Below, one piece after another: positions 1-64,000 of a stretch of DNA of 64,000 bases. The DNA lies in assembly GCA_947632085.1 (NCBI GenBank), contig CANRNY010000011.1, positions 1-64,000 of the forward strand. Direction: 5' to 3'. A model generated the notes under the pieces. That model was not told where the DNA came from, ran no database searches, and saw nothing but the letters and a program-made list of their open reading frames with translations. A program made the position numbers and the translations under genes. Source of the stretch: an uncultured Bacilli bacterium (GTDB lineage Bacteria; Bacillota_I; Bacilli_A; RF39; UBA660). Each line of letters begins with the position of its first letter. Position 1 is the first letter of the stretch.

Positions 1-865
1 CCTTAGAATAATAACCTTTAACATATATACCAATTTGAATATATCTATGAATAGAAGACAAATATTGTTCAATATCTTGACTTCCTTCTAGTAACGCGTA
101 CATACGCATTGGTATACTTGAAGCCTTATCGGCGTGAATTGTTGAAATAATATGGTGTCCAGAAGAAATAGAGTTACGAACTGCCATAACTGCTTCTGCT
201 GAACGAACCTCGGCAAGTAATATCCATATAGGGTTTTGTCTCATGCAGGCTACTAATGCATCTGTATAAGAAGCTATATTATTAGTCTTCATAGCTACAA
301 TATCACGATGAGGGAAAATTTTATCTAAGTGAAGCTCTAATGTATCTTCAATAGATATAATTTTTTCATCTTCCTTAGTATTACTAGCCAAATATTTAAC
401 AAGTTCTGTTTTACCAGAACCAGTTTCACCAGCTATCATAATATTACAATGACCCCAAACACACTTTATTAAAAAATCATGCATTTGATCAGTAATATAT
501 TGTTCACTAATTAATTTTTCTTTATTTAAACGAATCTTAGCTGGAGTTTTACGTATCAAACAGGCGATTCCATTGGTAGCAATGGAATCGTGGACAAAGT
601 TCATACGTAATTCAGCACTTTCAGAGTCAAGAAATGGATGAGCCATATTAAAAGTTCTACCCATAACATTTGCACATTGAAAGGCTAATTTTTCCATAAA
701 AGGATTATTTATATCAGGTCTTTCAACTTGATAAACACCTTTTGACAATGTTTTTAACCAAACTTGGCCACTATTACTATATGAAATATCGGTAACGTCA
801 TCATCCTCTAAAAATTCAGATAACGGGCCAAAATCCATCTGGGAGAAAACATTTTTCTCATCCAT
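1..865 (-). CDS. cpaF: CpaF/TadA-type secretion ATPase (3' end cut by window edge)
   Basis: I translated this by hand from the ATG at 865. The product belongs to the VirB11/CpaF family of hexameric ATPases that power assembly of Tad/type IV-like pili or type II-like secretion at the inner face of the membrane. Visible motifs, in order, are a Walker A (GETGSGKTE), an Asp/Glu box (SIEDTLELH), a Walker B-like segment (ILLAEVRSAEA) and a His box (SGHHIISTIHAD). About 288 residues are present and the frame is open at base 1, so the C-terminal end lies outside the window. It is the last visible gene of a minus-strand operon after the CpaB-like, pseudopilin-like and giant adhesin genes, which supports a pilus or secretion role. 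Which substrate it exports is inference. Confidence 0.93.
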   Translation of the reverse strand, partial: MDEKNVFSQMDFGPLSEFLEDDDVTDISYSNSGQVWLKTLSKGVYQVERPDINNPFMEKLAFQCANVMGRTFNMAHPFLDSESAELRMNFVHDSIATNGIACLIRKTPAKIRLNKEKLISEQYITDQMHDFLIKCVWGHCNIMIAGETGSGKTELVKYLASNTKEDEKIISIEDTLELHLDKIFPHRDIVAMKTNNIASYTDALVACMRQNPIWILLAEVRSAEAVMAVRNSISSGHHIISTIHADKASSIPMRMYALLEGSQDIEQYLSSIHRYIQIGIYVKGYYSK

Positions 866-897
866 AAAAACACCCTCTTTTTATTTTTAAATAATCA

Positions 898-1701
898 TTA
901 ACAAATAGTTAAATCTGTACACTCATTAGCCAAAATATGAGTTTGATTAATAATATGAGCACGTAACTCATCACTAGTTAATCTTGTCGCTTTTGGATTT
1001 GCAGTATAAGATGTATTTCTACCAATAGGTTCAATATTAATACCTAATTTTTCTGCTTTCTTTAATAGTAAGAAGATTTCCTCAGGAACAGCAAATAATA
1101 AATATTTAGCTTCTGTAGGATTATCTTTATCAGCGAAAACATTATTACCTTTACTATCTCTAACAGCTAAAACTTGAATAGAAGCAATAAATCTACCATA
1201 AATTAATTTACTATCATCTTCTTCTGCTTCAGATTCCAAATATAAGTCAATCATTTGATCAGGCATTATTGAATTACCCATTGCTTTTGTGTTATTAACT
1301 TCAAGAGCATATACAGTATATCCATCCTGAATGTTAGAGAATATCGAATTTGGAATATCTTCTTCATCCATTAATAATTCATTATAAAAGAAACTATTTT
1401 TAGCAATTTTAGCATCATATGAAACAACTTTACCAATTATATCATTTGGTTGAGTAACTATATTAGTCATACTAGAAACAGTATCTTTAGGTAATTCAGC
1501 ATATCCAATATCATCAGCTGTTATTTTAGTACGTCCTATTAAAGTAGTATTACAAAAAGGAACACTAGTAGGTTGAATAGATTGAGTAACACGCCAACTA
1601 TATCCTAAATATAATACAACCAATCCAATTAATACACCTAATATTGTAATAGTATTTTTATTACTTAAAAACTTTTTAAAAGGTACAAGTAAATTTCCCA
1701 T
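898..1701 (-). CDS. cpaB: CpaB/RcpC-like SAF-domain pilus assembly protein
   Basis: A 267-aa protein with a short cytoplasmic N-terminus, one membrane helix at about residues 18-36 (ILGVLIGLVVLYLGY) and an extracytoplasmic domain. The stretch from about residue 50 (TTLIGRTKITADDIGYAEL) and the following PNDIIGKVVSYDAKI segment look like the SAF domain of CpaB/RcpC/FlgA proteins, which sit at the base of Flp/Tad pili. The start follows a good AAGGAGGAATAAGA ribosome site. It lies 32 bases upstream of cpaF and 23 bases after the pseudopilin-like gene, so they are almost certainly co-transcribed. The family call rests on the fold pattern and gene context rather than strong motifs. Confidence 0.75.
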   Translation of the reverse strand: MGNLLVPFKKFLSNKNTITILGVLIGLVVLYLGYSWRVTQSIQPTSVPFCNTTLIGRTKITADDIGYAELPKDTVSSMTNIVTQPNDIIGKVVSYDAKIAKNSFFYNELLMDEEDIPNSIFSNIQDGYTVYALEVNNTKAMGNSIMPDQMIDLYLESEAEEDDSKLIYGRFIASIQVLAVRDSKGNNVFADKDNPTEAKYLLFAVPEEIFLLLKKAEKLGINIEPIGRNTSYTANPKATRLTSDELRAHIINQTHILANECTDLTIC

Positions 1702-1724
1702 TCTTATTCCTCCTTATTTACATC

Positions 1725-2231
1725 CTATGGATAATAATCACAATAACCATCGTTTGATGCCATCTTATCAGTTGTACATTTACCTTCATTACATTCGATA
1801 TTAACAGAATCAAACTCTACAATTAAATCAATTGAGTTTACTACATCTAAATCTGTCACAGCACTACTATCTTCGCTGTCTACATCTCTACCAATTATAA
1901 AACCAGCTGTCGTAGTAGATATCTTGACACTTACTTTAGGAGGAGACTCATATAAATCATAAAACTGTACATTGTAACTATCAGTTACAGAAACAGTTTC
2001 AGCAAATCTTCTTAGGAAGTTTTCAACGAAAACTTCCTTTAAGATTCTAATTTGTCCAGTCTGTGCATAATATCTATAATCTATAGCATCATACAAAGCA
2101 CTATTTGCAACTTCTTTTAATTGGTAATAATCTTGTGTATTTGATGTTGTAGCATCATTTGTTAGCATCATAACAGATGCTATAAAAATACCAAGTATTA
2201 TAAACCAATAGCCCCAATAGGATTCCTTCAT
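1725..2231 (-). CDS. TadE/pseudopilin-like single-pass membrane protein
   Basis: A 168-aa protein of unknown function. One N-terminal membrane helix (residues about 6-22, YWGYWFIILGIFIASVMM) is followed by a helical stretch and a beta-rich extracellular part ending in a cysteine pair region (NIECNEGKCTT). This layout, and its place between the cpaB-like gene and the giant adhesin gene, resembles minor pseudopilins (TadE/TadF) of Tad systems, but no TadE signature is clear. It starts 16 bases downstream of the adhesin stop with a plausible GAAAGGAGTGAG ribosome site. It could be a pilus subunit, an inner scaffold or a lineage-specific component; this is inference from context. Confidence 0.6.
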   Translation of the reverse strand: MKESYWGYWFIILGIFIASVMMLTNDATTSNTQDYYQLKEVANSALYDAIDYRYYAQTGQIRILKEVFVENFLRRFAETVSVTDSYNVQFYDLYESPPKVSVKISTTTAGFIIGRDVDSEDSSAVTDLDVVNSIDLIVEFDSVNIECNEGKCTTDKMASNDGYCDYYP

Positions 2232-2247
2232 ATGTTCTCACTCCTTT

Positions 2248-5200
2248 CTATTTAAATGCCAATCTAAAGTATTGTGTTTTATCTTTTTCCCAAAGAGTAT
2301 CAACATTAGCTATCTCAATATAATCTATCCAACGACATGTTCCACTATCAATCTTAGATCTTAAATTATTTTTAGCAGTATTTGCATCATTATTTTTAAC
2401 TATAGCACAAACTTCTAAATTCTTAGATGGATTACTTAAGTTATCTGAACTAGCAGCGTTAGTAGAGCCAAGTAACGAATCGAAGTTCTCTAGGAATAAG
2501 CTTCCATAGTGACCAAAGTTTGCAACACCATCATTCATCTGGCGAATTTCTTCATCGTCACCTTCGTTAGCAAACCACCTACAACTATTTGGATTACTAC
2601 ATGCACCAAATGGTAAAATTGAAGCTCTTCCATAAACTTTTAAATTATCAAAGTTAACTTCATAACCATACATATCATTGTAATTTCTTATTGCTGCTAA
2701 GGTTGAAGGTTTTAATTCAAATGAATATTCAGGAGTAACATCATCAGTATTAAGATAAACTTTCTCACCAAGCTCTTCGATTTCTTTTAATGCTACTAAA
2801 CCTTTATTAGTTTCTAATTTATTACCAGCATAGTAGAAAGCACCATTACCGGTCCAATTGCTACCAAGATCTCTATTAGTAGAACCATCCAAATCAGATA
2901 ATGCAACCGTTGTCGTATTAAATCCTAATACCCCTTTTGTCTTAGTTGTATCTATATCTTTATTAAAATCATAATTATACCCAGTATCTTCTACAAATTT
3001 CTGCGCTGTTGGTATATCAACCGAAGTATAAGAAACAATTGGATCACCACAACATAAGCAAAGGTTTTCAACAACTTCATAGAAGCACGTTCGTTGATTT
3101 TGAGGTATTACCGCCGAAGCATCACCCATAATACGACCTAATCGTCCATCAGTATAACTACCAATCTGCGTAAATTCATACGTATATTGATATAAATTTC
3201 GCGCTGTTGTCATACTAACTGGGAATATATTCAGATTACCAGATATTACATTTTCATCATCTTTATAACCAACAAATACAGACCACTTATTTTTTTCTTC
3301 TTGAGAACGATTAGTATAAGAAGGGCCACCACGTTTTGCAGCATTATTCCATGCCTCTTCTAAAGTTTCACCATGTTCTCTAGTATCATTAGGACCAGTA
3401 TACCAAATACCTTTATTTCGATAGAAACTACTATTTTTTATCGACGCCTCAATATAATGAGCATCAAAGTAGTATATAGTATAAGAATAACAGCTTCCAC
3501 CTATCCAATCAGGAACAGACGTCGCACCATTTATCATAACTACATCACCAGTTTTACCATCAGTCGAAGCATGTGGTCCAGTATTTTCAGCAGTTATAGA
3601 ACATAGTGTAATTTCTTTTCCAACAACATGACTATTTTCACTATCTTTTTCAATTGACAATGCTTTATTACAAATTCCATCATCATTACTACAAGCATTA
3701 AATCCCTTAACAGGTTTCATACTACTATCCTTACCATATGTTTTAACTAATGTATCATCTGTCCATACACCATCTGAATCATAGTATTCGAAGTTTAATA
3801 AGTTTCTTGATAATTCAGCATCAGTAACCGGATCTGCCGGTTCACATTCACTATCATCAATAGCTAATAAACATTTATCTGAATAACCAATTTCAACATC
3901 TTTTACCGAAGTATTAGTATAGTTCTTGTATCCAGCAGGTTTACCTTTGTTTTTAAAGACAATATCATTTAATGTATCATACTCAATCAGAACGTTATCA
4001 TCTTGTAATATAGTCATATAGACATCTTCATCATAAGTATAAGAAACAAATGGTTCAAACATAGTTAAAATCTGAACAAACGATCTGCTACTACCCATAA
4101 ACATATCATAAGTTGTTGGATTGTTTTTCTTATCATTACTATCATCAGACCCGTTATATAATTCGAAGTGTTGACAATTCCAGAACTGTTCATATTTTGA
4201 AATAATAGTATTAAAGTCATTACTCATCGCGCCACGATAGCCATTTAAGGCTGATTCAGCTTTATCCATCATATCCTTCTGTAATTTTTCAAAAGCTTCA
4301 GATTTGTTAGAGTCAGTATCACTTGAATAACATCCACCTTCTGATGTCTCAGGAGTAGTTGGCTTTTTTTCACCAACAGTTCCAGTACCAGTAGGCGCAG
4401 CAGGGAAGGAACAAGCAGTTCCCTTTTGAGTATCCATAGAATACTGTGGAGTAGTATTTCCTCCAAGTGGATCTTGTGTACCATCAGCTGAAGTATTTAC
4501 ATAAAATTTTTGATATGTACCCTCTGTATCATCTGGTCCAGTAAATTTATGATTTAAAGCCAATTCATAATGACCATATTCAGTATTAGTAGAAGAACAT
4601 ACCCAACCATAAGTAGTTTCATTAGCTTCAGTATCAGGATCATCTTCCTTAGTTACTTTATATTCATATTCTAAACAACCACTATCAACAACATAAGTAA
4701 ATGTATCAGAACTAGAATCTTGAGCTTTGACATCAGAATAAGAGTGAGATGAATTACTATAGTTATTATATTGATTAACTAGATCAACGGAAGCCTTAAC
4801 TAAATCCTTCATTAATAAATCATAATCTAAATATGTCGTATAACAAGTACGTCCACCTTCAATAAAGATATCATTATCATGATTTTGAAAATATGTACCA
4901 GCTAAAACGGCATTTTTACCAACGAAGTTACCAAAAGCACTCATAGTTATCTTCCAATCCTCACGACAACTTACTTGGCAATATTCATTAGTATTATAAG
5001 CTGAAACCATTATTGAATTACCACGATCATCTTGTTTTTGATAAGAAGACACATCAGCTCCAGGAGTTCTATAATCACTTGCATAATTTCCTTTAACTTT
5101 TACAACACAAGTACCTATAGCTTCTGAATATTTCTTAGCTTCTCCTGTATAATAAGCACCTTCTTTTATTTCGTATTCATCAACGGATTTATTATCCTCT

Positions 5201-8085
5201 GGATTATAACTACATACATTTGACATAGTTGATACAGAACATTTGCCGTTACATACATTAGAAATTACATAAGAATATGTTTCTTCGTCTAAAACTTCGC
5301 TACAACAACCAGCAGCTTTAAATAAACCTGGATTAAATGAGCTCGCACAACTAGACTCAGAAGTACATGTTTTATAATCTAAGCTCTTAATACTACTACA
5401 AATAGAACCTTTATCACCATCTATATTAAAGTAGATATAAACCTCCCTAGGTTCACTTAAATCCATTACCAACATTCTTTGTTTTGAAGCTGTACCAGCC
5501 TCTGGATTACCAATACGAACACTTGAGTAATCAATACCACCACCATATTTTAAGACTAAACTATATTCTTTTTCTTCTTCTCTATTTTTTGGTATTTCTA
5601 CAGTAGTAGCATTAGTAACTTCAATTTTAACTTCATAATCATATACATCTTGTTTTGGTGAAGTTGTAGATTCTTCACCATTTTTAACTAAACTAACTAA
5701 AGTTCCTTTAACACCAGTTTTATTCAAATATACATAATTTGAAGTCTTACCATCCATTTTTAATTCTGTTCTTTGTGGTAAAGTAAATTTACCTTTATAA
5801 ACTATTTCATAACTGTTCTCGCCAGTAACAGTTGTTTTTTTACTATCGATGGTTCTTTGGAAAGCACCACCTTCTTCAAATTTATAATTTTTATAATTAG
5901 TAAACATATCATACAAATAGCCAAGCACAGTACTATCAGTACTACTATTACCAGTGTCTATACCAAAATCATTTACTGCAGCAATAACTTTATTACGATA
6001 TTCATTATAATTAGAATCACTAGGACTAGGAACATGGCCATCAGTATCCACATAATATTCTTTATAAATTTCAGCTAATTTCTCAGCAAGTTTTCTATAT
6101 TGGACATAGTGTGAATAATATTTAGTATCACTTTGTTCAGTAACTCCACTATAACCAGTTATAAGAGCAACCGTACGAATAGCAACGTGTGCTGCAATTC
6201 TAACTGAATTATTAGGTTGAGTAAATGCTGATGTAGTCGTTTTAGTATTTAATAAATCAATTATTACTCCAATCATTTTACCTAAATCAGAAGATTGACT
6301 AACACGTTCTTCTATATTGTATTTTTCCCCATTAGGTCCAGCACGACCAGGATCCATACATAACGCAAAATAATTTTTTCCATCTCCACATGTAGATACA
6401 GCATCATAGTTATTACTATTTAATCCTTTAGATATATTAATATCTGATAATGCATCACCAGAAAATTTAATAATTGCATAATCACACATTTGATGTTCAA
6501 AATCATTTAAAGCATAATCGTTATTTACACCAGATACAATTCTAGCATCAACATCTATCGCAAATGATCCATTTGAAGCCTCTGAATTATTTGACGCAGG
6601 TTTTACTTGAAATTTATATACTACATTTCTTACTGAATTATCTGCATCTTGAATACTAACATTTACATCTATATACTTACCAGAATCAGTGGCTTTTAAA
6701 CCACTAACTAAGCATTGCTTATTTTGATACTTAACTTTTAAATTTTCATTTGAAGCCGCAGAGCATGTTTTCATATTAGGAACAGCTAAGAAGCTATTTT
6801 GATTTTCATAAACAGATTTAAAACGATCAACTTCTGTTACATCAGTTTCATATTTAGCATAATAAGTTGCATAATCATTAGTTGGTACACTAGTTCCAGG
6901 TTTTATTAAAGAACCTTCATTATTTTTAACCCATCCTAAGAACTTTTTAGCTTTTCCAAAAGGAGTATCTTTTTGTTTTACATTAGGTAAAGTAAAGTTC
7001 CCTTCACTTGCACAATAATAAACACCAGCAGATGTTTCCTTACATTGACTAGCACTAACTAAATCAGATGAAACATTATCAAAAACTAATTGAACTCCTG
7101 CTTTATAACTATAACATGCAACATAACTACCACCATCCATAGCAGCTACACTTCCATTAACAGCAGCAGGTGCACATTGACCTATTTTTTGATAATCTCT
7201 ATTTTCATAAGCTTCATCAGGTACTCTAACCCAACCTTCAAACTTTAAAAGTCCGCTAGTTTTATCAACGCTACCTCCTCTTTCGCTGTCTTTTGCTGTA
7301 CATGATGGTAAATTAACATTACCAGTAACAATACTTTCCCAATAACTATAACCAGGATAATTTTGGGCTTTCCATTGTGAAGCATTAATATCACATGTGC
7401 CATATCCACCTGGATAAATTCTAATACCACCTGTATAACTTATATTAAAATAAATATAAATATCTTTTTCTTTTTTCTCACCGCCATCATCATAGCTGAT
7501 TTTAAATTTAGCAGATGAATAAACTGTTTCATGGACATTTAACGCCGCTTCAGCAGGTTCAACTGAACAAAGTGCTCCGACTTTACATCCATCCCAGTTT
7601 AAGTATTGAGCATTACGTTTATCTGAAATACTTTTAATGCTAACATTAGAAAGACTTAATTGAGATTGAATTCGATTAATAATGTCAACTCTTAAATCAT
7701 CTTTAACTGTACCATTAATTACCACAGTCATAGAACTTGGAGATATTAAATTGTAATAAAAAGTAAACGTTCTTTGACCACTTTCATCTTCAAATCCGAC
7801 TATTCCACGACCAGTCCAAGTACAAACTATTTTATCAGTACCAGACTTTTTAGGTTCTTTATTAAACGCAATATAATAATTACCATTTTTTTGCGTTAAT
7901 GAAAGAGCTTGTAACTCACCTTGAGCCTTACAACTCAATCCTAAATAATCCTTGGAATCCATTACTACTGGACTACCTTTAAATTCTGGGCTAATTACTT
8001 TATCGTCAGCAAAAGCTGTACCGATAACAGTTATAAAAGAAAATATTATAAATAGAATATATTTTTTCAAATTACTAATCTTCAT
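2248..8085 (-). CDS. giant secreted cysteine-rich adhesin (1945 aa) of a Tad-like locus
   Basis: The largest gene in the window. It has a signal peptide (residues 1-26, cleavage near GTAFA-DD). Two segments near residues 285 and 380 (FEGWVRVPDE; KKFLGWVKNNEG) resemble Listeria-Bacteroides (InlB B-type) repeats. Near residue 578, ALCMDPGRAGPNG resembles the cysteine segment of thioester/TQXA adhesin domains. The middle (about 890-1010) and C-terminal parts are dense in cysteines, suggesting disulfides. There is no C-terminal membrane helix or sortase signal, so it is probably released or held by the pilus machinery encoded downstream. Its start overlaps the stop of the preceding gene (TAATG), implying translational coupling. 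The role as a pilus tip or secreted adhesin is inferred from size, signal peptide and operon. Confidence 0.8.
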   Translation of the reverse strand: MKISNLKKYILFIIFSFITVIGTAFADDKVISPEFKGSPVVMDSKDYLGLSCKAQGELQALSLTQKNGNYYIAFNKEPKKSGTDKIVCTWTGRGIVGFEDESGQRTFTFYYNLISPSSMTVVINGTVKDDLRVDIINRIQSQLSLSNVSIKSISDKRNAQYLNWDGCKVGALCSVEPAEAALNVHETVYSSAKFKISYDDGGEKKEKDIYIYFNISYTGGIRIYPGGYGTCDINASQWKAQNYPGYSYWESIVTGNVNLPSCTAKDSERGGSVDKTSGLLKFEGWVRVPDEAYENRDYQKIGQCAPAAVNGSVAAMDGGSYVACYSYKAGVQLVFDNVSSDLVSASQCKETSAGVYYCASEGNFTLPNVKQKDTPFGKAKKFLGWVKNNEGSLIKPGTSVPTNDYATYYAKYETDVTEVDRFKSVYENQNSFLAVPNMKTCSAASNENLKVKYQNKQCLVSGLKATDSGKYIDVNVSIQDADNSVRNVVYKFQVKPASNNSEASNGSFAIDVDARIVSGVNNDYALNDFEHQMCDYAIIKFSGDALSDINISKGLNSNNYDAVSTCGDGKNYFALCMDPGRAGPNGEKYNIEERVSQSSDLGKMIGVIIDLLNTKTTTSAFTQPNNSVRIAAHVAIRTVALITGYSGVTEQSDTKYYSHYVQYRKLAEKLAEIYKEYYVDTDGHVPSPSDSNYNEYRNKVIAAVNDFGIDTGNSSTDSTVLGYLYDMFTNYKNYKFEEGGAFQRTIDSKKTTVTGENSYEIVYKGKFTLPQRTELKMDGKTSNYVYLNKTGVKGTLVSLVKNGEESTTSPKQDVYDYEVKIEVTNATTVEIPKNREEEKEYSLVLKYGGGIDYSSVRIGNPEAGTASKQRMLVMDLSEPREVYIYFNIDGDKGSICSSIKSLDYKTCTSESSCASSFNPGLFKAAGCCSEVLDEETYSYVISNVCNGKCSVSTMSNVCSYNPEDNKSVDEYEIKEGAYYTGEAKKYSEAIGTCVVKVKGNYASDYRTPGADVSSYQKQDDRGNSIMVSAYNTNEYCQVSCREDWKITMSAFGNFVGKNAVLAGTYFQNHDNDIFIEGGRTCYTTYLDYDLLMKDLVKASVDLVNQYNNYSNSSHSYSDVKAQDSSSDTFTYVVDSGCLEYEYKVTKEDDPDTEANETTYGWVCSSTNTEYGHYELALNHKFTGPDDTEGTYQKFYVNTSADGTQDPLGGNTTPQYSMDTQKGTACSFPAAPTGTGTVGEKKPTTPETSEGGCYSSDTDSNKSEAFEKLQKDMMDKAESALNGYRGAMSNDFNTIISKYEQFWNCQHFELYNGSDDSNDKKNNPTTYDMFMGSSRSFVQILTMFEPFVSYTYDEDVYMTILQDDNVLIEYDTLNDIVFKNKGKPAGYKNYTNTSVKDVEIGYSDKCLLAIDDSECEPADPVTDAELSRNLLNFEYYDSDGVWTDDTLVKTYGKDSSMKPVKGFNACSNDDGICNKALSIEKDSENSHVVGKEITLCSITAENTGPHASTDGKTGDVVMINGATSVPDWIGGSCYSYTIYYFDAHYIEASIKNSSFYRNKGIWYTGPNDTREHGETLEEAWNNAAKRGGPSYTNRSQEEKNKWSVFVGYKDDENVISGNLNIFPVSMTTARNLYQYTYEFTQIGSYTDGRLGRIMGDASAVIPQNQRTCFYEVVENLCLCCGDPIVSYTSVDIPTAQKFVEDTGYNYDFNKDIDTTKTKGVLGFNTTTVALSDLDGSTNRDLGSNWTGNGAFYYAGNKLETNKGLVALKEIEELGEKVYLNTDDVTPEYSFELKPSTLAAIRNYNDMYGYEVNFDNLKVYGRASILPFGACSNPNSCRWFANEGDDEEIRQMNDGVANFGHYGSLFLENFDSLLGSTNAASSDNLSNPSKNLEVCAIVKNNDANTAKNNLRSKIDSGTCRWIDYIEIANVDTLWEKDKTQYFRLAFK

Positions 8086-8837
8086 TATAAAACACTCTTC
8101 TTTCTTCTAACTATTATCACCGTTATCACAACCCCTACCGCAACAATGGCTCCAACAATCACATATTTATATTTTGAAATACTACTCATTGCTTTATTTA
8201 TTGTATTATTTGTTCCATCTTTATTCTCTTCATCAATATTTTGTTCATTCAAAGAAGCTTTATATTCATTTATCCTATCATATATAGTTGAACGATCTAT
8301 ATTAAAGTTTGTATATTGTAAACACAAATAATAATCTGGAACATCAGAACATATATCTAATTCAGAATAAACATTAAACTTTGGAACAGTTAATTTCATT
8401 GTTCTTAAGCTTTCACCAGAACAACCACCATATACAGAATAAATATCGAATTGATATTCAACATTTGCATCTAAAGCAAGCTGTTTCAAAGTAATTACAC
8501 CATCAGCATCAACATTATTTGCTCCAACTGATGTAGGATTAGCTGTAACACCTTTTCCTTTTGGTGTAACTCTAATTCCCATCTTATCATTAATATTAAA
8601 TATCTTAATATATATGTAATGTTTCTTTAATTCTTTAACACCTATTTCAGGATCTTCATCTATGCTTACCATTTCATCTCCTGTAACATATGTTACCTTT
8701 ACATTAGCTGCCTCACTTCTAAGTTCACTTAATAGTGTTGAACTACATACATTTACTGTTTCCTCTTCGGCACTAACCTTTCCTATAAATAAAAAGGCTA
8801 CTAAAATCATAAATAATAATATCTTTTTCCTCTTCAT
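8085..8837 (-). CDS. surface protein with signal peptide and C-terminal membrane anchor
   Basis: A 250-aa protein with a signal peptide (residues 1-23, ending KVSAEEE), an extracytoplasmic beta-rich domain with scattered cysteines, and a C-terminal membrane helix (about 225-244, YVIVGAIVAVGVVITVIIV) followed by RRKKSVL. It is the first gene of the minus-strand pilus/adhesin operon and overlaps the adhesin start by one base. No domain family was recognised. Its anchored, disulfide-capable exterior makes it a candidate accessory or anchoring subunit for the 1945-aa adhesin; that is inference. A sigma-A-type promoter lies just upstream (8866-8894). Confidence 0.7.
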   Translation of the reverse strand: MKRKKILLFMILVAFLFIGKVSAEEETVNVCSSTLLSELRSEAANVKVTYVTGDEMVSIDEDPEIGVKELKKHYIYIKIFNINDKMGIRVTPKGKGVTANPTSVGANNVDADGVITLKQLALDANVEYQFDIYSVYGGCSGESLRTMKLTVPKFNVYSELDICSDVPDYYLCLQYTNFNIDRSTIYDRINEYKASLNEQNIDEENKDGTNNTINKAMSSISKYKYVIVGAIVAVGVVITVIIVRRKKSVL

Positions 8838-8865
8838 AAAGCACCAACCTTATTTTCTAAATATA

Positions 8866-8894
8866 ATTTTACCATTAACATTTCAAAATAACAA
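8866..8894 (-). promoter_or_regulatory. sigma-A-type promoter of the pilus/adhesin operon
   Basis: On the minus strand TTGTTA (8889-8894) and TAAAAT (8866-8871) are separated by 17 bases and point into the 250-aa surface protein gene. No other promoter is evident inside the operon down to cpaF. Confidence 0.5.
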
Positions 8895-8901
8895 TATTAA
8901 A

Positions 8902-8930
8902 TTGCAGTATTTTTTTGATTATGATATATT
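8902..8930 (+). promoter_or_regulatory. promoter of the thioredoxin gene, divergent from the adhesin operon
   Basis: TTGCAG (8902-8907) and TATATT (8925-8930) with a 17-base spacer; a TATGAT at 8920-8925 is an alternative -10. The leader before the ATG at 8947 would be very short. Confidence 0.4.
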
Positions 8931-8946
8931 ATTAATGGTGATTTTA

Positions 8947-9399
8947 ATGAAGAAAAATGTTATAAAAATTATTGTATTTATTGTAATTATTGGCGCTGTT
9001 ATAGGTCTTATATATGCTAGTAGCGTTTTAAAAGGAAAAGAAGAAGATTTAGATAATCATCTTATTGAATTAAATTTTTCTCAATTACAAGAAAAAATAA
9101 ATAATAAAGATTCATTTATTCTTTTGTTCTCTCAAACAGACTGTCCCCATTGTCAAGCTTTTAAACCAATATTTAAGGAAGTATTAGCTGAACACGACAT
9201 TGATGCATATGAACTTAAACTTGACCTTTTAAGTAAAGAAGAAAAAAATGAATTATCATCAATTGCTAACGTTTCTGGAACCCCAACAACGGTCTTTATC
9301 GTTGATGGAGAAGAAAAAAGTACAGCAACTCGTTTAAAAGGTGAAGCAACAGCAGATAAAATCGAAGCTAGATTAAAAGCATTAGGTTATATAGAATAA
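8947..9399 (+). CDS. membrane-anchored thioredoxin-like protein (CPHC)
   Basis: A 150-aa protein with an N-terminal membrane helix (IIVFIVIIGAVIGLIYASSV) and an extracytoplasmic thioredoxin fold. The active site is DCPHCQAF at about residue 67, a CPHC motif like DsbA-type oxidases, and the cis-proline loop GTPTTVF is present. The start at 8947 is chosen because it follows GGTGATTTTA; longer upstream reading overlaps the divergent gene. It is transcribed divergently from the operon encoding the cysteine-rich adhesin and could help form or check disulfides outside the cell; the partner is inference. The CPBP protease gene follows 20 bases later. Confidence 0.88.
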   Translation: MKKNVIKIIVFIVIIGAVIGLIYASSVLKGKEEDLDNHLIELNFSQLQEKINNKDSFILLFSQTDCPHCQAFKPIFKEVLAEHDIDAYELKLDLLSKEEKNELSSIANVSGTPTTVFIVDGEEKSTATRLKGEATADKIEARLKALGYIE

Positions 9400-9419
9400 A
9401 AGAATAAAAGGTGATTAAT

Positions 9420-10124
9420 ATGAAAAAATTACAAATTAATCCAAAAGAACTAATAAAAAGTATAGGCATATTGTGTCTATACTTTTTATTGCAATTAATC
9501 TTCTCTATCATCTATATAAATCTTACAGAGTTAAACATATTACCATATTCAAATAGTTTAGGAAATTTCTTTATTTATGCTCTTATGGCCCCAACAATTT
9601 CATTAATCTATTTAAAAACTTTAATTAATGACTTTAAGGATTTTAAAAAGAACTATAAAACAATCTTAAAAACAACCTTTAACTACTGGTTAAAAGGTCT
9701 ATTCATATCCTATATTGGTAGTTTCATTATTACTATAGCTCATATTGGCGAAGTTACTAATCAAAGCGAAATTATTGAACTTCTTAAAGAAAATCTTATT
9801 CTAACAAGTATTATGGCAATTATTCTAGCTCCTCTATCCGAAGAATTATTCTTCCGAAGAGGATTGAAAAAATTTACCAATAACAAACACTTATATGCTT
9901 TTACTTCAGGAATAATATTTGGTGGTTTACATATCATAACTTCCATTCATGGACTTAGTGATTTACCTATGTTATTATATTTAATACCATATAGTTCTTT
10001 AGGTATAGCATTTGCTTATGCCTATCATAAAACCAATAATATCTATGGTAGTATTTGTATTCATGCTATCCATAATACTATAAGTACTTTATTAGCTTTA
10101 ATAACATTAGGAGTGATATTATGA
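9420..10124 (+). CDS. CPBP (CAAX-like) intramembrane metalloprotease
   Basis: A 234-aa multi-pass membrane protein (about six helices). It has the Abi/CPBP signature: EELFFRRGL (Glu-Glu-x-x-x-Arg), then a GIIFGGLHI helix and SICIHAIHNT, which together supply the predicted zinc-binding Glu and His residues. Such proteins are intramembrane proteases; in Firmicutes they are linked to prenyl-protein processing, bacteriocin immunity or surface protein handling, and the substrate here is unknown. The ATG at 9420 follows AAAGGTGATTAAT, making the upstream GTG an unlikely start. Its stop overlaps the next start (ATGA), so the genes are coupled. Confidence 0.88.
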   Translation: MKKLQINPKELIKSIGILCLYFLLQLIFSIIYINLTELNILPYSNSLGNFFIYALMAPTISLIYLKTLINDFKDFKKNYKTILKTTFNYWLKGLFISYIGSFIITIAHIGEVTNQSEIIELLKENLILTSIMAIILAPLSEELFFRRGLKKFTNNKHLYAFTSGIIFGGLHIITSIHGLSDLPMLLYLIPYSSLGIAFAYAYHKTNNIYGSICIHAIHNTISTLLALITLGVIL

Positions 10125-11098
10125 ACGAAACCCCACAAAATCGTATGAGTAGATACGATAAATCTAAAGAAAAAAATAAAGAAGAAGAAAAAACAAAATT
10201 AAAACAAGAAGAAAATAAATCTGTTGAAGAAGAGCCTAAAAAGTTTCTCGATTCAACCCCTAAAAAAGTTATCTTAGTAATTATTCTTCTTTTAATATCA
10301 ATTTTTATTTATTCGCAAACTATTGGCATTTCAATTATTGATACTAAAGAATACAAAGTAGAATCATCATTACTACCTGATTCATTCCATGGTATGAAAA
10401 TAATTCATTTTTCTGATCTTCACTATGGTACAAGTATTAATAAAAAACAGTTAGATAAAATAGTTAATAAAATAAATAAACTGAAACCTGATATAATCTT
10501 CTTTACTGGTGATTTAGTTGATAAAAACATTGTCATCACCGATACTATAAAATCAGAAATTACTGATTCATTAAGTAAACTTAATAAAGATACATATAAA
10601 TATGCTATTTATGGTGATGAAGATAGTAAAGATGTATATAAAGAAATGATTGAATCATCAGGTTTTACTCTATTAGACAATAAATCAACTTTACTCTACT
10701 ATAAAGATGTTACTCCTATTATGATAACTGGTTTCAATATTAAAGATACTAATCCTAATTATACAATTGTTACTGATTATATTGAAGATTTAGATCCAAC
10801 TACTCTATACAAAATAGTCCTAATTCATGAACCAGATACAATAGATAATATTCTTAATTACAATCCAGATCTTGTCTTAGCTGGTCATTCCCTAGGAGGA
10901 AAAATTAAAATACCTTTAATAAAGCCATTATTCCTTCCTGAAAATAGTAAAAAATATTATAAAGACTCATACATAATAAATAATACTAATTTCTATATTT
11001 CTAATGGCCTTGGTACCACAGGTATTAAATCCCGTTTAAACAATCATCCTTCTATTAATTTCTATCGTTTATATAAAACAGAAGTCACTACTCAGTAG
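10121..11098 (+). CDS. membrane-anchored metallophosphoesterase-like protein with altered active site
   Basis: A 325-aa protein with a charged Lys/Glu-rich cytoplasmic N-terminus (1-50), one membrane helix (about 55-75) and a calcineurin-like phosphoesterase domain of the YkuE/YaeI type. The first metal motifs are intact (FSDLHYG and FTGDLVDK). The usual GNHD motif reads GDED, and the usual GHTHGGQ reads GHSLGGK, so several metal ligands are missing. The enzyme may be inactive, metal-altered or a binding protein. It is the third gene of the thioredoxin-protease operon, overlapping by four bases, and ends before a strong bidirectional terminator. Confidence 0.8.
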   Translation: MNETPQNRMSRYDKSKEKNKEEEKTKLKQEENKSVEEEPKKFLDSTPKKVILVIILLLISIFIYSQTIGISIIDTKEYKVESSLLPDSFHGMKIIHFSDLHYGTSINKKQLDKIVNKINKLKPDIIFFTGDLVDKNIVITDTIKSEITDSLSKLNKDTYKYAIYGDEDSKDVYKEMIESSGFTLLDNKSTLLYYKDVTPIMITGFNIKDTNPNYTIVTDYIEDLDPTTLYKIVLIHEPDTIDNILNYNPDLVLAGHSLGGKIKIPLIKPLFLPENSKKYYKDSYIINNTNFYISNGLGTTGIKSRLNNHPSINFYRLYKTEVTTQ

Positions 11099-11113
11099 GA
11101 CTTCTTTTCAATT

Positions 11114-11140
11114 AAAAATAAGCTTACTAAGCTTATTTTT
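11114..11140. terminator. bidirectional terminator between the plus operon and cotZ-like gene
   Basis: A perfect 12-bp stem (AAAAATAAGCTT / AAGCTTATTTTT) with an ACT loop, with T-runs on both strands, lies between two convergent genes. Confidence 0.85.
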
Positions 11141-11573
11141 ATAAACATTCTACATATGTATCAGTTAAACATCTTAAGCAACAAACACAACCTAAATCCA
11201 TAGTAAATACTGAATTAGTTGCTACAAATGGATATAAACTTGTTGGATCAGGATTATCTTGTAAAACTCTAAAAGTACAACAATTGCCTTCTAACTTTTC
11301 TACTCTAAATACTGTAGAACAAGTAGCTGTTGTTCCTTCACAAGTCGCCGTTGAATCCTTTGTAATTGGCATACTCCAAGGAACACTATTACTTCCACAA
11401 GTATATATCATTACAGGTCTTGTATTACAAACTAAACAAGATGGTCCACCACCTAACATTGGTCTATCACAAGAATCTAAACAACTATCAACACAAGCAT
11501 TTTGTTGTAAGACAAGAATAACACTTAATATTTCTGCTAAACAATTAGTATCATTATTACCATTATTACACAT
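11139..11573 (-). CDS. cotZ: CotY/CotZ-family spore outer-coat protein
   Basis: A 144-aa cysteine-rich protein (about 17 Cys). The pattern of many cysteines, NCLAEILSVILVLQ near the start, the CCTFRVL segment and the LGCVCCLRCL tail match the CotY/CotZ family that self-assembles into the disulfide-linked crust or exosporium base of Bacillus spores. The start at 11573 follows AAAGGGTGAGAT. Upstream sits a good match to a sigma-K promoter, which fits expression in the mother cell late in sporulation. It is a single-gene unit with a terminator at its 3' end. Whether it is closer to CotY or CotZ cannot be told. Confidence 0.85.
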   Translation of the reverse strand: MCNNGNNDTNCLAEILSVILVLQQNACVDSCLDSCDRPMLGGGPSCLVCNTRPVMIYTCGSNSVPWSMPITKDSTATCEGTTATCSTVFRVEKLEGNCCTFRVLQDNPDPTSLYPFVATNSVFTMDLGCVCCLRCLTDTYVECL

Positions 11574-11604
11574 ATATCTCACCCTTTCATATATATCTCA
11601 CTAT

Positions 11605-11631
11605 TAATTTATGTTAGTTTTAAAAAATAGT
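11605..11631 (-). promoter_or_regulatory. sigma-K-like promoter of the coat gene
   Basis: On the minus strand AC (11630-11631), 16 bases, then CATAAATTA (11605-11613), an exact fit to the sigma-K pattern AC-N16/17-CATANNNTA, upstream of the CotZ-type gene. Confidence 0.65.
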
Positions 11632-11697
11632 GCTATTTTGTAAATACTTTTATTTTTTAAAAAGATATAGTATAATTAACTAACAGGTGATAAGAAA

Positions 11698-12015
11698 ATG
11701 GAAAAAATACAATATCTTATAATATTAGTAGTGCTAATAATTATAACACTGGTAATTGTTAAGCTTCATAATAAGGATTTCTCATCAGAAGTAAATAAAT
11801 TAATTAAATATTTAGGTGGTAAAGATAATATTATCAATGCCGAATGTAATATGTCCCGCTTTAAAGTTATCTTAAAAGATACATCAATAGTTGATAAAGA
11901 CGGTATTCAAAAACTAGGAGCTAAAGGAATTGTTGAGATTGACAACCAACTAAAAATAATATTTGGCCGTGATGCTAAGCAACTAAAAGATTGTATTAAA
12001 GACATTATAAAATAA
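11698..12015 (+). CDS. membrane-anchored PTS EIIB-like domain protein lacking the usual cysteine
   Basis: A 105-aa protein with an N-terminal membrane helix (LIILVVLIIITLVIVKL) and a glucose-family PTS EIIB fold (LIKYLGGKDNIINAE, then RFKVILKD, then IFGRDAKQL). In active EIIB domains a Cys-x-Thr-Arg motif carries the phosphate. Here the aligned segment reads ECNMSRF, which places Asn at the phosphocysteine position with a Cys one residue earlier. No EIIC or EIIA gene is nearby. It may be a regulatory or vestigial EIIB rather than a sugar transporter part. An AACAGGTGATAAG ribosome site and a TATAAT box precede it. Confidence 0.75.
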   Translation: MEKIQYLIILVVLIIITLVIVKLHNKDFSSEVNKLIKYLGGKDNIINAECNMSRFKVILKDTSIVDKDGIQKLGAKGIVEIDNQLKIIFGRDAKQLKDCIKDIIK

Positions 12016-12029
12016 CCATTATGGTTATT
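12011..12029. terminator. terminator after the EIIB-like gene
   Basis: AATAACC-ATTAT-GGTTATT hairpin followed by a T-run on the plus strand; it overlaps the stop of the convergent 91-aa gene. Confidence 0.75.
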
Positions 12030-12300
12030 TTTTTATTTCGTAATCTAATATATCATCAAAATATATCTTTTCATTATTAATTGTTACAAAATAATTATCT
12101 TTACACAAAACTAATTTTTCTTCTTTACTTCCATCTTTCGTTTTTAAATAAACTTTTAATCTATTGACATAACCATTATTATCAAATTCTTTCTTTAATG
12201 CTCCTAAATCTTTAGTTACCTTTCTTTCACTATGAACAACATCCGTATTATTTTTTATATCTTTATCAATTTTATTTGCATAAACACTAGGTAATTTCAT
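12025..12300 (-). CDS. small protein of unknown function (91 aa)
   Basis: I do not recognise this protein. It is 91 residues, charged, without a signal peptide or membrane helix, and reads as a small alpha/beta domain rich in Lys and Asp (VYLKTKDGSKEEKLVL). It starts after an AGGAGGAATATT ribosome site, so translation is well supported. It sits alone between the convergent EIIB-like gene and the divergent FtsW/RodA gene. Nothing in the surroundings points to a function. Confidence 0.6.
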   Translation of the reverse strand: MKLPSVYANKIDKDIKNNTDVVHSERKVTKDLGALKKEFDNNGYVNRLKVYLKTKDGSKEEKLVLCKDNYFVTINNEKIYFDDILDYEIKK

Positions 12301-12322
12301 AATATTCCTCCTAACTAAGTAT

Positions 12323-13384
12323 ATGTATAAACATCATATTTTTGACCAACATAATAATATGAAAACAATATTAAAAAACAAATATCTAATTATTATTCCT
12401 CTTATTCTTCTAAACCTCATCAGTTTAATATACTTATATAAAACACAATATTTTACTAAACAACTATTTTACTTAATCCTAAGTTACTTAATACTCTTTA
12501 TTCTAAGTAAAATAAATTATAAATTTATTAACAAACACAGTCGTTTTCTCTATATAATAAGTATTTTCTTACTAACTCTTGTATTAATAATAGGTAAAGA
12601 AATAAAAGGTGCTAAAGCCTGGCTCCATATATTTAATATTTCCATCCAACCTAGTGAAATAACCAAACTCACCCTAACTATATATCTTGCCTCACTTGTG
12701 AATAAAAACAAAAACTTCATCTATATTTTTCTTATTACTTTAATCCCCTCTATATTAACATTCTTAGAACCAGATACAGGAGCAATTATTATCTACATCA
12801 TCATTTTCTTATCAACCTTAAAATACTTGAAAATAAACAAAAAAATAATTATTACTTCTATCATTATTCTCACATTCTTTATTACTGCTAATATATCCCT
12901 CTATTTCATCAATAAAGATATATTAATAAATATTTATGGTCCTAATCTCTTCTATCGTATCGACCGCCTTATCGCTTTCCAAAACCAAGATAATATTCAA
13001 TATATAAACTCCCTAATATCTATTGGTTCTCATAATTTACTTTATATTCCAGAAAATCACAACGACTTTATCTTTGCTTCAATTATAAGTAAATATAATA
13101 TATTATTTTTTATCCTTATTCTCATATCATATATCTTAATCTTTATATACTACTTATCTAATATCACTAAAAAAAATAATGTATCTAACATTATTAACTT
13201 TATAATTTTAAATACATTATTATTTCAAGTATTCTATAATATATTAATGAATTTATCACTCTTACCTATTATTGGTATTCCTCTACCATTCCTAAGTTAT
13301 GGTGGCTCCTACTTATTAACTCTTTATTCTTTAATAGGTATTTCTATTAACTTAAATCTCAATTCTAATAAAAAAATGGATTAG
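12323..13384 (+). CDS. FtsW/RodA/SpoVE-family peptidoglycan polymerase
   Basis: A 353-aa multi-pass membrane protein of the SEDS family, which polymerises lipid II glycan strands with a partner class B PBP. Family landmarks are visible: KGAKAWLHIFNISIQPSEI (typically GA-x-x-W...QPSE-x-x-K), the FYRIDRLIAF segment, PENHNDFIFA (typically PE-x-x-[ST]DFIF) and PLPFLSYGGS near the C-terminus. At about 350 residues it is short for the family. Given the spore genes around it, a SpoVE-like cortex role is possible but not shown. The start is uncertain: no clear ribosome site precedes the ATG at 12323 or the one at 12359. Its 3' end overlaps the convergent coat-like gene by 20 bases. Confidence 0.85.
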   Translation: MYKHHIFDQHNNMKTILKNKYLIIIPLILLNLISLIYLYKTQYFTKQLFYLILSYLILFILSKINYKFINKHSRFLYIISIFLLTLVLIIGKEIKGAKAWLHIFNISIQPSEITKLTLTIYLASLVNKNKNFIYIFLITLIPSILTFLEPDTGAIIIYIIIFLSTLKYLKINKKIIITSIIILTFFITANISLYFINKDILINIYGPNLFYRIDRLIAFQNQDNIQYINSLISIGSHNLLYIPENHNDFIFASIISKYNILFFILILISYILIFIYYLSNITKKNNVSNIINFIILNTLLFQVFYNILMNLSLLPIIGIPLPFLSYGGSYLLTLYSLIGISINLNLNSNKKMD

Positions 13385-13559
13385 GTCTATAACCATATCC
13401 TGGACCATAATAATTATTATAAGGATATGGCCCTGGTGTAGCAACAATAGGACGTGGTCTACTAACTCCAACAGCTGCCCCACCAACTAATGCTCCTGTA
13501 ATAAAAGGCAAAACAAAACCTCCATAACGACCATCACGATTATAAATATTATAATACAT
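13365..13559 (-). CDS. small Gly/Pro/Tyr-rich spore coat-like protein
   Basis: A 64-aa protein starting MYYNIYNRDGRYGG, then a hydrophobic glycine-rich stretch (VLPFITGALVGGAAVGV), then a tail rich in Pro, Tyr, Gly and Asn (NNYYGPGYGYRPNPFFY). Composition resembles small spore coat proteins of clostridia and bacilli. The ATG at 13559 is chosen because AAAGGAG lies eight bases upstream. A sigma-K-like promoter is just upstream, which supports late mother-cell expression. No family can be named with certainty. Confidence 0.65.
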   Translation of the reverse strand: MYYNIYNRDGRYGGFVLPFITGALVGGAAVGVSRPRPIVATPGPYPYNNYYGPGYGYRPNPFFY

Positions 13560-13563
13560 AATA

Positions 13564-13602
13564 AAAACTCCTTTCATCATATTTTATGATAAAGAGTTTT
13601 TA
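13564..13602 (-). terminator. imperfect hairpin ending the kinase-like gene and covering the next ribosome site
   Basis: On the minus strand AATAAAAACTC...TTTATCAT pairs with ATGATGAAAGGAGTTTTTATT, giving a long imperfect hairpin with a T-run. It could end transcription of the kinase-like gene, and it also includes the AAAGGAG site of the coat-like gene. Confidence 0.45.
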
Positions 13603-13607
13603 TTTGT
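13580..13607 (-). promoter_or_regulatory. sigma-K-like promoter of the Gly/Pro/Tyr-rich coat gene
   Basis: On the minus strand AC (13606-13607), 17 bases, CATAAAATA (13580-13588), fitting AC-N16/17-CATANNNTA. It overlaps the hairpin region, so the -10 lies inside a stem. Confidence 0.45.
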
Positions 13608-14482
13608 TATTTTCTTGATAATTTTTTTATAAAAGCATCTTTTGGTGCAAAAGGAACTCTAAAAGTCTGCATATCATACTTTTGACTTATTCTATATAAC
13701 TCATCTTGTAAATAAACACCTTTTTGCGTATCACTCATATTAGCTTCTATCTTTTTCATAAAGACTGGATCATCAATTCCTAACATTTGAAAAATATCTT
13801 TTACGGTAATTACATTTCCATCAATTGGACTTATTGATCCTACTTTAGTTAGATCAACATTAAATACTATTAAAAACATTAATATTGCTAAACTAGTTTT
13901 ATCAAGTTCACTAGTAAAATGTCCAAGCTGTCTACTATACTTAGGATTATTTACATATCTACCTTCATTACCTAAAGAAGTGGAAATAGCAATTGATTTG
14001 TCATTATTACCTAATTGCATACCATCATAATCTATAAATTTTAAAGTACCATCAGGTAACATAATAATATTATCACATGTACATAAATCAGGAATAACTA
14101 TTCCCGCTCTATTAGCTTTAATAACTATATCTTCTATTTTTTTATATAAATCGAAATAATGATTCAAATCACTTCTTTGTCTTAGAGTAAAACTTTTATC
14201 ATAACTATTTAAATCACAACCTGTAATTTTCTCCATTGTATAACCAATACAACTTCTTTTCGCATAAACAGCTGATATTGGACTAACTATTTCACTTACT
14301 TTTTTAGCTCTTGTATCTAGTATTTTTCTTTCATATGTTGTCCCCGCCATTAAACAAATTTGTAAAACTATTGGTGATGCTATTTTTAAAACTGTACCAT
14401 CAGTTAAAGTATATATTTTAGAAGTATCACCACCATGAATTAAACCAGTTGGTTTTAAACTTTCTAACATTATTTTTTTCAT
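13607..14482 (-). CDS. protein kinase-like fold protein
   Basis: A 291-aa cytosolic protein with the order of motifs of a small Ser/Thr-type or aminoglycoside-type kinase. These are a glycine-containing ATP loop and Lys strand (HGGDTSKIYTLTDGTVLKIA), a hinge (GYTMEKITGCDL), a catalytic-loop-like segment (IPDLCTCDNIIMLPDG, with Asp and Asn five residues apart) and a DFG-like FIDYDGMQLG. The HRD motif is replaced by IPD, so activity and substrate are uncertain. The gene is monocistronic between tyrS and the coat-like gene and has an AAAAAGGGGATTTT ribosome site. It may be a lineage-specific regulatory kinase; that is inference. Confidence 0.6.
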   Translation of the reverse strand: MKKIMLESLKPTGLIHGGDTSKIYTLTDGTVLKIASPIVLQICLMAGTTYERKILDTRAKKVSEIVSPISAVYAKRSCIGYTMEKITGCDLNSYDKSFTLRQRSDLNHYFDLYKKIEDIVIKANRAGIVIPDLCTCDNIIMLPDGTLKFIDYDGMQLGNNDKSIAISTSLGNEGRYVNNPKYSRQLGHFTSELDKTSLAILMFLIVFNVDLTKVGSISPIDGNVITVKDIFQMLGIDDPVFMKKIEANMSDTQKGVYLQDELYRISQKYDMQTFRVPFAPKDAFIKKLSRK

Positions 14483-14526
14483 AAAATCCCCTTTTTCTTT
14501 AATTAAGAGAGTATTCTATAAAAAAA

Positions 14527-14549
14527 AGAGTAAATTGTCAATTTACTCT
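14527..14549 (-). terminator. tyrS terminator
   Basis: A perfect 10-bp stem (AGAGTAAATT / AATTTACTCT) with a 3-base loop followed by a T7 run on the minus strand; it overlaps the tyrS stop codon. Confidence 0.85.
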
Positions 14550-15783
14550 ATTCAATAATACCTAAAAATTGTTTTTTCTTCCCTTTTCTTATTACTAGAA
14601 CTTTTCCTTCAATCGCCATTGTCTTATCAATTATTTTATTTTCATCAGTCATCTTTTCATTATTAATTGAAATAGCATTACTACTTAACATTTCTCTAGC
14701 TTCTCTTCTTGAAGAACAAATACCATTATCAACTAGTAAATCAAGTAATTTAACTTCACCTTTAATATTTATCGATGGAACCAACTTCATTCCTAACATA
14801 ATATCTTTAGCAGATAAACCAGTTAAATCACCACTAAATAGTGCTTGACTAATCTTTTCAGCTTTATCATATTCTTCTTCACCATGTAAATCAGTAATAA
14901 TTGCTTTAGCTAATGCTTTCTGTGCAATTCTCTTTTCAGGACATTCTATATGTTGTTTTTCAATATCCATAATTTCATCTTGTGTTAAGAAAGTTAACAT
15001 TTTTAAATATGTAATAATCATTGAATCTTCAAGCCCAATACAGTATTGATATAATTCATAACTAGAAGTTTTATTTTTATCTAACCATAAGGCATTACCT
15101 TCTGTTTTACCAAATTTCTTACCTTGCGAATCAGTAACTAAAGGCATTACCATTCCATAAGCTTCTTTATCTAATTTTTTACGTATAAGTTCAATACCTG
15201 AAGTTATATTACCCCATTGATCAGAACCGGCAACTTGTAATGTACAATTCCTATTTTCAAATAAATACAAGAAATCTAATGCTTGTAATATCATATAACT
15301 AAATTCTGCATATGTAATACCTGACTCTAGTCTACTTTTAACTTTATCTTTAGCGAGCATATAACCAATATTAAAGAATTTACCATAATCTCTTAAAAAA
15401 TCTAAAACATTGATATCTTTTGTCCAATCATAATTATTAACTACTTCAAAGCCAAATATATCTTCAGCTTGTTTCTTTAATCCTTGAATATTATGTTCTA
15501 CTTCTTCTTTAGTAATCATAGGTCTTTCAGCATTAGGTTTAGGATCCCCAATTAATCCTGTAGCTCCTCCAACTAATAATATTGGATGATGACCATGTTG
15601 TGCTAATCTTTTACTAATTAAAAATGATGAATAATGACCAATATGCATTGAATCAGCAGTTGGATCTGTTCCAATATAGAAAGTAAGTCCCCCTTTATTT
15701 AATTTATCAATTAAATCAGGACTACTAATATCCTGTACTAAACCACGCCATTTAAGTTCATCATATAAACTCATTTTTTCCAT
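14548..15783 (-). CDS. tyrS: tyrosyl-tRNA synthetase
   Basis: A 411-aa class I synthetase that charges tRNA-Tyr. Visible are the HIGH-type motif (TADSMHIGHYSS), the tyrosine pocket (YMILQALDFLYLF...GSDQWGNITSG), the KMSKS-type loop (KFGKTEGNALWLD) and a C-terminal S4-like RNA-binding domain (DLLVDNGICSSRREAREML). Its length is normal for bacterial TyrRS. The gene stands alone behind a T-box leader whose specifier is UAC, so it should be induced when uncharged tRNA-Tyr accumulates. Confidence 0.97.
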   Translation of the reverse strand: MEKMSLYDELKWRGLVQDISSPDLIDKLNKGGLTFYIGTDPTADSMHIGHYSSFLISKRLAQHGHHPILLVGGATGLIGDPKPNAERPMITKEEVEHNIQGLKKQAEDIFGFEVVNNYDWTKDINVLDFLRDYGKFFNIGYMLAKDKVKSRLESGITYAEFSYMILQALDFLYLFENRNCTLQVAGSDQWGNITSGIELIRKKLDKEAYGMVMPLVTDSQGKKFGKTEGNALWLDKNKTSSYELYQYCIGLEDSMIITYLKMLTFLTQDEIMDIEKQHIECPEKRIAQKALAKAIITDLHGEEEYDKAEKISQALFSGDLTGLSAKDIMLGMKLVPSINIKGEVKLLDLLVDNGICSSRREAREMLSSNAISINNEKMTDENKIIDKTMAIEGKVLVIRKGKKKQFLGIIE

Positions 15784-15799
15784 AACTATCCCTCTTTCT

Positions 15800-15935
15800 A
15801 AAAATAAAAAAGCTCATAAATCTAAGGACGCCATAGCGCGGTACCACCTTAGTTTATGAACTTTATCATACACTTTATCTCTTAACGCGAGTTACGTTTT
15901 AGCTCCAGAGTCGTAAATTCCTTCACCGCTAATTA
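15800..15935 (-). promoter_or_regulatory. T-box leader of tyrS (specifier UAC), unusually short
   Basis: On the minus strand the conserved T-box AAGGTGGTACCGCG (15837-15850) is followed by a terminator stem (TCATAAACTAAGG with CCTTAGATTTATGAG) and a T-run. The specifier TAC (15913-15915) lies five bases before TGGAGC, exactly as CTT does in the leuS-operon leader at 38845-38847. Only about 20 bases separate the likely transcription start from the specifier, so most of a normal Stem I seems absent. Confidence 0.85.
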
Positions 15936-15941
15936 AACTAA

Positions 15942-15969
15942 ATTATAACATTTAATTTTTATTTGTCAA
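15942..15969 (-). promoter_or_regulatory. sigma-A promoter of tyrS
   Basis: On the minus strand TTGACA (15964-15969), 16-base spacer, TATAAT (15942-15947). The -35 overlaps the last codons of the upstream 657-aa surface protein gene. Confidence 0.75.
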
Positions 15970-17932
15970 ATATGCCACTTATCTTTTCGCCAATTCCTCT
16001 AAAGAACGCACCTATAACAGCGAAATTAAAGTAAATTCTATATCCTAATAATCTTAATATTAAGTATATTAAAATTATAACTATAATAATTATTATTATG
16101 ATAATTAAGAATGTATTAGTACCTTTTTCAACACCATCAATAGATAATGAATAAGTAACAGTATCATTTTCATCTTCAGAAGTACAAATTATTTTAATAA
16201 CTGAACCTTGTGTTAAATCTTGATTACCTTCTTCACGACAAGTAGCTTTTGGATCAACAGTTGCATAATTTAATTTCAACTCCGTATCACCTTTATGTAA
16301 AGTTATACCATAATCATATTTATTACTTTCAAAACCAATATCATCATAATCTTCAATTGATAGTGAAGATAAATCAGCAACTGTACCTTCTTCAACTTGA
16401 GCTTGTCTTGTAACATTTAATGTATAAACATTAGAGAAATTAGTACATTCCTTACTCTTTACTGTTATCTTAACTTCTCTAGGAACACCAACCTCTAAGT
16501 TTTCAGCACCTTCAACTACTACAGAGTCCCCTTCCTCATTAACATATGCATTAACAATTAAATCTGTAACTGCAAAAGGAACTTTAATATCATCATAAGT
16601 AAATACTCGTGAATCGAAAGACATAATTTGATCTATCGCTACACCTTCTCTATCAGAAGATAAATTAATTTCTTTTAGTAAAGCTAAAGAATTAATATCT
16701 GTTGTACATCTTGTAGGTGTCGTTTCTCTTACTACTGTAACATTATATACATTAGTTGCCCCTTTTTGACTAACTACCTTAATATATATCTTATTAGTAC
16801 CTAATTGTAAATCATAAGTTTTAGGTCCAAAGCCATTAGCAAATGTTGATTTATTATCAGTAAGTGTTGCACCAATTGTAATTTGTGAAACATTATTTGC
16901 AACATTAACTGTATAATTAGTATTACCACTTGTAAATGCCGGAGATAAGGTTCCTTTACTAACTGTTAAATTTGATAAAGTATTAACGTTACTACGATTA
17001 TCAGCTCTAGTAACAACTATTTTATAAGTTACCGTTTTATTTGCTTTATTTTTTACTTTAATAGCAATAGTATTTGAACCATAATTAAGTTTTACAGATC
17101 TTGGTCCATAACCAGAAACAAATGAACTACCACTTTTAGCTTTAGCAGATACATTAATAGAAGAAACATTTGCTGCTACGGATACTTTATATGATTTTGT
17201 TCCAGATTTAAATGAAGGTGATAATGAACCTGAATTAACAGATAATGACGATAATGCTGGAGCAGCAACAGTAGTACTACTACCTCCACCTGAGCTACTA
17301 GAACCACCAGAACTACTAGAACTCTTTACACATTTACCTGAGTAAACTTGCTTACAATAACGTTTATTAAAAGCCCCCATTGATAAGGATTTACATGTAT
17401 CAGTTGTTGGACTTCCGTTATTATCTGCTTGCATTTTATAACCACTTGCACATTCAACAAAGTTATTATTAGCATTTATATTGGCTCTTGATGGTGTAAT
17501 TGTTCTAACATTATTTTTTACTGAAACAATAGCACATCTTTGAACTTGGAAAGTAGAAGTAACACCAGTTTTTAATTGATCTGTACATGAACCTGTTACT
17601 TTAACAGCACCACTTGCATAAGCACCACCAGTAAGGGAATTATAAGCCCAAAAATAATAAGTATTATTTTTTAGACTTATTTTACCTTGATTAGCAGTTT
17701 TAGTAGCCATTTTCGTATCTAAAATAGGAACAGCCGAATTATAATTGTTCTTAGTATTGTAAAAAAATTTCAAACTACTAGCAGTATATTTACCAGAATA
17801 AGTTATAGTCGCTAAATCACCACTAACAGATACTTTAATACCATCTGCTTTAACTACAACAAGCGGCAAAAGAACTAATGCTAATATATATATTAAAAAG
17901 TTTACTTTTAATTTACTAATAATTCTATTCAT
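15959..17932 (-). CDS. membrane-anchored surface protein with cadherin-like beta-sandwich repeats
   Basis: A 657-aa exported protein with a signal peptide (residues 1-29, ending VVKADG). It has an N-terminal beta domain, a Ser/Gly linker (about 200-218) and tandem cadherin-like repeats of the PF12733 type. The two clearest begin LSSLSVNSGSLSPSF (about 225) and LSNLTVSKGTLSPAF (about 317). More divergent repeats follow, then a strongly hydrophobic helix of nearly pure Ile/Leu (about 606-628), then a short amphipathic cytoplasmic tail. There is no sortase motif; it is held by the membrane helix. Likely role is in adhesion or envelope scaffolding. It is monocistronic. Confidence 0.78.
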   Translation of the reverse strand: MNRIISKLKVNFLIYILALVLLPLVVVKADGIKVSVSGDLATITYSGKYTASSLKFFYNTKNNYNSAVPILDTKMATKTANQGKISLKNNTYYFWAYNSLTGGAYASGAVKVTGSCTDQLKTGVTSTFQVQRCAIVSVKNNVRTITPSRANINANNNFVECASGYKMQADNNGSPTTDTCKSLSMGAFNKRYCKQVYSGKCVKSSSSSGGSSSSGGGSSTTVAAPALSSLSVNSGSLSPSFKSGTKSYKVSVAANVSSINVSAKAKSGSSFVSGYGPRSVKLNYGSNTIAIKVKNKANKTVTYKIVVTRADNRSNVNTLSNLTVSKGTLSPAFTSGNTNYTVNVANNVSQITIGATLTDNKSTFANGFGPKTYDLQLGTNKIYIKVVSQKGATNVYNVTVVRETTPTRCTTDINSLALLKEINLSSDREGVAIDQIMSFDSRVFTYDDIKVPFAVTDLIVNAYVNEEGDSVVVEGAENLEVGVPREVKITVKSKECTNFSNVYTLNVTRQAQVEEGTVADLSSLSIEDYDDIGFESNKYDYGITLHKGDTELKLNYATVDPKATCREEGNQDLTQGSVIKIICTSEDENDTVTYSLSIDGVEKGTNTFLIIIIIIIIVIILIYLILRLLGYRIYFNFAVIGAFFRGIGEKISGIFDK

Positions 17933-18007
17933 ATAAACCTATCCTTATCTATTATTAATAATAACATTTTAGCAAGTAATTATCAATAATAAAAAAATAT
18001 TATGTCA

Positions 18008-18037
18008 AAAAAATAATCCAAAATTTGGATTATTTTT
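18008..18037. terminator. terminator of the envelope operon
   Basis: AAAAATAATCC-AAAATTT-GGATTATTTTT hairpin with T-runs on both sides, at the 3' end of the ytxH-type gene. Confidence 0.75.
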
Positions 18038-18473
18038 AATTAGCTTTCTTAGGTTCTTTTTTTGAAGCTTTTGGTTCTTCTAGTTTTTTTACAGTATCTT
18101 TAAGTACTTCAATTGTTTTAAGCCTTAATTCATCGACTGTTTTTTGAATAACAGGAGTAGCTTTTTCTTTAGCTTCTTCTACTAATTCATCCATTTTCTT
18201 TTTAATAGCAGAAGCTTTTTCCTTAGCAATTTCTAATACTTTTTCTTTGTCTAAATCAGCTAAATCTCTTTTTATTTCTTCTATTTTATTTAAAAAAGAA
18301 TCTCTAACTTCATCTAAATCTATTTCTTTGACTTTTTTAACCATTTCATCAAATTTTTCTTTTAATTCTTTTCTTGTTTCTTTACCAGATTTTGGTGCAA
18401 ATAAAACTCCTAAACCTATACCAACAGCAGCTCCTGCTAAAAATTTTCCTAATCCATTACCTTTCTTTTCCAT
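18036..18473 (-). CDS. YtxH-domain protein
   Basis: A 145-aa protein with the YtxH signature at its N-terminus (GLGKFLAGAAVGIGLGVLFAPKSGKETRKEL), a glycine-rich hydrophobic segment followed by the APKSG-x-x-x-R motif. The rest is a long Lys/Glu-rich amphipathic helix likely to form a coiled coil (about 40-130). YtxH proteins are small stress-linked, membrane-associated proteins of unclear function, often beside DUF948 proteins, as here. Last gene of a four-gene operon; 5 bases separate it from the DUF948-like gene. Confidence 0.85.
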   Translation of the reverse strand: MEKKGNGLGKFLAGAAVGIGLGVLFAPKSGKETRKELKEKFDEMVKKVKEIDLDEVRDSFLNKIEEIKRDLADLDKEKVLEIAKEKASAIKKKMDELVEEAKEKATPVIQKTVDELRLKTIEVLKDTVKKLEEPKASKKEPKKAN

Positions 18474-18478
18474 ATCAA

Positions 18479-18772
18479 TTATTCCTCCTCTTCATCATTT
18501 TTTCTATGTCCGCGTTTAAACACATGACCTATAAGACCACTGACCCCTTCAACAACACGATCAGTAATTGAAACAATTTTATCAGTTGTAAAATCAATTA
18601 AATTAAAGAAACCATTTAAAGTTTGAACTTTATCATTAACATCATCAACAACTTTATCGATTTTATTTAAAGTCTGAATAGATCTTACACCTAATATTAT
18701 GCCAATAATTAATAAAATTATTAATAAAATATAAATAATTATTGGTAAAATTGTTTGTAAAAAGCTAATCAT
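18479..18772 (-). CDS. DUF948-like small membrane protein
   Basis: A 97-aa protein with one long N-terminal membrane helix (about 9-30) followed by a heptad-rich segment (IQTLNKIDKVVDDVNDKVQTL) and an acidic tail. This matches DUF948-type proteins that neighbour YtxH in bacilli. The ATG at 18772 is preferred over an upstream one because GAGGAGGAAGAAA lies just before it. It overlaps the end of the preceding 418-aa gene by eight bases (ATGATTAG). Confidence 0.75.
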   Translation of the reverse strand: MISFLQTILPIIIYILLIILLIIGIILGVRSIQTLNKIDKVVDDVNDKVQTLNGFFNLIDFTTDKIVSITDRVVEGVSGLIGHVFKRGHRKNDEEEE

Positions 18773-20021
18773 TTTCTTCCTCCTCTCCTTGATCATCTTG
18801 TTCATACATTGAATCTATCAAATTAAACAAATCATTTTCTAAAGTATCACTCTTTTCTAGATGTTCTCTCATTTCATCATCTTCACTTACTGAGCTCTCT
18901 TTAGAAATTGGTTTTATCGAATTTAATTCTTTTTCAATATCGTCAAGAATTTGTAAAGTGTTAGTTTTTTCCATTTCATCTAAAGCTTTTGGCTTTTGTT
19001 TCTTTTCTTCTTTTACTGGAAATTTTTCTTCAATATTTTCTTTTTCTTCACTAACATCAATAACATTAGTTACTTCAAATTCTTTATCTTCAAGTTGATC
19101 TTCAACACTTGGTTCTTCTTTTTTAACAACTTTTTCTTTTGGTATTTCCTCTTTTACTGGAACTTCCTTTACTACTACCTCTTCTTTTTTATTCTTTTGT
19201 TTTTCTAATGTATCAGAAGTAGCTTTTTTTTCTAACATTTCTAAGCCACCATAAGCTTTTTTTCTAACCGAATCAATATCAACAGCTGCAATTGTTTTTT
19301 CTTCGTATACATCAACTTCAACATTATCATTATCTTTATGAACAATAGGTTTTACTATTTTTTCTCTTTTCATTCCATCTTTTTTATCTACTATTTCATC
19401 TTTTTTATAATTTTTATCTAAAATACCATAAACAGGTGAAATAACTGGTGATGGTTTAAATGGCTTTTTACCTGATGTCACATTTATTTTATATCTATCA
19501 GGATTATTTATTGATTTTTCTGTCATTGTAGAAGTCGAAGAAAAATTATTATTCGCTCTTCTTGCTTCACTGAAAGCTGGCATTTCATTTTTGCTCTCTC
19601 TAGTTGGTGTTTCTTTTAAGCTCTCACTTCTTACTTTATTCTCATTACTATTTATTCGTGAATTAAGTCTTTCAAATTCAGCTTCATCAAATGATAAGAA
19701 AGGTGACTTTTTCTCTTCTTTTGGTTTTTCCACTACCACTGGAGGAACTTCTGGTTCAGGTACCTGAACAACTTCTTTAGCTCCTTTAACTTCACCAATC
19801 ACATCATTATCATCAAATTGCATATCAATATCCCTTTTAACATTATTAAAATGAGATTCATTAGTTGGATTAATTGGGTTGGGATCAAATGGCGCTTGAA
19901 TATGTTCTTCTTCAATCGCTTTTTGAACTTCTTTTACATCTTCTTTAGTATAGACTGGCATTTCACCAACTTCGTCATCGTCTTCAAATAAAATATTCTT
20001 TATTTTTCCAAACAATCCCAT
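18765..20021 (-). CDS. large acidic, mostly disordered protein of unknown function
   Basis: A 418-aa Lys/Glu/Asp/Val-rich protein that looks mostly unstructured. The N-terminus MGLFGKIKNILFEDDDEV resembles the membrane-targeting helix plus acidic patch seen at the start of SepF-like division proteins, but no SepF domain follows. A conserved-looking helical end (TLQILDDIEKELNSI and SDTLENDLFNLIDSMYE) may be an interaction module. It lies between a lipoprotein gene and DUF948/ytxH genes, so an envelope or division-associated scaffold is possible; this is inference only. Confidence 0.6.
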   Translation of the reverse strand: MGLFGKIKNILFEDDDEVGEMPVYTKEDVKEVQKAIEEEHIQAPFDPNPINPTNESHFNNVKRDIDMQFDDNDVIGEVKGAKEVVQVPEPEVPPVVVEKPKEEKKSPFLSFDEAEFERLNSRINSNENKVRSESLKETPTRESKNEMPAFSEARRANNNFSSTSTMTEKSINNPDRYKINVTSGKKPFKPSPVISPVYGILDKNYKKDEIVDKKDGMKREKIVKPIVHKDNDNVEVDVYEEKTIAAVDIDSVRKKAYGGLEMLEKKATSDTLEKQKNKKEEVVVKEVPVKEEIPKEKVVKKEEPSVEDQLEDKEFEVTNVIDVSEEKENIEEKFPVKEEKKQKPKALDEMEKTNTLQILDDIEKELNSIKPISKESSVSEDDEMREHLEKSDTLENDLFNLIDSMYEQDDQGEEEEND

Positions 20022-20034
20022 CTATAACACCACC

Positions 20035-20691
20035 TTAATTAATTAAATCTGTATCATGTATTTCTTCGTCTTCATCTTCATATACATCTGAATCAACAGC
20101 ATCCATATATTCACTATTTTCATTACTACCATTAGTCTCAAAAATATTAAAATTATAATCTTTAAATTGTGAAACTTCTTCATCTAGTAAAGTTTTAAGA
20201 ATATTAGTATCAAAATTAATTGAAGATAATATACTTAACGAATTTGATACAGCCAAATTAATATCCTTTTCTTTTACTATTACCTCTATTTTAGCATAAT
20301 TATACATAATTTCAATAAAATACTTTCCGTCACTAAGCTTAGTTATTTCCAAATAACCATACTTATCTTCATGACTAATTTGTTTAGAAACAAAAGAAGT
20401 TTTATTCTCTTCATAAGTATCAATTACTTTATTATAATAACTAACAGCATCAACATACAAATAATACAAATCATCATTATTACTTAATACTTCATTATAT
20501 TCCGTATTATTTACAACTTTAAGTCCTTTAGGTACATTATATTTATATCCTTTACGATATGTATTGTATACTTCTACTTTTCTATTAACTCCAGTATCAA
20601 TAATTTCATCTAAAGTCATTTTTTGAATAGGTGTACAACCACATAAAACAAAAGAGATAAAAACAGAAAGTAATATAAATTTTCTTTTCAT
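20035..20691 (-). CDS. lipoprotein of unknown function
   Basis: A 218-aa protein with a type II signal peptide: hydrophobic segment then lipobox LCGC at about residues 16-19. Diacylglyceryl anchoring at the outer leaflet of the membrane is therefore expected. The mature domain is alpha/beta and ends in a strongly acidic tail (VYEDEDEEIHDTD). No family was recognised. First gene of the operon that continues with the acidic protein, DUF948-like and YtxH proteins. Confidence 0.75.
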   Translation of the reverse strand: MKRKFILLSVFISFVLCGCTPIQKMTLDEIIDTGVNRKVEVYNTYRKGYKYNVPKGLKVVNNTEYNEVLSNNDDLYYLYVDAVSYYNKVIDTYEENKTSFVSKQISHEDKYGYLEITKLSDGKYFIEIMYNYAKIEVIVKEKDINLAVSNSLSILSSINFDTNILKTLLDEEVSQFKDYNFNIFETNGSNENSEYMDAVDSDVYEDEDEEIHDTDLIN

Positions 20692-20747
20692 AATACCTCC
20701 TACATCCTCACTAAATATTATATCATTTCTAAGATTAAATTAAAATA

Positions 20748-21380
20748 TTATTTTTTTGTTGCCTTAAGATAATTTATTTTTACGCCTTGACTCATAAACT
20801 TACTTTCATACTCTGTTAAAGAATTCTCAATATCCGTTTTAGCTAAATCTAGAGAAATCTCTTCTATAGTATACCCATACGTACTTAAATTAACTATTGA
20901 ACTTTCAAATAAAGAAACATTATCTGTTTTTTGCATAATAACCTTTTTATCTTTAAAAACTTTATCATAGATTGGCAAAAAGACATAAGAAGTTAATCTT
21001 CTTTTAGCATGTCTTTTCTTAGGCCATGGATCACTAAAATTTAAATATATTGTCTCAATTTCCTTATCAAAAATATCTGCTAAATTAATTGCATCTTCTC
21101 TAATAATCTTTACATTAGATAAATTATAATTTTCTAACTTCTCTAAAGCACGACATAAAACACTTTCATATTTTTCTAAACCAATAAAATTAATATTTGG
21201 ATTCTTTATCGCTTTATCAATAATAAAATTTCCTTTTCCCATTCCTATCTCTAAATGAATTGGATTATCATTATGAAATACATCCTTATTATATCTCCCT
21301 TTATATTCCATAGGATTTAAAATCATATAAGGACTATTATTTATTATATCCATTGCATTTTTAACATTTCTAAGACGCAT
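20748..21380 (-). CDS. trmB: tRNA (guanine-N7)-methyltransferase
   Basis: A 210-aa class I SAM-dependent methyltransferase that makes m7G46 in the variable loop of tRNAs. Motifs are the SAM loop (HLEIGMGKGNFI), the acidic ribose-binding strand (FIGLEKYESV) and the family hallmark NFSDPWPKKRHAKRRL followed by the C-terminal TEYESKFMSQGVKI (typical T-x-YE-x-K). Length and N-terminus fit bacterial TrmB. It begins 54 bases before the divergent coat-like gene and precedes the lipoprotein operon. Confidence 0.96.
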   Translation of the reverse strand: MRLRNVKNAMDIINNSPYMILNPMEYKGRYNKDVFHNDNPIHLEIGMGKGNFIIDKAIKNPNINFIGLEKYESVLCRALEKLENYNLSNVKIIREDAINLADIFDKEIETIYLNFSDPWPKKRHAKRRLTSYVFLPIYDKVFKDKKVIMQKTDNVSLFESSIVNLSTYGYTIEEISLDLAKTDIENSLTEYESKFMSQGVKINYLKATKK

Positions 21381-21387
21381 TTACATC

Positions 21388-21416
21388 ACCTTTCTAAAAA
21401 CCTAAACATATACTTA
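21388..21416 (+). promoter_or_regulatory. possible sigma-K-like promoter of the coiled-coil coat gene
   Basis: AC (21388-21389), 17 bases, then CATATACTT at 21407-21415, one mismatch from the CATANNNTA pattern. Confidence 0.35.
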
Positions 21417-21434
21417 TACTAAGGAGGACTTTAA

Positions 21435-21743
21435 ATGAGAAAAGATCGTAATACTTTCTTTACTAATTACAATGCCCAATCAGCTAGCTATATTCCTAAT
21501 ATGCCTAATATCCAAGGCATCCCTAATAATGCTGGTCCCTACCAAGCATCTCAAACTAACTCCAGTTATTATTCCGGACCAGATATTGGTATATCAAATG
21601 AAATAGACAACCGTCTATCTAAAATTGAAAGACAGATTAATCGTCTAGATAATCGTCTTACTAAACTTGAAAACTCTATGTCTAATTTCAATGGAAATAC
21701 TGAGATAAATGAAAATAACTACTCTAATATGTATATGCTTTAA
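21435..21743 (+). CDS. spore coat-like protein with Asn/Pro-rich head and coiled coil
   Basis: A 102-aa protein. Residues 1-55 are low-complexity (Asn, Pro, Ser, Tyr, Gln); residues about 56-85 form a tight heptad coiled coil (IDNRLSKIERQINRLDNRL). No family was recognised. It has a strong ribosome site (AAGGAGGACTTTAA) and a near sigma-K promoter. It lies beside the spoVB-type and cse60 genes, so a coat or crust role is likely but inferred. Confidence 0.7.
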   Translation: MRKDRNTFFTNYNAQSASYIPNMPNIQGIPNNAGPYQASQTNSSYYSGPDIGISNEIDNRLSKIERQINRLDNRLTKLENSMSNFNGNTEINENNYSNMYML

Positions 21744-23380
21744 ATACTTATCTTACCAAAGGTAAGTTTTTTTATTATTCTACTAACATAAGGTTTACCA
21801 AACACATTATTAACTATATTCATTTTATAAGATACAACTAAATAAACTATTGCTCCTACTATTGAAACAATTGCAACATAACCAATACAAGACCATCTAC
21901 TTAAGTAATTAATTGGTAAAATTATCTTTAAACCAAGAACTACTAAAATCATTAAAATTGTTGGAATCATAATACGTCCTAACTCTTTAATCGTACTCTT
22001 ATATTTTAAATTACAATCTTTTCTTAAACATACTAAAGCAATAATAACACTTAATGAGTATCCAATAATACTTGCACTAATTGCTCCTAAATAACTAGGA
22101 ATACCTATTTTACTATATAAAATCATAAGTGGAACATCAAGCAACGCATTTAAGACAAAACCAGAAATAGTTGTAAAATAAACAGTTTTAAATTTATTCA
22201 AACCTTGTAAAGCAGATGAAGTAATCATAAATAAATTAATACATAAACCATTAAAGACATTTAAACCTAAAATAATACCACCATTAACATTATAGCCATA
22301 GAAAATACTCCATACTTCTTGACTAAGTAAGGATAAACCAACAGTCATTGGTATCGTTATATAAAGTAATATCTGTAAAGCTTGATTAAACTTATTATTT
22401 ACTTCTTGCCAATTTTTTAAAGTATAAGCACTAACCATCGTTGGAATAAAACTAGTAGTCATACCCATTGCTATAGAAGCTACAATCATATTAATTTTTG
22501 GTGCCCATGTCGTAATAGCACTAGTTACAAACTCAACATCCGTTGCACTTAATTTAAGATAATTCATCGTTCTTAAAACTAATGTCATATCAATAAAATT
22601 ATAACAACTACCTACAATATTTATAATAATAAAAGGTATTGCATAACTAAATATTTTTTTTATTATTTCTTTATTACTAACATCATCTAATTCATAATTA
22701 CCATCTTTATTAAGTTCCTTTTTATTTTTTAAAGTATGATACTTTACAAAAGCATAAGCTGCCAAGCCAGCCACAAAAGCGCCAAATACAGAAACTCCAA
22801 CCGCTAATGTCACAGAGCCACCAAATACTTTAATAATTAAATAAGAACCAATAAGTAAAACGGCAATTCTTACTACTTGTTCAATAACTTGACTACCACT
22901 AGACACATTAATTATTTTATGTCCTTGTAAATAACCTTTTTCAACACTTAAAAAAGGTACAATTAAAATAGCAAAAGATACACATCTAATTGCAAAAGCA
23001 ACATCACTAGGAGTATTACCACCCTCTAATTCACCTAATAGTAAATGCGCAATTTGAGGTGCAAAAATAAACATTATAATAAAAATACTAATAGCAAAGA
23101 AACCCATAATTTTTTTACTAAGTCGATAAGCTCTTTCTTTAGCATCTAACATTCCTAAAGTATTATATTCATTAATTATCTTACTAACTGCAATTGGTAA
23201 ACCAGCACTTGATATATCTAAAAATATACTATATATCATATAAGCATAAGCATATAAAGCACTACCTTGAACCCCAATAATAGCATAAAAAGGTATAACA
23301 TAAAGCATTCCTAATATCTTAGTTACAACAATGGCTAAAGTCGCTATTATTGTTCCTTCAACAAACGAACTTCTTTTCAT
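21740..23380 (-). CDS. spoVB: SpoVB-type polysaccharide/lipid II flippase
   Basis: A 546-aa multi-pass membrane protein (about 14 helices) of the MATE/PST (MurJ-related) superfamily. The N-terminus MKRSSFVEGTIIATLA matches the MKK-x-SFL-x-GT start typical of SpoVB/YtgP/YabM proteins. Family members move lipid-linked glycans across the membrane; SpoVB is needed for the spore cortex. I chose the ATG at 23380 because the family begins there; an in-frame ATG at 23404 is possible. It lies 10 bases after cse60, another sporulation gene, so the two are probably one operon. Confidence 0.82.
   Translation of the reverse strand: MKRSSFVEGTIIATLAIVVTKILGMLYVIPFYAIIGVQGSALYAYAYMIYSIFLDISSAGLPIAVSKIINEYNTLGMLDAKERAYRLSKKIMGFFAISIFIIMFIFAPQIAHLLLGELEGGNTPSDVAFAIRCVSFAILIVPFLSVEKGYLQGHKIINVSSGSQVIEQVVRIAVLLIGSYLIIKVFGGSVTLAVGVSVFGAFVAGLAAYAFVKYHTLKNKKELNKDGNYELDDVSNKEIIKKIFSYAIPFIIINIVGSCYNFIDMTLVLRTMNYLKLSATDVEFVTSAITTWAPKINMIVASIAMGMTTSFIPTMVSAYTLKNWQEVNNKFNQALQILLYITIPMTVGLSLLSQEVWSIFYGYNVNGGIILGLNVFNGLCINLFMITSSALQGLNKFKTVYFTTISGFVLNALLDVPLMILYSKIGIPSYLGAISASIIGYSLSVIIALVCLRKDCNLKYKSTIKELGRIMIPTILMILVVLGLKIILPINYLSRWSCIGYVAIVSIVGAIVYLVVSYKMNIVNNVFGKPYVSRIIKKLTFGKISI
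21752..21773 (+). terminator. terminator of the coiled-coil coat gene
   Basis: CTTACC-AAA-GGTAAG hairpin followed by a T7 run; it lies inside the 3' end of the convergent flippase gene. Confidence 0.7.
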
Positions 23381-23390
23381 CTTAAACCAC

Positions 23391-23567
23391 TCATTTTTCT
23401 TCATAAATTATCATCGCAGAAAAGCAATATATCTGATCTTCACCATACATCGCAATTGCCACTTGATACTTGATATCAATTATATCACAATTGTTTTCTT
23501 TAAGAAATTCATTAATACTGTTTTCTAAGTCCCTTTCATGATTTTCATCAAACAACTTTACACTCAC
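23391..23567 (-). CDS. cse60: sporulation protein Cse60-like
   Basis: A 58-aa protein that reads like Cse60 of Bacillus: VKLFDENHERDLENSINEFL, a DIIDIKYQVAI strand and the hallmark QIYCFSAMIIYE end. Cse60 is a small mother-cell (sigma-E) protein of unknown biochemical role. A GTG at 23567 is chosen as start since GAGGTGG sits seven bases upstream, where the family begins. It ends in TGA and is followed at once by the flippase gene. Confidence 0.8.
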   Translation of the reverse strand: MSVKLFDENHERDLENSINEFLKENNCDIIDIKYQVAIAMYGEDQIYCFSAMIIYEEK

Positions 23568-23661
23568 TTTAACCACCTCTAAATAAACCATAACAATTTC
23601 TTAAAACGAATTTTGTAGTAAATAGTCAAATAACAATGTATAATAAAATGAAGGTGGTTTT

Positions 23662-25914
23662 ATGGCAAGATTAAAAAAAATTATTCCTTATCTAATCAAT
23701 ATTGTATTAGTAATAAGTATCTTTATTATTACAATGATAATTACTAAAGTATATCCATTTGGTGATACTATACTTGGTAAATCAGACGCAATAGTTCAAT
23801 TTAAACCAATGCTCTATAATTTTATTATGTCTATTAAGACTCATACTTTAACTTCATATTCTTTTAATAATGGGCTTGGAAATCCAGAAATATTTAACTT
23901 TTTATATTATTTATCTAGTCCTTTAAACCTAATCGCCCTACTATTTAATAATCCCGATTATATGTACTTAAGCTGTTTAATTTTAAAAATTAGTTTAACC
24001 TCTTTAACGATTACTTATTATGCCAAGAAAAAAACCAATAATAATTTTATATCAACTATTATCTGTCTTTCTTATGTCTTTTCTAGTTGGTATTTTGCAT
24101 ATTATTACTACTTACCATGGCTTGATGTATTCTTAATCTTCCCTTTATATCAATATAGTCTAGAAAAACTTCTAAACGAAAAAAAATATCATCTTTACAT
24201 ATTTACACTTGCATTTACAATAATATCTAATTTTTACTTAGCGTTCTCCGTTTGTATTTACACTTTAGTTTATTTTATTATTAGTGAACTAATATATAAA
24301 AAGCAAACAATAAAAGAAAAATTAAATTCATTTAATTATATTTTTTTAAGTACTTTATTTACTTTCTTTCTTATTGCTTTTTATATCTACGCTTTATATA
24401 CATCCTTTTTAAAAACTGGTATAGGATTCTCTGGTTATATCAGTAATGGTTATACATTATCAATTATTGATTTTCTAAAATCACTATTCTTTGGTAACAT
24501 AAGTTTTATAACTGACGTAGAAGGTGCAACCTTCCCTAATATTGCTTTAAATACCTTAATGTTAATAAGTTTCTTTTACTTTTTTATTAATAATAAAATA
24601 TCTAAAAAAGATAAAATCTTTACACTTTGCATAGCTATATTATTTATTATTTTATTCTTTAATCCAACTCTTAATTATATAATGCATTTTTTTCATAATA
24701 TTCGTGGTTTAACTTATCGTTACTCATTTATTCCTATCTTTTTAATAATCTTAATGTTTATCAAAAATATCAATAACTTTGAACTTAAAGATTTAAAAAA
24801 ATTATATTTCATCTTCCCAATAATTGTTATTTTACTATTTATTACTCATAAACATATGGAATATAAAATTATTATATTTAATATTACATTCCTTCTTAGT
24901 TATTTAATATTAATTATCTTTTATAATAATTCTAAAATATATAAATTATTATTTTTATTAGTTCTTATCACTGAATCAACTTTAGCAAACAGCTTCTATT
25001 TCCCACAAAATAATGATAAATCAGAAGAACAAATTGCTGATATAATCTTTAAAACTGAACCGATAAAATATCGTTTAACAAGAATTGAAGGAGATGACTC
25101 TGATTATATTAATAAAAACTTATACTCTAATGATGATGTAACATATCTTTTAACATCAATGACTTATAATCCTGTAATTAATTTAAGTCATGATTTAGGA
25201 TGTATAACTTTCGAAAACACCTATACCACATGTACTCTAAATAATACAATTTACAATATGATATTAAATATAAAAAACGACTACTACTTAGAAAAACTCT
25301 ATGCCGTAAATAAAGATATTCTATATATCGATTTAGATGAATACAGCGTCAAAAACTCTCAAGAATATATTATAGAAGCTATGACTGGTATTAAAGATAT
25401 CTATGATAAAAAAGAAATAAAAGGAATCAAAATCAAAGATAATTATTATTATGATGTAAATAATAAATTCTATCTTATTGATTTTATCACTGATGAAAAT
25501 GACATAATTAATGAAATTCAAACATATCGAAGTTTTACTAGCCAAATTGATTCATTTACAATTTATACCTTAAATCAAGATAAGTTAAAAGAAGCTTATC
25601 AAAAACTATCTCAAAATCAAATTCAGTATACTCATTATGAAGATAGTAAAATAGAAGGAACTATAACTGTGGATAAAGACCAAGTTATCTTCACCTCCAT
25701 ACCTTATGATCCATCTTGGCAAATAAAAATCGATGGTAAGAAAGTAACTCCATCAATTGTTCTTGATTCTTTAATTGCTATCGAATGTCCAAGTGGTAAA
25801 CATACTATATCTTTAGAATATAAAAATAGTTATCTTATTCCAATTATCATATCTTTAACAAGCTTAATAATCTATTTAATCGATATATTTTATAAAAGAA
25901 AGAAGAGTGTTTAA
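23662..25914 (+). CDS. yfhO: YfhO-family polytopic membrane glycosyltransferase-like protein
   Basis: A 750-aa protein with about 12-13 membrane helices in the first 460 residues and an extracytoplasmic C-terminal domain. The tail FTSIPYDPSWQIKIDGKKV followed by a beta hairpin and a last helix is typical of YfhO. YfhO proteins are GT-C-like enzymes that add glycosyl groups to (lipo)teichoic acids on the outer face of the membrane in Bacillus and Listeria. The gene has a GAAGGTGGTTTT ribosome site and a TATAAT box at 23639-23644. It is convergent with tdk, sharing a bidirectional terminator. Confidence 0.88.
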   Translation: MARLKKIIPYLINIVLVISIFIITMIITKVYPFGDTILGKSDAIVQFKPMLYNFIMSIKTHTLTSYSFNNGLGNPEIFNFLYYLSSPLNLIALLFNNPDYMYLSCLILKISLTSLTITYYAKKKTNNNFISTIICLSYVFSSWYFAYYYYLPWLDVFLIFPLYQYSLEKLLNEKKYHLYIFTLAFTIISNFYLAFSVCIYTLVYFIISELIYKKQTIKEKLNSFNYIFLSTLFTFFLIAFYIYALYTSFLKTGIGFSGYISNGYTLSIIDFLKSLFFGNISFITDVEGATFPNIALNTLMLISFFYFFINNKISKKDKIFTLCIAILFIILFFNPTLNYIMHFFHNIRGLTYRYSFIPIFLIILMFIKNINNFELKDLKKLYFIFPIIVILLFITHKHMEYKIIIFNITFLLSYLILIIFYNNSKIYKLLFLLVLITESTLANSFYFPQNNDKSEEQIADIIFKTEPIKYRLTRIEGDDSDYINKNLYSNDDVTYLLTSMTYNPVINLSHDLGCITFENTYTTCTLNNTIYNMILNIKNDYYLEKLYAVNKDILYIDLDEYSVKNSQEYIIEAMTGIKDIYDKKEIKGIKIKDNYYYDVNNKFYLIDFITDENDIINEIQTYRSFTSQIDSFTIYTLNQDKLKEAYQKLSQNQIQYTHYEDSKIEGTITVDKDQVIFTSIPYDPSWQIKIDGKKVTPSIVLDSLIAIECPSGKHTISLEYKNSYLIPIIISLTSLIIYLIDIFYKRKKSV

Positions 25915-25936
25915 CTAAATATCACTCTTCTTTTTC
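25898..25936. terminator. bidirectional terminator between yfhO and tdk
   Basis: AAGAAGAGTG pairs with CACTCTTCTT across a loop; A/T runs on both sides serve both convergent genes. Confidence 0.75.
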
Positions 25937-26503
25937 TTGTTTACTTAAAATTAGTATTTTCCTTGTTTCAACGCTTCCTCTTCTTTTTAAAAGACATCTC
26001 GCACATAAAGGCACATAACCTTCATCACCGACTAAAATAGCATCCTTCTTTTCCCCTTCAAAATAAGTATATGGTGCTTCTCTACCGCAATCATAACAAC
26101 TAGCTTTAATCACTTCCACCTCATCGCTAATTGCTAATATCTGTGGCATAATAAGGAAAGGTTCCTGTTCTGAGGTTTGATTAAGTCCCCCAATATAAAT
26201 ATCCATATCATTAACAATTGATAAATAAGATAAAACGCTGACATTTCCTTGCATTAATTGTGCTTCATCAACAAAAATTGTTGTTACTGAATCATCAACA
26301 TAATCTAATATTTCTTCAAAAGTATCAATTCCAATTGATGGTACACCATCTCCATAATCTTTACTTTTCATTATTCCAATATCACGTGTATCTGATTTTG
26401 GTTTAAAGCACTTCACATGTTCTTTATTCCAAATTTTATTGTATGTAGCTATCATTGCTGCTGTTTTACCACTATGCATTGGTCCGGTAAATGTTTTAAT
26501 CAT
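25922..26503 (-). CDS. tdk: thymidine kinase
   Basis: A 193-aa type II thymidine kinase, making dTMP from thymidine in the salvage pathway. It shows the P-loop (GPMHSGKTAAMI), the DEAQ motif (FVDEAQLMQG), the lasso-domain zinc ligands (CYDCGREAPYTYF...CARC) and the substrate-binding segment before it. Length is normal. It overlaps the preceding P-loop/CYTH gene by eight bases, so they are one operon with the histidine phosphatase upstream. It ends in TGA. Confidence 0.96.
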   Translation of the reverse strand: MIKTFTGPMHSGKTAAMIATYNKIWNKEHVKCFKPKSDTRDIGIMKSKDYGDGVPSIGIDTFEEILDYVDDSVTTIFVDEAQLMQGNVSVLSYLSIVNDMDIYIGGLNQTSEQEPFLIMPQILAISDEVEVIKASCYDCGREAPYTYFEGEKKDAILVGDEGYVPLCARCLLKRRGSVETRKILILSKQEKEE

Positions 26504-27608
26504 TTTTTAACGCCTTCTTCATTACTGGTTTTATTAAAGCCATACTTTTATTAGAAAACTTACTATTATTAGTAACACGTTCTATTACATGAACAAAATC
26601 TGGTATTAAAACTTGTTCATCTTCTGCTACATTAATTTCTAAAATACCAATCTCATCATCATTATCAAAAACATCTAAATAAAAGTATTCTCCCTTATAA
26701 CTAAAATAATATCTTTTTTTATGAATAGCACTATATCTTTCATCTTTAAATTCCATCAAACTATCATATACTTTTTTATCTATATGTTTTTCACTAACAA
26801 TAACTTTTGTTCCATCTTCTAATGTTTTATAAACACTCATATAATAAGCCAAAGAATTGTTCATTTTAACTTTTCTAATTCTCTTTTCAACATCTTCATT
26901 ACTTTGTAAATAAACCTGTTCTATTTCTACCTTTGTTCCATTATCTTGAATAAACTCTAGATCTGTTTTATCTAAATCAACTAAATATTTTTCTTGTCTT
27001 TTTACTTGTTTTAAATTAAGTATTTTATTAATCTCATTTAAAACCTCTTTAATTTTATCTTCTAATTTATCCTTAGGTAAAACAATTTTTACTTGTGGAT
27101 GGCCTAACCAAACTTTCAATGTCTTTTTGCCTAAATTTAATGCTGATATAACATCTTCACTTCTTGCTTTATTATTCTCTGTTGTATAAAAGTCTTCACG
27201 ACTAACTAGATTAATAACTAAATCATATTTATTCATTAATTCCGAAATATCTTTAACATGATTTAAACGCGTTAATACCTCTTCAAATTCTTGTTCATTT
27301 ATATAAGCTCGGTTATCAATTGTTCCTCTATCATAAACAACTAAAACTTTTTCATTTGGTAACATTTCTACTGCACGATCAAAAATCTCCTCTTTAGCTA
27401 ACTGCATACGCATAACAAGTTCTTGAAAATCGACTAAATCAACCGCTCCATTACCAAATGGTCTTATTCCATGATTAATCAAATACGAAGCTGTTTCATC
27501 AATTATTATTACTTTATATCCTTGTCCTGTAAATACTTGTTCTATCTTTTCTAATACTGAAGTTTTTCCACTACCAGGTCCACCAGTTAAAACAATTCTT
27601 TTAATCAT
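26496..27608 (-). CDS. AAA_28-type P-loop NTPase with C-terminal CYTH-like domain
   Basis: A 370-aa protein. Residues 1-180 form a kinase-like P-loop domain (VLTGGPGSGKTSVLEKIE, Walker B-like LVVYDRGTIDNRAY). The C-terminal 150 residues (ISVEK-like strands, YYFSYKGEYFYLDVF, IGILEINVAEDEQ) read as a CYTH/triphosphate-tunnel domain. This domain order is known in uncharacterised ATP/GTP-binding proteins; substrate may be a nucleotide or triphosphate. The ATG at 27608 follows AGAGGTGAGT. It sits between the histidine phosphatase and tdk genes in a nucleotide-related operon. Confidence 0.75.
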   Translation of the reverse strand: MIKRIVLTGGPGSGKTSVLEKIEQVFTGQGYKVIIIDETASYLINHGIRPFGNGAVDLVDFQELVMRMQLAKEEIFDRAVEMLPNEKVLVVYDRGTIDNRAYINEQEFEEVLTRLNHVKDISELMNKYDLVINLVSREDFYTTENNKARSEDVISALNLGKKTLKVWLGHPQVKIVLPKDKLEDKIKEVLNEINKILNLKQVKRQEKYLVDLDKTDLEFIQDNGTKVEIEQVYLQSNEDVEKRIRKVKMNNSLAYYMSVYKTLEDGTKVIVSEKHIDKKVYDSLMEFKDERYSAIHKKRYYFSYKGEYFYLDVFDNDDEIGILEINVAEDEQVLIPDFVHVIERVTNNSKFSNKSMALIKPVMKKALKND

Positions 27609-27616
27609 ACTCACCT

Positions 27617-28174
27617 CTACCTTACCTTTTTTATTAATCGTTTTTCTGTGTCTAATTCATGTATTGATGCTGTTGTAACCCCAAATTGCTTCTTATCCAT
27701 ATCTAATTCTTTATTATTAAGAATATAATAAATCATATTAATAACTCCTCGATGTGTAATAATTAAAGTATCATCTTGTAATGTCATTATTTTTTCTAAA
27801 TACACCTTCATTCTATTATATAAATCTCTTAGAGATTCACCTTCAGGATATACCGTATCAACAGTTACATTAGCAAGTAAATCTTTATATTCTTCATGAG
27901 CTTTATCTTGTAACATACCATTTAGTAATCCTTTATTCTGTTCTCTTAATTCTGTACTTGGTAAAAAAGAAAGACCTAATATGTCACAAACAATTTCTGC
28001 CGTTTGCACAGCTCGGTTAATATCACTAACTAAAACTCTTTTAATATGTAAGTTATCTTTAATCCACAATGAAGCATCAATAGCTTCCATCTTACCTTCT
28101 TTAGTTAGACCAACTTTACTCCATCCACCAATATAATTTTCATCATCTTGACCATGACGCATTAAATAAACCAC
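27617..28174 (-). CDS. histidine phosphatase (phosphoglycerate mutase-like)
   Basis: A 185-aa histidine phosphatase superfamily member. The catalytic RHG motif is at the N-terminus (VYLMRHGQDD), the second Arg is in VLVSDINRAVQTAEI, the acid is in ELREQNKGLLNG, and the second His is in LIITHRGVINM. Substrate cannot be told; neighbours suggest a nucleotide or cofactor phosphate. A GTG at 28174 after GGGAGGTGAATTT is preferred. It is the first gene of the operon leading to tdk. Confidence 0.85.
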   Translation of the reverse strand: MVYLMRHGQDDENYIGGWSKVGLTKEGKMEAIDASLWIKDNLHIKRVLVSDINRAVQTAEIVCDILGLSFLPSTELREQNKGLLNGMLQDKAHEEYKDLLANVTVDTVYPEGESLRDLYNRMKVYLEKIMTLQDDTLIITHRGVINMIYYILNNKELDMDKKQFGVTTASIHELDTEKRLIKKVR

Positions 28175-28219
28175 AAATTCACCTCCCAAAATTTACAGAA
28201 AATAAAAACATATTTTAAA

Positions 28220-28894
28220 TTAAAATATATCTTTATCTTCAATTTTATCTTTAAATTTATAAACCTTAGCTGGTTTATTTCCTTCAAATCTATCACTAGT
28301 ATTAGTGTCTTCTATCAAATCAAGATTAAGTATTTTCTTTCTAAAATTACGACGATCAAATTTTTTGTCTAAAATAGCTTCATATGTTTTTTGTAATTCA
28401 GGTAATGTTACGCCATCAGGAAATAAGCTTTTCAAAATATTACTTTTTACAATTTGTTTACGGAGCTCTAATATTGCATCATGTAGTATTTCTTCATGGT
28501 CGTATCCCAAAGGAGGAATTTTATCGATTGGAAACCAATCAGCATTAGAAGTATTTTTTGTTTCGCGCAGTAGATTAACTCTTTTACTATCTAGTATGCC
28601 AATAAAACCAATTGCTACCATACGCATAACTGGTGAGCGATCAACTTTACCAAATGCTTTAAACTGATTTATTTTAACTTTTGTAATACCTGTTTTTTCT
28701 TCTATTTCTCTTAAAGCCCCAGCTTCTAAGTCTTCATTATTATATAATGCTCCACCCGTTAAAACCCAATCACCTAAGAATGGTTCATTTTTCCTTTTAA
28801 TCAATAAAACTTTTGTAATACCTTGTTCAACCGTAAACAATGCAGTAATAACATGGATACCTTGTCCCTTATATAACTTATTTTTTACTTCCAT
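28220..28894 (-). CDS. Nudix hydrolase with C-terminal winged-helix (NrtR-like regulator)
   Basis: A 224-aa protein: residues about 12-150 Nudix domain with an intact Nudix box (GGALYNNE...REIEEKTGI, matching G-x5-E-x7-REUxEExGU), then a winged-helix domain (TLPELQKTYEAIL...DRRNFRKKIL). This architecture is that of NrtR, an ADP-ribose-binding repressor of NAD genes, or of related sugar-responsive regulators. Because the Nudix box is intact, hydrolase activity is plausible. No NAD genes are nearby. A short inverted repeat in its own promoter suggests autoregulation; this is inference. Confidence 0.85.
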   Translation of the reverse strand: MEVKNKLYKGQGIHVITALFTVEQGITKVLLIKRKNEPFLGDWVLTGGALYNNEDLEAGALREIEEKTGITKVKINQFKAFGKVDRSPVMRMVAIGFIGILDSKRVNLLRETKNTSNADWFPIDKIPPLGYDHEEILHDAILELRKQIVKSNILKSLFPDGVTLPELQKTYEAILDKKFDRRNFRKKILNLDLIEDTNTSDRFEGNKPAKVYKFKDKIEDKDIF

Positions 28895-28911
28895 ATCATC
28901 ACCCTATAATC

Positions 28912-28976
28912 ATTATAATGCGTATAAAATACACTTGTCAATATCTTATTCCAATAATTATAAAATATGTTATAAT
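28912..28976. promoter_or_regulatory. divergent promoters of the Nudix regulator and the plus-strand membrane gene
   Basis: Minus strand: TTGACA (28936-28941), 18 bases, TATAAT (28912-28917), with a small inverted repeat GTAT-AAA-ATAC (28922-28932) in the spacer. Plus strand: TTCCAA (28949-28954), 16 bases, TATAAT (28971-28976). Confidence 0.55.
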
Positions 28977-29001
28977 TTAAACATAATAAAGGGTGAATAA
29001 A

Positions 29002-29637
29002 ATGATACTAATAATTTTAATTTTTTTAATCTTAATTTATCTTGTCAAAGTAAGTAATAATCACGATATTATAAAAGAACATTGCAAAACAGAAGAAAAT
29101 AAAGCTAATGTCAAAAACGCCAAAAAAGTTTTTAATAAAACTAAGTATTCTTCTGCTCTTCTTATTTTAAGTTTATTAAGTTTAATTATTATAATAATAT
29201 GCCAATTTACTAAATTAGATACCATTATTATTGACTATTTTTCAGTTGATTTTTATACTGAGGATTTCTTTAATATTAATTATTACTATCTTCCAGCTTT
29301 CTTATTCATTAGTCGACAAATAATAATTGAAGTTAAAATATCTGAATTCTTGCATAAATATTTTGAAGTTGTTGAAGAAGAAGTTAATAGTGCTGATTTA
29401 ATAAAAAATATTCTTTATAAAAAGAAACCTACTCCTGAAGAAAAAACTGACAAAGCATCAAAATCATCTCCAGAAAACAAAGAAGAATCTGCTAATAATA
29501 ATGAACAAAATTCATCAGAAAATTTAACTGATAATGAAACATTAACTACTAACGAAACTTTAACTGACACTGAAACTTTAACAGAAGATGATCTACCTAC
29601 CCTACAAACCGATAACAATTCAACCAATCAAAAATAA
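29002..29637 (+). CDS. membrane protein with low-complexity Thr/Glu-rich tail
   Basis: A 211-aa protein of unknown function. It has an N-terminal membrane helix, two more around residues 50-70 and 90-110, then a charged linker and a tail with imperfect Glu-Thr-Leu-Thr repeats (NETLTTNETLTDTETLT, about 173-195). The ATG at 29002 is chosen because AAAGGGTGAATAAA precedes it. The repeats probably expanded by slippage. It ends in a strong bidirectional terminator facing the next gene. Confidence 0.65.
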   Translation: MILIILIFLILIYLVKVSNNHDIIKEHCKTEENKANVKNAKKVFNKTKYSSALLILSLLSLIIIIICQFTKLDTIIIDYFSVDFYTEDFFNINYYYLPAFLFISRQIIIEVKISEFLHKYFEVVEEEVNSADLIKNILYKKKPTPEEKTDKASKSSPENKEESANNNEQNSSENLTDNETLTTNETLTDTETLTEDDLPTLQTDNNSTNQK

Positions 29638-29658
29638 GATACCATGTATCTTATTTTT
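29630..29658. terminator. bidirectional terminator
   Basis: A 13-bp perfect stem (AAAAATAAGATAC / GTATCTTATTTTT) with a CAT loop between convergent genes. Confidence 0.88.
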
Positions 29659-30578
29659 TATGCTTTCATAAATTCTAAATTAATATCTAAATTAGACACT
29701 TTTGTTTCAAACAAGGAATCTCTATCTCCACCTTCAAACCATATATAAACCTTTACTTTAGTAAATCCCTGTTGAATCGTAAATAAATTTTGTTTTTCTT
29801 CAATTTCTTTTTCTGTTCTAATCGTCGAACTAACATTAGAAAATTTACTACTATCTTTAACATCTTTTATATTAATTTTATTAAAATTACTATTAATTCC
29901 TCGATAATATAATTCTTCATCTTCTAAATCTTCATCATATATATCTTTTGTAAAATTAATTGCTTCTTTAGTATGTATATCTTTATTTGGTTCCCAAATA
30001 ATAGTTTTAATGCCTGCTCCTAAGTTATAAACATCATTTAAATCTTTACTATTAGTTGTTCCTTCTACAATAAACCCTACTCTTATCGCATTTTCCATTC
30101 CATTATCATCTTTTTGTTTAACATATGAATTAGGAGATAAAGCTATTGTTTCTGGCATATCCGTACTAAAAAATAAATCATATACAATATAATGATTATT
30201 ACAAGCATCATTATTACACTTTTCATCTTTTTGTTTTTCACTACTCAAAAAATAATCTTTTTTTTCACTATCTACTGTTTCATAAAAGATATCTAAATTA
30301 CCATCTGTAATACTTCCAATACTAGACATACGATATAAAACATTTGGTAACTGATTTCTATTCTTATAAACACTAGAACTAACATCTAATTTTTCATTAT
30401 CAATTACATTATCATAATTTACCGCATCACTAGATATTTTTAAATTATCTAAAGCTTTTATCGTTATATTAATCTTGCCATTATTCACATTATTATCTTT
30501 AAATAATCCAACAATTAAAACTATAATAATTATTAAAAGTAATGCAATTCCACTACCAATTAATACTTTCTTTTTCAA
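29658..30578 (-). CDS. membrane-anchored beta-rich protein, possibly TasA/camelysin-like
   Basis: A 306-aa protein with an N-terminal signal anchor (IGSGIALLLIIIIVLIVGLF). The exterior is beta-rich; the segments DLFFSTDMPETIALSP, AIRVGFIVEG and the C-terminal VKVYIWFEGGDRDS...NLDINLEF resemble the jelly-roll core of TasA/camelysin-type fibre proteins, where IW-x-EG-x-D is a common strand. No SipW-type peptidase gene is nearby. The family call is inference from pattern only. Monocistronic, just downstream of clpB on the same strand but separated from the clpB region by terminator sequence. Confidence 0.55.
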   Translation of the reverse strand: MKKKVLIGSGIALLLIIIIVLIVGLFKDNNVNNGKINITIKALDNLKISSDAVNYDNVIDNEKLDVSSSVYKNRNQLPNVLYRMSSIGSITDGNLDIFYETVDSEKKDYFLSSEKQKDEKCNNDACNNHYIVYDLFFSTDMPETIALSPNSYVKQKDDNGMENAIRVGFIVEGTTNSKDLNDVYNLGAGIKTIIWEPNKDIHTKEAINFTKDIYDEDLEDEELYYRGINSNFNKINIKDVKDSSKFSNVSSTIRTEKEIEEKQNLFTIQQGFTKVKVYIWFEGGDRDSLFETKVSNLDINLEFMKA

Positions 30579-30653
30579 GGTATCACCTCATATTTAATAG
30601 TATAAAACATTTAATAGCTTACTTTCAACCATCATTTATTATTATATCTTAAA

Positions 30654-30678
30654 AAAAGATAACTATTCGTTATCTTTT
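30654..30678 (-). terminator. clpB terminator
   Basis: On the minus strand AAAGATAAC-GAATA-GTTATCTTT followed by a T-run, overlapping the clpB stop codon. Confidence 0.8.
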
Positions 30679-32783
30679 ATATAGAATTCTCCATTATCTT
30701 TAACATCAATAACTACTTTATTATTATCAGTAATTGTTCCATCTATTAATTTCATAGCTAATAATGTTTCTAATTTTTCTGATACATATCTCTTAATTGG
30801 ACGAGCCCCAAAATTTTCATCATAAGAATTATTAATAACATATTCTGAAGCTTCATTAGTTAAACTAACTACTATATTTTTATCTTTTAATCTCATATTT
30901 ATATCAGCAATAATCTTATCTAATATTTTATAAACTACATCTTTACTTAAAGTATTAAAATATACTATATCATCTATTCTATTTAAAAATTCTGGTTTGA
31001 ATGTACGATGTAAGTCTTTTTCAATTAATTCGTTTTTATTAGGTAAATTCTCTAAAATATATTCACTACCTAAATTACTAGTCATAATTATAATGGTATT
31101 TTTAAAGTCAACTGTTCTACCTTGACTATCAGTTATTCTACCATCATCTAATATTTGTAATAATAAATTAAAGACATCAGGATGTGCTTTTTCTATTTCA
31201 TCAAATAAAACTATTGAATAAGGATTTCTTCTTACGGCTTCCGTAAGTTGTCCACCTTCATCATATCCAATATATCCAGGAGCAGCACCTATTAATCTTG
31301 AAACATTAAAACTTTCCATATATTCTGACATATCAATTCTTATCATATGTCTTTCATCATCAAATAGTTCATAAGCAAGTGTTCTAGCAACTTCTGTTTT
31401 ACCTACACCAGTTGGACCTAAGAATAAGAATGAACCAATTGGACGATTAGGATCTTTAATTCCGGCACGACTACGAATAATTGCATTAGATACTTTCTTT
31501 AAGACATCATCTTGACCAATTACTCTTTTCTTCATACTTTCTTCTAGTTTCAGTAATTTTTCTTTTTCCCCTTCAACTAATTTTGAAACTGGTACATTTG
31601 TCCACTTAGAAACAATCTGAGCAATATCCTCTTCTGTAACAGTATCGCTAATTAAAACATTTTTATTATTTTTTTGTAAGTCTTCTAGTTCGTGTTCTAA
31701 TCTCGGAATATCACCATGACGTAATCTCGCTGCTGTATCCAAATCATAATTATTTTCAGCTTCTTTCAAACGATATCTTAAGTTTTCTAATGTTTTCTTA
31801 GTTTCACTTATCTTACTATTTATTTCTTTTTCTTTATTAAAATCTTCTTTTAACTTTGTTTCTTGTAATTTAAGATTATAAAGTTCATCATCAATTTCTT
31901 GTAATCTCTTTTTACTTTGTTCATCTTTTTCTTTCTTTAATGATTGTCTTTCTATTTCAAGTAACATTATCTTTCTTGTTAATTTATCTAAACTTACTGG
32001 AACACTATCCATTTCTACTTTAATTGTTGCACAAGCTTCATCTATTAAATCGATTGCCTTATCAGGTAAATAACGATCAGTTATATAACGATCAGATAAA
32101 GTTGCTGCTGCTACTAAAGCATGGTCTTTAATATTTACTCCATGATGAACTTCAAATCTTTCTTTTAAACCACGTAAAATAGCTATTGTATCTAAAACAC
32201 TTGGTGCCTTTATAATAATTTTTTGAAAACGTCTTTCCAAAGCCCCATCTTTTTCAATAAATTTACGATATTCATTTAATGTTGTTGCTCCAATACACTT
32301 AATCTCGCCACGTGCAAGCATTGGTTTAAGCATATTACCTACATTCATAGTTCCTTCCCCGGAATCACCAACAATCATATGTATTTCATCGATAAACAAA
32401 ATAATATTTCCATCAGAATCTTTAATTTTATTTAAAACTGCTTTTAATCTCTCTTCAAATTCTCCACGATATTTAGCTCCTGCTACTAAAGCTGCTAAAT
32501 CAAGTCCCCATATTGTCTTATTCTTTAAACCATCAGGTACATCACCATTAATAATACGTAATGCTAATCCTTCAACGATTGCTGTCTTACCTACACCAGG
32601 TTCTCCAATTAATACTGGATTATTCTTTGTCTTACGCGATAAAATCCTAGTAATACTTCTTATTTCTTCATCTCTTCCTATTACTGGATCTATTTTATTT
32701 TCTTTAGCAGCAACCGTAATATCACGGCCATATTTAGCTAAAACATCCTCTTCTTCTTGTGGCATATTATATCCATAATTCAT
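30663..32783 (-). CDS. clpB: ClpB disaggregase lacking the N-terminal domain
   Basis: A 706-aa Hsp100 ATPase that, with DnaK, pulls proteins out of aggregates. Two AAA+ modules are present: NBD1 (Walker [14 protein letters not shown], Walker B FIDEIHM) and NBD2 ([25 protein letters not shown]), with a middle coiled-coil domain of about 110 residues ([15 protein letters not shown]...). The middle domain marks it as ClpB rather than ClpC. The usual N-domain of about 140 residues is missing; the protein begins just before NBD1. GGAGGGATTATT precedes the ATG, so this is the true start. A CIRCE operator overlaps its promoter. Confidence 0.93.
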
Positions 32784-32807
32784 AATAATCCCTCCATATC
32801 ACTAATC

Positions 32808-32835
32808 ATTATACTCTAAAATTAGCACTTGTCAA
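32808..32835 (-). promoter_or_regulatory. sigma-A promoter of clpB
   Basis: On the minus strand TTGACA (32830-32835), 16-base spacer, TATAAT (32808-32813). The -35 lies inside the CIRCE spacer. Confidence 0.75.
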
Positions 32836-32848
32836 TATAGAGTGCTAA
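32822..32848 (-). promoter_or_regulatory. CIRCE element (HrcA operator)
   Basis: TTAGCACTT-N9-GAGTGCTAA at 32822-32848 differs from the CIRCE consensus (TTAGCACTC-N9-GAGTGCTAA) by one base. It overlaps the clpB -35 box, so HrcA binding would block transcription until heat shock. Confidence 0.92.
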
Positions 32849-32866
32849 TATAATAAAAATTAAAAA

Positions 32867-33583
32867 CTATTTTAAAGTATACTTCAAAATAGCTTCTTCT
32901 ACTTCTTTTGGATGTGTAGCACCTATATTGTGTTTACCACCCTTAATAAGATCAATATTATCTTTATATTCATCTCCCAAATAATCCATCACTTTATGAG
33001 GACTAACTTGTTCATCTTCATCACCATAAATAATAACAAAATCTTTTTTTGGTAACTCTTTAACTTCTTTCTCTAAATTTTCTCTTACTATTGATTGATA
33101 TGATTTACGTAAAAACTTTGTTCCATAAACCATCTCATTAGTTTTTAATATATGAATTACATAAAAATCTCTTAAACAATTACGTATTCCTTGTAAAGCT
33201 TGGGGCGTTTTAATAAAACTTTTACTCTTTTTTGTTGTTCTAATTATTGCTGGAGCTACTAAAATTAATTTCTGACTAGCTTTAAATTTCGTTTTATAAC
33301 GAATAGCAACACTACCACCAAAACTATACCCTAATATATAATCAATATCTAATTTATTTTTCGTAATATAATCATTAATATAATCGGCATAGTTATTTAA
33401 ATCCCAACCTTTATCTGGCTCTGCTTCACCACAAAAACCTGGTAAATTTAATTTATATACATTATAGTTTTGTTCTAATCTTTTAACTAATTCTTCTCTA
33501 TTATGCCATGCATCTGTTTCTTTAGTTTGTGAAGTATAATTTTTATAATTCCACCCATGTATTAACAAAATAGATTTTTTCAT
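32867..33583 (-). CDS. alpha/beta hydrolase
   Basis: A 238-aa cytosolic alpha/beta-hydrolase. The oxyanion segment LLIHGWNYKN, the nucleophile elbow GYSFGGSVA (Ser near residue 93), a late acid (IIYGDEDEQVSP) and the catalytic His (GGKHNIGATHP) are all visible, so it should be active as an esterase/lipase-type enzyme. Substrate unknown. It follows the Mur-ligase-like gene by two bases in the same operon, which may hint at envelope or lipid work; that is inference. Confidence 0.85.
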   Translation of the reverse strand: MKKSILLIHGWNYKNYTSQTKETDAWHNREELVKRLEQNYNVYKLNLPGFCGEAEPDKGWDLNNYADYINDYITKNKLDIDYILGYSFGGSVAIRYKTKFKASQKLILVAPAIIRTTKKSKSFIKTPQALQGIRNCLRDFYVIHILKTNEMVYGTKFLRKSYQSIVRENLEKEVKELPKKDFVIIYGDEDEQVSPHKVMDYLGDEYKDNIDLIKGGKHNIGATHPKEVEEAILKYTLK

Positions 33584-33585
33584 AA

Positions 33586-35001
33586 TTAATCCTCCTTATA
33601 AGGTATTATTTTATAAGTATCGTTTTCTAAACTTAATAAATTATCTTCTAATACTTTAACATAATCTCTAAAATAACCACTATAATGATAAAAAATAACC
33701 CCTTTATACTCTTTCATAAAGTTATGATTATTAACAACCTTAACCTTATTATAACCTTTTAAAATACTTAAATATTCAATATCATCAAATAAATACACTT
33801 TATCAAAAGAAGTAAATAACTCAGGTACTTTATCAAAACGGTCTGTATTTTCTGCTGAACCAAATTTACGAATAACTAATATCTTCTTTTTATATTTATT
33901 TTTACTAATTTGTTTTAATCTTTCATAAGTCGTTACATCGCCATCAAAAAATACTTCTTTCCCATATATTTTTACTTTACTTATTCTATTTTCTACTGGT
34001 ATATAACTATTTAACGCTTTTATTATATCTTTATCATCTATTCCTACATATTTACCAACTTGGTAAGCTAAAGAATATTGTAATAATGATAAATCTGTTA
34101 ATAAATAAGGCTTTACAAACTTATCATCTATCATAAACCCATCATTCTTATAAGACATTTTAACATTAAATGGTAATAATTTATCTAAATTAGAAGTAAA
34201 TAATTTATTATTATCATAATATATATCTTTATCTTTTAAACTAATTCTTTTTATATATGAATCACTAGTATTATAAAAACCTATCTTAGCATTTCTAAAT
34301 ATTTCCGCTTTATTAATCGCTAAATCTTCTATTCTATCCATTCCATCTTTATGTAAATGTGATGAATCTAATTGTAAAAAACAAGCAATATATGGTTTAA
34401 GTAAAGTACTTAATACTTTAACATGATCTTTATAATATATTGAGTTTTCCAACACCACATATTCTGTATCACTTTTAAGTAAATTTATAATATGAGCTTT
34501 AAGTAATATCGGTGTAATTCTCTTATGATATATTCTTTCGACTTTATATTTTTTAGCTAAAACATCTGTAATTAAACCAACACTAGTTGTCTTTCCTACA
34601 CTACCTGTAACTGCTACTACTTTAGGTTTTACTCTATCTAATACATATTCATATAACTTATCTATTTCTTCTAAAATATTATCAACAACTAAATAATTAT
34701 ATTTATCGTTATCAAATAAAGCTAACATATCTTTTTCAATAACATATGTATATTCTGGATGTTTTTCCATTATTTCTTTTATCTTTGGTCGATAATCAAC
34801 ATAATTATTCATCCACCCATCTTCTATATCATATTGTGTAAAATAAATAGGAAAAAATAAAATATGTTTACTTTCTTTTTCATACTTATCATCTAAATAA
34901 ACTATTCGTAAATAATCAAAGACTATATCTTTATCTTCCATATGTTCATCTATAATATGACAAATATGTCTTAAATCATCTAAGCTATATTTATTGGTCA
35001 T
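33586..35001 (-). CDS. Mur ligase-like ATP-dependent ligase of unknown substrate
   Basis: A 471-aa protein with an unusual N-terminal domain (1-125) and a Mur-ligase-like central domain. The P-loop is VAVTGSVGKTTSVGLI at about 131, followed by LENSIYY and QLDSSHLHKDGMDRIEDLAINKAEIF, which matches the Mur pattern of a catalytic His region and an N-K-E/A segment. The C-terminal Rossmann-like part (PVENRISKVKIYGKEVFFDGD) keeps the ENR motif of MurE/MurF but replaces the usual DDYAH with FDGD. It resembles the MurF-like family most and is probably a paralogue acting on a different substrate, perhaps a peptidoglycan or polymer precursor. Confidence 0.7.
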   Translation of the reverse strand: MTNKYSLDDLRHICHIIDEHMEDKDIVFDYLRIVYLDDKYEKESKHILFFPIYFTQYDIEDGWMNNYVDYRPKIKEIMEKHPEYTYVIEKDMLALFDNDKYNYLVVDNILEEIDKLYEYVLDRVKPKVVAVTGSVGKTTSVGLITDVLAKKYKVERIYHKRITPILLKAHIINLLKSDTEYVVLENSIYYKDHVKVLSTLLKPYIACFLQLDSSHLHKDGMDRIEDLAINKAEIFRNAKIGFYNTSDSYIKRISLKDKDIYYDNNKLFTSNLDKLLPFNVKMSYKNDGFMIDDKFVKPYLLTDLSLLQYSLAYQVGKYVGIDDKDIIKALNSYIPVENRISKVKIYGKEVFFDGDVTTYERLKQISKNKYKKKILVIRKFGSAENTDRFDKVPELFTSFDKVYLFDDIEYLSILKGYNKVKVVNNHNFMKEYKGVIFYHYSGYFRDYVKVLEDNLLSLENDTYKIIPYKED

Positions 35002-35032
35002 AAAACCATCTCTTTCACTAATTATTATAACA

Positions 35033-35067
35033 AAAAAGTAGATTTAATTCCTCTAAATCTACTTTTT
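35033..35067 (-). terminator. leuS operon terminator
   Basis: AAAAAGTAGATTTA pairs with TAAATCTACTTTTT around a 7-base loop, just after the leuS stop on the minus strand. Confidence 0.82.
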
Positions 35068-35071
35068 ATAA

Positions 35072-37492
35072 CTATTTAACAACAATATTAACAATTTTAC
35101 CTTTAACAACTATTACTTTAACTATCTCTTTACCTTCTGTAAATTTAATTACATTAGGTTCAGCCATTGCCTTAGTTTTAACGCTTTCTTCATCTTCATC
35201 AACACTTATTGTAATAGAAGCTCTTAATTTACCATTTACTTGAACACCAATTGTTTTTTCATTATCAATTGTTTTAGCTTCATCATAAGTTGGCCACTTA
35301 CTATTACAAATAGGTTTATAACCGATTTGTTCATTTAATTCTTCAGTAACATGAGGTGCTAAAGGATTTAATAATGTTAATAATACATGGTAATCTTCTT
35401 TTGTAATACTCTCTTTATCATCATAAGCATTAGCTAAAATCATTAAAGTAGAAACAACTGTATTATAAGCCATATGAGTTAAATCATATTCTACTTTTTT
35501 AATACTCTTATGAATTAAACTTTCTACATCTTTTGAGTATTCTTTGCCATCTTCTACTTTATCTTTTAATCTAACTACTTTATCAATAAAACGTTTACAT
35601 CCTCTTAACGAATCAGTACTCCAAGGCGCATCTTGTTCATAATCACCCATAAACATTTCATAAACTCTTAAAGTATCAGCACCATATTCTTTAACAATAT
35701 CATCAGGATTTATAACATTTCCTTTTGATTTACTCATTTTTTCATTATTAGAACCTAATACCATACCATGACTAACTCTTGTCCAAATCATTTCTTTATT
35801 AGGTACTAAACCAATGTTATACAAAAATTGTACCCAGAATCTAGCATATAATAAGTGTCTAGCTGTATGTTCCATCCCACCATTATACCAATCTACTCTG
35901 TTCCAATATTTCATGGCATCCATAGATGCAAATTCGTGTGTATTATGAGCATCCATAAATCTTAAGAAGTACCAACTAGATCCTGCCCAGTTAGGCATTG
36001 TATCAGTTTCTCTTCTTGCTTTACCACCACAACAAGGACAAGTTGTATTAACCCAATCAGTAATATTAGCTAATGGGCTTTCACCATCTTCAGTTGGTTC
36101 GTATTCAGCCACATCAGGAAGCAATAATGGTAAATCTTTTTCATCCATTGGTTGCCATCCACATTTTTCACAATAAATCATTGGAATTGGTTCACCCCAG
36201 AAACGTTGTCTAGAGAAAATCCAATCACGCATCTTATAATTATTTACAACACGACCAATACCTTTTTCTTCTAACATCTTAGTTAAAGCTTCTTTAGCTT
36301 CCATAACTGTTAAACCACTATATTCTTCAGAATTAACTAATCTTGCCTCTGGATTATCTAAATAATCATATTTTTCATAAGCTTTTTCATCTAAATTACC
36401 ACCAGTAATTACTTCAACAATCTCTAAGTTATGTGCTTTTGCATATTCATAATCTCTTTGATCATGAGCAGGAACTGCCATAACTGCCCCTGTTCCATAA
36501 TCACCTAAAACAAAGTCCCCTAAATAAATTGGTACTTCTTTGCCGGTAACAGGATTAATCGCTTTAATACCTTTAACTTCAACACCAGATTTACCTTTAT
36601 TTAATTCAGTACGATCCATATTAGATTTCTTACTAGTCTCTTCTATATAAGCTAATACTTCATCTTTATTCTCTACTCTAGGCATTAATTCTTTAATTAA
36701 TTTACCATCTGGTGCTATAACAAAGAATGTAATACCATAAATAGTTTCTATACAAGTCGTAAATATTGAGAGCTTACCACCACCAACGATATCAACATCT
36801 ACTTCAACACCAGTTGATTTACCAATCCAATTTATTTGGCCTAATTTAACTTTTTCGGCAAAATTAGTATCATCTAATCCTTTTAATAAATCTTCTGCAT
36901 AATCACTCATTCTAAGCATCCATTGTGCTTTTTCTTTTTGAATAACAGGACTACCACAACGTTCACAAACGCCACCAGCTGCATCTTCATTAGATAATAC
37001 AGATTTACAAGTAGGACACCAGTTTACTGGAATCGTATCTTTATAAGCCATTCCATGTTTATAGAATTGTAAAAATTGCCATTGTGTCCATTTATAATAC
37101 TCTGGATCAGTTGTTGAAAATTCTCTACTCCAGTCAAATGAGAAGCCTAAACTCTTCATTTGATTTTTAAAAGTTACAATATTTTCTTTAACTGCTTCTT
37201 TAGGATGAATATGATTTTTTATTGCGTATTGTTCAGCAGGTGCTCCAAATGCATCCCATCCCATTGGATACAACACATTTAATCCTTGCATTCTCTTCAT
37301 TCTTGCAATCGCATCTTGTGCAGTATAACTTCTTACATGTCCAACATGTAAACCTGATCCACTAGGATAAGGAAATTCAACTAAGATATAATATGGTTTC
37401 TTCTTTTTATCTCCATTTTTAGCTTCAAAAGTTTTATTATCATCCCAATACTTTTGCCATTTCTTTTCTATTTCATTAAAATTATATTCCAT
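35072..37492 (-). CDS. leuS: leucyl-tRNA synthetase
   Basis: An 806-aa class I synthetase charging tRNA-Leu. HIGH-type motif: PYPSGSGLHVGHVRSY; KMSKS loop: EKMSKSKGNVINPDD; catalytic Rossmann fold split by a CP1 editing domain (about 225-420). Two zinc-ribbon-like Cys clusters (CPTC...CERC; CCGG) are present. In CP1 the usual TTRPDT threonine-rich motif reads TTCIET, while the GTGAVMAVPAHDQRDY editing segment is intact. The ATG at 37492 is taken after an AGAAAGAGTG site. It is the third gene of a T-box-controlled operon after a membrane protein and an editing-domain/Nudix fusion. Confidence 0.96.
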   Translation of the reverse strand: MEYNFNEIEKKWQKYWDDNKTFEAKNGDKKKKPYYILVEFPYPSGSGLHVGHVRSYTAQDAIARMKRMQGLNVLYPMGWDAFGAPAEQYAIKNHIHPKEAVKENIVTFKNQMKSLGFSFDWSREFSTTDPEYYKWTQWQFLQFYKHGMAYKDTIPVNWCPTCKSVLSNEDAAGGVCERCGSPVIQKEKAQWMLRMSDYAEDLLKGLDDTNFAEKVKLGQINWIGKSTGVEVDVDIVGGGKLSIFTTCIETIYGITFFVIAPDGKLIKELMPRVENKDEVLAYIEETSKKSNMDRTELNKGKSGVEVKGIKAINPVTGKEVPIYLGDFVLGDYGTGAVMAVPAHDQRDYEYAKAHNLEIVEVITGGNLDEKAYEKYDYLDNPEARLVNSEEYSGLTVMEAKEALTKMLEEKGIGRVVNNYKMRDWIFSRQRFWGEPIPMIYCEKCGWQPMDEKDLPLLLPDVAEYEPTEDGESPLANITDWVNTTCPCCGGKARRETDTMPNWAGSSWYFLRFMDAHNTHEFASMDAMKYWNRVDWYNGGMEHTARHLLYARFWVQFLYNIGLVPNKEMIWTRVSHGMVLGSNNEKMSKSKGNVINPDDIVKEYGADTLRVYEMFMGDYEQDAPWSTDSLRGCKRFIDKVVRLKDKVEDGKEYSKDVESLIHKSIKKVEYDLTHMAYNTVVSTLMILANAYDDKESITKEDYHVLLTLLNPLAPHVTEELNEQIGYKPICNSKWPTYDEAKTIDNEKTIGVQVNGKLRASITISVDEDEESVKTKAMAEPNVIKFTEGKEIVKVIVVKGKIVNIVVK

Positions 37493-37506
37493 TTTGTTCA
37501 CTCTTT

Positions 37507-38361
37507 CTAATTATGTTCTTTTAACCATTTCATCATTACTTCTGTTGCTTCTTTTCTCATCATTCCATCTAAATTATTAGAATTAACGAGAATTCCATCA
37601 GTAATAATTACTTTATCTTTTGTTGCATATTCATAAGTTTTATGATGTAAACCATCTTTTATTTCTTTTAATATCGTCTCTTTATCTACCCATTCAACAC
37701 TGAATACTTCATCTTCATCTAAATTTTGTTCCCCTTTATTTTTATCTAATAATTTAAATAAAAATCCTGTACATTCAATATTAAAGTATTTATCTTTATT
37801 AAATGCATAATAATGATGATTTATTTTAGGAACTTCTTTTATCAGTTCTATCTTTTTATAACCTGTTTCTTCTTCAATTTCTCTTATAGCACAATCTAAA
37901 GGACTCTCACCATCTTTAATAGTTCCTCCTATGAATAAACGTCCTCCCTTATCATGCCAATTAATTGTTAAATACTTATCATTATCTTCATCATAAACAA
38001 TTGCAACTATTGAATTCTTTTTTAATTCATTATCAAGAGGTTTTCCTGTAATTTCTTCAATTACTTGCTTACATTCTATATTATGCTTTATTGCATAATC
38101 ATAATCTTCTTCATTATGTAGAGGTACCCCAACTCTATCTTCTTTTATTTTACTATTAATATATATTGGTACTTTACTATCATTAACTGGATTAATTGCA
38201 TACATATTAGTAAACCCTTCATCTACCTCAACACCTAATATCTTACTAGATTTTAATAATACATATGTCACCCCATATAAAGTATCAACTTCTTTAACTA
38301 ATAACTCTAATACTTTATCACTTTTATCAACTTTAAATTTAACTATCATCTTATTTTTCAT
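37507..38361 (-). CDS. fusion of LeuRS editing-like domain with a Nudix hydrolase
   Basis: A 284-aa protein. Residues about 1-115 look like a shortened LeuRS CP1 editing domain: KEVDTLYGVTYVLL, AINPVNDSKVPIYI and GVPLHNEEDYDYAIKHNIE align with ETIYGITFFVI, AINPVTGKEVPIYL and AVPAHDQRDYEYAKAHNLE of the neighbouring leuS. The editing Asp in HDQRD is Asn here. Residues about 130-270 are a Nudix domain with a complete box (GGTIKDGE...REIEEETGY). The ATG at 38361 follows ATGGGGTAAAAAG and overlaps the upstream gene by 11 bases. Sharing the leucine T-box with leuS suggests a function tied to leucylation quality control or a nucleotide by-product; this is inference. Confidence 0.82.
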   Translation of the reverse strand: MKNKMIVKFKVDKSDKVLELLVKEVDTLYGVTYVLLKSSKILGVEVDEGFTNMYAINPVNDSKVPIYINSKIKEDRVGVPLHNEEDYDYAIKHNIECKQVIEEITGKPLDNELKKNSIVAIVYDEDNDKYLTINWHDKGGRLFIGGTIKDGESPLDCAIREIEEETGYKKIELIKEVPKINHHYYAFNKDKYFNIECTGFLFKLLDKNKGEQNLDEDEVFSVEWVDKETILKEIKDGLHHKTYEYATKDKVIITDGILVNSNNLDGMMRKEATEVMMKWLKEHN

Positions 38362-38713
38362 TCTTTTTACCCCATTTTCTCTGTAAATAATGACCATAAC
38401 TAAAATACAAACCAAATAATAATATTAAAATTACTCCAAAAGCTATTAATAATTTAATGCCAACAAACCAACTATCTGGTAATAAACCAATTAAAGTTAT
38501 TGTAAAAGCAATTATAAAAGCATTAATAATTGAAATCATATTTAATAATTTACGATAATTCATTTTCTTTTTATCTAAATTAAATTTTTTCGTTAAAATT
38601 ACTAATTCTGATATTTTTGTATATTTTTCTTTTTTGAGCATATCATCAAAGATGAAATAGTAAACAAAGTAAACGACCATAAATATTATGATAAAGAATA
38701 CTAAGTCAAACAT
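38351..38713 (-). CDS. small membrane protein, first gene of the leuS operon
   Basis: A 120-aa protein with an N-terminal membrane helix (FFIIIFMVVYFVYYFIF), a charged cytoplasmic stretch (residues about 25-55) and two more helices (ISIINAFIIAFTITLIG; LLIAFGVILILLFGLYF), ending in KKNEK. I do not recognise the family. It lies directly behind the leucine T-box and overlaps the Nudix fusion start, so all three genes (this, the fusion and leuS) should be induced together on leucine starvation. Confidence 0.7.
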   Translation of the reverse strand: MFDLVFFIIIFMVVYFVYYFIFDDMLKKEKYTKISELVILTKKFNLDKKKMNYRKLLNMISIINAFIIAFTITLIGLLPDSWFVGIKLLIAFGVILILLFGLYFSYGHYLQRKWGKKNEK

Positions 38714-38731
38714 TATAAAACCTCACTTTCC

Positions 38732-38940
38732 AAAATAAAAGACATCTTCGTATAAGGACGAAAATGTCGTGGTACCACCTTAATTTCTGATATTACATAT
38801 CAGCTTTAAATTTATAAAGGAATTACCCTAAAAGCTCCAAAAGCAAGTTCATATATCTATCATCCTAATTCACACCAACCATTAGGTCTCTTTAATGAAT
38901 TAATATATTACTACTCTTTCTTCTTCACTTAAATTAATTA
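38732..38940 (-). promoter_or_regulatory. T-box riboswitch of the leuS operon (specifier CUU, leucine)
   Basis: On the minus strand a full leader: AGAGACC and GGTTGGTGTGAATTAGG in Stem I, specifier CTT at 38845-38847 five bases before TGGAGC, T-box AGGTGGTACCACG at 38768-38780, and a terminator (GACATTTTCG with CGAAGATGTC, 38741-38768) plus T-rich tail. It should sense uncharged tRNA-Leu. Confidence 0.92.
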
Positions 38941-38945
38941 AATGT

Positions 38946-38974
38946 ATTATAAAATAACTTTATTTTTAAATCAA
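38946..38974 (-). promoter_or_regulatory. sigma-A promoter of the leuS operon
   Basis: On the minus strand TTGATT (38969-38974), 17 bases, TATAAT (38946-38951), feeding the T-box leader. Confidence 0.75.
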
Positions 38975-38981
38975 GAAATAA

Positions 38982-39500
38982 TTAACGAGTTGGTCCTCCA
39001 GGTGCAGATCCAAAATCGTAGCCAATTTGACTTCCATAATAATGCATTTCAGCTTGAACATAAGCATCATCATAAACACCTATTTTCTTTAAATATTTAA
39101 AATATTCAGCTGCTGCACTCATTTTTCTTGACTTACATTGTCGTTCTGTTATTCTTTCTGCAGCTAATTCTTGATCAGCTAATTCTATTTTTCGATTAAA
39201 AATTGCTGAATGAAGTCCGTTAGTTAAAATATGACGTATTCCAATTAATGTTCCTTTTAATGGCCCATTTCTCTTTATTGCAAACCTCATTTTATCTTTT
39301 AAATTTTCTGTATATGTCGCATAAGCATCAACTGGTCCATTTGCTGGTGAATGAACATAACCTCCAGCTGGTGAAGCAAATGGATTTACAACATGCCCAT
39401 TAACCATTATTCTTCCAGATCTACTGACAGGCATTCCACCCATCGTTCCACCGAATCCTCTTCTTGGACCTCTTGGTCCTCTTGGCCCTCTTGGTGGCAT
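38982..39500 (-). CDS. unknown protein with Arg/Pro/Gly-rich head
   Basis: A 172-aa protein. Residues 1-25 are a low-complexity MPPRGPRGPRGPRRG repeat, followed by a Gly/Ala linker and a helical C-terminal domain (about 60-155, with AIKRNGPLKGTLIGIRHIL and ELADQELAAERITERQCKSRKM). The basic head could bind nucleic acid or a polyanion. No family recognised; base composition is richer in G and C at the head because of Arg/Pro/Gly codons. Monocistronic between the GH31 gene and the leucine T-box promoter. Confidence 0.6.
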   Translation of the reverse strand: MPPRGPRGPRGPRRGFGGTMGGMPVSRSGRIMVNGHVVNPFASPAGGYVHSPANGPVDAYATYTENLKDKMRFAIKRNGPLKGTLIGIRHILTNGLHSAIFNRKIELADQELAAERITERQCKSRKMSAAAEYFKYLKKIGVYDDAYVQAEMHYYGSQIGYDFGSAPGGPTR

Positions 39501-39538
39501 AAAATCATCCCCTTACTACCGCTATTATAAACGCAAAA

Positions 39539-42019
39539 CTAAATTTGTGCAACATACTCTAACAATTTCATAAACATATTGACAAATGTCTTATCTAAGC
39601 CTACTTTTTGTAAGTTTCTTATTTCAACACGTTTTTTATCAATACTCATATTAGAGAATACTATTTTACCAATCTTCTCTTTTAAAATTGTTTTAATTTG
39701 TAAGTCAGAAATAATTGAATCTATATCTTCATTAATTAATCTAACAGCATCTATTTCAATATCTTTACCTTTACAATTTATTGTTAATTGTTTAGTAGTA
39801 GGAACATCATCAACTTCAACAATAAAATCAGTATCTTCGATATAACAATCTCTATCTACTTTTTCATTATCTATATAGACAATTACATCATTAGCTTCTC
39901 TTGTATTTCTAAATCTAATACGATAATTTCTCTTAGCAGGAACAATACCCGTCTTACCCTCTACTGGTCTAATAATTAATGTATAATTATTTGCCATATA
40001 GTTATAATCTACTCTAGTAAGTAAATAATAGCCTTCTTTATATAAATTACTATATCCATCATCTTCATATAAATTATATTGATTACTCTTACCAGGGAAT
40101 ACATGTATTTCCATTGTCTTAGGTGAATTAGTAACATTCATATTATTCTCTAAATCACCCATACAAACTATTGAACCATCTCTCGCAAATACTGGGTAAT
40201 CTTCATCTTTATAGAATAAAATATATCTTTTATTACCTAAATATTTTTTACCAGTTTTAAAATCATACCATGTACCTTTAGGTAAGAATATTCTTTCTAC
40301 CGATCTATTCATTACTTCATCTTTAGGTTTTGTAATTGGTGCGACAAATAATTCTGAACCAAAATAATATTCATTCTTATAATCTAATTCATCGTATATC
40401 TCAGGATATTGATAATATACTGGTTGAATTAATGGTAAACCAACTTTATGATACTTATAAGCTTCAGAATATAAATAAGGTATTAATTTATGTCTCATTT
40501 GACAATATAATCTAACAATATTTAAAGTCTTAACATCCCATTTCCAAGGTTCTCTTTTATAATATCTACCATACTTAGCACTAAATCTAAAGATTGGACT
40601 AAATGTTCCATATTGTACATATCTTATATATAATTCAGAATCTTCAATACCATCTTTATATCCCCCTACATCATGACTCCACCACGATAAACCTAGATTA
40701 GAAGAAGTACTATTATAGTAAGGTAATATTTTTAATGTGTTCCAACTAACAGAAGTTTCACCGCTATAATGTACAGGATATAAATGTGGCGCATAAGTAC
40801 TAGGTCGACTAAGAATTAATGGTCTTACACCTTCCATTTTATTAAAATCAGTAAAATGATAGTAATTTAATGCATCATTAGCAGCTTTATCTTGTAAATT
40901 ACGATAATTTATCCAAAAGCAATCAATACCTAATTTATATAACGGATCAATTAATTCATTTAGATAAGCACTCATTAATTCTTTATCAAAAGCATTAAAT
41001 GGTATTGTTTGTTTATCACTTACACTAACCTTTTTCGCTATTTCATCAAATTTAGGTTCATGTGGATGAATACCTTCACTAGGATCTAAACTTAACCCAA
41101 CTCTAACCCCACGATCATGCATATATTTTACAAACTCCGCTGGTTTAAAAAATAATTCACGATTAAAAGTAAAACCAGAATTAAATCTTGATAAATTATT
41201 TTTATCTTTTAAGTGCCAGTTATCACCTAACAATAAAATACTCATTGGAATTTTATTTCTATTAAATTCCATTAATAATTTTTGAACATCATCATAATTA
41301 TAGACATCATTTTTATTCCACCAAATACCTAAAGCATAACGAGGTATCAAAGGTGGCATTCCCGTTAAAGTAAAATAACTATATAGACAATTACCAAAAT
41401 CTTTATTATACATAAAGACATAGACATCTATTCTCTTTTTATCATTATATATAATTGAACCATCTTCACCAATAAAATTTGAAGTAGAATCATCTATTGA
41501 AACAAAACCATCAGCTGAATATAATCCTTTAGCTTTAGCTACTAACATATCTTCGACTTTTCTTTTAACATGTTTAAAATCTTTAACTTCACTCTCACCT
41601 AAGAAAGGATCTTCTGTTCTATCGATATTAGCAATAATACCTTTATAATTTCTTGCTTCAGGATGACCATAATACCACTCTTTATTATTAGCATCTAATA
41701 ATTTAATTTTTAAAATACTATCTGGAGAGTATTTATTACTTGCAAAAGATTTTTCTTTTTCATAACGTAAATTAAAATATTTAGTCGTAATATCTAAAAT
41801 TCTTTCATTTTGATCTACTTTCATTTGAGGAATAGGAAAATTTCTAAATTTTGCAAATTCAGTTGGTCGATCTTCAAAATAACCTTCTTCACTAAACTCT
41901 AAACGTACTAATAAATCGCTTAATACTGTAATACGATAAAATTGTCCACGAAATACCGTTTGCGCTTTACTGATTGCATTTTGATAATCTGGTTTAAAAT
42001 GTTCTCCAAAATTTGCCAT
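39539..42019 (-). CDS. GH31-family glycoside hydrolase-like protein with Asn at the nucleophile position
   Basis: An 826-aa protein of the alpha-glucosidase (GH31) family: N-terminal beta-sandwich, TIM barrel from about 230, and C-terminal beta domains. Barrel landmarks are PRYALGIWWNKNDVYNYDD, the strand GIDCFWINYRN, LILSRPSTYAPHLYPVHYSGET and WSHDVGGYKDG (acid/base Asp). The nucleophile, an Asp in FWxDY/W motifs, is Asn here (codon AAT). There is no signal peptide, so it is cytosolic. It may be inactive, a different transglycosidase or a binding protein. About 45 extra residues at the C-terminus form helices. Confidence 0.85.
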   Translation of the reverse strand: MANFGEHFKPDYQNAISKAQTVFRGQFYRITVLSDLLVRLEFSEEGYFEDRPTEFAKFRNFPIPQMKVDQNERILDITTKYFNLRYEKEKSFASNKYSPDSILKIKLLDANNKEWYYGHPEARNYKGIIANIDRTEDPFLGESEVKDFKHVKRKVEDMLVAKAKGLYSADGFVSIDDSTSNFIGEDGSIIYNDKKRIDVYVFMYNKDFGNCLYSYFTLTGMPPLIPRYALGIWWNKNDVYNYDDVQKLLMEFNRNKIPMSILLLGDNWHLKDKNNLSRFNSGFTFNRELFFKPAEFVKYMHDRGVRVGLSLDPSEGIHPHEPKFDEIAKKVSVSDKQTIPFNAFDKELMSAYLNELIDPLYKLGIDCFWINYRNLQDKAANDALNYYHFTDFNKMEGVRPLILSRPSTYAPHLYPVHYSGETSVSWNTLKILPYYNSTSSNLGLSWWSHDVGGYKDGIEDSELYIRYVQYGTFSPIFRFSAKYGRYYKREPWKWDVKTLNIVRLYCQMRHKLIPYLYSEAYKYHKVGLPLIQPVYYQYPEIYDELDYKNEYYFGSELFVAPITKPKDEVMNRSVERIFLPKGTWYDFKTGKKYLGNKRYILFYKDEDYPVFARDGSIVCMGDLENNMNVTNSPKTMEIHVFPGKSNQYNLYEDDGYSNLYKEGYYLLTRVDYNYMANNYTLIIRPVEGKTGIVPAKRNYRIRFRNTREANDVIVYIDNEKVDRDCYIEDTDFIVEVDDVPTTKQLTINCKGKDIEIDAVRLINEDIDSIISDLQIKTILKEKIGKIVFSNMSIDKKRVEIRNLQKVGLDKTFVNMFMKLLEYVAQI

Positions 42020-42110
42020 AATAATCCTCCCATTTATTCTTTACTATCTATTACTTATTATCTTTATTATATCAAAAATAATTACTTATTACATCAAGAA
42101 TTTAAATATC

Positions 42111-42128
42111 ATAACATTATGTTATAAT
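42111..42128 (+). promoter_or_regulatory. -10 region of the radical SAM gene overlapping a palindrome
   Basis: ATAACAT-T-ATGTTAT (42111-42125) is a perfect inverted repeat that runs into TATAAT (42123-42128); a repressor could bind here. The divergent GH31 gene starts about 90 bases away. Confidence 0.35.
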
Positions 42129-42145
42129 ACTAATTGGTGATTTTG

Positions 42146-43075
42146 ATGTTTAAATATTCTTTAGACAATAAAAGATATCATACTCTTAATTATTATTACA
42201 AAACTAAATATGGTAAAAAAACCTTTAAAGTATCTTTAAATGCTGGTTTTTCATGTCCTAATAAAGTAAATGGTTCTGGTTGCATTTTTTGCTCTCCCTT
42301 AGGTTCTGGTGATTTCGCTGGTGATAAAGAAAAAGATTTAATCACCCAATTTAATGAAGTAAAAGAAATAATGGAGAAAAAATGGCCCAATAGTTATTAT
42401 ATCGGTTATTTTCAAGCTAATACTAATACTTTCGCTCCTGTTAATATTTTAAAAGAAAAATATGAAACCATTCTTTCTCTTCCTAATGTCGTTGGTTTAA
42501 ATATTGCTACTCGTAGTGATGCCATAACTGATGAGTGTTATGATTATTTAAGTGATCTTAATAAAAAAACTGATTTAATTGTTGAACTTGGTCTTCAATC
42601 AATTAAATCATCTACCCTAAAATTTATTAATCGTGGTCACGATTTAGATAACTTTACTAAGTGTGTTAAAAACTTACAAAAAAGACATATAAAAGTTGTT
42701 GTTCATATTATTAATGGTCTTCCTAACGAAACTAAAGAAGATATGTTAGCAACAGTTAAATATCTTAACGATTTACATATTGATGGAATTAAAATTCATA
42801 TGTTACACATTATTAAAAATACTCCTTTAGCTACTTACTATCAAAACCATCCCTTTCATATCTTAACTAAAGAAGAATATATAGATATTGTCATTAGTGA
42901 GTTAGAACTATTAGATCCCCAAATTGTTATTCATCGTATAACTGGTGATCCTAAAAAAGAAGATTTAATCGCCCCAACTTGGTTATTAAAAAAATTCTGT
43001 GTCTTAAATGATATTGATAAAGAAATGAAAAAAAGAGATACTTATCAAGGTGCCAAAATAAAAAGTAATAACTAA
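42146..43075 (+). CDS. YhcC-family radical SAM protein
   Basis: A 309-aa radical SAM enzyme of the TIGR01212/YhcC type. The iron-sulfur cluster cysteines are in FSCPNKVNGSGCIFCSP, an extended C-x8-C-x2-C spacing typical of this family. Other landmarks are YFQANTNTFAP, TRSDAITDECYDYL, VELGLQSI and VHIINGLPNETKEDM. The reaction is not established; homologues are proposed to modify RNA or proteins. The ATG at 42146 follows TTGGTGATTTTG. It is convergent with, and overlaps by four bases, the DUF5662-GNAT gene. Confidence 0.9.
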   Translation: MFKYSLDNKRYHTLNYYYKTKYGKKTFKVSLNAGFSCPNKVNGSGCIFCSPLGSGDFAGDKEKDLITQFNEVKEIMEKKWPNSYYIGYFQANTNTFAPVNILKEKYETILSLPNVVGLNIATRSDAITDECYDYLSDLNKKTDLIVELGLQSIKSSTLKFINRGHDLDNFTKCVKNLQKRHIKVVVHIINGLPNETKEDMLATVKYLNDLHIDGIKIHMLHIIKNTPLATYYQNHPFHILTKEEYIDIVISELELLDPQIVIHRITGDPKKEDLIAPTWLLKKFCVLNDIDKEMKKRDTYQGAKIKSNN

Positions 43076-44034
43076 CCATTATTACTTCTTTTTTTTAACT
43101 TAAATGTTATTGTATTTTCAGATACTTGAACTGGTGAAAAACCTAATTCTTCTGCGACTTTACGTGTCCCAATAGCATCTTTCTTAATATTAACTAATAA
43201 TTCTGACATTGAAGTTATTTCAATAAACTTCGCTAAAGCTTCAATTCCATAATTATGTCCACGATAATTTTCATATACTTTATATTCTATATATCCATTA
43301 AACTTTAATGATATATATCCTATTTCTGAATTATCTTCTCTTAAATTAATTGTATAACCTACTGAAGCAAAATCTGAAGTATCTTGTTTTTTCAAATAAA
43401 GTCTTTCTGTCTTTAAACATTCAACATAACATTCCTCATCAAATTTTTCTAACATTTCCATTGTTGAATCCTTAAAATCAAACCCCAACATCTTATCTCC
43501 TGATAAAACATCAGCATAATCATCATTTTTAGTAAGTTCTACTAAAGCACAACAATAAGCTCTTAACTTACTTAAATGTTCTTTATCAAAATGAAATCTT
43601 AAATCTTGTTGAATATTAATATAATCTAATAAATCAGTTCCAAATTGTTTACTACGTGCATGACAATCACAAGCCATTTCTAATAAATCTAAATCTGACA
43701 TATCATTAGAATTGTCATAATATTCAGGATGATGTGAATTTCTACTCCAATGTAATTTAATCGCATTTGTTTGTTCTTCACTTAGTATATGTGTAATATC
43801 ATGCATTGAATCAATATCATCAACAATACTAGCTAATGACATAAATTCCTCCATATTTTGAATCTTAGATATATCATGAACTGAACAACGACCAATTAAT
43901 CTTATTGCATCTACACTTCTATTACGATGAATAAGATATCTAGCCAAATATTGTCCACTACGCATTACACAAGCTCTATGTATTAAAGCATCATTCATCT
44001 CTTTAGATAATTTATCTGTATCAATTGTTCTCAT
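43072..44034 (-). CDS. fusion of a DUF5662 (HD-like) domain and a GNAT domain
   Basis: A 320-aa protein. Residues about 15-150 show HD-like metal motifs typical of DUF5662: SVHDISKIQ, HWSRNSHHPEYY, and DLDLLEMACDCHARSKQFG. Residues about 200-315 resemble a GNAT acetyltransferase (NSEIGYISLKFNG, YKVYENYRGHNYGIEALAKFIE, ARKVAEELGF-like end). DUF5662 proteins are mostly small single-domain proteins of unknown function, so the fusion is of interest. Substrates unknown. Monocistronic. Confidence 0.78.
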   Translation of the reverse strand: MRTIDTDKLSKEMNDALIHRACVMRSGQYLARYLIHRNRSVDAIRLIGRCSVHDISKIQNMEEFMSLASIVDDIDSMHDITHILSEEQTNAIKLHWSRNSHHPEYYDNSNDMSDLDLLEMACDCHARSKQFGTDLLDYINIQQDLRFHFDKEHLSKLRAYCCALVELTKNDDYADVLSGDKMLGFDFKDSTMEMLEKFDEECYVECLKTERLYLKKQDTSDFASVGYTINLREDNSEIGYISLKFNGYIEYKVYENYRGHNYGIEALAKFIEITSMSELLVNIKKDAIGTRKVAEELGFSPVQVSENTITFKLKKRSNNG

Positions 44035-44101
44035 AATGGCCTCCTAATGCTTTAAAAAGTATTATACACCAAAACTTAAAATCGTCAAATTATAAAGAAA
44101 A

Positions 44102-44122
44102 AGTTATCTCATAAAAAGATAA
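44102..44122 (-). terminator. terminator of the exchanger gene
   Basis: GTTATCT pairs with AGATAAC around the stop codon, followed by TTTTTC on the minus strand. Confidence 0.65.
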
Positions 44123-45033
44123 CAACAATAAATAATATACAAAAGAATCATACTAATTCCTTCTTTACGATTTATTTTTAAATCCGCAAAATAAAAGTAT
44201 ATAAACAATGTTCCTAAAATAAGAATTCCAATATCTATTAACGAAGAAACATTTATTAATATAGGATTTAAAAAACTACTTATTCCTAAAATAAACAATA
44301 TATTAAATATATTACTTCCTATTACATTCCCTACTGCTATATCATTTTCACCCTTTAATAAAGCCACCAAAGATGTACATAGTTCTGGTAATGAAGTTCC
44401 TATAGCTACAATAGTTAAACCAATTACTCTTTCACTTATTCCTAAACTTCTTGCAATTTCACAAGCCGAATTAACAGTCATTTGTCCACCAAAAATTACT
44501 AAAGCTAAACCACCTAATGTTAAAACTAAATCCATTATTGAAAATTTTCTTGTTTCAACTATCTTATCTTCTTTACTAACTGATTTAATTAAACTAAATA
44601 AGTATATAATAAGACCTAATAATAAAATAATTCCACTAATACGTCCAATTACTAACATACCTCTTGTAAAATAATTAACTATTACTAATATAAATAATAA
44701 AATAGCACTTAATAAAGAAATCATATAATCTTTAACTATTACTTTCTTTTCCGTAACTACATCTTTAAACAAAGCAGTAAACCCTAATACTATTAATAAA
44801 TTAAAGATATTAGAACCAATTATATTCGATACTGATAAATCTGCTGAATTCTTCAAAATAGCTGTAATACTAACCGCTGCTTCTGGAGCTGAAGTCCCAA
44901 AAGCTACTAAAGTTAAACCTATAATTACATTCGGTATTCTAAATACTTTAGCTATATTACTACTACCTTCTACAAAAAAATCTGCTCCCTTAATAAGTAA
45001 GATAAATCCTATTATTAATAATAAATAAATCAT
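44104..45033 (-). CDS. CaCA-family cation/calcium (probable manganese) exchanger
   Basis: A 309-aa protein with ten membrane helices in two halves. Both alpha repeats are visible: GLTLVAFGTSAPEAAVSI with NIIGSNIFNLLIVLG, and GLTIVAIGTSLPELCTSL with NVIGSNIFNILFILG. These are the ion-binding repeats of YrbG/CaxA-type Na+(H+)/Ca2+ exchangers. Start at 45033 is chosen since GGAGGAATTT precedes it. A yybP-ykoY manganese riboswitch lies upstream, so the exporter probably removes Mn2+ (or Ca2+) when cell Mn2+ is high; that functional step is inference. Confidence 0.92.
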   Translation of the reverse strand: MIYLLLIIGFILLIKGADFFVEGSSNIAKVFRIPNVIIGLTLVAFGTSAPEAAVSITAILKNSADLSVSNIIGSNIFNLLIVLGFTALFKDVVTEKKVIVKDYMISLLSAILLFILVIVNYFTRGMLVIGRISGIILLLGLIIYLFSLIKSVSKEDKIVETRKFSIMDLVLTLGGLALVIFGGQMTVNSACEIARSLGISERVIGLTIVAIGTSLPELCTSLVALLKGENDIAVGNVIGSNIFNILFILGISSFLNPILINVSSLIDIGILILGTLFIYFYFADLKINRKEGISMILLYIIYCCYLFMR

Positions 45034-45046
45034 AAATTCCTCCATT

Positions 45047-45077
45047 AAAAAAACTTTTATACTATATGTATAAAAGT
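45047..45077 (-). terminator. riboswitch-controlled intrinsic terminator of the exchanger gene
   Basis: ACTTTTATAC-loop-GTATAAAAGT (10-bp stem, 45053-45077) followed by seven U in the RNA. One arm shares the GACUUUU strand used by the riboswitch P1. Confidence 0.85.
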
Positions 45078-45158
45078 CTTGCTATTTAAATTATATGCGG
45101 ATTAAAAATCGTGATGACGCATATCATACCATTTATGGTTAGCTACTCCCTTTTAAGT
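45072..45158 (-). promoter_or_regulatory. yybP-ykoY manganese riboswitch
   Basis: On the minus strand the conserved AAAAGGGAGTAGCT, a small hairpin (ACCA-TAAA-TGGT), ATATGCGTCATCACG with the returning CGCATAT, and GCAAGACTTTT match the yybP-ykoY aptamer. P1 (AAAAG with CTTTT) competes with the terminator, so Mn2+ binding should switch the exporter gene on. Confidence 0.85.
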
Positions 45159-45212
45159 ACTTATTGAGTATAACATAACTTAATATTATTTGCAAATTTT
45201 ACTTATTATTCT

Positions 45213-45249
45213 AAAAAAAAGATAGTTATTCACTATCCTTTTCATGTAT
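45213..45249. repeat. 37-bp direct repeat, copy A (also terminator of the adhesin gene)
   Basis: Identical over 37 bases to 48852-48888. Contains GATAGT-TATTC-ACTATC and an A8 run that reads as a terminator on the minus strand. Copy B includes the last codons of rbfA, so copy A looks like a duplicate of the rbfA 3' end. Confidence 0.9.
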
Positions 45250-45257
45250 AAATAATA

Positions 45258-48200
45258 TTAATACTCTAATCTCTTTTTATTAAAATATATTAATGATAAA
45301 AGAGAAATAAAACTAACAACTACTACTCCTATAGACATAAATGTACTAGTATTAGGATTTACAACAATATCTTGCTTATCTTCTACAATTTTATTTCTAG
45401 AATTTACATATGTAACTTTCGAAACACCAGTAGAAGGAACCATTCCAATATTTCCTGTTGCTTTTGTTACATAACCATCTTGGTTTTCTTCTTTTTCATT
45501 AATTGTATAAATAATACCTGATGGTAATTCTGTTGCTTTTTTACTTTCACCATCTTTTAAAGTAAATGTTGCTACACCATTAATAAAATCCATATCACCA
45601 TATTTACCATTTACTGTCTTATCATCTAATGATACTTCAAATGCGAAATTTCTATCTTTTTCTCCATCATTACCAGTAACCATTTTATTAACAGATATTT
45701 CTCCTTTAAATCCTTCCTTCCAATTCATTGCTGTCCAAGTAGTAGTTGAACCAGGCTCACCACTTAAATTATCATCAGGATTACCAACTATCGTATTTCC
45801 ATCCTCGTTATTATTCCATTGTGGAACTTTCCAACCAGCTTGCATTTGTTCTGAAGTATATAATTCTTCAATTACATAATGATAACCAGCTGGTATTCCA
45901 TAAAATAATATTTCCTGTTTTGGACTCAAGGTAAATGTTATTTTACCATTTACACTTGTAATAGTACTTGACTCAGATTCACTCTCTTCTGTACTATTTT
46001 CTACATTTCCAAAGCCACTACCTAATTTATAATTTACTGTTCCGACATATGGATTTCCTTTTGTATCTGTTAAAGTTAAGGTAAAGTAGAATAACTCATT
46101 TGCATCATATACAAGACCTTCTGTAACATCTTTCTTAACTGTTAATGATACCAATCCTGTATTTCGAGCTAACTGCTCATTAGATACCTGAAATTGTTTT
46201 TGTGTTTGTGTAGTAGAATCATAATAAAGATCTTTCTTACCTACATCAAACCATTCTACTTTCCAATTATCATTAGGTAAGTTCTCTTCAACATAATAAA
46301 TTACATCATTACAATAATAAGTCCAACAATAATTTCTTTTATATCCAGTTCCAACTTCTTTTCTATTCCAATCATCACGATAATAATAATTTGCTAAATC
46401 ACTACAACCTGAAATATTATAATCAGTTCCTAAACATCTATCACTTGGTGTAAAGATAATTACTTCATCTTTAGCTAATTTAAAGTTTATAAGATGTCCT
46501 TGTTTTCCATAATATTCAGAATTAGAATTTTGTACTTTACCAACTTGAGCTTGTGCTAATAATATTGAACCTTTTTTACTTTTAGGATTTAATTCATCAG
46601 GACTATCTGTACCATTAACAACTCTACCATAAACTGTATTGCCTTTAGTATTAATAATTTCATAATCTACATAAGGAACAAATTTATTATCTAAACCTAA
46701 ATCTAAATAAATATTAAAATCAAATAGCATTCCTTCTTCAGTTTCAGTACCTTCTGAAACTTCCTTAGATATTATTATTGGATCACTACCAGTAACACGC
46801 CCATTAGTGCCAATCGCAGCACCTCCACCTGCAGCTGAAGTTTCATTATACATAATAAACACTGTTGCATCTGATAAAGCTAATTGTTTATCTCCACTAG
46901 ATGGATCAGCATTTAATTCTGTATTAATATTTGCAATTTTTTCTGTTGTTTCTGCAGTATTATTATCTTCAAGACTTTCTTCATTAATATTATTTTCATT
47001 AATATTATTATAGAAAACTGAATCAGGTGCTTGACCTTCCCAATTAAAGTTTCCACCGCCAATCATTGAATCAGATAAAACTAATTTAGCACCTTCTCTA
47101 GTAGCTACAGAAACATCTGCTTCTTTTTTACTAGAAATCTCATTATCAAATATTGCAAAATTTGCAAGTGATAAATTAATATCAGATGTTGGGCAACCAG
47201 CTATTGCTACACCATATTTATCAACTGCAACAGGTTTAATTGCTTCTTCACCAGTATCATTAACTTTATTATCAGAAATAACAGTTTTTCCTAAAATTAA
47301 ATTTCCATCTTCTTCAACCATAATACCGCCAGCACCAAAGTTAGATTTATATGTTGTTGGTGTTGCATCACACTTATTATGAGTTATATATCCAGCATCA
47401 ATTTGAATTGTACCTTCATCCCAAACAAACATTCCGCCACCTTGATGATGAGATAGATTATATTCGACCTTACCACTTTTCATATTAAACTGTGTTTCTT
47501 TACCACTTACATAAACTCCGCCACCATAATCTGCTTCACTATAAGATACTGTACTATCATCAAAATTAACTACTGCACCACCAAAAGCTACAATTGAACC
47601 ACCCCATGACATATATTTTTCTTTATTATTTATTGCCGTATTATTTGAGAATTTCGTTTTACTAATATTAACAGCACCACCATTAGATGCAATTGCACCT
47701 CCAGCTATTGTTTCTGCAGTACCTTCAGCTTTATTATTTTCAAAATCACAATTAGTTATATTAACTGTACCATTATTTAAATTATAAATTGCGCCTCCAT
47801 TTATATTAGTATTTAACGTAGTTTCATTTTGTAAAGCCCTATTATTGCTAATATTAGCGTTTGAAATATTTAATGTTCCACCTTCGTTAACTATTGCACC
47901 ACCATATAAAGATGCAGTATTATCAATAATACTTCCACCAGTTATTTCAATAGTTCCATTATAATTATAAATTGCGCCACCTTCGCCGCCCATAATAGCA
48001 TTATTATTTTTTAAAGTTCCACCTTCCATATAAAAACTGGAACCTTTATCAAGATAAATTGCTGCTCCATATGATCTAAAATCATAACGAGTAATTATGT
48101 TATCAGCAATTTCACCACCATACATTTTCAAAGTAGAATCGCCAACTAAACTAACTCCACTTCCATAATAAGATGAACCATTATGATAATAATAATAATT

Positions 48201-48734
48201 ATTTCTAATAATTGCATTTTCTCCTATAAATGCTTTACCAGAGTTTAATCCTAATATACAACCATTAGCTTGTATATTTTTATTTTTACCACCATCAAGA
48301 ATAATATTTTCTAAAACAAGTGATCCTTTATTTACCACTATCATATTTCCTAAATATGAATCACCACGTACTATGGTATATTGATTATCACCCTCAGAAA
48401 CTAATTTCGTTGGAACGGTAACTTGAAGTTCTTCTGTTACATCAATATTTGAAGATAAGTAAATTGTACCTCCCGTTATTAAAGCTTCCTTTAATTCTTC
48501 CAACGAATCTATTCCATATATACCATCTTCAGAAGTAATACCTGCTTCCTTTGTAATTGCTTCACTTTTTTCAGCTTTTGTTATTTCTGCTAAATGTTTT
48601 TCATTATAATTAGCAAAGTGTGTTTTTGCTAATTCAAACATTGAAAAAGAAAAAAGTGAAATCAAACAAATAACAAACATAGGTATTAATAGTTTGCTAA
48701 TTTTATTTCTTTTTAAAATTCTCTTATTTTTCAT
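45258..48734 (-). CDS. sortase-anchored beta-helix adhesin (1158 aa)
   Basis: A large cell-wall protein. It has a signal peptide or anchor at residues 1-37 (ISKLLIPMFVICLISLFSFSMFE). Residues about 130-520 form a right-handed beta-helix of repeated GGAIYN/NISNN turns, like polymorphic outer-membrane and pectate-lyase-type adhesins. Residues about 870-1010 and 1030-1115 resemble Cna-B/Spy0128-type isopeptide domains (VNKMVTGNDGEKDRNFAFEV). The C-terminal sorting signal is NPNTS (about 1127), then a membrane helix and KKRLEY. NPxT[NS] signals are read by class B sortases, and one is encoded at 60054. The promoter carries a poly-G tract and direct repeats flank the gene. Confidence 0.9.
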   Translation of the reverse strand: MKNKRILKRNKISKLLIPMFVICLISLFSFSMFELAKTHFANYNEKHLAEITKAEKSEAITKEAGITSEDGIYGIDSLEELKEALITGGTIYLSSNIDVTEELQVTVPTKLVSEGDNQYTIVRGDSYLGNMIVVNKGSLVLENIILDGGKNKNIQANGCILGLNSGKAFIGENAIIRNNYYYYHNGSSYYGSGVSLVGDSTLKMYGGEIADNIITRYDFRSYGAAIYLDKGSSFYMEGGTLKNNNAIMGGEGGAIYNYNGTIEITGGSIIDNTASLYGGAIVNEGGTLNISNANISNNRALQNETTLNTNINGGAIYNLNNGTVNITNCDFENNKAEGTAETIAGGAIASNGGAVNISKTKFSNNTAINNKEKYMSWGGSIVAFGGAVVNFDDSTVSYSEADYGGGVYVSGKETQFNMKSGKVEYNLSHHQGGGMFVWDEGTIQIDAGYITHNKCDATPTTYKSNFGAGGIMVEEDGNLILGKTVISDNKVNDTGEEAIKPVAVDKYGVAIAGCPTSDINLSLANFAIFDNEISSKKEADVSVATREGAKLVLSDSMIGGGNFNWEGQAPDSVFYNNINENNINEESLEDNNTAETTEKIANINTELNADPSSGDKQLALSDATVFIMYNETSAAGGGAAIGTNGRVTGSDPIIISKEVSEGTETEEGMLFDFNIYLDLGLDNKFVPYVDYEIINTKGNTVYGRVVNGTDSPDELNPKSKKGSILLAQAQVGKVQNSNSEYYGKQGHLINFKLAKDEVIIFTPSDRCLGTDYNISGCSDLANYYYRDDWNRKEVGTGYKRNYCWTYYCNDVIYYVEENLPNDNWKVEWFDVGKKDLYYDSTTQTQKQFQVSNEQLARNTGLVSLTVKKDVTEGLVYDANELFYFTLTLTDTKGNPYVGTVNYKLGSGFGNVENSTEESESESSTITSVNGKITFTLSPKQEILFYGIPAGYHYVIEELYTSEQMQAGWKVPQWNNNEDGNTIVGNPDDNLSGEPGSTTTWTAMNWKEGFKGEISVNKMVTGNDGEKDRNFAFEVSLDDKTVNGKYGDMDFINGVATFTLKDGESKKATELPSGIIYTINEKEENQDGYVTKATGNIGMVPSTGVSKVTYVNSRNKIVEDKQDIVVNPNTSTFMSIGVVVVSFISLLSLIYFNKKRLEY

Positions 48735-48763
48735 TAAACTACCTCTATTCTATTACTATTAAT

Positions 48764-48794
48764 AGTATACCCCCCCCCGGTCAATATTTGTCAA
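48764..48794 (-). promoter_or_regulatory. adhesin promoter with a nine-G homopolymer in its spacer
   Basis: On the minus strand TTGACA (48789-48794) and TATACT (48764-48769) flank a 19-base spacer that contains nine consecutive G (48770-48778). Length change in the tract would alter spacing and so transcription: a typical phase-variable promoter. Confidence 0.8.
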
Positions 48795-48851
48795 CCTGTT
48801 AATAAACTTTTTTCGTTATATCAATGATTATTCTTATTAATTTATTCACAC

Positions 48852-48888
48852 AAAAAAAAGATAGTTATTCACTATCCTTTTCATGTAT
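48852..48888. repeat. 37-bp direct repeat, copy B (rbfA 3' end and terminator)
   Basis: Identical to 45213-45249. It covers the last eight or so codons of rbfA and its terminator (GATAGT-TATTC-ACTATC then an A8 run on the plus strand). Confidence 0.9.
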
Positions 48889-49218
48889 TTTATCAATTAA
48901 TCTTTCGATTTTATCGCCATAATCAACTGAATTATCATAAACAAATCTTAATTCTGGTGTATGTCTTATTTCTATTCTATTAGCTATCTTTGTTCTTAAA
49001 TATCCAGCTGTATCATCATTTAATTCTTTTTCAAGTTTTTTATGATCTATTTCTAACATTGAAGTAAAATATACTTTAGCTAAACCTAAATCATTAGATA
49101 CAACAACACCTGTAATATTTATCCTTTTAAGAATTGAATCATGAGCTTCTAAAGCACATATATTACTTAGTTCTTGCGCTATTTGTGAACCAATTCTCTT
49201 TAACTTAATTTGATTCAT
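48865..49218 (-). CDS. rbfA: ribosome-binding factor A
   Basis: A 117-aa small KH-type protein that binds the 30S subunit during maturation of 16S rRNA. The LKRIGSQIAQELSNI start, ITGVVVSNDLGLAKVYFTSM core and RKxRIEIRHTPELRFVYDNS-type segment are typical. Its start overlaps the infB stop (ATGA). The last codons and terminator form one copy of a 37-bp direct repeat. Length is normal for the family, so the repeat has not damaged the gene. Confidence 0.95.
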   Translation of the reverse strand: MNQIKLKRIGSQIAQELSNICALEAHDSILKRINITGVVVSNDLGLAKVYFTSMLEIDHKKLEKELNDDTAGYLRTKIANRIEIRHTPELRFVYDNSVDYGDKIERLIDKIHEKDSE

Positions 49219-51329
49219 CTTTTAACCTCAACAACTTCATATATTTCTAAAACATCACCAATTTTAATATCCGAATAATTATCTAAAGTAATACCACATT
49301 CATAACCTTTTTTAACTTCTTTAACTTGATCTTTTTCTCTTTGTAAAGAAGCAATTTTTGTATCAATAATAACTATTCCATCACGAATAAGTCTAACATT
49401 AGCTCCACTTTTTACTACTCCATCAGTAACATAAGAACCAGCTATATTACCAACTTTAGAGAACTTAAATATTTTTCTAATTTCAACTTCACCAATAACT
49501 TTTTCTTCAAATTCAGGATCAAGCATACCATTCATAGCTGCTTCCATTTCCTCAACTAATTTATAAATTATTGTATAAAGTCTAATATCTACGCCATATT
49601 CTTTAGCCATTTCTTTAGTACTATTAGATGGACTTACACAGAATCCTAAAATAATTGCATTAGAAGCTTGGGCTAAAACTACATCACTCTCTGTAATTGT
49701 TCCAATACCACTTCTTATAACTTTTACTTTAACACCATCAACATCAATTTTTTCTAAAGCATTACGTACTGCTTCTTCAGAACCTCTAACATCAGTTTTT
49801 AAAACAACATTGATTTCTTTAGTATTAGAATCAATTGAAGCAAATAAATTATCAAGTGATAATGTTTGTTTTTGGAATTTTTGTTCACGTAACTGAATAC
49901 TACGTTTTTCCGCAACACTCTTTGCTTGACTCTCTGTTTCAAAAGCCATAAATTTATCTCCAGCTGATGGATTAGCTGATAAACCAGTAATTTCAACAGG
50001 CATTGAAGGTCCTGCTTCAACTATTGAATTACCTAAATCATCTTTCATTGTTCTTACTTTACCATAAGTAGTTCCAACAACAATAGGATCCCCAATACGT
50101 AAAGTACCATTTTGAATTAATAATGATGCTACCCCACCAATATTTTTATCCATTTTAGATTCAATAACTGTACCTAAAGCATAACGATTTGGATTAGCTT
50201 TTAGTTCTTGCATTTCAGCTATTGCTAAAATAGTTTCTAGAAGTAAATCTATACCTTGACCAGATTTTGCTGATATATCAACAAATGGTATATTTCCACC
50301 CCATTCTTCAGGTGTAATATTATGTTCAGCCATTTCTGTTCTAATACGATCTGGTTTAGCATCTGGTTTATCTATTTTATTAACCGCTACCACAATAGGT
50401 ACATTAGCTGCTAAAGCATGATCAATAGCTTCTTCTGTTTGTGGCATAACTCCATCATCAGCTGCTACTATAATAATAACGATATCTGTAATACTAGCTC
50501 CACGTGCTCTCATTTCTGTAAATGCTTCATGTCCTGGAGTATCAATAAATGTAACTTTATGACCATCATGTTCTATTTGATAAGCCCCAATAGCTTGAGT
50601 AATTCCTCCATATTCAGAATCAACAATTTTACTTTTTCTAATTGTATCAAGTAAAGTTGTTTTACCATGGTCAACATGTCCCATAATTGTTACAACAGGA
50701 GGTCTAGTTACTAAATCTTCTTCACGATCATTAGCTTCAAACTCTTCAAAATTAGTAACATCTTGTGTTTCTTCTTTCTTTAAAGTTTTATTATAATCTA
50801 AAGCTAATACACTAGCTGTTTCATAATCAATTGGATTATTTAAACTAAGCATTAAACCTAATCCCATAATCTTCTTAATTAAATCAGTTCCATTAACTTC
50901 TAAAGCCGTTGCTAAATCACTAACAGACATATTTTCTTTATACAAAACTACATTATCTTCATTAGCATTACTCATCAACTTCTCTTTATGTTTATACATT
51001 TCTTTTCTTTTTAACATATAATCATCTTGTGAACTTTGAAGTTGACTTTTCTTTTTTAACTTTTGTTTCTTATTAGTTGTCCCAAAGTTTCTATCTAAAT
51101 TATTTGATTCAACTAAATCCTCTACAACTTCATCAATTGCGTCTTCTTCCTCATAATCAGTTTCACTATCAGTACTAATAAGATTAATTGTATTATCAAG
51201 AATTATAATGTCATCTTCTGATAATTCATCATCACCACTCTTAACATTAATTCCTAACTCACTACATTTCTTAAGTATTTCTGCTACTGAATGATTAGTA
51301 TCAATTGCATATTCTTTAACACTCATCAT
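49215..51329 (-). CDS. infB: translation initiation factor IF-2
   Basis: A 704-aa GTPase that brings initiator tRNA to the ribosome. The N-terminal IF2_N helix ([19 protein letters not shown]), an acidic/basic linker, the G1 [13 protein letters not shown]3 DTPGHEAF and G4 NKIDKPDA motifs and C-terminal domains ([19 protein letters not shown]) are all present. The gene ends in TGA, overlapping rbfA, showing that TGA is a stop in this organism. The order rimP-nusA-ylxR-infB-rbfA is the normal Firmicutes cluster (rplGB gene absent). Confidence 0.97.
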
Positions 51330-51351
51330 CTTAACTCACCTCTATCTTTCT

Positions 51352-51609
51352 TTATTCTTTTACAATATTTAACATTTCCTCATATACTTCTTCAGGAATA
51401 GCCACTTCTAAGATACGTTCTAACGCTTTCGTATCACGAGCTTTTTTTATTACTTCTTTATCTTTCTTTAAATAAGCTCCTCGACCATTAGCTTTTCCTG
51501 TTATATCAACAGATACATTGCCATCTTTATCACGAACTACTCTAAGTAAATCTTTTTTTAGTGTCTTTTCTTTTGTAATAACACATGTTCTTTCTGGCAT
51601 TTTTTTCAT
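51352..51609 (-). CDS. ylxR: YlxR/RnpM RNA-binding protein
   Basis: An 85-aa DUF448 protein. It has the RTCVITKE segment (usually R-x-C-x-x-[CT]) and the GRGAYLKKDKEVIKKA motif, both hallmarks of YlxR. Bacillus YlxR (RnpM) binds RNase P RNA and modulates it. It lies between nusA and infB with short gaps (17 and 22 bases), its usual place. Confidence 0.93.
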   Translation of the reverse strand: MKKMPERTCVITKEKTLKKDLLRVVRDKDGNVSVDITGKANGRGAYLKKDKEVIKKARDTKALERILEVAIPEEVYEEMLNIVKE

Positions 51610-51626
51610 GAGATCAACCTCAATTC

Positions 51627-52778
51627 TTAATTATTTCCTTCTTCATTAACTTGATTTAATGTTTTAACTTCAATTTTATATTTAGTTAATTTAGAAGCTA
51701 ATTTTATATTTGTTCCTTTTTTACCAATTGCTAAAGATAAATTTTCATCATTAACAATTGCTAAAGCTTCTTTCTTCATTGAATCAGTAATAGTAACAAT
51801 TGCATCTTTAGCAGGACTTAATGCATTCTTAATATATTCTGCTGGATCTGCATTATATAAAACTATATCTACTTTTTCACCATTTAATTCTTTTAATATT
51901 GAAGCAATTCTTGAACCTCTTTCGCCAATACATGCTCCTATTGCATCTATTCTTTCATCAGTTGATTCAACAGCAACTTTACTTCTTACTCCAGCTTCTC
52001 TAGCTACAGCATGTAAAATTATTGTTCCATCAGCTAATTCAGGTATTTCAGATTCAAATAATCTCTTAACAAAACCATAATGTTTTCTTGAAAGTAAAAT
52101 TAATGGTCCTTTCGTATTAGATTCAACTTTAGTAACGTAAACTTTAATACTAGAACCCATCTTTACTTCTTCACCAGGTATCATTTCTGATTTAGGTAAA
52201 ATGCCTCTTGTACGTCCAAGTTCTACATAATAGTTACGTACATCTTCCATTGCTAAAGTACCTACTAACATTTCATCTTGTTTATCAGCAAATTCAGCAA
52301 TAATTGATTCTTTTTCAGCTTCTCTTATTTTTTGCATTATAACTTGTTTAGCTGTTCCAGCTGCTACACGACCAAAATCTTTAGGTGTAACTTCTTTTTC
52401 AATTGTTTCTCCAACTTTTATATCAGGTACTATTTCACGCGCATCTTCAAGTAGAATTTGTGCATCAATATTTATTTCTGGTGGAACATCTACTTCATTA
52501 CCTTCTTCATCAATTATTGTATCTCCTTCATCAATTTCAGGAACTACAACATAATAAGACATAACTTTAATTTCCCCAGTAGTTCTATTAATATCTACTC
52601 TAACATTTGTTTTAGAACCAAAATTCTTTTTATAAGCCGTTGCTAAAGCAAGTTCCATAGCTTCAAATACTACGTCTTCAGAAATACCTTTTTCTTCAAC
52701 TATTCCTTTAACAGCTTTAATGAATGCTTCTGGATCCATATGTCCAGTATCTTCAACAACATCTTTTTTTCTTGCCAT
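51627..52778 (-). CDS. nusA: transcription termination/antitermination factor NusA
   Basis: A 383-aa protein with the N-terminal RNAP-binding domain (DPEAFIKAVKGIVEEKG...), an S1 domain (DEMLVGTLAMEDVRNYYVELG), and two KH domains (IGACIGERGSRIASILKELNGEK; SLAIGKKGTNIKLASKLTKYKI). Length matches Gram-positive NusA without the C-terminal acidic repeats of proteobacteria. The ATG at 52778 follows AAGGAAGTGTTTAAA; it is one base after the rimP stop, so the two are coupled. Confidence 0.97.
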   Translation of the reverse strand: MARKKDVVEDTGHMDPEAFIKAVKGIVEEKGISEDVVFEAMELALATAYKKNFGSKTNVRVDINRTTGEIKVMSYYVVVPEIDEGDTIIDEEGNEVDVPPEINIDAQILLEDAREIVPDIKVGETIEKEVTPKDFGRVAAGTAKQVIMQKIREAEKESIIAEFADKQDEMLVGTLAMEDVRNYYVELGRTRGILPKSEMIPGEEVKMGSSIKVYVTKVESNTKGPLILLSRKHYGFVKRLFESEIPELADGTIILHAVAREAGVRSKVAVESTDERIDAIGACIGERGSRIASILKELNGEKVDIVLYNADPAEYIKNALSPAKDAIVTITDSMKKEALAIVNDENLSLAIGKKGTNIKLASKLTKYKIEVKTLNQVNEEGNN

Positions 52779-52779
52779 T

Positions 52780-53037
52780 TTAAACACTTCCTTTTTCTTT
52801 ACTTACAATATCTAAGATATATGAATCATCAATCAAATCTAGTTTATCTACAATTGGATTAATAATATTTGTTGCTTCAACAATAGTATCTAAATCTATA
52901 CCATTTACTTTATCTAGTTCAATACGTAAGAAATTATAATTTCCTTCCGTTTCATAAACTATACTATCAACTATTATATCCATCTCTTTCATTGGTTCTG
53001 TAATCGCTTTTCTTATTTCTTCTAATATTTTATTCAT
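52780..53037 (-). CDS. rimP: truncated RimP-like ribosome maturation factor
   Basis: An 85-aa protein matching only the N-terminal domain of RimP (usual length about 150): IRKAITEPMKEMDIIVDSIVY, FLRIELDKVNGIDLDTIVEATNII and DSYILDIV. The normal YxLEVSSPGxDRPL motif breaks off as YILDIVSKEKGSV and the C-terminal SH3-like domain is missing. Position just ahead of nusA confirms the identity. No remnant of the lost domain was seen before nusA. Whether the short form still aids 30S assembly is unknown. Confidence 0.85.
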   Translation of the reverse strand: MNKILEEIRKAITEPMKEMDIIVDSIVYETEGNYNFLRIELDKVNGIDLDTIVEATNIINPIVDKLDLIDDSYILDIVSKEKGSV

Positions 53038-53063
53038 GATTCACCTCTTTAAACTAATAATAA

Positions 53064-53086
53064 AAGTGGGATATTACGCCCACTTA
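53064..53086 (-). promoter_or_regulatory. leader hairpin of the rimP-nusA operon
   Basis: AAGTGGG-loop-CCCACTT, followed on the minus strand by TTATTATTAG, about 10-15 bases after the start site. It might act as an attenuator or a 5' stabiliser. Confidence 0.45.
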
Positions 53087-53100
53087 AATCTGATACCTAA

Positions 53101-53128
53101 ATTATAACATAAATTTCCAATTATGCAA
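53101..53128 (-). promoter_or_regulatory. promoter of the rimP-nusA-infB operon
   Basis: On the minus strand TTGCAT (53123-53128), 16 bases, TATAAT (53101-53106). Confidence 0.6.
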
Positions 53129-53186
53129 GGTTTTAATTAGAATTATCCCTAATTTCACCCTATAAAACGATACAAAACATCAATTT

Positions 53187-53699
53187 CTACTTAATATATC
53201 CATTTTGTACTACTTTTGTTTCATTAATAACCATAAAAGCCCTTAAATCAATATCTCTAACTATTTTCTTTAATCTCCTTAAATTACGACTATTTAACGT
53301 AATAAATAATATATCAGCATCTTCTTCCTTATACGTATTTTTCGTCTCTACTACTGATACGCCAAACCCTTCAGAACGAATCTTTGCTATATTCTCTTTA
53401 CTAGCTTGTGTTGTCATTACTTCTACACTAATCAAACTATTAACTACCGTATTTGAAATATATGTCCCTATAATTGTTCCTGTCGCATACCCCGCTGAAT
53501 AAAAAATAACTATCCATATACTATTATATTCTGAATTTAACGCTTCCTTAACTACTAAAAACCAAATAAAAATCTCAAAAAAACCAATTATTCCTGCTAA
53601 TAAAGTTTTACCTCTCACAGAATAATTAGTTCTTATAGTTCCTAAACTTACATCTACTATTCTCGCCAAAAATATTTTAAGACATAACATTAATAGCAT
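53187..53699 (-). CDS. UPF0316-type membrane protein (DUF5698/DUF2179)
   Basis: A 170-aa protein. The first 90 residues hold three membrane helices with the RIVDVSLGTIRTNYSVRGK signature and GYATGTIIGTYI segment, as in the YebE/UPF0316 family. The rest is a cytosolic DUF2179-type alpha/beta domain (IRSEGFGVSVVETKNT, ILFITLNSRNLRRLKKIVRDID), which in related proteins may bind a nucleotide. Function not known. Overlaps the zinc-ribbon gene by one base (TAATG) with GGAGG just upstream. Confidence 0.87.
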   Translation of the reverse strand: MLLMLCLKIFLARIVDVSLGTIRTNYSVRGKTLLAGIIGFFEIFIWFLVVKEALNSEYNSIWIVIFYSAGYATGTIIGTYISNTVVNSLISVEVMTTQASKENIAKIRSEGFGVSVVETKNTYKEEDADILFITLNSRNLRRLKKIVRDIDLRAFMVINETKVVQNGYIK

Positions 53700-53962
53700 T
53701 AAGATCCTCCCTTAATTACCGCTATTAATATTATTCCCACAATAACAATTATTATAAACATAATTGCTTTACCAATTTTAGCATCGCCATCAGTATTAGA
53801 TTCCCTTTTATACATAGCTGTATCTTTATTACGATACATATTCCATCTTGGATCAAGCATTTCTTGCATATCTTTTTGTTGTGATATTGGAATCATTCTT
53901 CCACACTCCGGACAAACTCCCCCTTTAGTTGGTAAAGCAGCTCCGCAATATTTACAATTCAT
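53699..53962 (-). CDS. zinc-ribbon membrane protein
   Basis: An 87-aa protein with an N-terminal zinc ribbon (CKYCGAALPTKGGVCPECG), a polar linker and one C-terminal membrane helix (AIMFIIIVIVGIILIAVI). Such small zinc-ribbon/TM proteins are common in low-GC bacteria and unassigned. It sits directly upstream of the UPF0316 gene and probably forms an operon with it. Confidence 0.75.
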   Translation of the reverse strand: MNCKYCGAALPTKGGVCPECGRMIPISQQKDMQEMLDPRWNMYRNKDTAMYKRESNTDGDAKIGKAIMFIIIVIVGIILIAVIKGGS

Positions 53963-54010
53963 ATATTATCACCTTAATTTATTTTACCATAAAATAAAGA
54001 CTAGTTTCTA

Positions 54011-54535
54011 CTAATCTTCATCATATTCTTCAATAAAATTCTTACTTTTATGTGGTTCTTCCCTTAGTAAATCATTATAGTCTTGTTGACGTAATGCTTC
54101 ATATATCATAATAGCTACTGTATTAGATAAATTTAACGCCCTAACTTTATCAGTCATTGGCATACGCATACACCTATCTATATAAGGTTTTAATATTTCT
54201 CTTGGAATACCTGTTGATTCTTTCCCAAAAACAAAATAAATATTTTTACTACTATCACTATAATCAAATGAAGTATGAGGTTTATGTCCATATCTTGTTA
54301 AGAAATAGAACTCCCCCTTATCACCATTCTTATCCATAAAATCTTGCCAATTCTCATATACTGTATAATGACAATTATCTATATAGTTAACTCCACTTCT
54401 TCTTATATACTTTTCATCTAAAGAAAAACCTAATGGTTTAATTAAATGTAAATAAGTATTAGTAGCTACACAAGTTCTCATTATATTCCCTGTATTACCA
54501 GGTATCTCCGGTTCAAATAATACTACATTAAGCAT
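54011..54535 (-). CDS. trmL: tRNA (cytidine34-2'-O)-methyltransferase
   Basis: A 174-aa SPOUT methyltransferase that modifies the wobble base of tRNA-Leu isoacceptors. Landmarks are the N-terminal VLFEPEIPGNTGNIMRTC, the GKESTGIPREIL motif and the C-terminal knot RALNLSNTVAIMIYEALRQ. Length is normal. It is downstream of, and separated from, the thioredoxin-like gene by a terminator. Confidence 0.95.
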   Translation of the reverse strand: MLNVVLFEPEIPGNTGNIMRTCVATNTYLHLIKPLGFSLDEKYIRRSGVNYIDNCHYTVYENWQDFMDKNGDKGEFYFLTRYGHKPHTSFDYSDSSKNIYFVFGKESTGIPREILKPYIDRCMRMPMTDKVRALNLSNTVAIMIYEALRQQDYNDLLREEPHKSKNFIEEYDED

Positions 54536-54552
54536 AATTTCCTCCTAAAATA

Positions 54553-54574
54553 AATAAGACCATCAGGTCTTATT
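54553..54574 (-). terminator. terminator of the thioredoxin-like gene
   Basis: AATAAGACC-TGAT-GGTCTTATT on the minus strand followed by TATTTT; it overlaps the stop of the gene at 54570. Confidence 0.7.
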
Positions 54575-55124
54575 CTTTTTCAATATTATTACGATCTAAT
54601 AACTTTTGAAAATCTCCGACATTCATCGTATTATTATCCAATCTATTAATAATGTCAACTATTTTTCCATCACTACAATAAATAATCGTTGGAACAGAAG
54701 TTACTTCCTTACCATTAGCATCTAAAACTTCATCTAATGTTTTATTAATCTCCTCAACATAATTATCATTATCTTTAATATCCGTAACATTTAAATAATA
54801 TAATTTATCATTAATTCCATAATCACGAATAAGATCTTCAATATCTTTTTCCATATTATATACATCTTCTGAACCAGTATAACTTACATAAATAAAATAA
54901 TCACTTAATGGTTCTGAAAAAACTGAACTAACTTCTTCTAATTTTAATTCTTTAGAAATTACTTTATTATCAACTAAATATGATGTTGCTAATCTATTTT
55001 CATTAACTACCTTATACCACGCAAAAGCATACCAAGCCAATAAAATTACTACGACAACTATAACACCTGCAAGAACATAATTTTTAATTGGTACAAAACG
55101 TTCATTCTTTTTAACACTAGTCAT
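54570..55124 (-). CDS. membrane-anchored thioredoxin-fold protein without CxxC
   Basis: A 184-aa protein: one N-terminal membrane helix (VLAGVIVVVVILLAWYAFAWY) and an extracytoplasmic thioredoxin-like domain. The active-site loop reads SYTGSEDVYNM, with no CxxC, while a later VPTIIYCSDG matches the cis-Pro strand. It is likely a non-redox thioredoxin-fold protein, akin to bacteriocin-transport accessory-type proteins. No clear partner nearby. Monocistronic with a terminator at its 3' end. Confidence 0.75.
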   Translation of the reverse strand: MTSVKKNERFVPIKNYVLAGVIVVVVILLAWYAFAWYKVVNENRLATSYLVDNKVISKELKLEEVSSVFSEPLSDYFIYVSYTGSEDVYNMEKDIEDLIRDYGINDKLYYLNVTDIKDNDNYVEEINKTLDEVLDANGKEVTSVPTIIYCSDGKIVDIINRLDNNTMNVGDFQKLLDRNNIEKE

Positions 55125-55222
55125 AGTATCATATCCTCTCCTACTAATATTTTAACATATATTATTTTTTTATGTAAAGTAACTTTACCTATTTTATAGG
55201 CAATTTTACTATAAACATTACA

Positions 55223-55243
55223 AAAGTATACATATTATACTTT
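55223..55243 (+). promoter_or_regulatory. perfect inverted repeat before the cotJ ribosome site
   Basis: AAAGTATA-CATAT-TATACTTT, ending one base before AGGAGGA. It could be an operator or an RNA hairpin, and it includes CATATTATA, a sigma-K/E-like -10. A second palindrome (GTAAAGT-A-ACTTTAC) is at 55174-55188. Confidence 0.45.
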
Positions 55244-55256
55244 AGGAGGAATAAAA

Positions 55257-55658
55257 ATGTTTTTTGATGATATATTATTTGATACTAATATAAAGATGAT
55301 TAGTAATCCTGAATTATTTGATGAAAAGAATGGTTTTATGTATGGTAATATGTACAAAAATGAATATGTTCCATATAAAAACTATCGTGTAAAGAAATTA
55401 AACGCTCTATCTTCTAAGGAAGAATTAATCTTAAAACTATACGAATATGATTTTGCTTTAAATGATTTATCTTTATATTTAGACCTACACCCCGATAATG
55501 AATATGTATATAATTTATTTAAAAAATATACGGAAGAAGCTAAAAAGTATACAGAAGCTTATGAAAAATTATATGGTCCATTAGAATTAACTGATAGTAA
55601 TTATACTACTTATATGTGGGAGAAAGGACCATGGCCATTTGAAGGAGGAATAATGTAA
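55257..55658 (+). CDS. cotJB: CotJB spore coat protein with CotJA-like N-terminal extension
   Basis: A 133-aa protein. Residues about 52-133 match CotJB: LYEYDFALNDLSLYLDLHPDN, then EKLYGPLEL and a Trp-rich end (MWEKGPWPFEG). The first 50 residues (FMYGNMYKNEYVPYKNYRV) resemble the small coat protein CotJA, encoded by a separate gene in Bacillus and Clostridium, so this may be a CotJA-CotJB fusion. The stop overlaps the cotJC start (TAATG). CotJ proteins lie in inner coat layers and are made in the mother cell. Confidence 0.85.
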   Translation: MFFDDILFDTNIKMISNPELFDEKNGFMYGNMYKNEYVPYKNYRVKKLNALSSKEELILKLYEYDFALNDLSLYLDLHPDNEYVYNLFKKYTEEAKKYTEAYEKLYGPLELTDSNYTTYMWEKGPWPFEGGIM

Positions 55659-56236
55659 TGTATAAGTATGTAAAAAAATTAAATTACCCTATTAATATTA
55701 AAAAGAAAAATCTAAAAATGGCTAAATGTCTTATTACTCAATTAGGTGGCCCAGCCGGTGAATTAGGTGCTGCCTTACGTTATTTCAGTCAAAAATTTGC
55801 CATGCCTGATGATAAAGGTCGTTCTTTATTAAACGATATCGCCACTGAAGAATTAGGTCATTGTGAAATGATTGGTACTATTTTTCGTCAACTAGTAAAA
55901 GATGCCACTCCTGAAGAAATAAAAAGTACAGGTTTTTCAAGCTACTTTACAGATCATGGTCTAGGTGTTTATCCTGTTGATGCCTCTGGTAATCCTTTTA
56001 GTGCTTTAACATTTAACTCAACAGGTGATATTTTAGCTGATTTATCTGAAGATATGGCTGCCGAAGAAAAAGCCCGTGCTACTTATGAAAATCTTATCGA
56101 TCTAGCCGATGATGAGGACTTAATTGGTCCATTACTATTCTTACGTCAAAGAGAAATAGTTCATTTCAATCGCTTTAAAGAATTATACGATTATTATAAA
56201 GAAAATATGCAAAAAGACCCTAGAATAACCAACTAG
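55658..56236 (+). CDS. cotJC: CotJC manganese catalase-type spore coat protein
   Basis: A 192-aa ferritin-like manganese catalase of the CotJC type. Metal ligands are visible: GGPAGELGAALRYF, EELGHCEMIGTIF, AAEEKARATYENL and RQREIVHFNRFKEL. The enzyme disproportionates hydrogen peroxide and is built into the spore coat. GGAGGAATAATGT precedes its ATG; it shares the cotJ transcript. It ends at a bidirectional terminator facing the 587-aa gene. Confidence 0.93.
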   Translation: MYKYVKKLNYPINIKKKNLKMAKCLITQLGGPAGELGAALRYFSQKFAMPDDKGRSLLNDIATEELGHCEMIGTIFRQLVKDATPEEIKSTGFSSYFTDHGLGVYPVDASGNPFSALTFNSTGDILADLSEDMAAEEKARATYENLIDLADDEDLIGPLLFLRQREIVHFNRFKELYDYYKENMQKDPRITN

Positions 56237-56245
56237 AGTCTTTTT
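56211..56245. terminator. bidirectional terminator after cotJC
   Basis: AAAAAGACCCTAG pairs with CTAGAGTCTTTTT (one mismatch), serving cotJC and the convergent 56233 gene. Confidence 0.75.
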
Positions 56246-57993
56246 CCTTTTAATTCCTTAACTAATCCTAAGAAATCTCTTTCATTTAATAAAGAATCAC
56301 TTACTAAACAAACTATAATACTATCATTGCTTTCCTTCATTGTTTCAAAATTACGTAAAAATTTAGCTCTCGATACTAAGAAATTGCCAATCATATAAGT
56401 ATCATGACTAACTCGATATTGACTATCAAACTCCTTAACAACTGAAGAATCTTTAACCTTACTAATTTTATTTCCTTCAATTCTTGTCAAATCAGGTAAT
56501 AAAGCTAAATAATCATCTAAATCTTCATCCCTCATAAAACTCTTATCACTACTTCTAACCTCTTTACGTAATAATTTATTACTTGTTTCAAATTCTTCAC
56601 CTATCTCACGATAAACTAAAATTCTTTTTATTGTCTGTAACGGATTATCAGTTTCACATATACTAATAAATAAATACAACGGAATATTATTTTCTAATAA
56701 TAAATCATAAATATTTAAATAATTAAAATGACATACTAGATAAATATAATTATTCTTAGTTAAATCATATTCCCCTAAAACACTTAAAATATTCTTAATC
56801 ACTATTGGTGTTTTAAATAAAATACTATCATCATAAAACATACTATTAAAATCCATAACTGGTTTTAAAATATCATAATTAGTTAATAATTCATTATATT
56901 TTATTTCAAACATTTTTAAATTATTAACTAATGTTTCTTTTCTTAAAACATTTGCTGATAGTAAAAACTTTATCTTATTTACTTTATCATCAGTTAATGA
57001 AAGTAAAACATCACTATATTCACTTAATATTCTATTTAATGATAAGCCTAAACTTTTTAAAAAATCTAAAATATATTGTATATTTTCTTTTAAAGATAAT
57101 TTTTCTAAACTATTTAACAACTTACTATCTATTGAATTAACATCTATTCCATTACTATATAAATATTTTACAAGTGGTGTACGATTAATTATTCCTTCTT
57201 GTTTTTTTATTTCACCTTGTACCATTTCATCTTTTTTCGCTAAATTGTCAAATATAATATTATATATTTGTTCTAATAGTTCTAATTCTAAATATATGTG
57301 CCAATCTTTTGGCATTTCGTCTAATTCTAAAATCGATAAATCTTCTACTTTAGCTTGAACTTCTTTCGTATACTTTATTTTTTCTTTAGCTATTTCATGA
57401 CGATAATTAACTCGTTCTTCTGCTTCTTTAACACCATTAACAACTAGTTCAATACAAGCTTTTAACTGACTTTTATTATATATTTGTTTCATTAACTTAT
57501 TTTTTATAATAAGATTTTTTTCTTTGATATTAATTTCTGTTATATCTCTTTTTAATTTTAAAAAACTAGCCATTATTACTGAAACATTAACTAAATTGAA
57601 ATTAATAAATTCTGGTGTTAATCCAAGTTTATTCATACATTCAATAGCTTTATTATTTAATCCCCCATTACTAGTATTTAAAGCTTTAGCTAAATCTAAT
57701 AATGTATTTCTTTGATTAGCAAATGACCATTGATTTATTTCTTTTCTTATTTCTAAAACCATTTTATAAGCTTCATCAAAAGACATAATATTATTATTAG
57801 TAAAATAGAAAAAAATTAAAAAAATCTTAAAGGGTTCCATATGTACTAATTCACTTTTATTAACACAATTAGCTTTCTTAGCTAATTCATCTACATATGG
57901 TTTAATTTGATATTCACTTTTTTCTAATAAAACCAATTTAAATTCGTCTAATTCTTTATCTATTAAAGAATTTAATTTACTTATTATATCCAT
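56233..57993 (-). CDS. large helical protein of unknown function (586 aa)
   Basis: I do not recognise this protein. It reads as all-helical, Leu/Ile/Asn/Lys-rich, without signal peptide or membrane helix. The middle (about 280-440) shows short helical repeats (KIKFLLSANVLRKETLVNNL, GLSLNRILSEYSDVLLSL) reminiscent of mTERF- or HEAT-like solenoids. The ATG at 57993 follows GGTTAGGTGATTAAG and is one base after the stop of the upstream 337-aa gene, so the pair is translationally coupled. The pairing is the best clue to function. Confidence 0.6.
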   Translation of the reverse strand: MDIISKLNSLIDKELDEFKLVLLEKSEYQIKPYVDELAKKANCVNKSELVHMEPFKIFLIFFYFTNNNIMSFDEAYKMVLEIRKEINQWSFANQRNTLLDLAKALNTSNGGLNNKAIECMNKLGLTPEFINFNLVNVSVIMASFLKLKRDITEINIKEKNLIIKNKLMKQIYNKSQLKACIELVVNGVKEAEERVNYRHEIAKEKIKYTKEVQAKVEDLSILELDEMPKDWHIYLELELLEQIYNIIFDNLAKKDEMVQGEIKKQEGIINRTPLVKYLYSNGIDVNSIDSKLLNSLEKLSLKENIQYILDFLKSLGLSLNRILSEYSDVLLSLTDDKVNKIKFLLSANVLRKETLVNNLKMFEIKYNELLTNYDILKPVMDFNSMFYDDSILFKTPIVIKNILSVLGEYDLTKNNYIYLVCHFNYLNIYDLLLENNIPLYLFISICETDNPLQTIKRILVYREIGEEFETSNKLLRKEVRSSDKSFMRDEDLDDYLALLPDLTRIEGNKISKVKDSSVVKEFDSQYRVSHDTYMIGNFLVSRAKFLRNFETMKESNDSIIVCLVSDSLLNERDFLGLVKELKGKRL

Positions 57994-57994
57994 C

Positions 57995-59008
57995 TTAATC
58001 ACCTAACCCCTTACTTACAACCATATTAGCTTCTAAAAATGAATATATTTGTCCAACCAATTCAGCTTGTTCTATATAAAAATCAGGATTATTAACATTA
58101 CTTAAAATATAATTATAAGTATTATAATATCTATTATGTGCTTCATCATAATAAGCTGTAATTCTTGTACTTTTTTGTTTATCTTTAAAAAATAAAGAAG
58201 ATATTATTATTAAGTTATTTTTAACAAAATATAATATTCTTAATCCATTCGGATTACGATATTCATATAAATTTTCTTTTGCTCCTTCAATCGCTTTTAA
58301 ATCTTTAGTTTGTAAGAAATATCCTTCAATAATTTTATCAAACGCATTTTTTATTTCTTTACATCTTTCAGGGTATTTTTTTATATCTTCAAGTAAATAA
58401 GTACTTTGACTATTAGGCATTAAGATAATATTAGAGTTATTTATACCTTCTGTATTATTATCTAAAGTAACACTTTTCTTAGTATATTGTTTTAAATGAT
58501 CTAATATTTCACTATAAACCATTAATTCACTTTGTAATTCCTTAATATCAGCAAAAGAATCTTCTAATATTGCTTCTCTAATAATAAGTTGATGTAATTT
58601 AATTTCTTTTAAGAAATGTAGTTTTAATCTAATAATATCATCTTTTGTTAAAGTATCTAAAAAAGTATCTAGTTCTGTTTCAAAATTACAATATGTAACA
58701 TAATCAATTGCTTCACTTAAATCTTTATCATCTTGTTTTACAGTAATTACTTCCCTTTCACACTTTTCTGTCTTTCTATGTTCTTCTTTATGTAACGGTC
58801 TAACATTAGCAATATATTCTTGTAAATGTTTTAAATATTCACGATGAGTTTGAATCATTTCTTGATTATTTAAATATATATATCTATAACATTCAACGAT
58901 TTCTTGTAAAGTAGGATTTTCAATATGTTCATATAAAAAATCTAAAGGATTGGTAATATAATAATCTATTTTTTCCATTTCTTTAGCGAATTTATCTATT
59001 CTATCCAT
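57995..59008 (-). CDS. unknown protein with C-terminal RelE/Gp49-like domain
   Basis: A 337-aa protein. The N-terminal 210 residues are helical. The C-terminal part (AKENLYEYRNPNGLRILYFV, IIISSLFFKDKQKSTRIT) reads like the RelE/HigB-toxin fold of phage Gp49-type proteins (pattern LYELR-x-RVLYF, then -HGF-x-KK). The helical head is not typical of free toxins, so this is more likely a domain-fused protein than a simple toxin. It has a GGGGGATTACA ribosome site and is coupled to the 586-aa gene. Confidence 0.6.
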   Translation of the reverse strand: MDRIDKFAKEMEKIDYYITNPLDFLYEHIENPTLQEIVECYRYIYLNNQEMIQTHREYLKHLQEYIANVRPLHKEEHRKTEKCEREVITVKQDDKDLSEAIDYVTYCNFETELDTFLDTLTKDDIIRLKLHFLKEIKLHQLIIREAILEDSFADIKELQSELMVYSEILDHLKQYTKKSVTLDNNTEGINNSNIILMPNSQSTYLLEDIKKYPERCKEIKNAFDKIIEGYFLQTKDLKAIEGAKENLYEYRNPNGLRILYFVKNNLIIISSLFFKDKQKSTRITAYYDEAHNRYYNTYNYILSNVNNPDFYIEQAELVGQIYSFLEANMVVSKGLGD

Positions 59009-59076
59009 TGTAATCCCCCTTTTTAACTTTCTTTATTATACTTATCGCTATTTTTTTGTCAAATTAAAAGGTCAAA

Positions 59077-59101
59077 AAAAAGACCATTAATTGGTCTTTT
59101 T
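59077..59101 (-). terminator. terminator of the surface protein gene at 59103
   Basis: AAAAAGACCA-ATTAA-TGGTCTTTTTTTT on the minus strand. Confidence 0.8.
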
Positions 59102-59102
59102 A

Positions 59103-59915
59103 TTAAACTCTATAAATCTTATTATGTTTTTTAGCAATTGCAACAGCACTAATAGCAACTAATGCTCCAGCAGCTAAGATAGCATATGATGCAAATGCAC
59201 CTGTAGGAGGACCTGCAGGAGGTTGTCCTGGTCCATAGTGAACTTCAGTACAGAAATAATCTTCTGAGCCTTCCATTTTATAATTAGTTACTTCGTTCGC
59301 TTCTTTTGTAAATACACACAATTCACCACAGCTTGAATTAGCATCAATATTCTCATCGATATGAGCGATAACTTTACCAATAACCATCATACCGTTACCA
59401 GTACCAGTTAAATTTTGAATATCAGCTTTAGGTGCTCCAGATTTTACTGTTATTGACGCATCTTTAGTAGTTGAATAAAATAATGCACATCTATAAGGAT
59501 CGCCTTCACCAATTTGCCAATCAGCTTTTTTTGCCTTTAAAGTTGGATCAAAAGTACACGTAAATTCAATATTTGTACTATCATCAATTTTAATAGTTTG
59601 TTTCTCATCACTATTAGCAGAAGCTTCATAAGCTACAGCACTCGTCCCATCAATATATGGTTCAACACTATCAAATATTAAGCCATCAGTTGTGTACAAT
59701 CTAGTAACAAAACCATGTACTTTACCATTTGATTGATTTCCTTTACCACGAATGTAGCAAGTTGTTTTACCACCAGGTTTCAAATTTTCATTTGGACTAC
59801 ATACTGGAGTATCATTAGCAAAACCAATAGATGCACTAACATCCAATACTCCAACTAATAGAAATGAACAAACAGATACAAAAATAACTAATATTAGATT
59901 TTTTAATGTTTTCAT
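59103..59915 (-). CDS. exported surface protein with sortase-like PPTGA tail
   Basis: A 270-aa protein with a signal peptide (1-29, ending DVSA-SIG), a beta-rich domain with several cysteine pairs (CSPNENLKPGGKTTCYIRG), and a C-terminal region GPPTGAFASYAILAAGALVAISAVAIAKK followed by a basic tail. This is a sorting-signal layout: a PxTG-like motif, membrane helix and positive end. It is divergent from the class B sortase gene across a shared 138-base region, so it may be a substrate; the motif is not a textbook NPQTN. No domain family was recognised. Confidence 0.7.
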   Translation of the reverse strand: MKTLKNLILVIFVSVCSFLLVGVLDVSASIGFANDTPVCSPNENLKPGGKTTCYIRGKGNQSNGKVHGFVTRLYTTDGLIFDSVEPYIDGTSAVAYEASANSDEKQTIKIDDSTNIEFTCTFDPTLKAKKADWQIGEGDPYRCALFYSTTKDASITVKSGAPKADIQNLTGTGNGMMVIGKVIAHIDENIDANSSCGELCVFTKEANEVTNYKMEGSEDYFCTEVHYGPGQPPAGPPTGAFASYAILAAGALVAISAVAIAKKHNKIYRV

Positions 59916-59954
59916 AATACCTCTCCTATACTTATTCTTCCATATTCTGATTTT

Positions 59955-59984
59955 ATTATAACATGAAAAATTATAAAGTGTGAA
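59955..59984 (-). promoter_or_regulatory. promoter of the surface protein gene at 59103
   Basis: On the minus strand TTCACA (59979-59984), 18 bases, TATAAT (59955-59960). Confidence 0.5.
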
Positions 59985-59998
59985 TTTTTTTTGAAAAA

Positions 59999-60026
59999 TT
60001 TACATTTTATGTTATTATTATATATA
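59999..60026 (+). promoter_or_regulatory. promoter of the sortase gene
   Basis: TTTACA (59999-60004), 16 bases, TATATA (60021-60026). Confidence 0.45.
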
Positions 60027-60053
60027 GTAAAAGATAAACTGGAGATGAGTACG

Positions 60054-61628
60054 ATGAAAAAAATAACAATTCAAATTCAAAATAATTCCCTTATTTTTAA
60101 GTACCGTACTAATAAACCCGTTTCTGTAAACTTATTAAATACTAACGTTATTTCCAATAACGAATTAGTCTTTAGTGATGAATACTTAAAAGAAAATACT
60201 AAAATAGTTAGCCTTTTTCTCGCTGATTTAGCTAAAATAAGAGAGATAAATGAAATTAAAGTAAGTAGTATTGAAATTGCTTTACTAATTATTGACATTA
60301 TTGCTAAATTAAATACAATCACTAGTCTTGTTATTACAGAAGATGAAGTTATCTCTTATGAACTATGTGATAAAATAACTAAACTTAAAAATATAAAGAA
60401 AATAAATTGTTATAGTATTCCTCAATTCTTAATTGAATTATTAGATAAAAACGATATAACTGTTGAATCACGTAATGAAGTATTATTTACTAGTAACTTT
60501 ATGTCAGAAAATAATCTTACTTCATTTTCTAAAATATACTATAAAACTAATATTAGAATTCCTAATGTCTTAACAGTCGATGATTTAAAAGATATTGAAA
60601 CTTTCTTTAGTATTAATAAATATTTAAAAGTCATTCATTTTGATAAATATTCTGAAGAAAATATTTTAAATGTTGTTAATCTTATCAAGAAGCTTAAGAA
60701 GAAAAACTTATCTATTGAATTACATGATGATATTGATGATGAAAATTGTATTATTAGATTAAGAAATATTAATAAAGATTTAAAGCGTAAAAATAAATCT
60801 AAAATATCATTAATCTACTCAGAAGATTATATTGAAAAAAATTATTTACAACAAATCATTTTCACAACTCTTAAAATATGTGCTACTATTATCTTCTTAA
60901 TTATTACTTCTGTTCTTGGTTATATTTTTTATAACAATTATAATTCTGAATTAAAAGTAGATAAAATTAAAGATAATATAAATGAAACGATTGCTGAAGA
61001 AACAACTAAAAACATTGAAGAAGTAAATAATTCTTATTTCATCCCTGGTTCTTATGATACTCTTTTAAAAATAAATAAAGATACAGTCGGTTGGTTAATT
61101 GTTCCAGGCACAAAAATTGACTATCCTATCGTTAAGGGCACAGATAATAGTAATTACTTAGAAAACAATTTCTATAATGAACCTGATTTTAATGGCTGGC
61201 TATTTATGGATTATCGTAACAATGATAAAGAATTAGATGATAATACTATTATTTTTGGTCATAATCGTTTCTCAAGTGGTGTTATGTTTGGTACTCTTCA
61301 AAAACTTCGTAAAAAATCTTTCTTTGAAAAAGAAGAAAATAACTACATAACATTTAATACTATGGAACACGGTTATAAATGGCGTGTCTTCTCAGTTTAT
61401 AGTATTAACGTTACTAGTGATTATCTATATAATTCTTTCTTAGAAGATAATGAAAGACAAAAATTCTTTGATAAACTAAAGAAAAGAAGTCAAATAAAAT
61501 TTGATGTTGATGTAACTAGTAAAGATAAAATTCTTACTTTATCAACTTGTTTAAGTACTAATAATCGTTTAGTAGTTCATGCTGTATTGGTTGAAGAAAC
61601 AACTCTTAAAGAAGATATAACTACTTAA
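60054..61628 (+). CDS. class B sortase with a large cytoplasmic N-terminal domain
   Basis: A 524-aa protein. Residues about 1-260 are cytoplasmic, alpha/beta and leucine-rich, with no known domain. A membrane helix follows (about 266-292, ICATIIFLIITSVLGYIFY), then the sortase domain (about 330-515). Catalytic parts are IIFGHNRFSSGVMFGTL (His near 403), TLSTCLSTNNRLVVH (Cys near 499, Arg about seven later). The insertion-rich layout and TLSTC motif fit class B, which attaches NPxT[NS/G] proteins. ATG at 60054 follows CTGGAG. A typical SrtB has about 240 residues, so the head is an extra module. Confidence 0.88.
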   Translation: MKKITIQIQNNSLIFKYRTNKPVSVNLLNTNVISNNELVFSDEYLKENTKIVSLFLADLAKIREINEIKVSSIEIALLIIDIIAKLNTITSLVITEDEVISYELCDKITKLKNIKKINCYSIPQFLIELLDKNDITVESRNEVLFTSNFMSENNLTSFSKIYYKTNIRIPNVLTVDDLKDIETFFSINKYLKVIHFDKYSEENILNVVNLIKKLKKKNLSIELHDDIDDENCIIRLRNINKDLKRKNKSKISLIYSEDYIEKNYLQQIIFTTLKICATIIFLIITSVLGYIFYNNYNSELKVDKIKDNINETIAEETTKNIEEVNNSYFIPGSYDTLLKINKDTVGWLIVPGTKIDYPIVKGTDNSNYLENNFYNEPDFNGWLFMDYRNNDKELDDNTIIFGHNRFSSGVMFGTLQKLRKKSFFEKEENNYITFNTMEHGYKWRVFSVYSINVTSDYLYNSFLEDNERQKFFDKLKKRSQIKFDVDVTSKDKILTLSTCLSTNNRLVVHAVLVEETTLKEDITT

Positions 61629-61635
61629 AGTTTAA

Positions 61636-61665
61636 AAAAAGACTTAATTTACTTTAAGTCTTTTT
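61636..61665 (+). terminator. sortase gene terminator
   Basis: AAAAAGACTTAA pairs with TTAAGTCTTTTT, followed by a T-rich stretch. Confidence 0.8.
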
Positions 61666-61706
61666 GTTTTATATGATATAATTATTAAGAATATGGAGGG
61701 GTTCAT

Positions 61707-64000
61707 ATGAATATTAATGAATTAAAAGTAATGTTAGAAAATTTAATCCATTCTTTATTATATAAAAGTTCCAAAAAAACCGAAAAAGAAGAAAAAATTG
61801 AAAAAGATATAATTAATTATCTACAAAATAGTGAAAATCTTATTGAAGATCTTCGTCTTTTAATGTCTACTAAAAATAATGAAAACTATTTTATGTATGA
61901 TAATTACTTAAAAGAATTTCTAATCAATTTAAAAGAAGAACAAAGAAAACATATTATATATAATCAAAGCGATTATGAAGAAATTATTAAAGATAGAAGT
62001 ATTCTTCTAGCTCTTTGGAATACTCTTTCAAATGACGAAAAACTTAATTATTTAAAAGATAAAAAGAAATATAATGACATTGATATATCTTTTATTAATA
62101 GTGATTTAAATAATACTAATCTTAAAGATAGTGAAATCATATCAGCCATTATTAATAATAATGATATATTAAGTAAAATCCCTAATTATAGTATTGATTT
62201 AAACTATTCTTACTCTATCCTATCATTATTAAATCTTAATGATGATAAAGTCTGTTGTATTTTAACCAAAGACTCATTTACAAAAATTCTTTTAAAAAAA
62301 TGTAAAACATTTGAAGAATTTTATAATTTATATAATAGTAATAAAGAAATATATAATTTTATCAAACCTAATAGTTTAATCTTTAATAATGACGATAATG
62401 AAAGTATTTACGACTTTTTATTAACTAATCCTAATTTTATTGGTAAATTTAATCCTAAGTATTTAGAACTATTTAGTATTATCGAAATATCTAAAATAAG
62501 TGAAGATCCTAAATTAGATAATGAATCATTTAGTTCTATTATTCAAAAACTATATAAGTATAATAATGAAAAAGCTAATCTTTATTTTAGTGAAGAAAAT
62601 TTAAAAAGATGTCCTAAAGATAGTATTACTGTCTACCCTTTTGATGATTTAGAAGAATCTCTTCAAACTAAAATTTTTAAGAGTTATTCATTATTTAATC
62701 GTTTTATCGATACTATTATTATTGAAGCTATTAATAATAAATTTAATGAAGAAGACATTGTTAGTAATCTTCGTGATGATAACTTTGTTAACGATACTAG
62801 TTCTTACGCCATTGAACTTTTAATTAATAAATTAAGTTTCAAAGCCGCATTTAATATGTTACAAAGAAAAATTATTTTCGACAAAATAAGTAATCTTCAT
62901 ATTAAAGTAAATGAAAAAGATAGTATTTTTGTTAAAGGATACTTAGATAGTCCTATTTTAATCTATAAATCAGAACACAATATGGTTTATGAAATGCTTA
63001 ATCTTTTAAATGATGAAGATGTTTTATATTATATAAATCTACCATATATTCTCGAAAACTTAAGTAATTACGAAATTATTAATTTATGTCTTAATAAATC
63101 TTTAGATATTAATAAAGTATTAGATATTCCTGAAATATTAAATAAATTTAATACAACTGATACCATAACTTATATTGATCGTTATTTTGAAAACAAGATA
63201 GATTTAAAAATCTTTAAAAACTCACTTTTAATAAAAAAACTATTTAATCTAAGTGATAATCAAATTGCTGAAATAGATTTTGATGAAGTAAGTTATCTAT
63301 ATGAAACTATTAGAATGAAATCATTATTATCTAAACAAGACTTCAAGCCATCAGTTCTAAGTTATAAAAGCATTTTAATCAGTTATTTATCACTAGGTCT
63401 AGAGGAAACATTAAAAATTGTTAATAATGGCAATATGGATATTACTTTAGATGAAGTAAAAAACCTTCAAAAAGACATTATTAATGAAAGAGTCTTAATC
63501 TTTAAAGAAAATAACTCATCTATTTTCCAAAATATGGCAAAAAAAATTATCAATAGTTTAAAAGATATTGAATTAACTGATAATATAAATGATTTTGCTA
63601 AAGAAATTAGAAAAAATACTTACTTAGATAATGTTCTATATATAATGTTAGATAATAATTTTGATACCTATAATTCGATCATTGATCGTTTCTACGATTA
63701 TCTAAAATATTCAACATACGATAAATATAGTGCTAAAAAAATCTTATATGATTACACAAATTCTTTTACATCATTATATATTGATAATAAATATAATGAG
63801 TATAATAATAACTTCGATAAATTAATTATGAAAAACTTTAAACCTAAAGAAAGAATTATCTATAGTAAAAGAAAAGAATATGGTGAATGTTTCTTAAAGA
63901 AACTAAAACTTAAACTATTTGTTAGAGCTTTAACAGATCCTAATAAAGAATCATATATTCCATATTTTAAAGATAATTATCCAATCAATAAGATTAAAGA
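61707..64000 (+). CDS. large helical protein of unknown function (3' end cut by window edge)
   Basis: I translated this by hand: an open frame of at least 764 codons starting at the ATG at 61707 after GGAGGGGTTCAT. The protein is very Asn/Lys/Ile/Leu-rich, all-helical in appearance, with repeated short Leu/Ile helices (KLFNLSDNQIAEIDFDEV, LPYILENLSNYEIINLCLNK) that suggest a solenoid. No signal peptide or membrane helix. A TATAAT box (61677-61682) lies upstream. In composition it resembles the 586-aa protein at 56233. Function unknown. Confidence 0.65.
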   Translation, partial: MNINELKVMLENLIHSLLYKSSKKTEKEEKIEKDIINYLQNSENLIEDLRLLMSTKNNENYFMYDNYLKEFLINLKEEQRKHIIYNQSDYEEIIKDRSILLALWNTLSNDEKLNYLKDKKKYNDIDISFINSDLNNTNLKDSEIISAIINNNDILSKIPNYSIDLNYSYSILSLLNLNDDKVCCILTKDSFTKILLKKCKTFEEFYNLYNSNKEIYNFIKPNSLIFNNDDNESIYDFLLTNPNFIGKFNPKYLELFSIIEISKISEDPKLDNESFSSIIQKLYKYNNEKANLYFSEENLKRCPKDSITVYPFDDLEESLQTKIFKSYSLFNRFIDTIIIEAINNKFNEEDIVSNLRDDNFVNDTSSYAIELLINKLSFKAAFNMLQRKIIFDKISNLHIKVNEKDSIFVKGYLDSPILIYKSEHNMVYEMLNLLNDEDVLYYINLPYILENLSNYEIINLCLNKSLDINKVLDIPEILNKFNTTDTITYIDRYFENKIDLKIFKNSLLIKKLFNLSDNQIAEIDFDEVSYLYETIRMKSLLSKQDFKPSVLSYKSILISYLSLGLEETLKIVNNGNMDITLDEVKNLQKDIINERVLIFKENNSSIFQNMAKKIINSLKDIELTDNINDFAKEIRKNTYLDNVLYIMLDNNFDTYNSIIDRFYDYLKYSTYDKYSAKKILYDYTNSFTSLYIDNKYNEYNNNFDKLIMKNFKPKERIIYSKRKEYGECFLKKLKLKLFVRALTDPNKESYIPYFKDNYPINKIK

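Follow-up and report, generated by a model that had tools for sequence, protein, structure and literature searches.

The window, a 64,000-nt stretch of DNA from an uncultured Bacilli bacterium, contains a gene for a pilin-like surface protein preceded by a promoter whose spacer ends in a run of nine G. The features of the locus, together with a sortase gene elsewhere in the window, are:

45258..48734, minus strand: gene of a 1158-aa pilin-like surface protein, the gene proposed to be switched (domain matches, sorting signal, homology)
48764..48769, minus strand: -10 box TATACT (sequence)
48770..48778, minus strand: G9 tract abutting the -10 box, the proposed slippage switch (sequence)
48779..48788, minus strand: fixed part of the spacer, AATATTGACC, 10 nt (sequence)
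48789..48794, minus strand: -35 box TTGACA (sequence)
48843..48882, minus strand: terminator-like hairpin and T run, 3' of rbfA (-12.7 kcal/mol, z -4.7)
59991..61628, plus strand: sortase gene, 545 aa, a possible anchoring enzyme (match above cut-off)

Read directly from the sequence, the minus strand carries CAGG-TTGACA-AATATTGACC-GGGGGGGGG-TATACT. The earlier note had described a TTGACA box, a 19-base spacer with nine G and a TATACT box, and all three are present as claimed. The 19-nt spacer (48788-48770) is composed of 10 nt and the G9, and the promoter is followed by an AGAGG-type ribosome site and then an ATG at 48734. A porA-type phase-variable promoter was taken to have a homopolymer between the -35 and -10 boxes of a recognisable promoter, to control surface or envelope genes, and to vary in tract length while its flanks stay constant. 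The first of these criteria is met by the window promoter. The genes upstream, beyond the hairpin, are rbfA-infB-nusA; the hairpin was missed by a simple terminator scan, which requires 3 G-C pairs. Since the hairpin and T run lie between these genes and the surface-protein gene, the latter is most likely its own transcription unit, dependent on the G9 promoter, and read-through from rbfA is unlikely to be its main source of transcription.

The 1158-aa protein starts with a hydrophobic N-terminal export signal, followed by a long Gly/Asn-rich repeat region. It has two DUF7601 matches, C-terminal DUF7601/pilin-like domains, and a C-terminal sorting signal of the form NPNTS-hydrophobic-KKR; towards the C-terminus it is similar to pilin backbone and ancillary pilin proteins of solved structure (best E 1.4e-12). 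Four sortase genes in the genome score above the cut-off, one of them inside the window. The marks of an LPxTG-like substrate, namely an export signal, a PxT-type motif, a hydrophobic stretch, a positive tail and a sortase in the genome, are thus all met. The sorting signal, DUF7601, the pilin homology and the four sortases support the description of the product as sortase-anchored, and its identity as such a surface protein is well supported; anchoring itself was not shown. The adhesin role, that is, a binding function, is an inference and was not shown either. Elsewhere on the minus strand of the window, a 1945-aa ORF (2248-8085) has no Pfam match, nor has the next ORF (250 aa), and a 657-aa protein with cadherin-like beta-sandwich domains and no G tract (15959-17932) is probably another surface protein.

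The G9 is the sole G or C run of at least 7 in the window (three overlapping 7-mers of one run; 0.27 matches expected), and the second-longest runs are C5 and G4. The statement that no other run is this long therefore holds within the window; it fails genome-wide. In the source genome (1.71 Mb in 36 contigs, a draft metagenome-type assembly with an estimated contamination of 6.9%), 22 G runs of at least 8 were observed, while about 1.5 were expected under a first-order model using the dinucleotide composition of the window. Eighteen of the 22 lie in a sigmaA-type promoter spacer, directly against a -10-like hexamer. Their -35 box is a correctly spaced TTGACA or TTGACT in 14 and of TTGC type in 4, the latter forming a tandem cluster on contig C3; one additional TTGACA copy has merely G5 and a spacing of 15. 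Apart from a few exceptions, the tract is G8 or G9. The non-G part of the spacer measures 9 or 10 nt in 15/15 TTGAC-type copies, whose spacings are 18 (n=10), 19 (n=4, the window's included) and 15 (n=1). The probability of a TTGAC plus TAnnnT context at a random site is 0.0003, and this value and the excess of runs rule out a chance homopolymer. Loss of MutS does not account for the many tracts, because MutS is present in the genome; mismatch repair thus has no obvious defect, which counts somewhat against switching. The C3 cluster (C3:80462-85353) encodes four related surface proteins of 316-323 aa, all with G8 promoters; the row also holds a fifth gene, of another kind, with a G5.

The pattern TTGACN-N8-13-G7-TAnnnT was found in 43/395 genomes of the class, at 118 places (a hand count from the match table). 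When reversed, it was found in 0 of the 395 class genomes, and when its gap was lengthened by 8, it was found in 2/395, one of which was a doubled TTGAC before a normal copy. Since the reversed pattern is absent and the shifted one nearly absent, the enrichment is for promoter spacing, and composition alone is ruled out. A stricter pattern applied to 84,980 species genomes gave at least 118 stretches; those listed come from Bacilli, Clostridia, Saccharibacteria, Selenomonadaceae, Streptobacillus, Streptococcus, Spirochaetes and others, many of them gut genomes. Near relatives with poly-G promoters are G003, G004, G007 and G012, and the remaining ten genomes in the genus have no poly-G promoter of this kind. 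No match to the promoter pattern was found in 2.9 million viral contigs, and a phage origin was rejected, as neither promoter nor protein matched there. These results also bear on whether the tract is a neutral homopolymer or an artefact of assembly, for which the draft nature and estimated contamination of the source assembly leave some room. The arrangement, however, recurs in dozens of independent assemblies, isolates among them, it is specific to position and gene class, and it is missing from the viral contigs. Being already contradicted by these controls, this explanation deserves next to no credence.

Some of these genomes have the arrangement in rows or families. A rabbit-gut Bacilli assembly (G416) has 42 poly-G promoters, most of which precede members of one family (about 40) of small membrane-anchored proteins. 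A tandem row of six related large surface-protein genes (1138-1261 aa where read whole), each with a poly-G promoter, is present in G417:C4, and in G392:C6 seven related surface proteins are encoded in tandem, each behind a poly-G promoter with G8 or G9. In G416, G007, G012, G261 and other drafts, poly-G promoters often lie no more than about 100 bp from a contig end; at least 16/42 of the G416 tracts and both G007 tracts do so, which looks as though the assembly had been interrupted at these sites. This position could stem from length polymorphism, or simply from repeated promoter sequence.

Counting tract lengths in related genomes had been suggested as a check on switching, and lengths do vary, both between paralogues within a genome and between sister species. 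In G416, 25 promoters with the exact flank TTGACAATACCACCCT have G9 (12), G10 (11) or G11 (2). In the other tabulated genomes, 38/74 within-genome pairs with an identical -35 box and spacer differ in tract length. Three row members of G417 with a common flank have G8, G9 and G10, and six paralogues in G012 have 6, 7, 8, 9, 10 and 11 uninterrupted Gs. One orthologue pair, with proteins 90% identical, has G8 in the source genome (G000) and G9 in G004. The third criterion, a variable tract with constant flanks, is therefore met between paralogues and sister species; no second allele was available for the window locus itself, for which the relatives gave domain-level matches only and no orthologue that could be compared. 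All tract lengths were taken from draft genomes and may contain sequencing errors. The tract also outlasts divergence around it: the orthologues of an O-antigen-ligase operon (71% identical protein) have G8 in both genomes, although their other spacer bases no longer match. On the other side, some orthologous promoters of related species (G380/G308/G302) have tracts of equal length. Such retained lengths, and the fact that the tract always abuts the -10 box and is G8 or G9 in the source genome with few exceptions, would suit a tract that never switches and serves, always in the same way, as a promoter element or regulator site. This is very unlikely, given the range of 5 to 13 G across the tabulated promoters, the differing lengths at identical flanks, and the occurrence of the feature in unrelated lineages with different flanks. 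As far as sequence comparison can tell, the pattern is what would be expected of a tract that mutates fast and is nevertheless under selection.

The spacing of the promoters indicates how a change in tract length might act. Promoters of the source genome without a G run have a spacer peak at 17 (n=24), compared to 16 (n=10) and 18 (n=6), and poly-G promoters identified by the identical rule have spacers of 18 (n=9) or 19 (n=4); the count included promoters with at most one mismatch in the examined regions of the genome. The argument that a 17-base spacer would be optimal thus stands for the source organism. The tracts, then, hold their promoters one or two bases off the ordinary spacing, where a single slip matters most. 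Data from Treponema agree: Tp0126 performs best at a -35/-10 distance of 17, and for tprE/G/J the permissive tracts are those of 8 G or fewer (PMC7864442). Which length is fully ON is unproven, as most copies in the source genome are at 18, and the poly-G itself may move the optimum towards 18. It is also conceivable that the tract slips, but that its length acts by DNA shape or a bound regulator and not mainly by the -35/-10 spacing. The duplex geometry of poly-G differs from that of ordinary B-DNA, which counts for this possibility, as does the position of the poly-G promoters at 18-19 rather than 17. Such a mode of action has been suggested for opc of Neisseria and tprL of Treponema. The poly-G of tprL overlaps the -10 region, excluding a spacing effect there (PMC7864442). 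The present tract, in contrast, lies strictly between a near-consensus -35 and -10 at sigmaA spacing, the signal is lost when the spacing is lengthened by 8, and no second conserved motif was seen beyond the boxes. We therefore regard action by shape or regulator as unlikely, though less so than a fixed element, and spacing as the preferred mode.

In the source genome, poly-G promoters stand before genes of sortase-type surface proteins that carry PxTxD-like signals, of an SPFH/zinc-ribbon protein and of a DUF5684 membrane protein, before a Wzy/O-antigen-ligase-like gene that has a surface-protein gene behind it, and before two genes whose products show neither a Pfam match nor an export signal. 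Several large sortase substrates of the genome have no tract. A secreted or anchored-type N-terminus was found in 11/16 driven genes (69%) compared to 63/223 ORFs (28%) from regions around the tracts (P=0.0015). In a species-wide sample, the values were 46/63 driven genes (73%) and 94/396 neighbouring ORFs (24%; P=6e-14). N-termini were classified by a crude hydrophobicity rule, identical for driven genes and background. The second criterion, control of surface or envelope genes, is thereby met. Homopolymer switching in promoters is commonly accompanied by intragenic frame switching, and two G8 tracts in the source genome are likely translational switches: one at C9:70014, inside an envelope-type membrane gene that is now out of frame and whose downstream frame is open for about 500 residues, and one at C9:50735, inside a membrane/envelope-type gene and in frame. 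A G9 at C13:43577 lies out of frame inside an acyltransferase-like membrane gene, which may be switching or decaying; because another stop follows downstream, it was not retained as a clean frame switch.

Promoter-spacer phase variation, the proposal of the earlier note, remains the best reading of what was observed: the architecture of 18 promoters, their enrichment in the class with its dependence on spacing, the length differences at conserved flanks, and the bias towards surface genes. We consider it highly probable that the G9 is a slipped-strand phase-variation switch of its promoter, one of about 18 independent ones in the genome. During replication, the poly-G run would gain or lose single Gs by slipped-strand mispairing, and each such change would alter the -35/-10 spacing, now 19 nt, and hence initiation by sigmaA RNA polymerase at the surface gene. 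A shorter tract, giving a spacing of 17-18 nt, is predicted to yield more transcript, and a spacing of 19 or more to yield less. With the same device turning about 18 transcription units up or down at random, among them pilin-like and other sortase substrates, the O-antigen-ligase operon and the SPFH/zinc-ribbon protein, each cell is expected to display a surface-protein combination of its own. That slippage is the cause, that the changes are reversible and that they affect transcription is inferred; there are no RNA, read-level or within-species data, and the start site is unmapped.

Similar devices are known in other bacteria. In Mycoplasma hyorhinis, each member of the paralogous vlp surface-protein family has its own promoter-spacer homopolymer, which creates combinatorial surfaces. 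The vlp tract is poly-A, whereas the tract here is poly-G and occurs on many unrelated genes as well as in paralogue arrays. In porA of Neisseria meningitidis, a poly-G lies between -35 and -10, and one G more or less changes transcription of a surface protein (PMC3899988, PMC7864442). The spacer arrangement is shared, but porA is one gene of a proteobacterium. Here, about 18 such promoters exist in one genome, a relative has up to 42, and the bacteria are uncultured gut inhabitants of Gram-positive type. Treponema pallidum likewise has poly-G in or near the promoters of surface proteins (Tp0126 and tprE, G, J, L; PMC7864442); those are spirochaete outer-membrane proteins, and whereas the tprL tract overlaps the -10, the tract here fills the spacer strictly up to it. 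Bifidobacterium breve, also a gut bacterium, has G-tract switches of sortase-dependent pili, with a spread of lengths revealed by deep sequencing, and the same study notes that other tracts lie in promoter spacers (PMC9187656). Its pilus tracts lie within coding sequence and switch the frame, in contrast to the present spacer tracts, which are expected to change transcript level.

The mechanism is thus known in principle from porA and Treponema, and its scale and spread in uncultured gut bacteria look new. No earlier description of a poly-G promoter set spanning a genome was found for these bacteria, most subscription papers being outside the search. As far as could be found, the novelty lies in one genome having an entire set of them, in a lineage without a previous record of such switches, and in other genomes with rows or families of dozens. 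On balance, we think it probable that whole banks of poly-G sigmaA promoters, each switching independently, operate in uncultured gut Bacilli and in many other gut bacteria, and that they include tandem arrays or families in which 6 to about 40 paralogous surface proteins have a switch each. If so, combinatorial surface display would reach a scale that only a few pathogens have shown to date, through a simple and recurrently evolved promoter design. Promoter-tract phase variation would then extend from a few pathogens to many uncultured gut bacteria, and its strict, scannable signature would predict which surface proteins, sugar genes and arrays vary within a clone. Such clonal heterogeneity would matter for host immunity, for phage sensitivity and for the tracking of strains.
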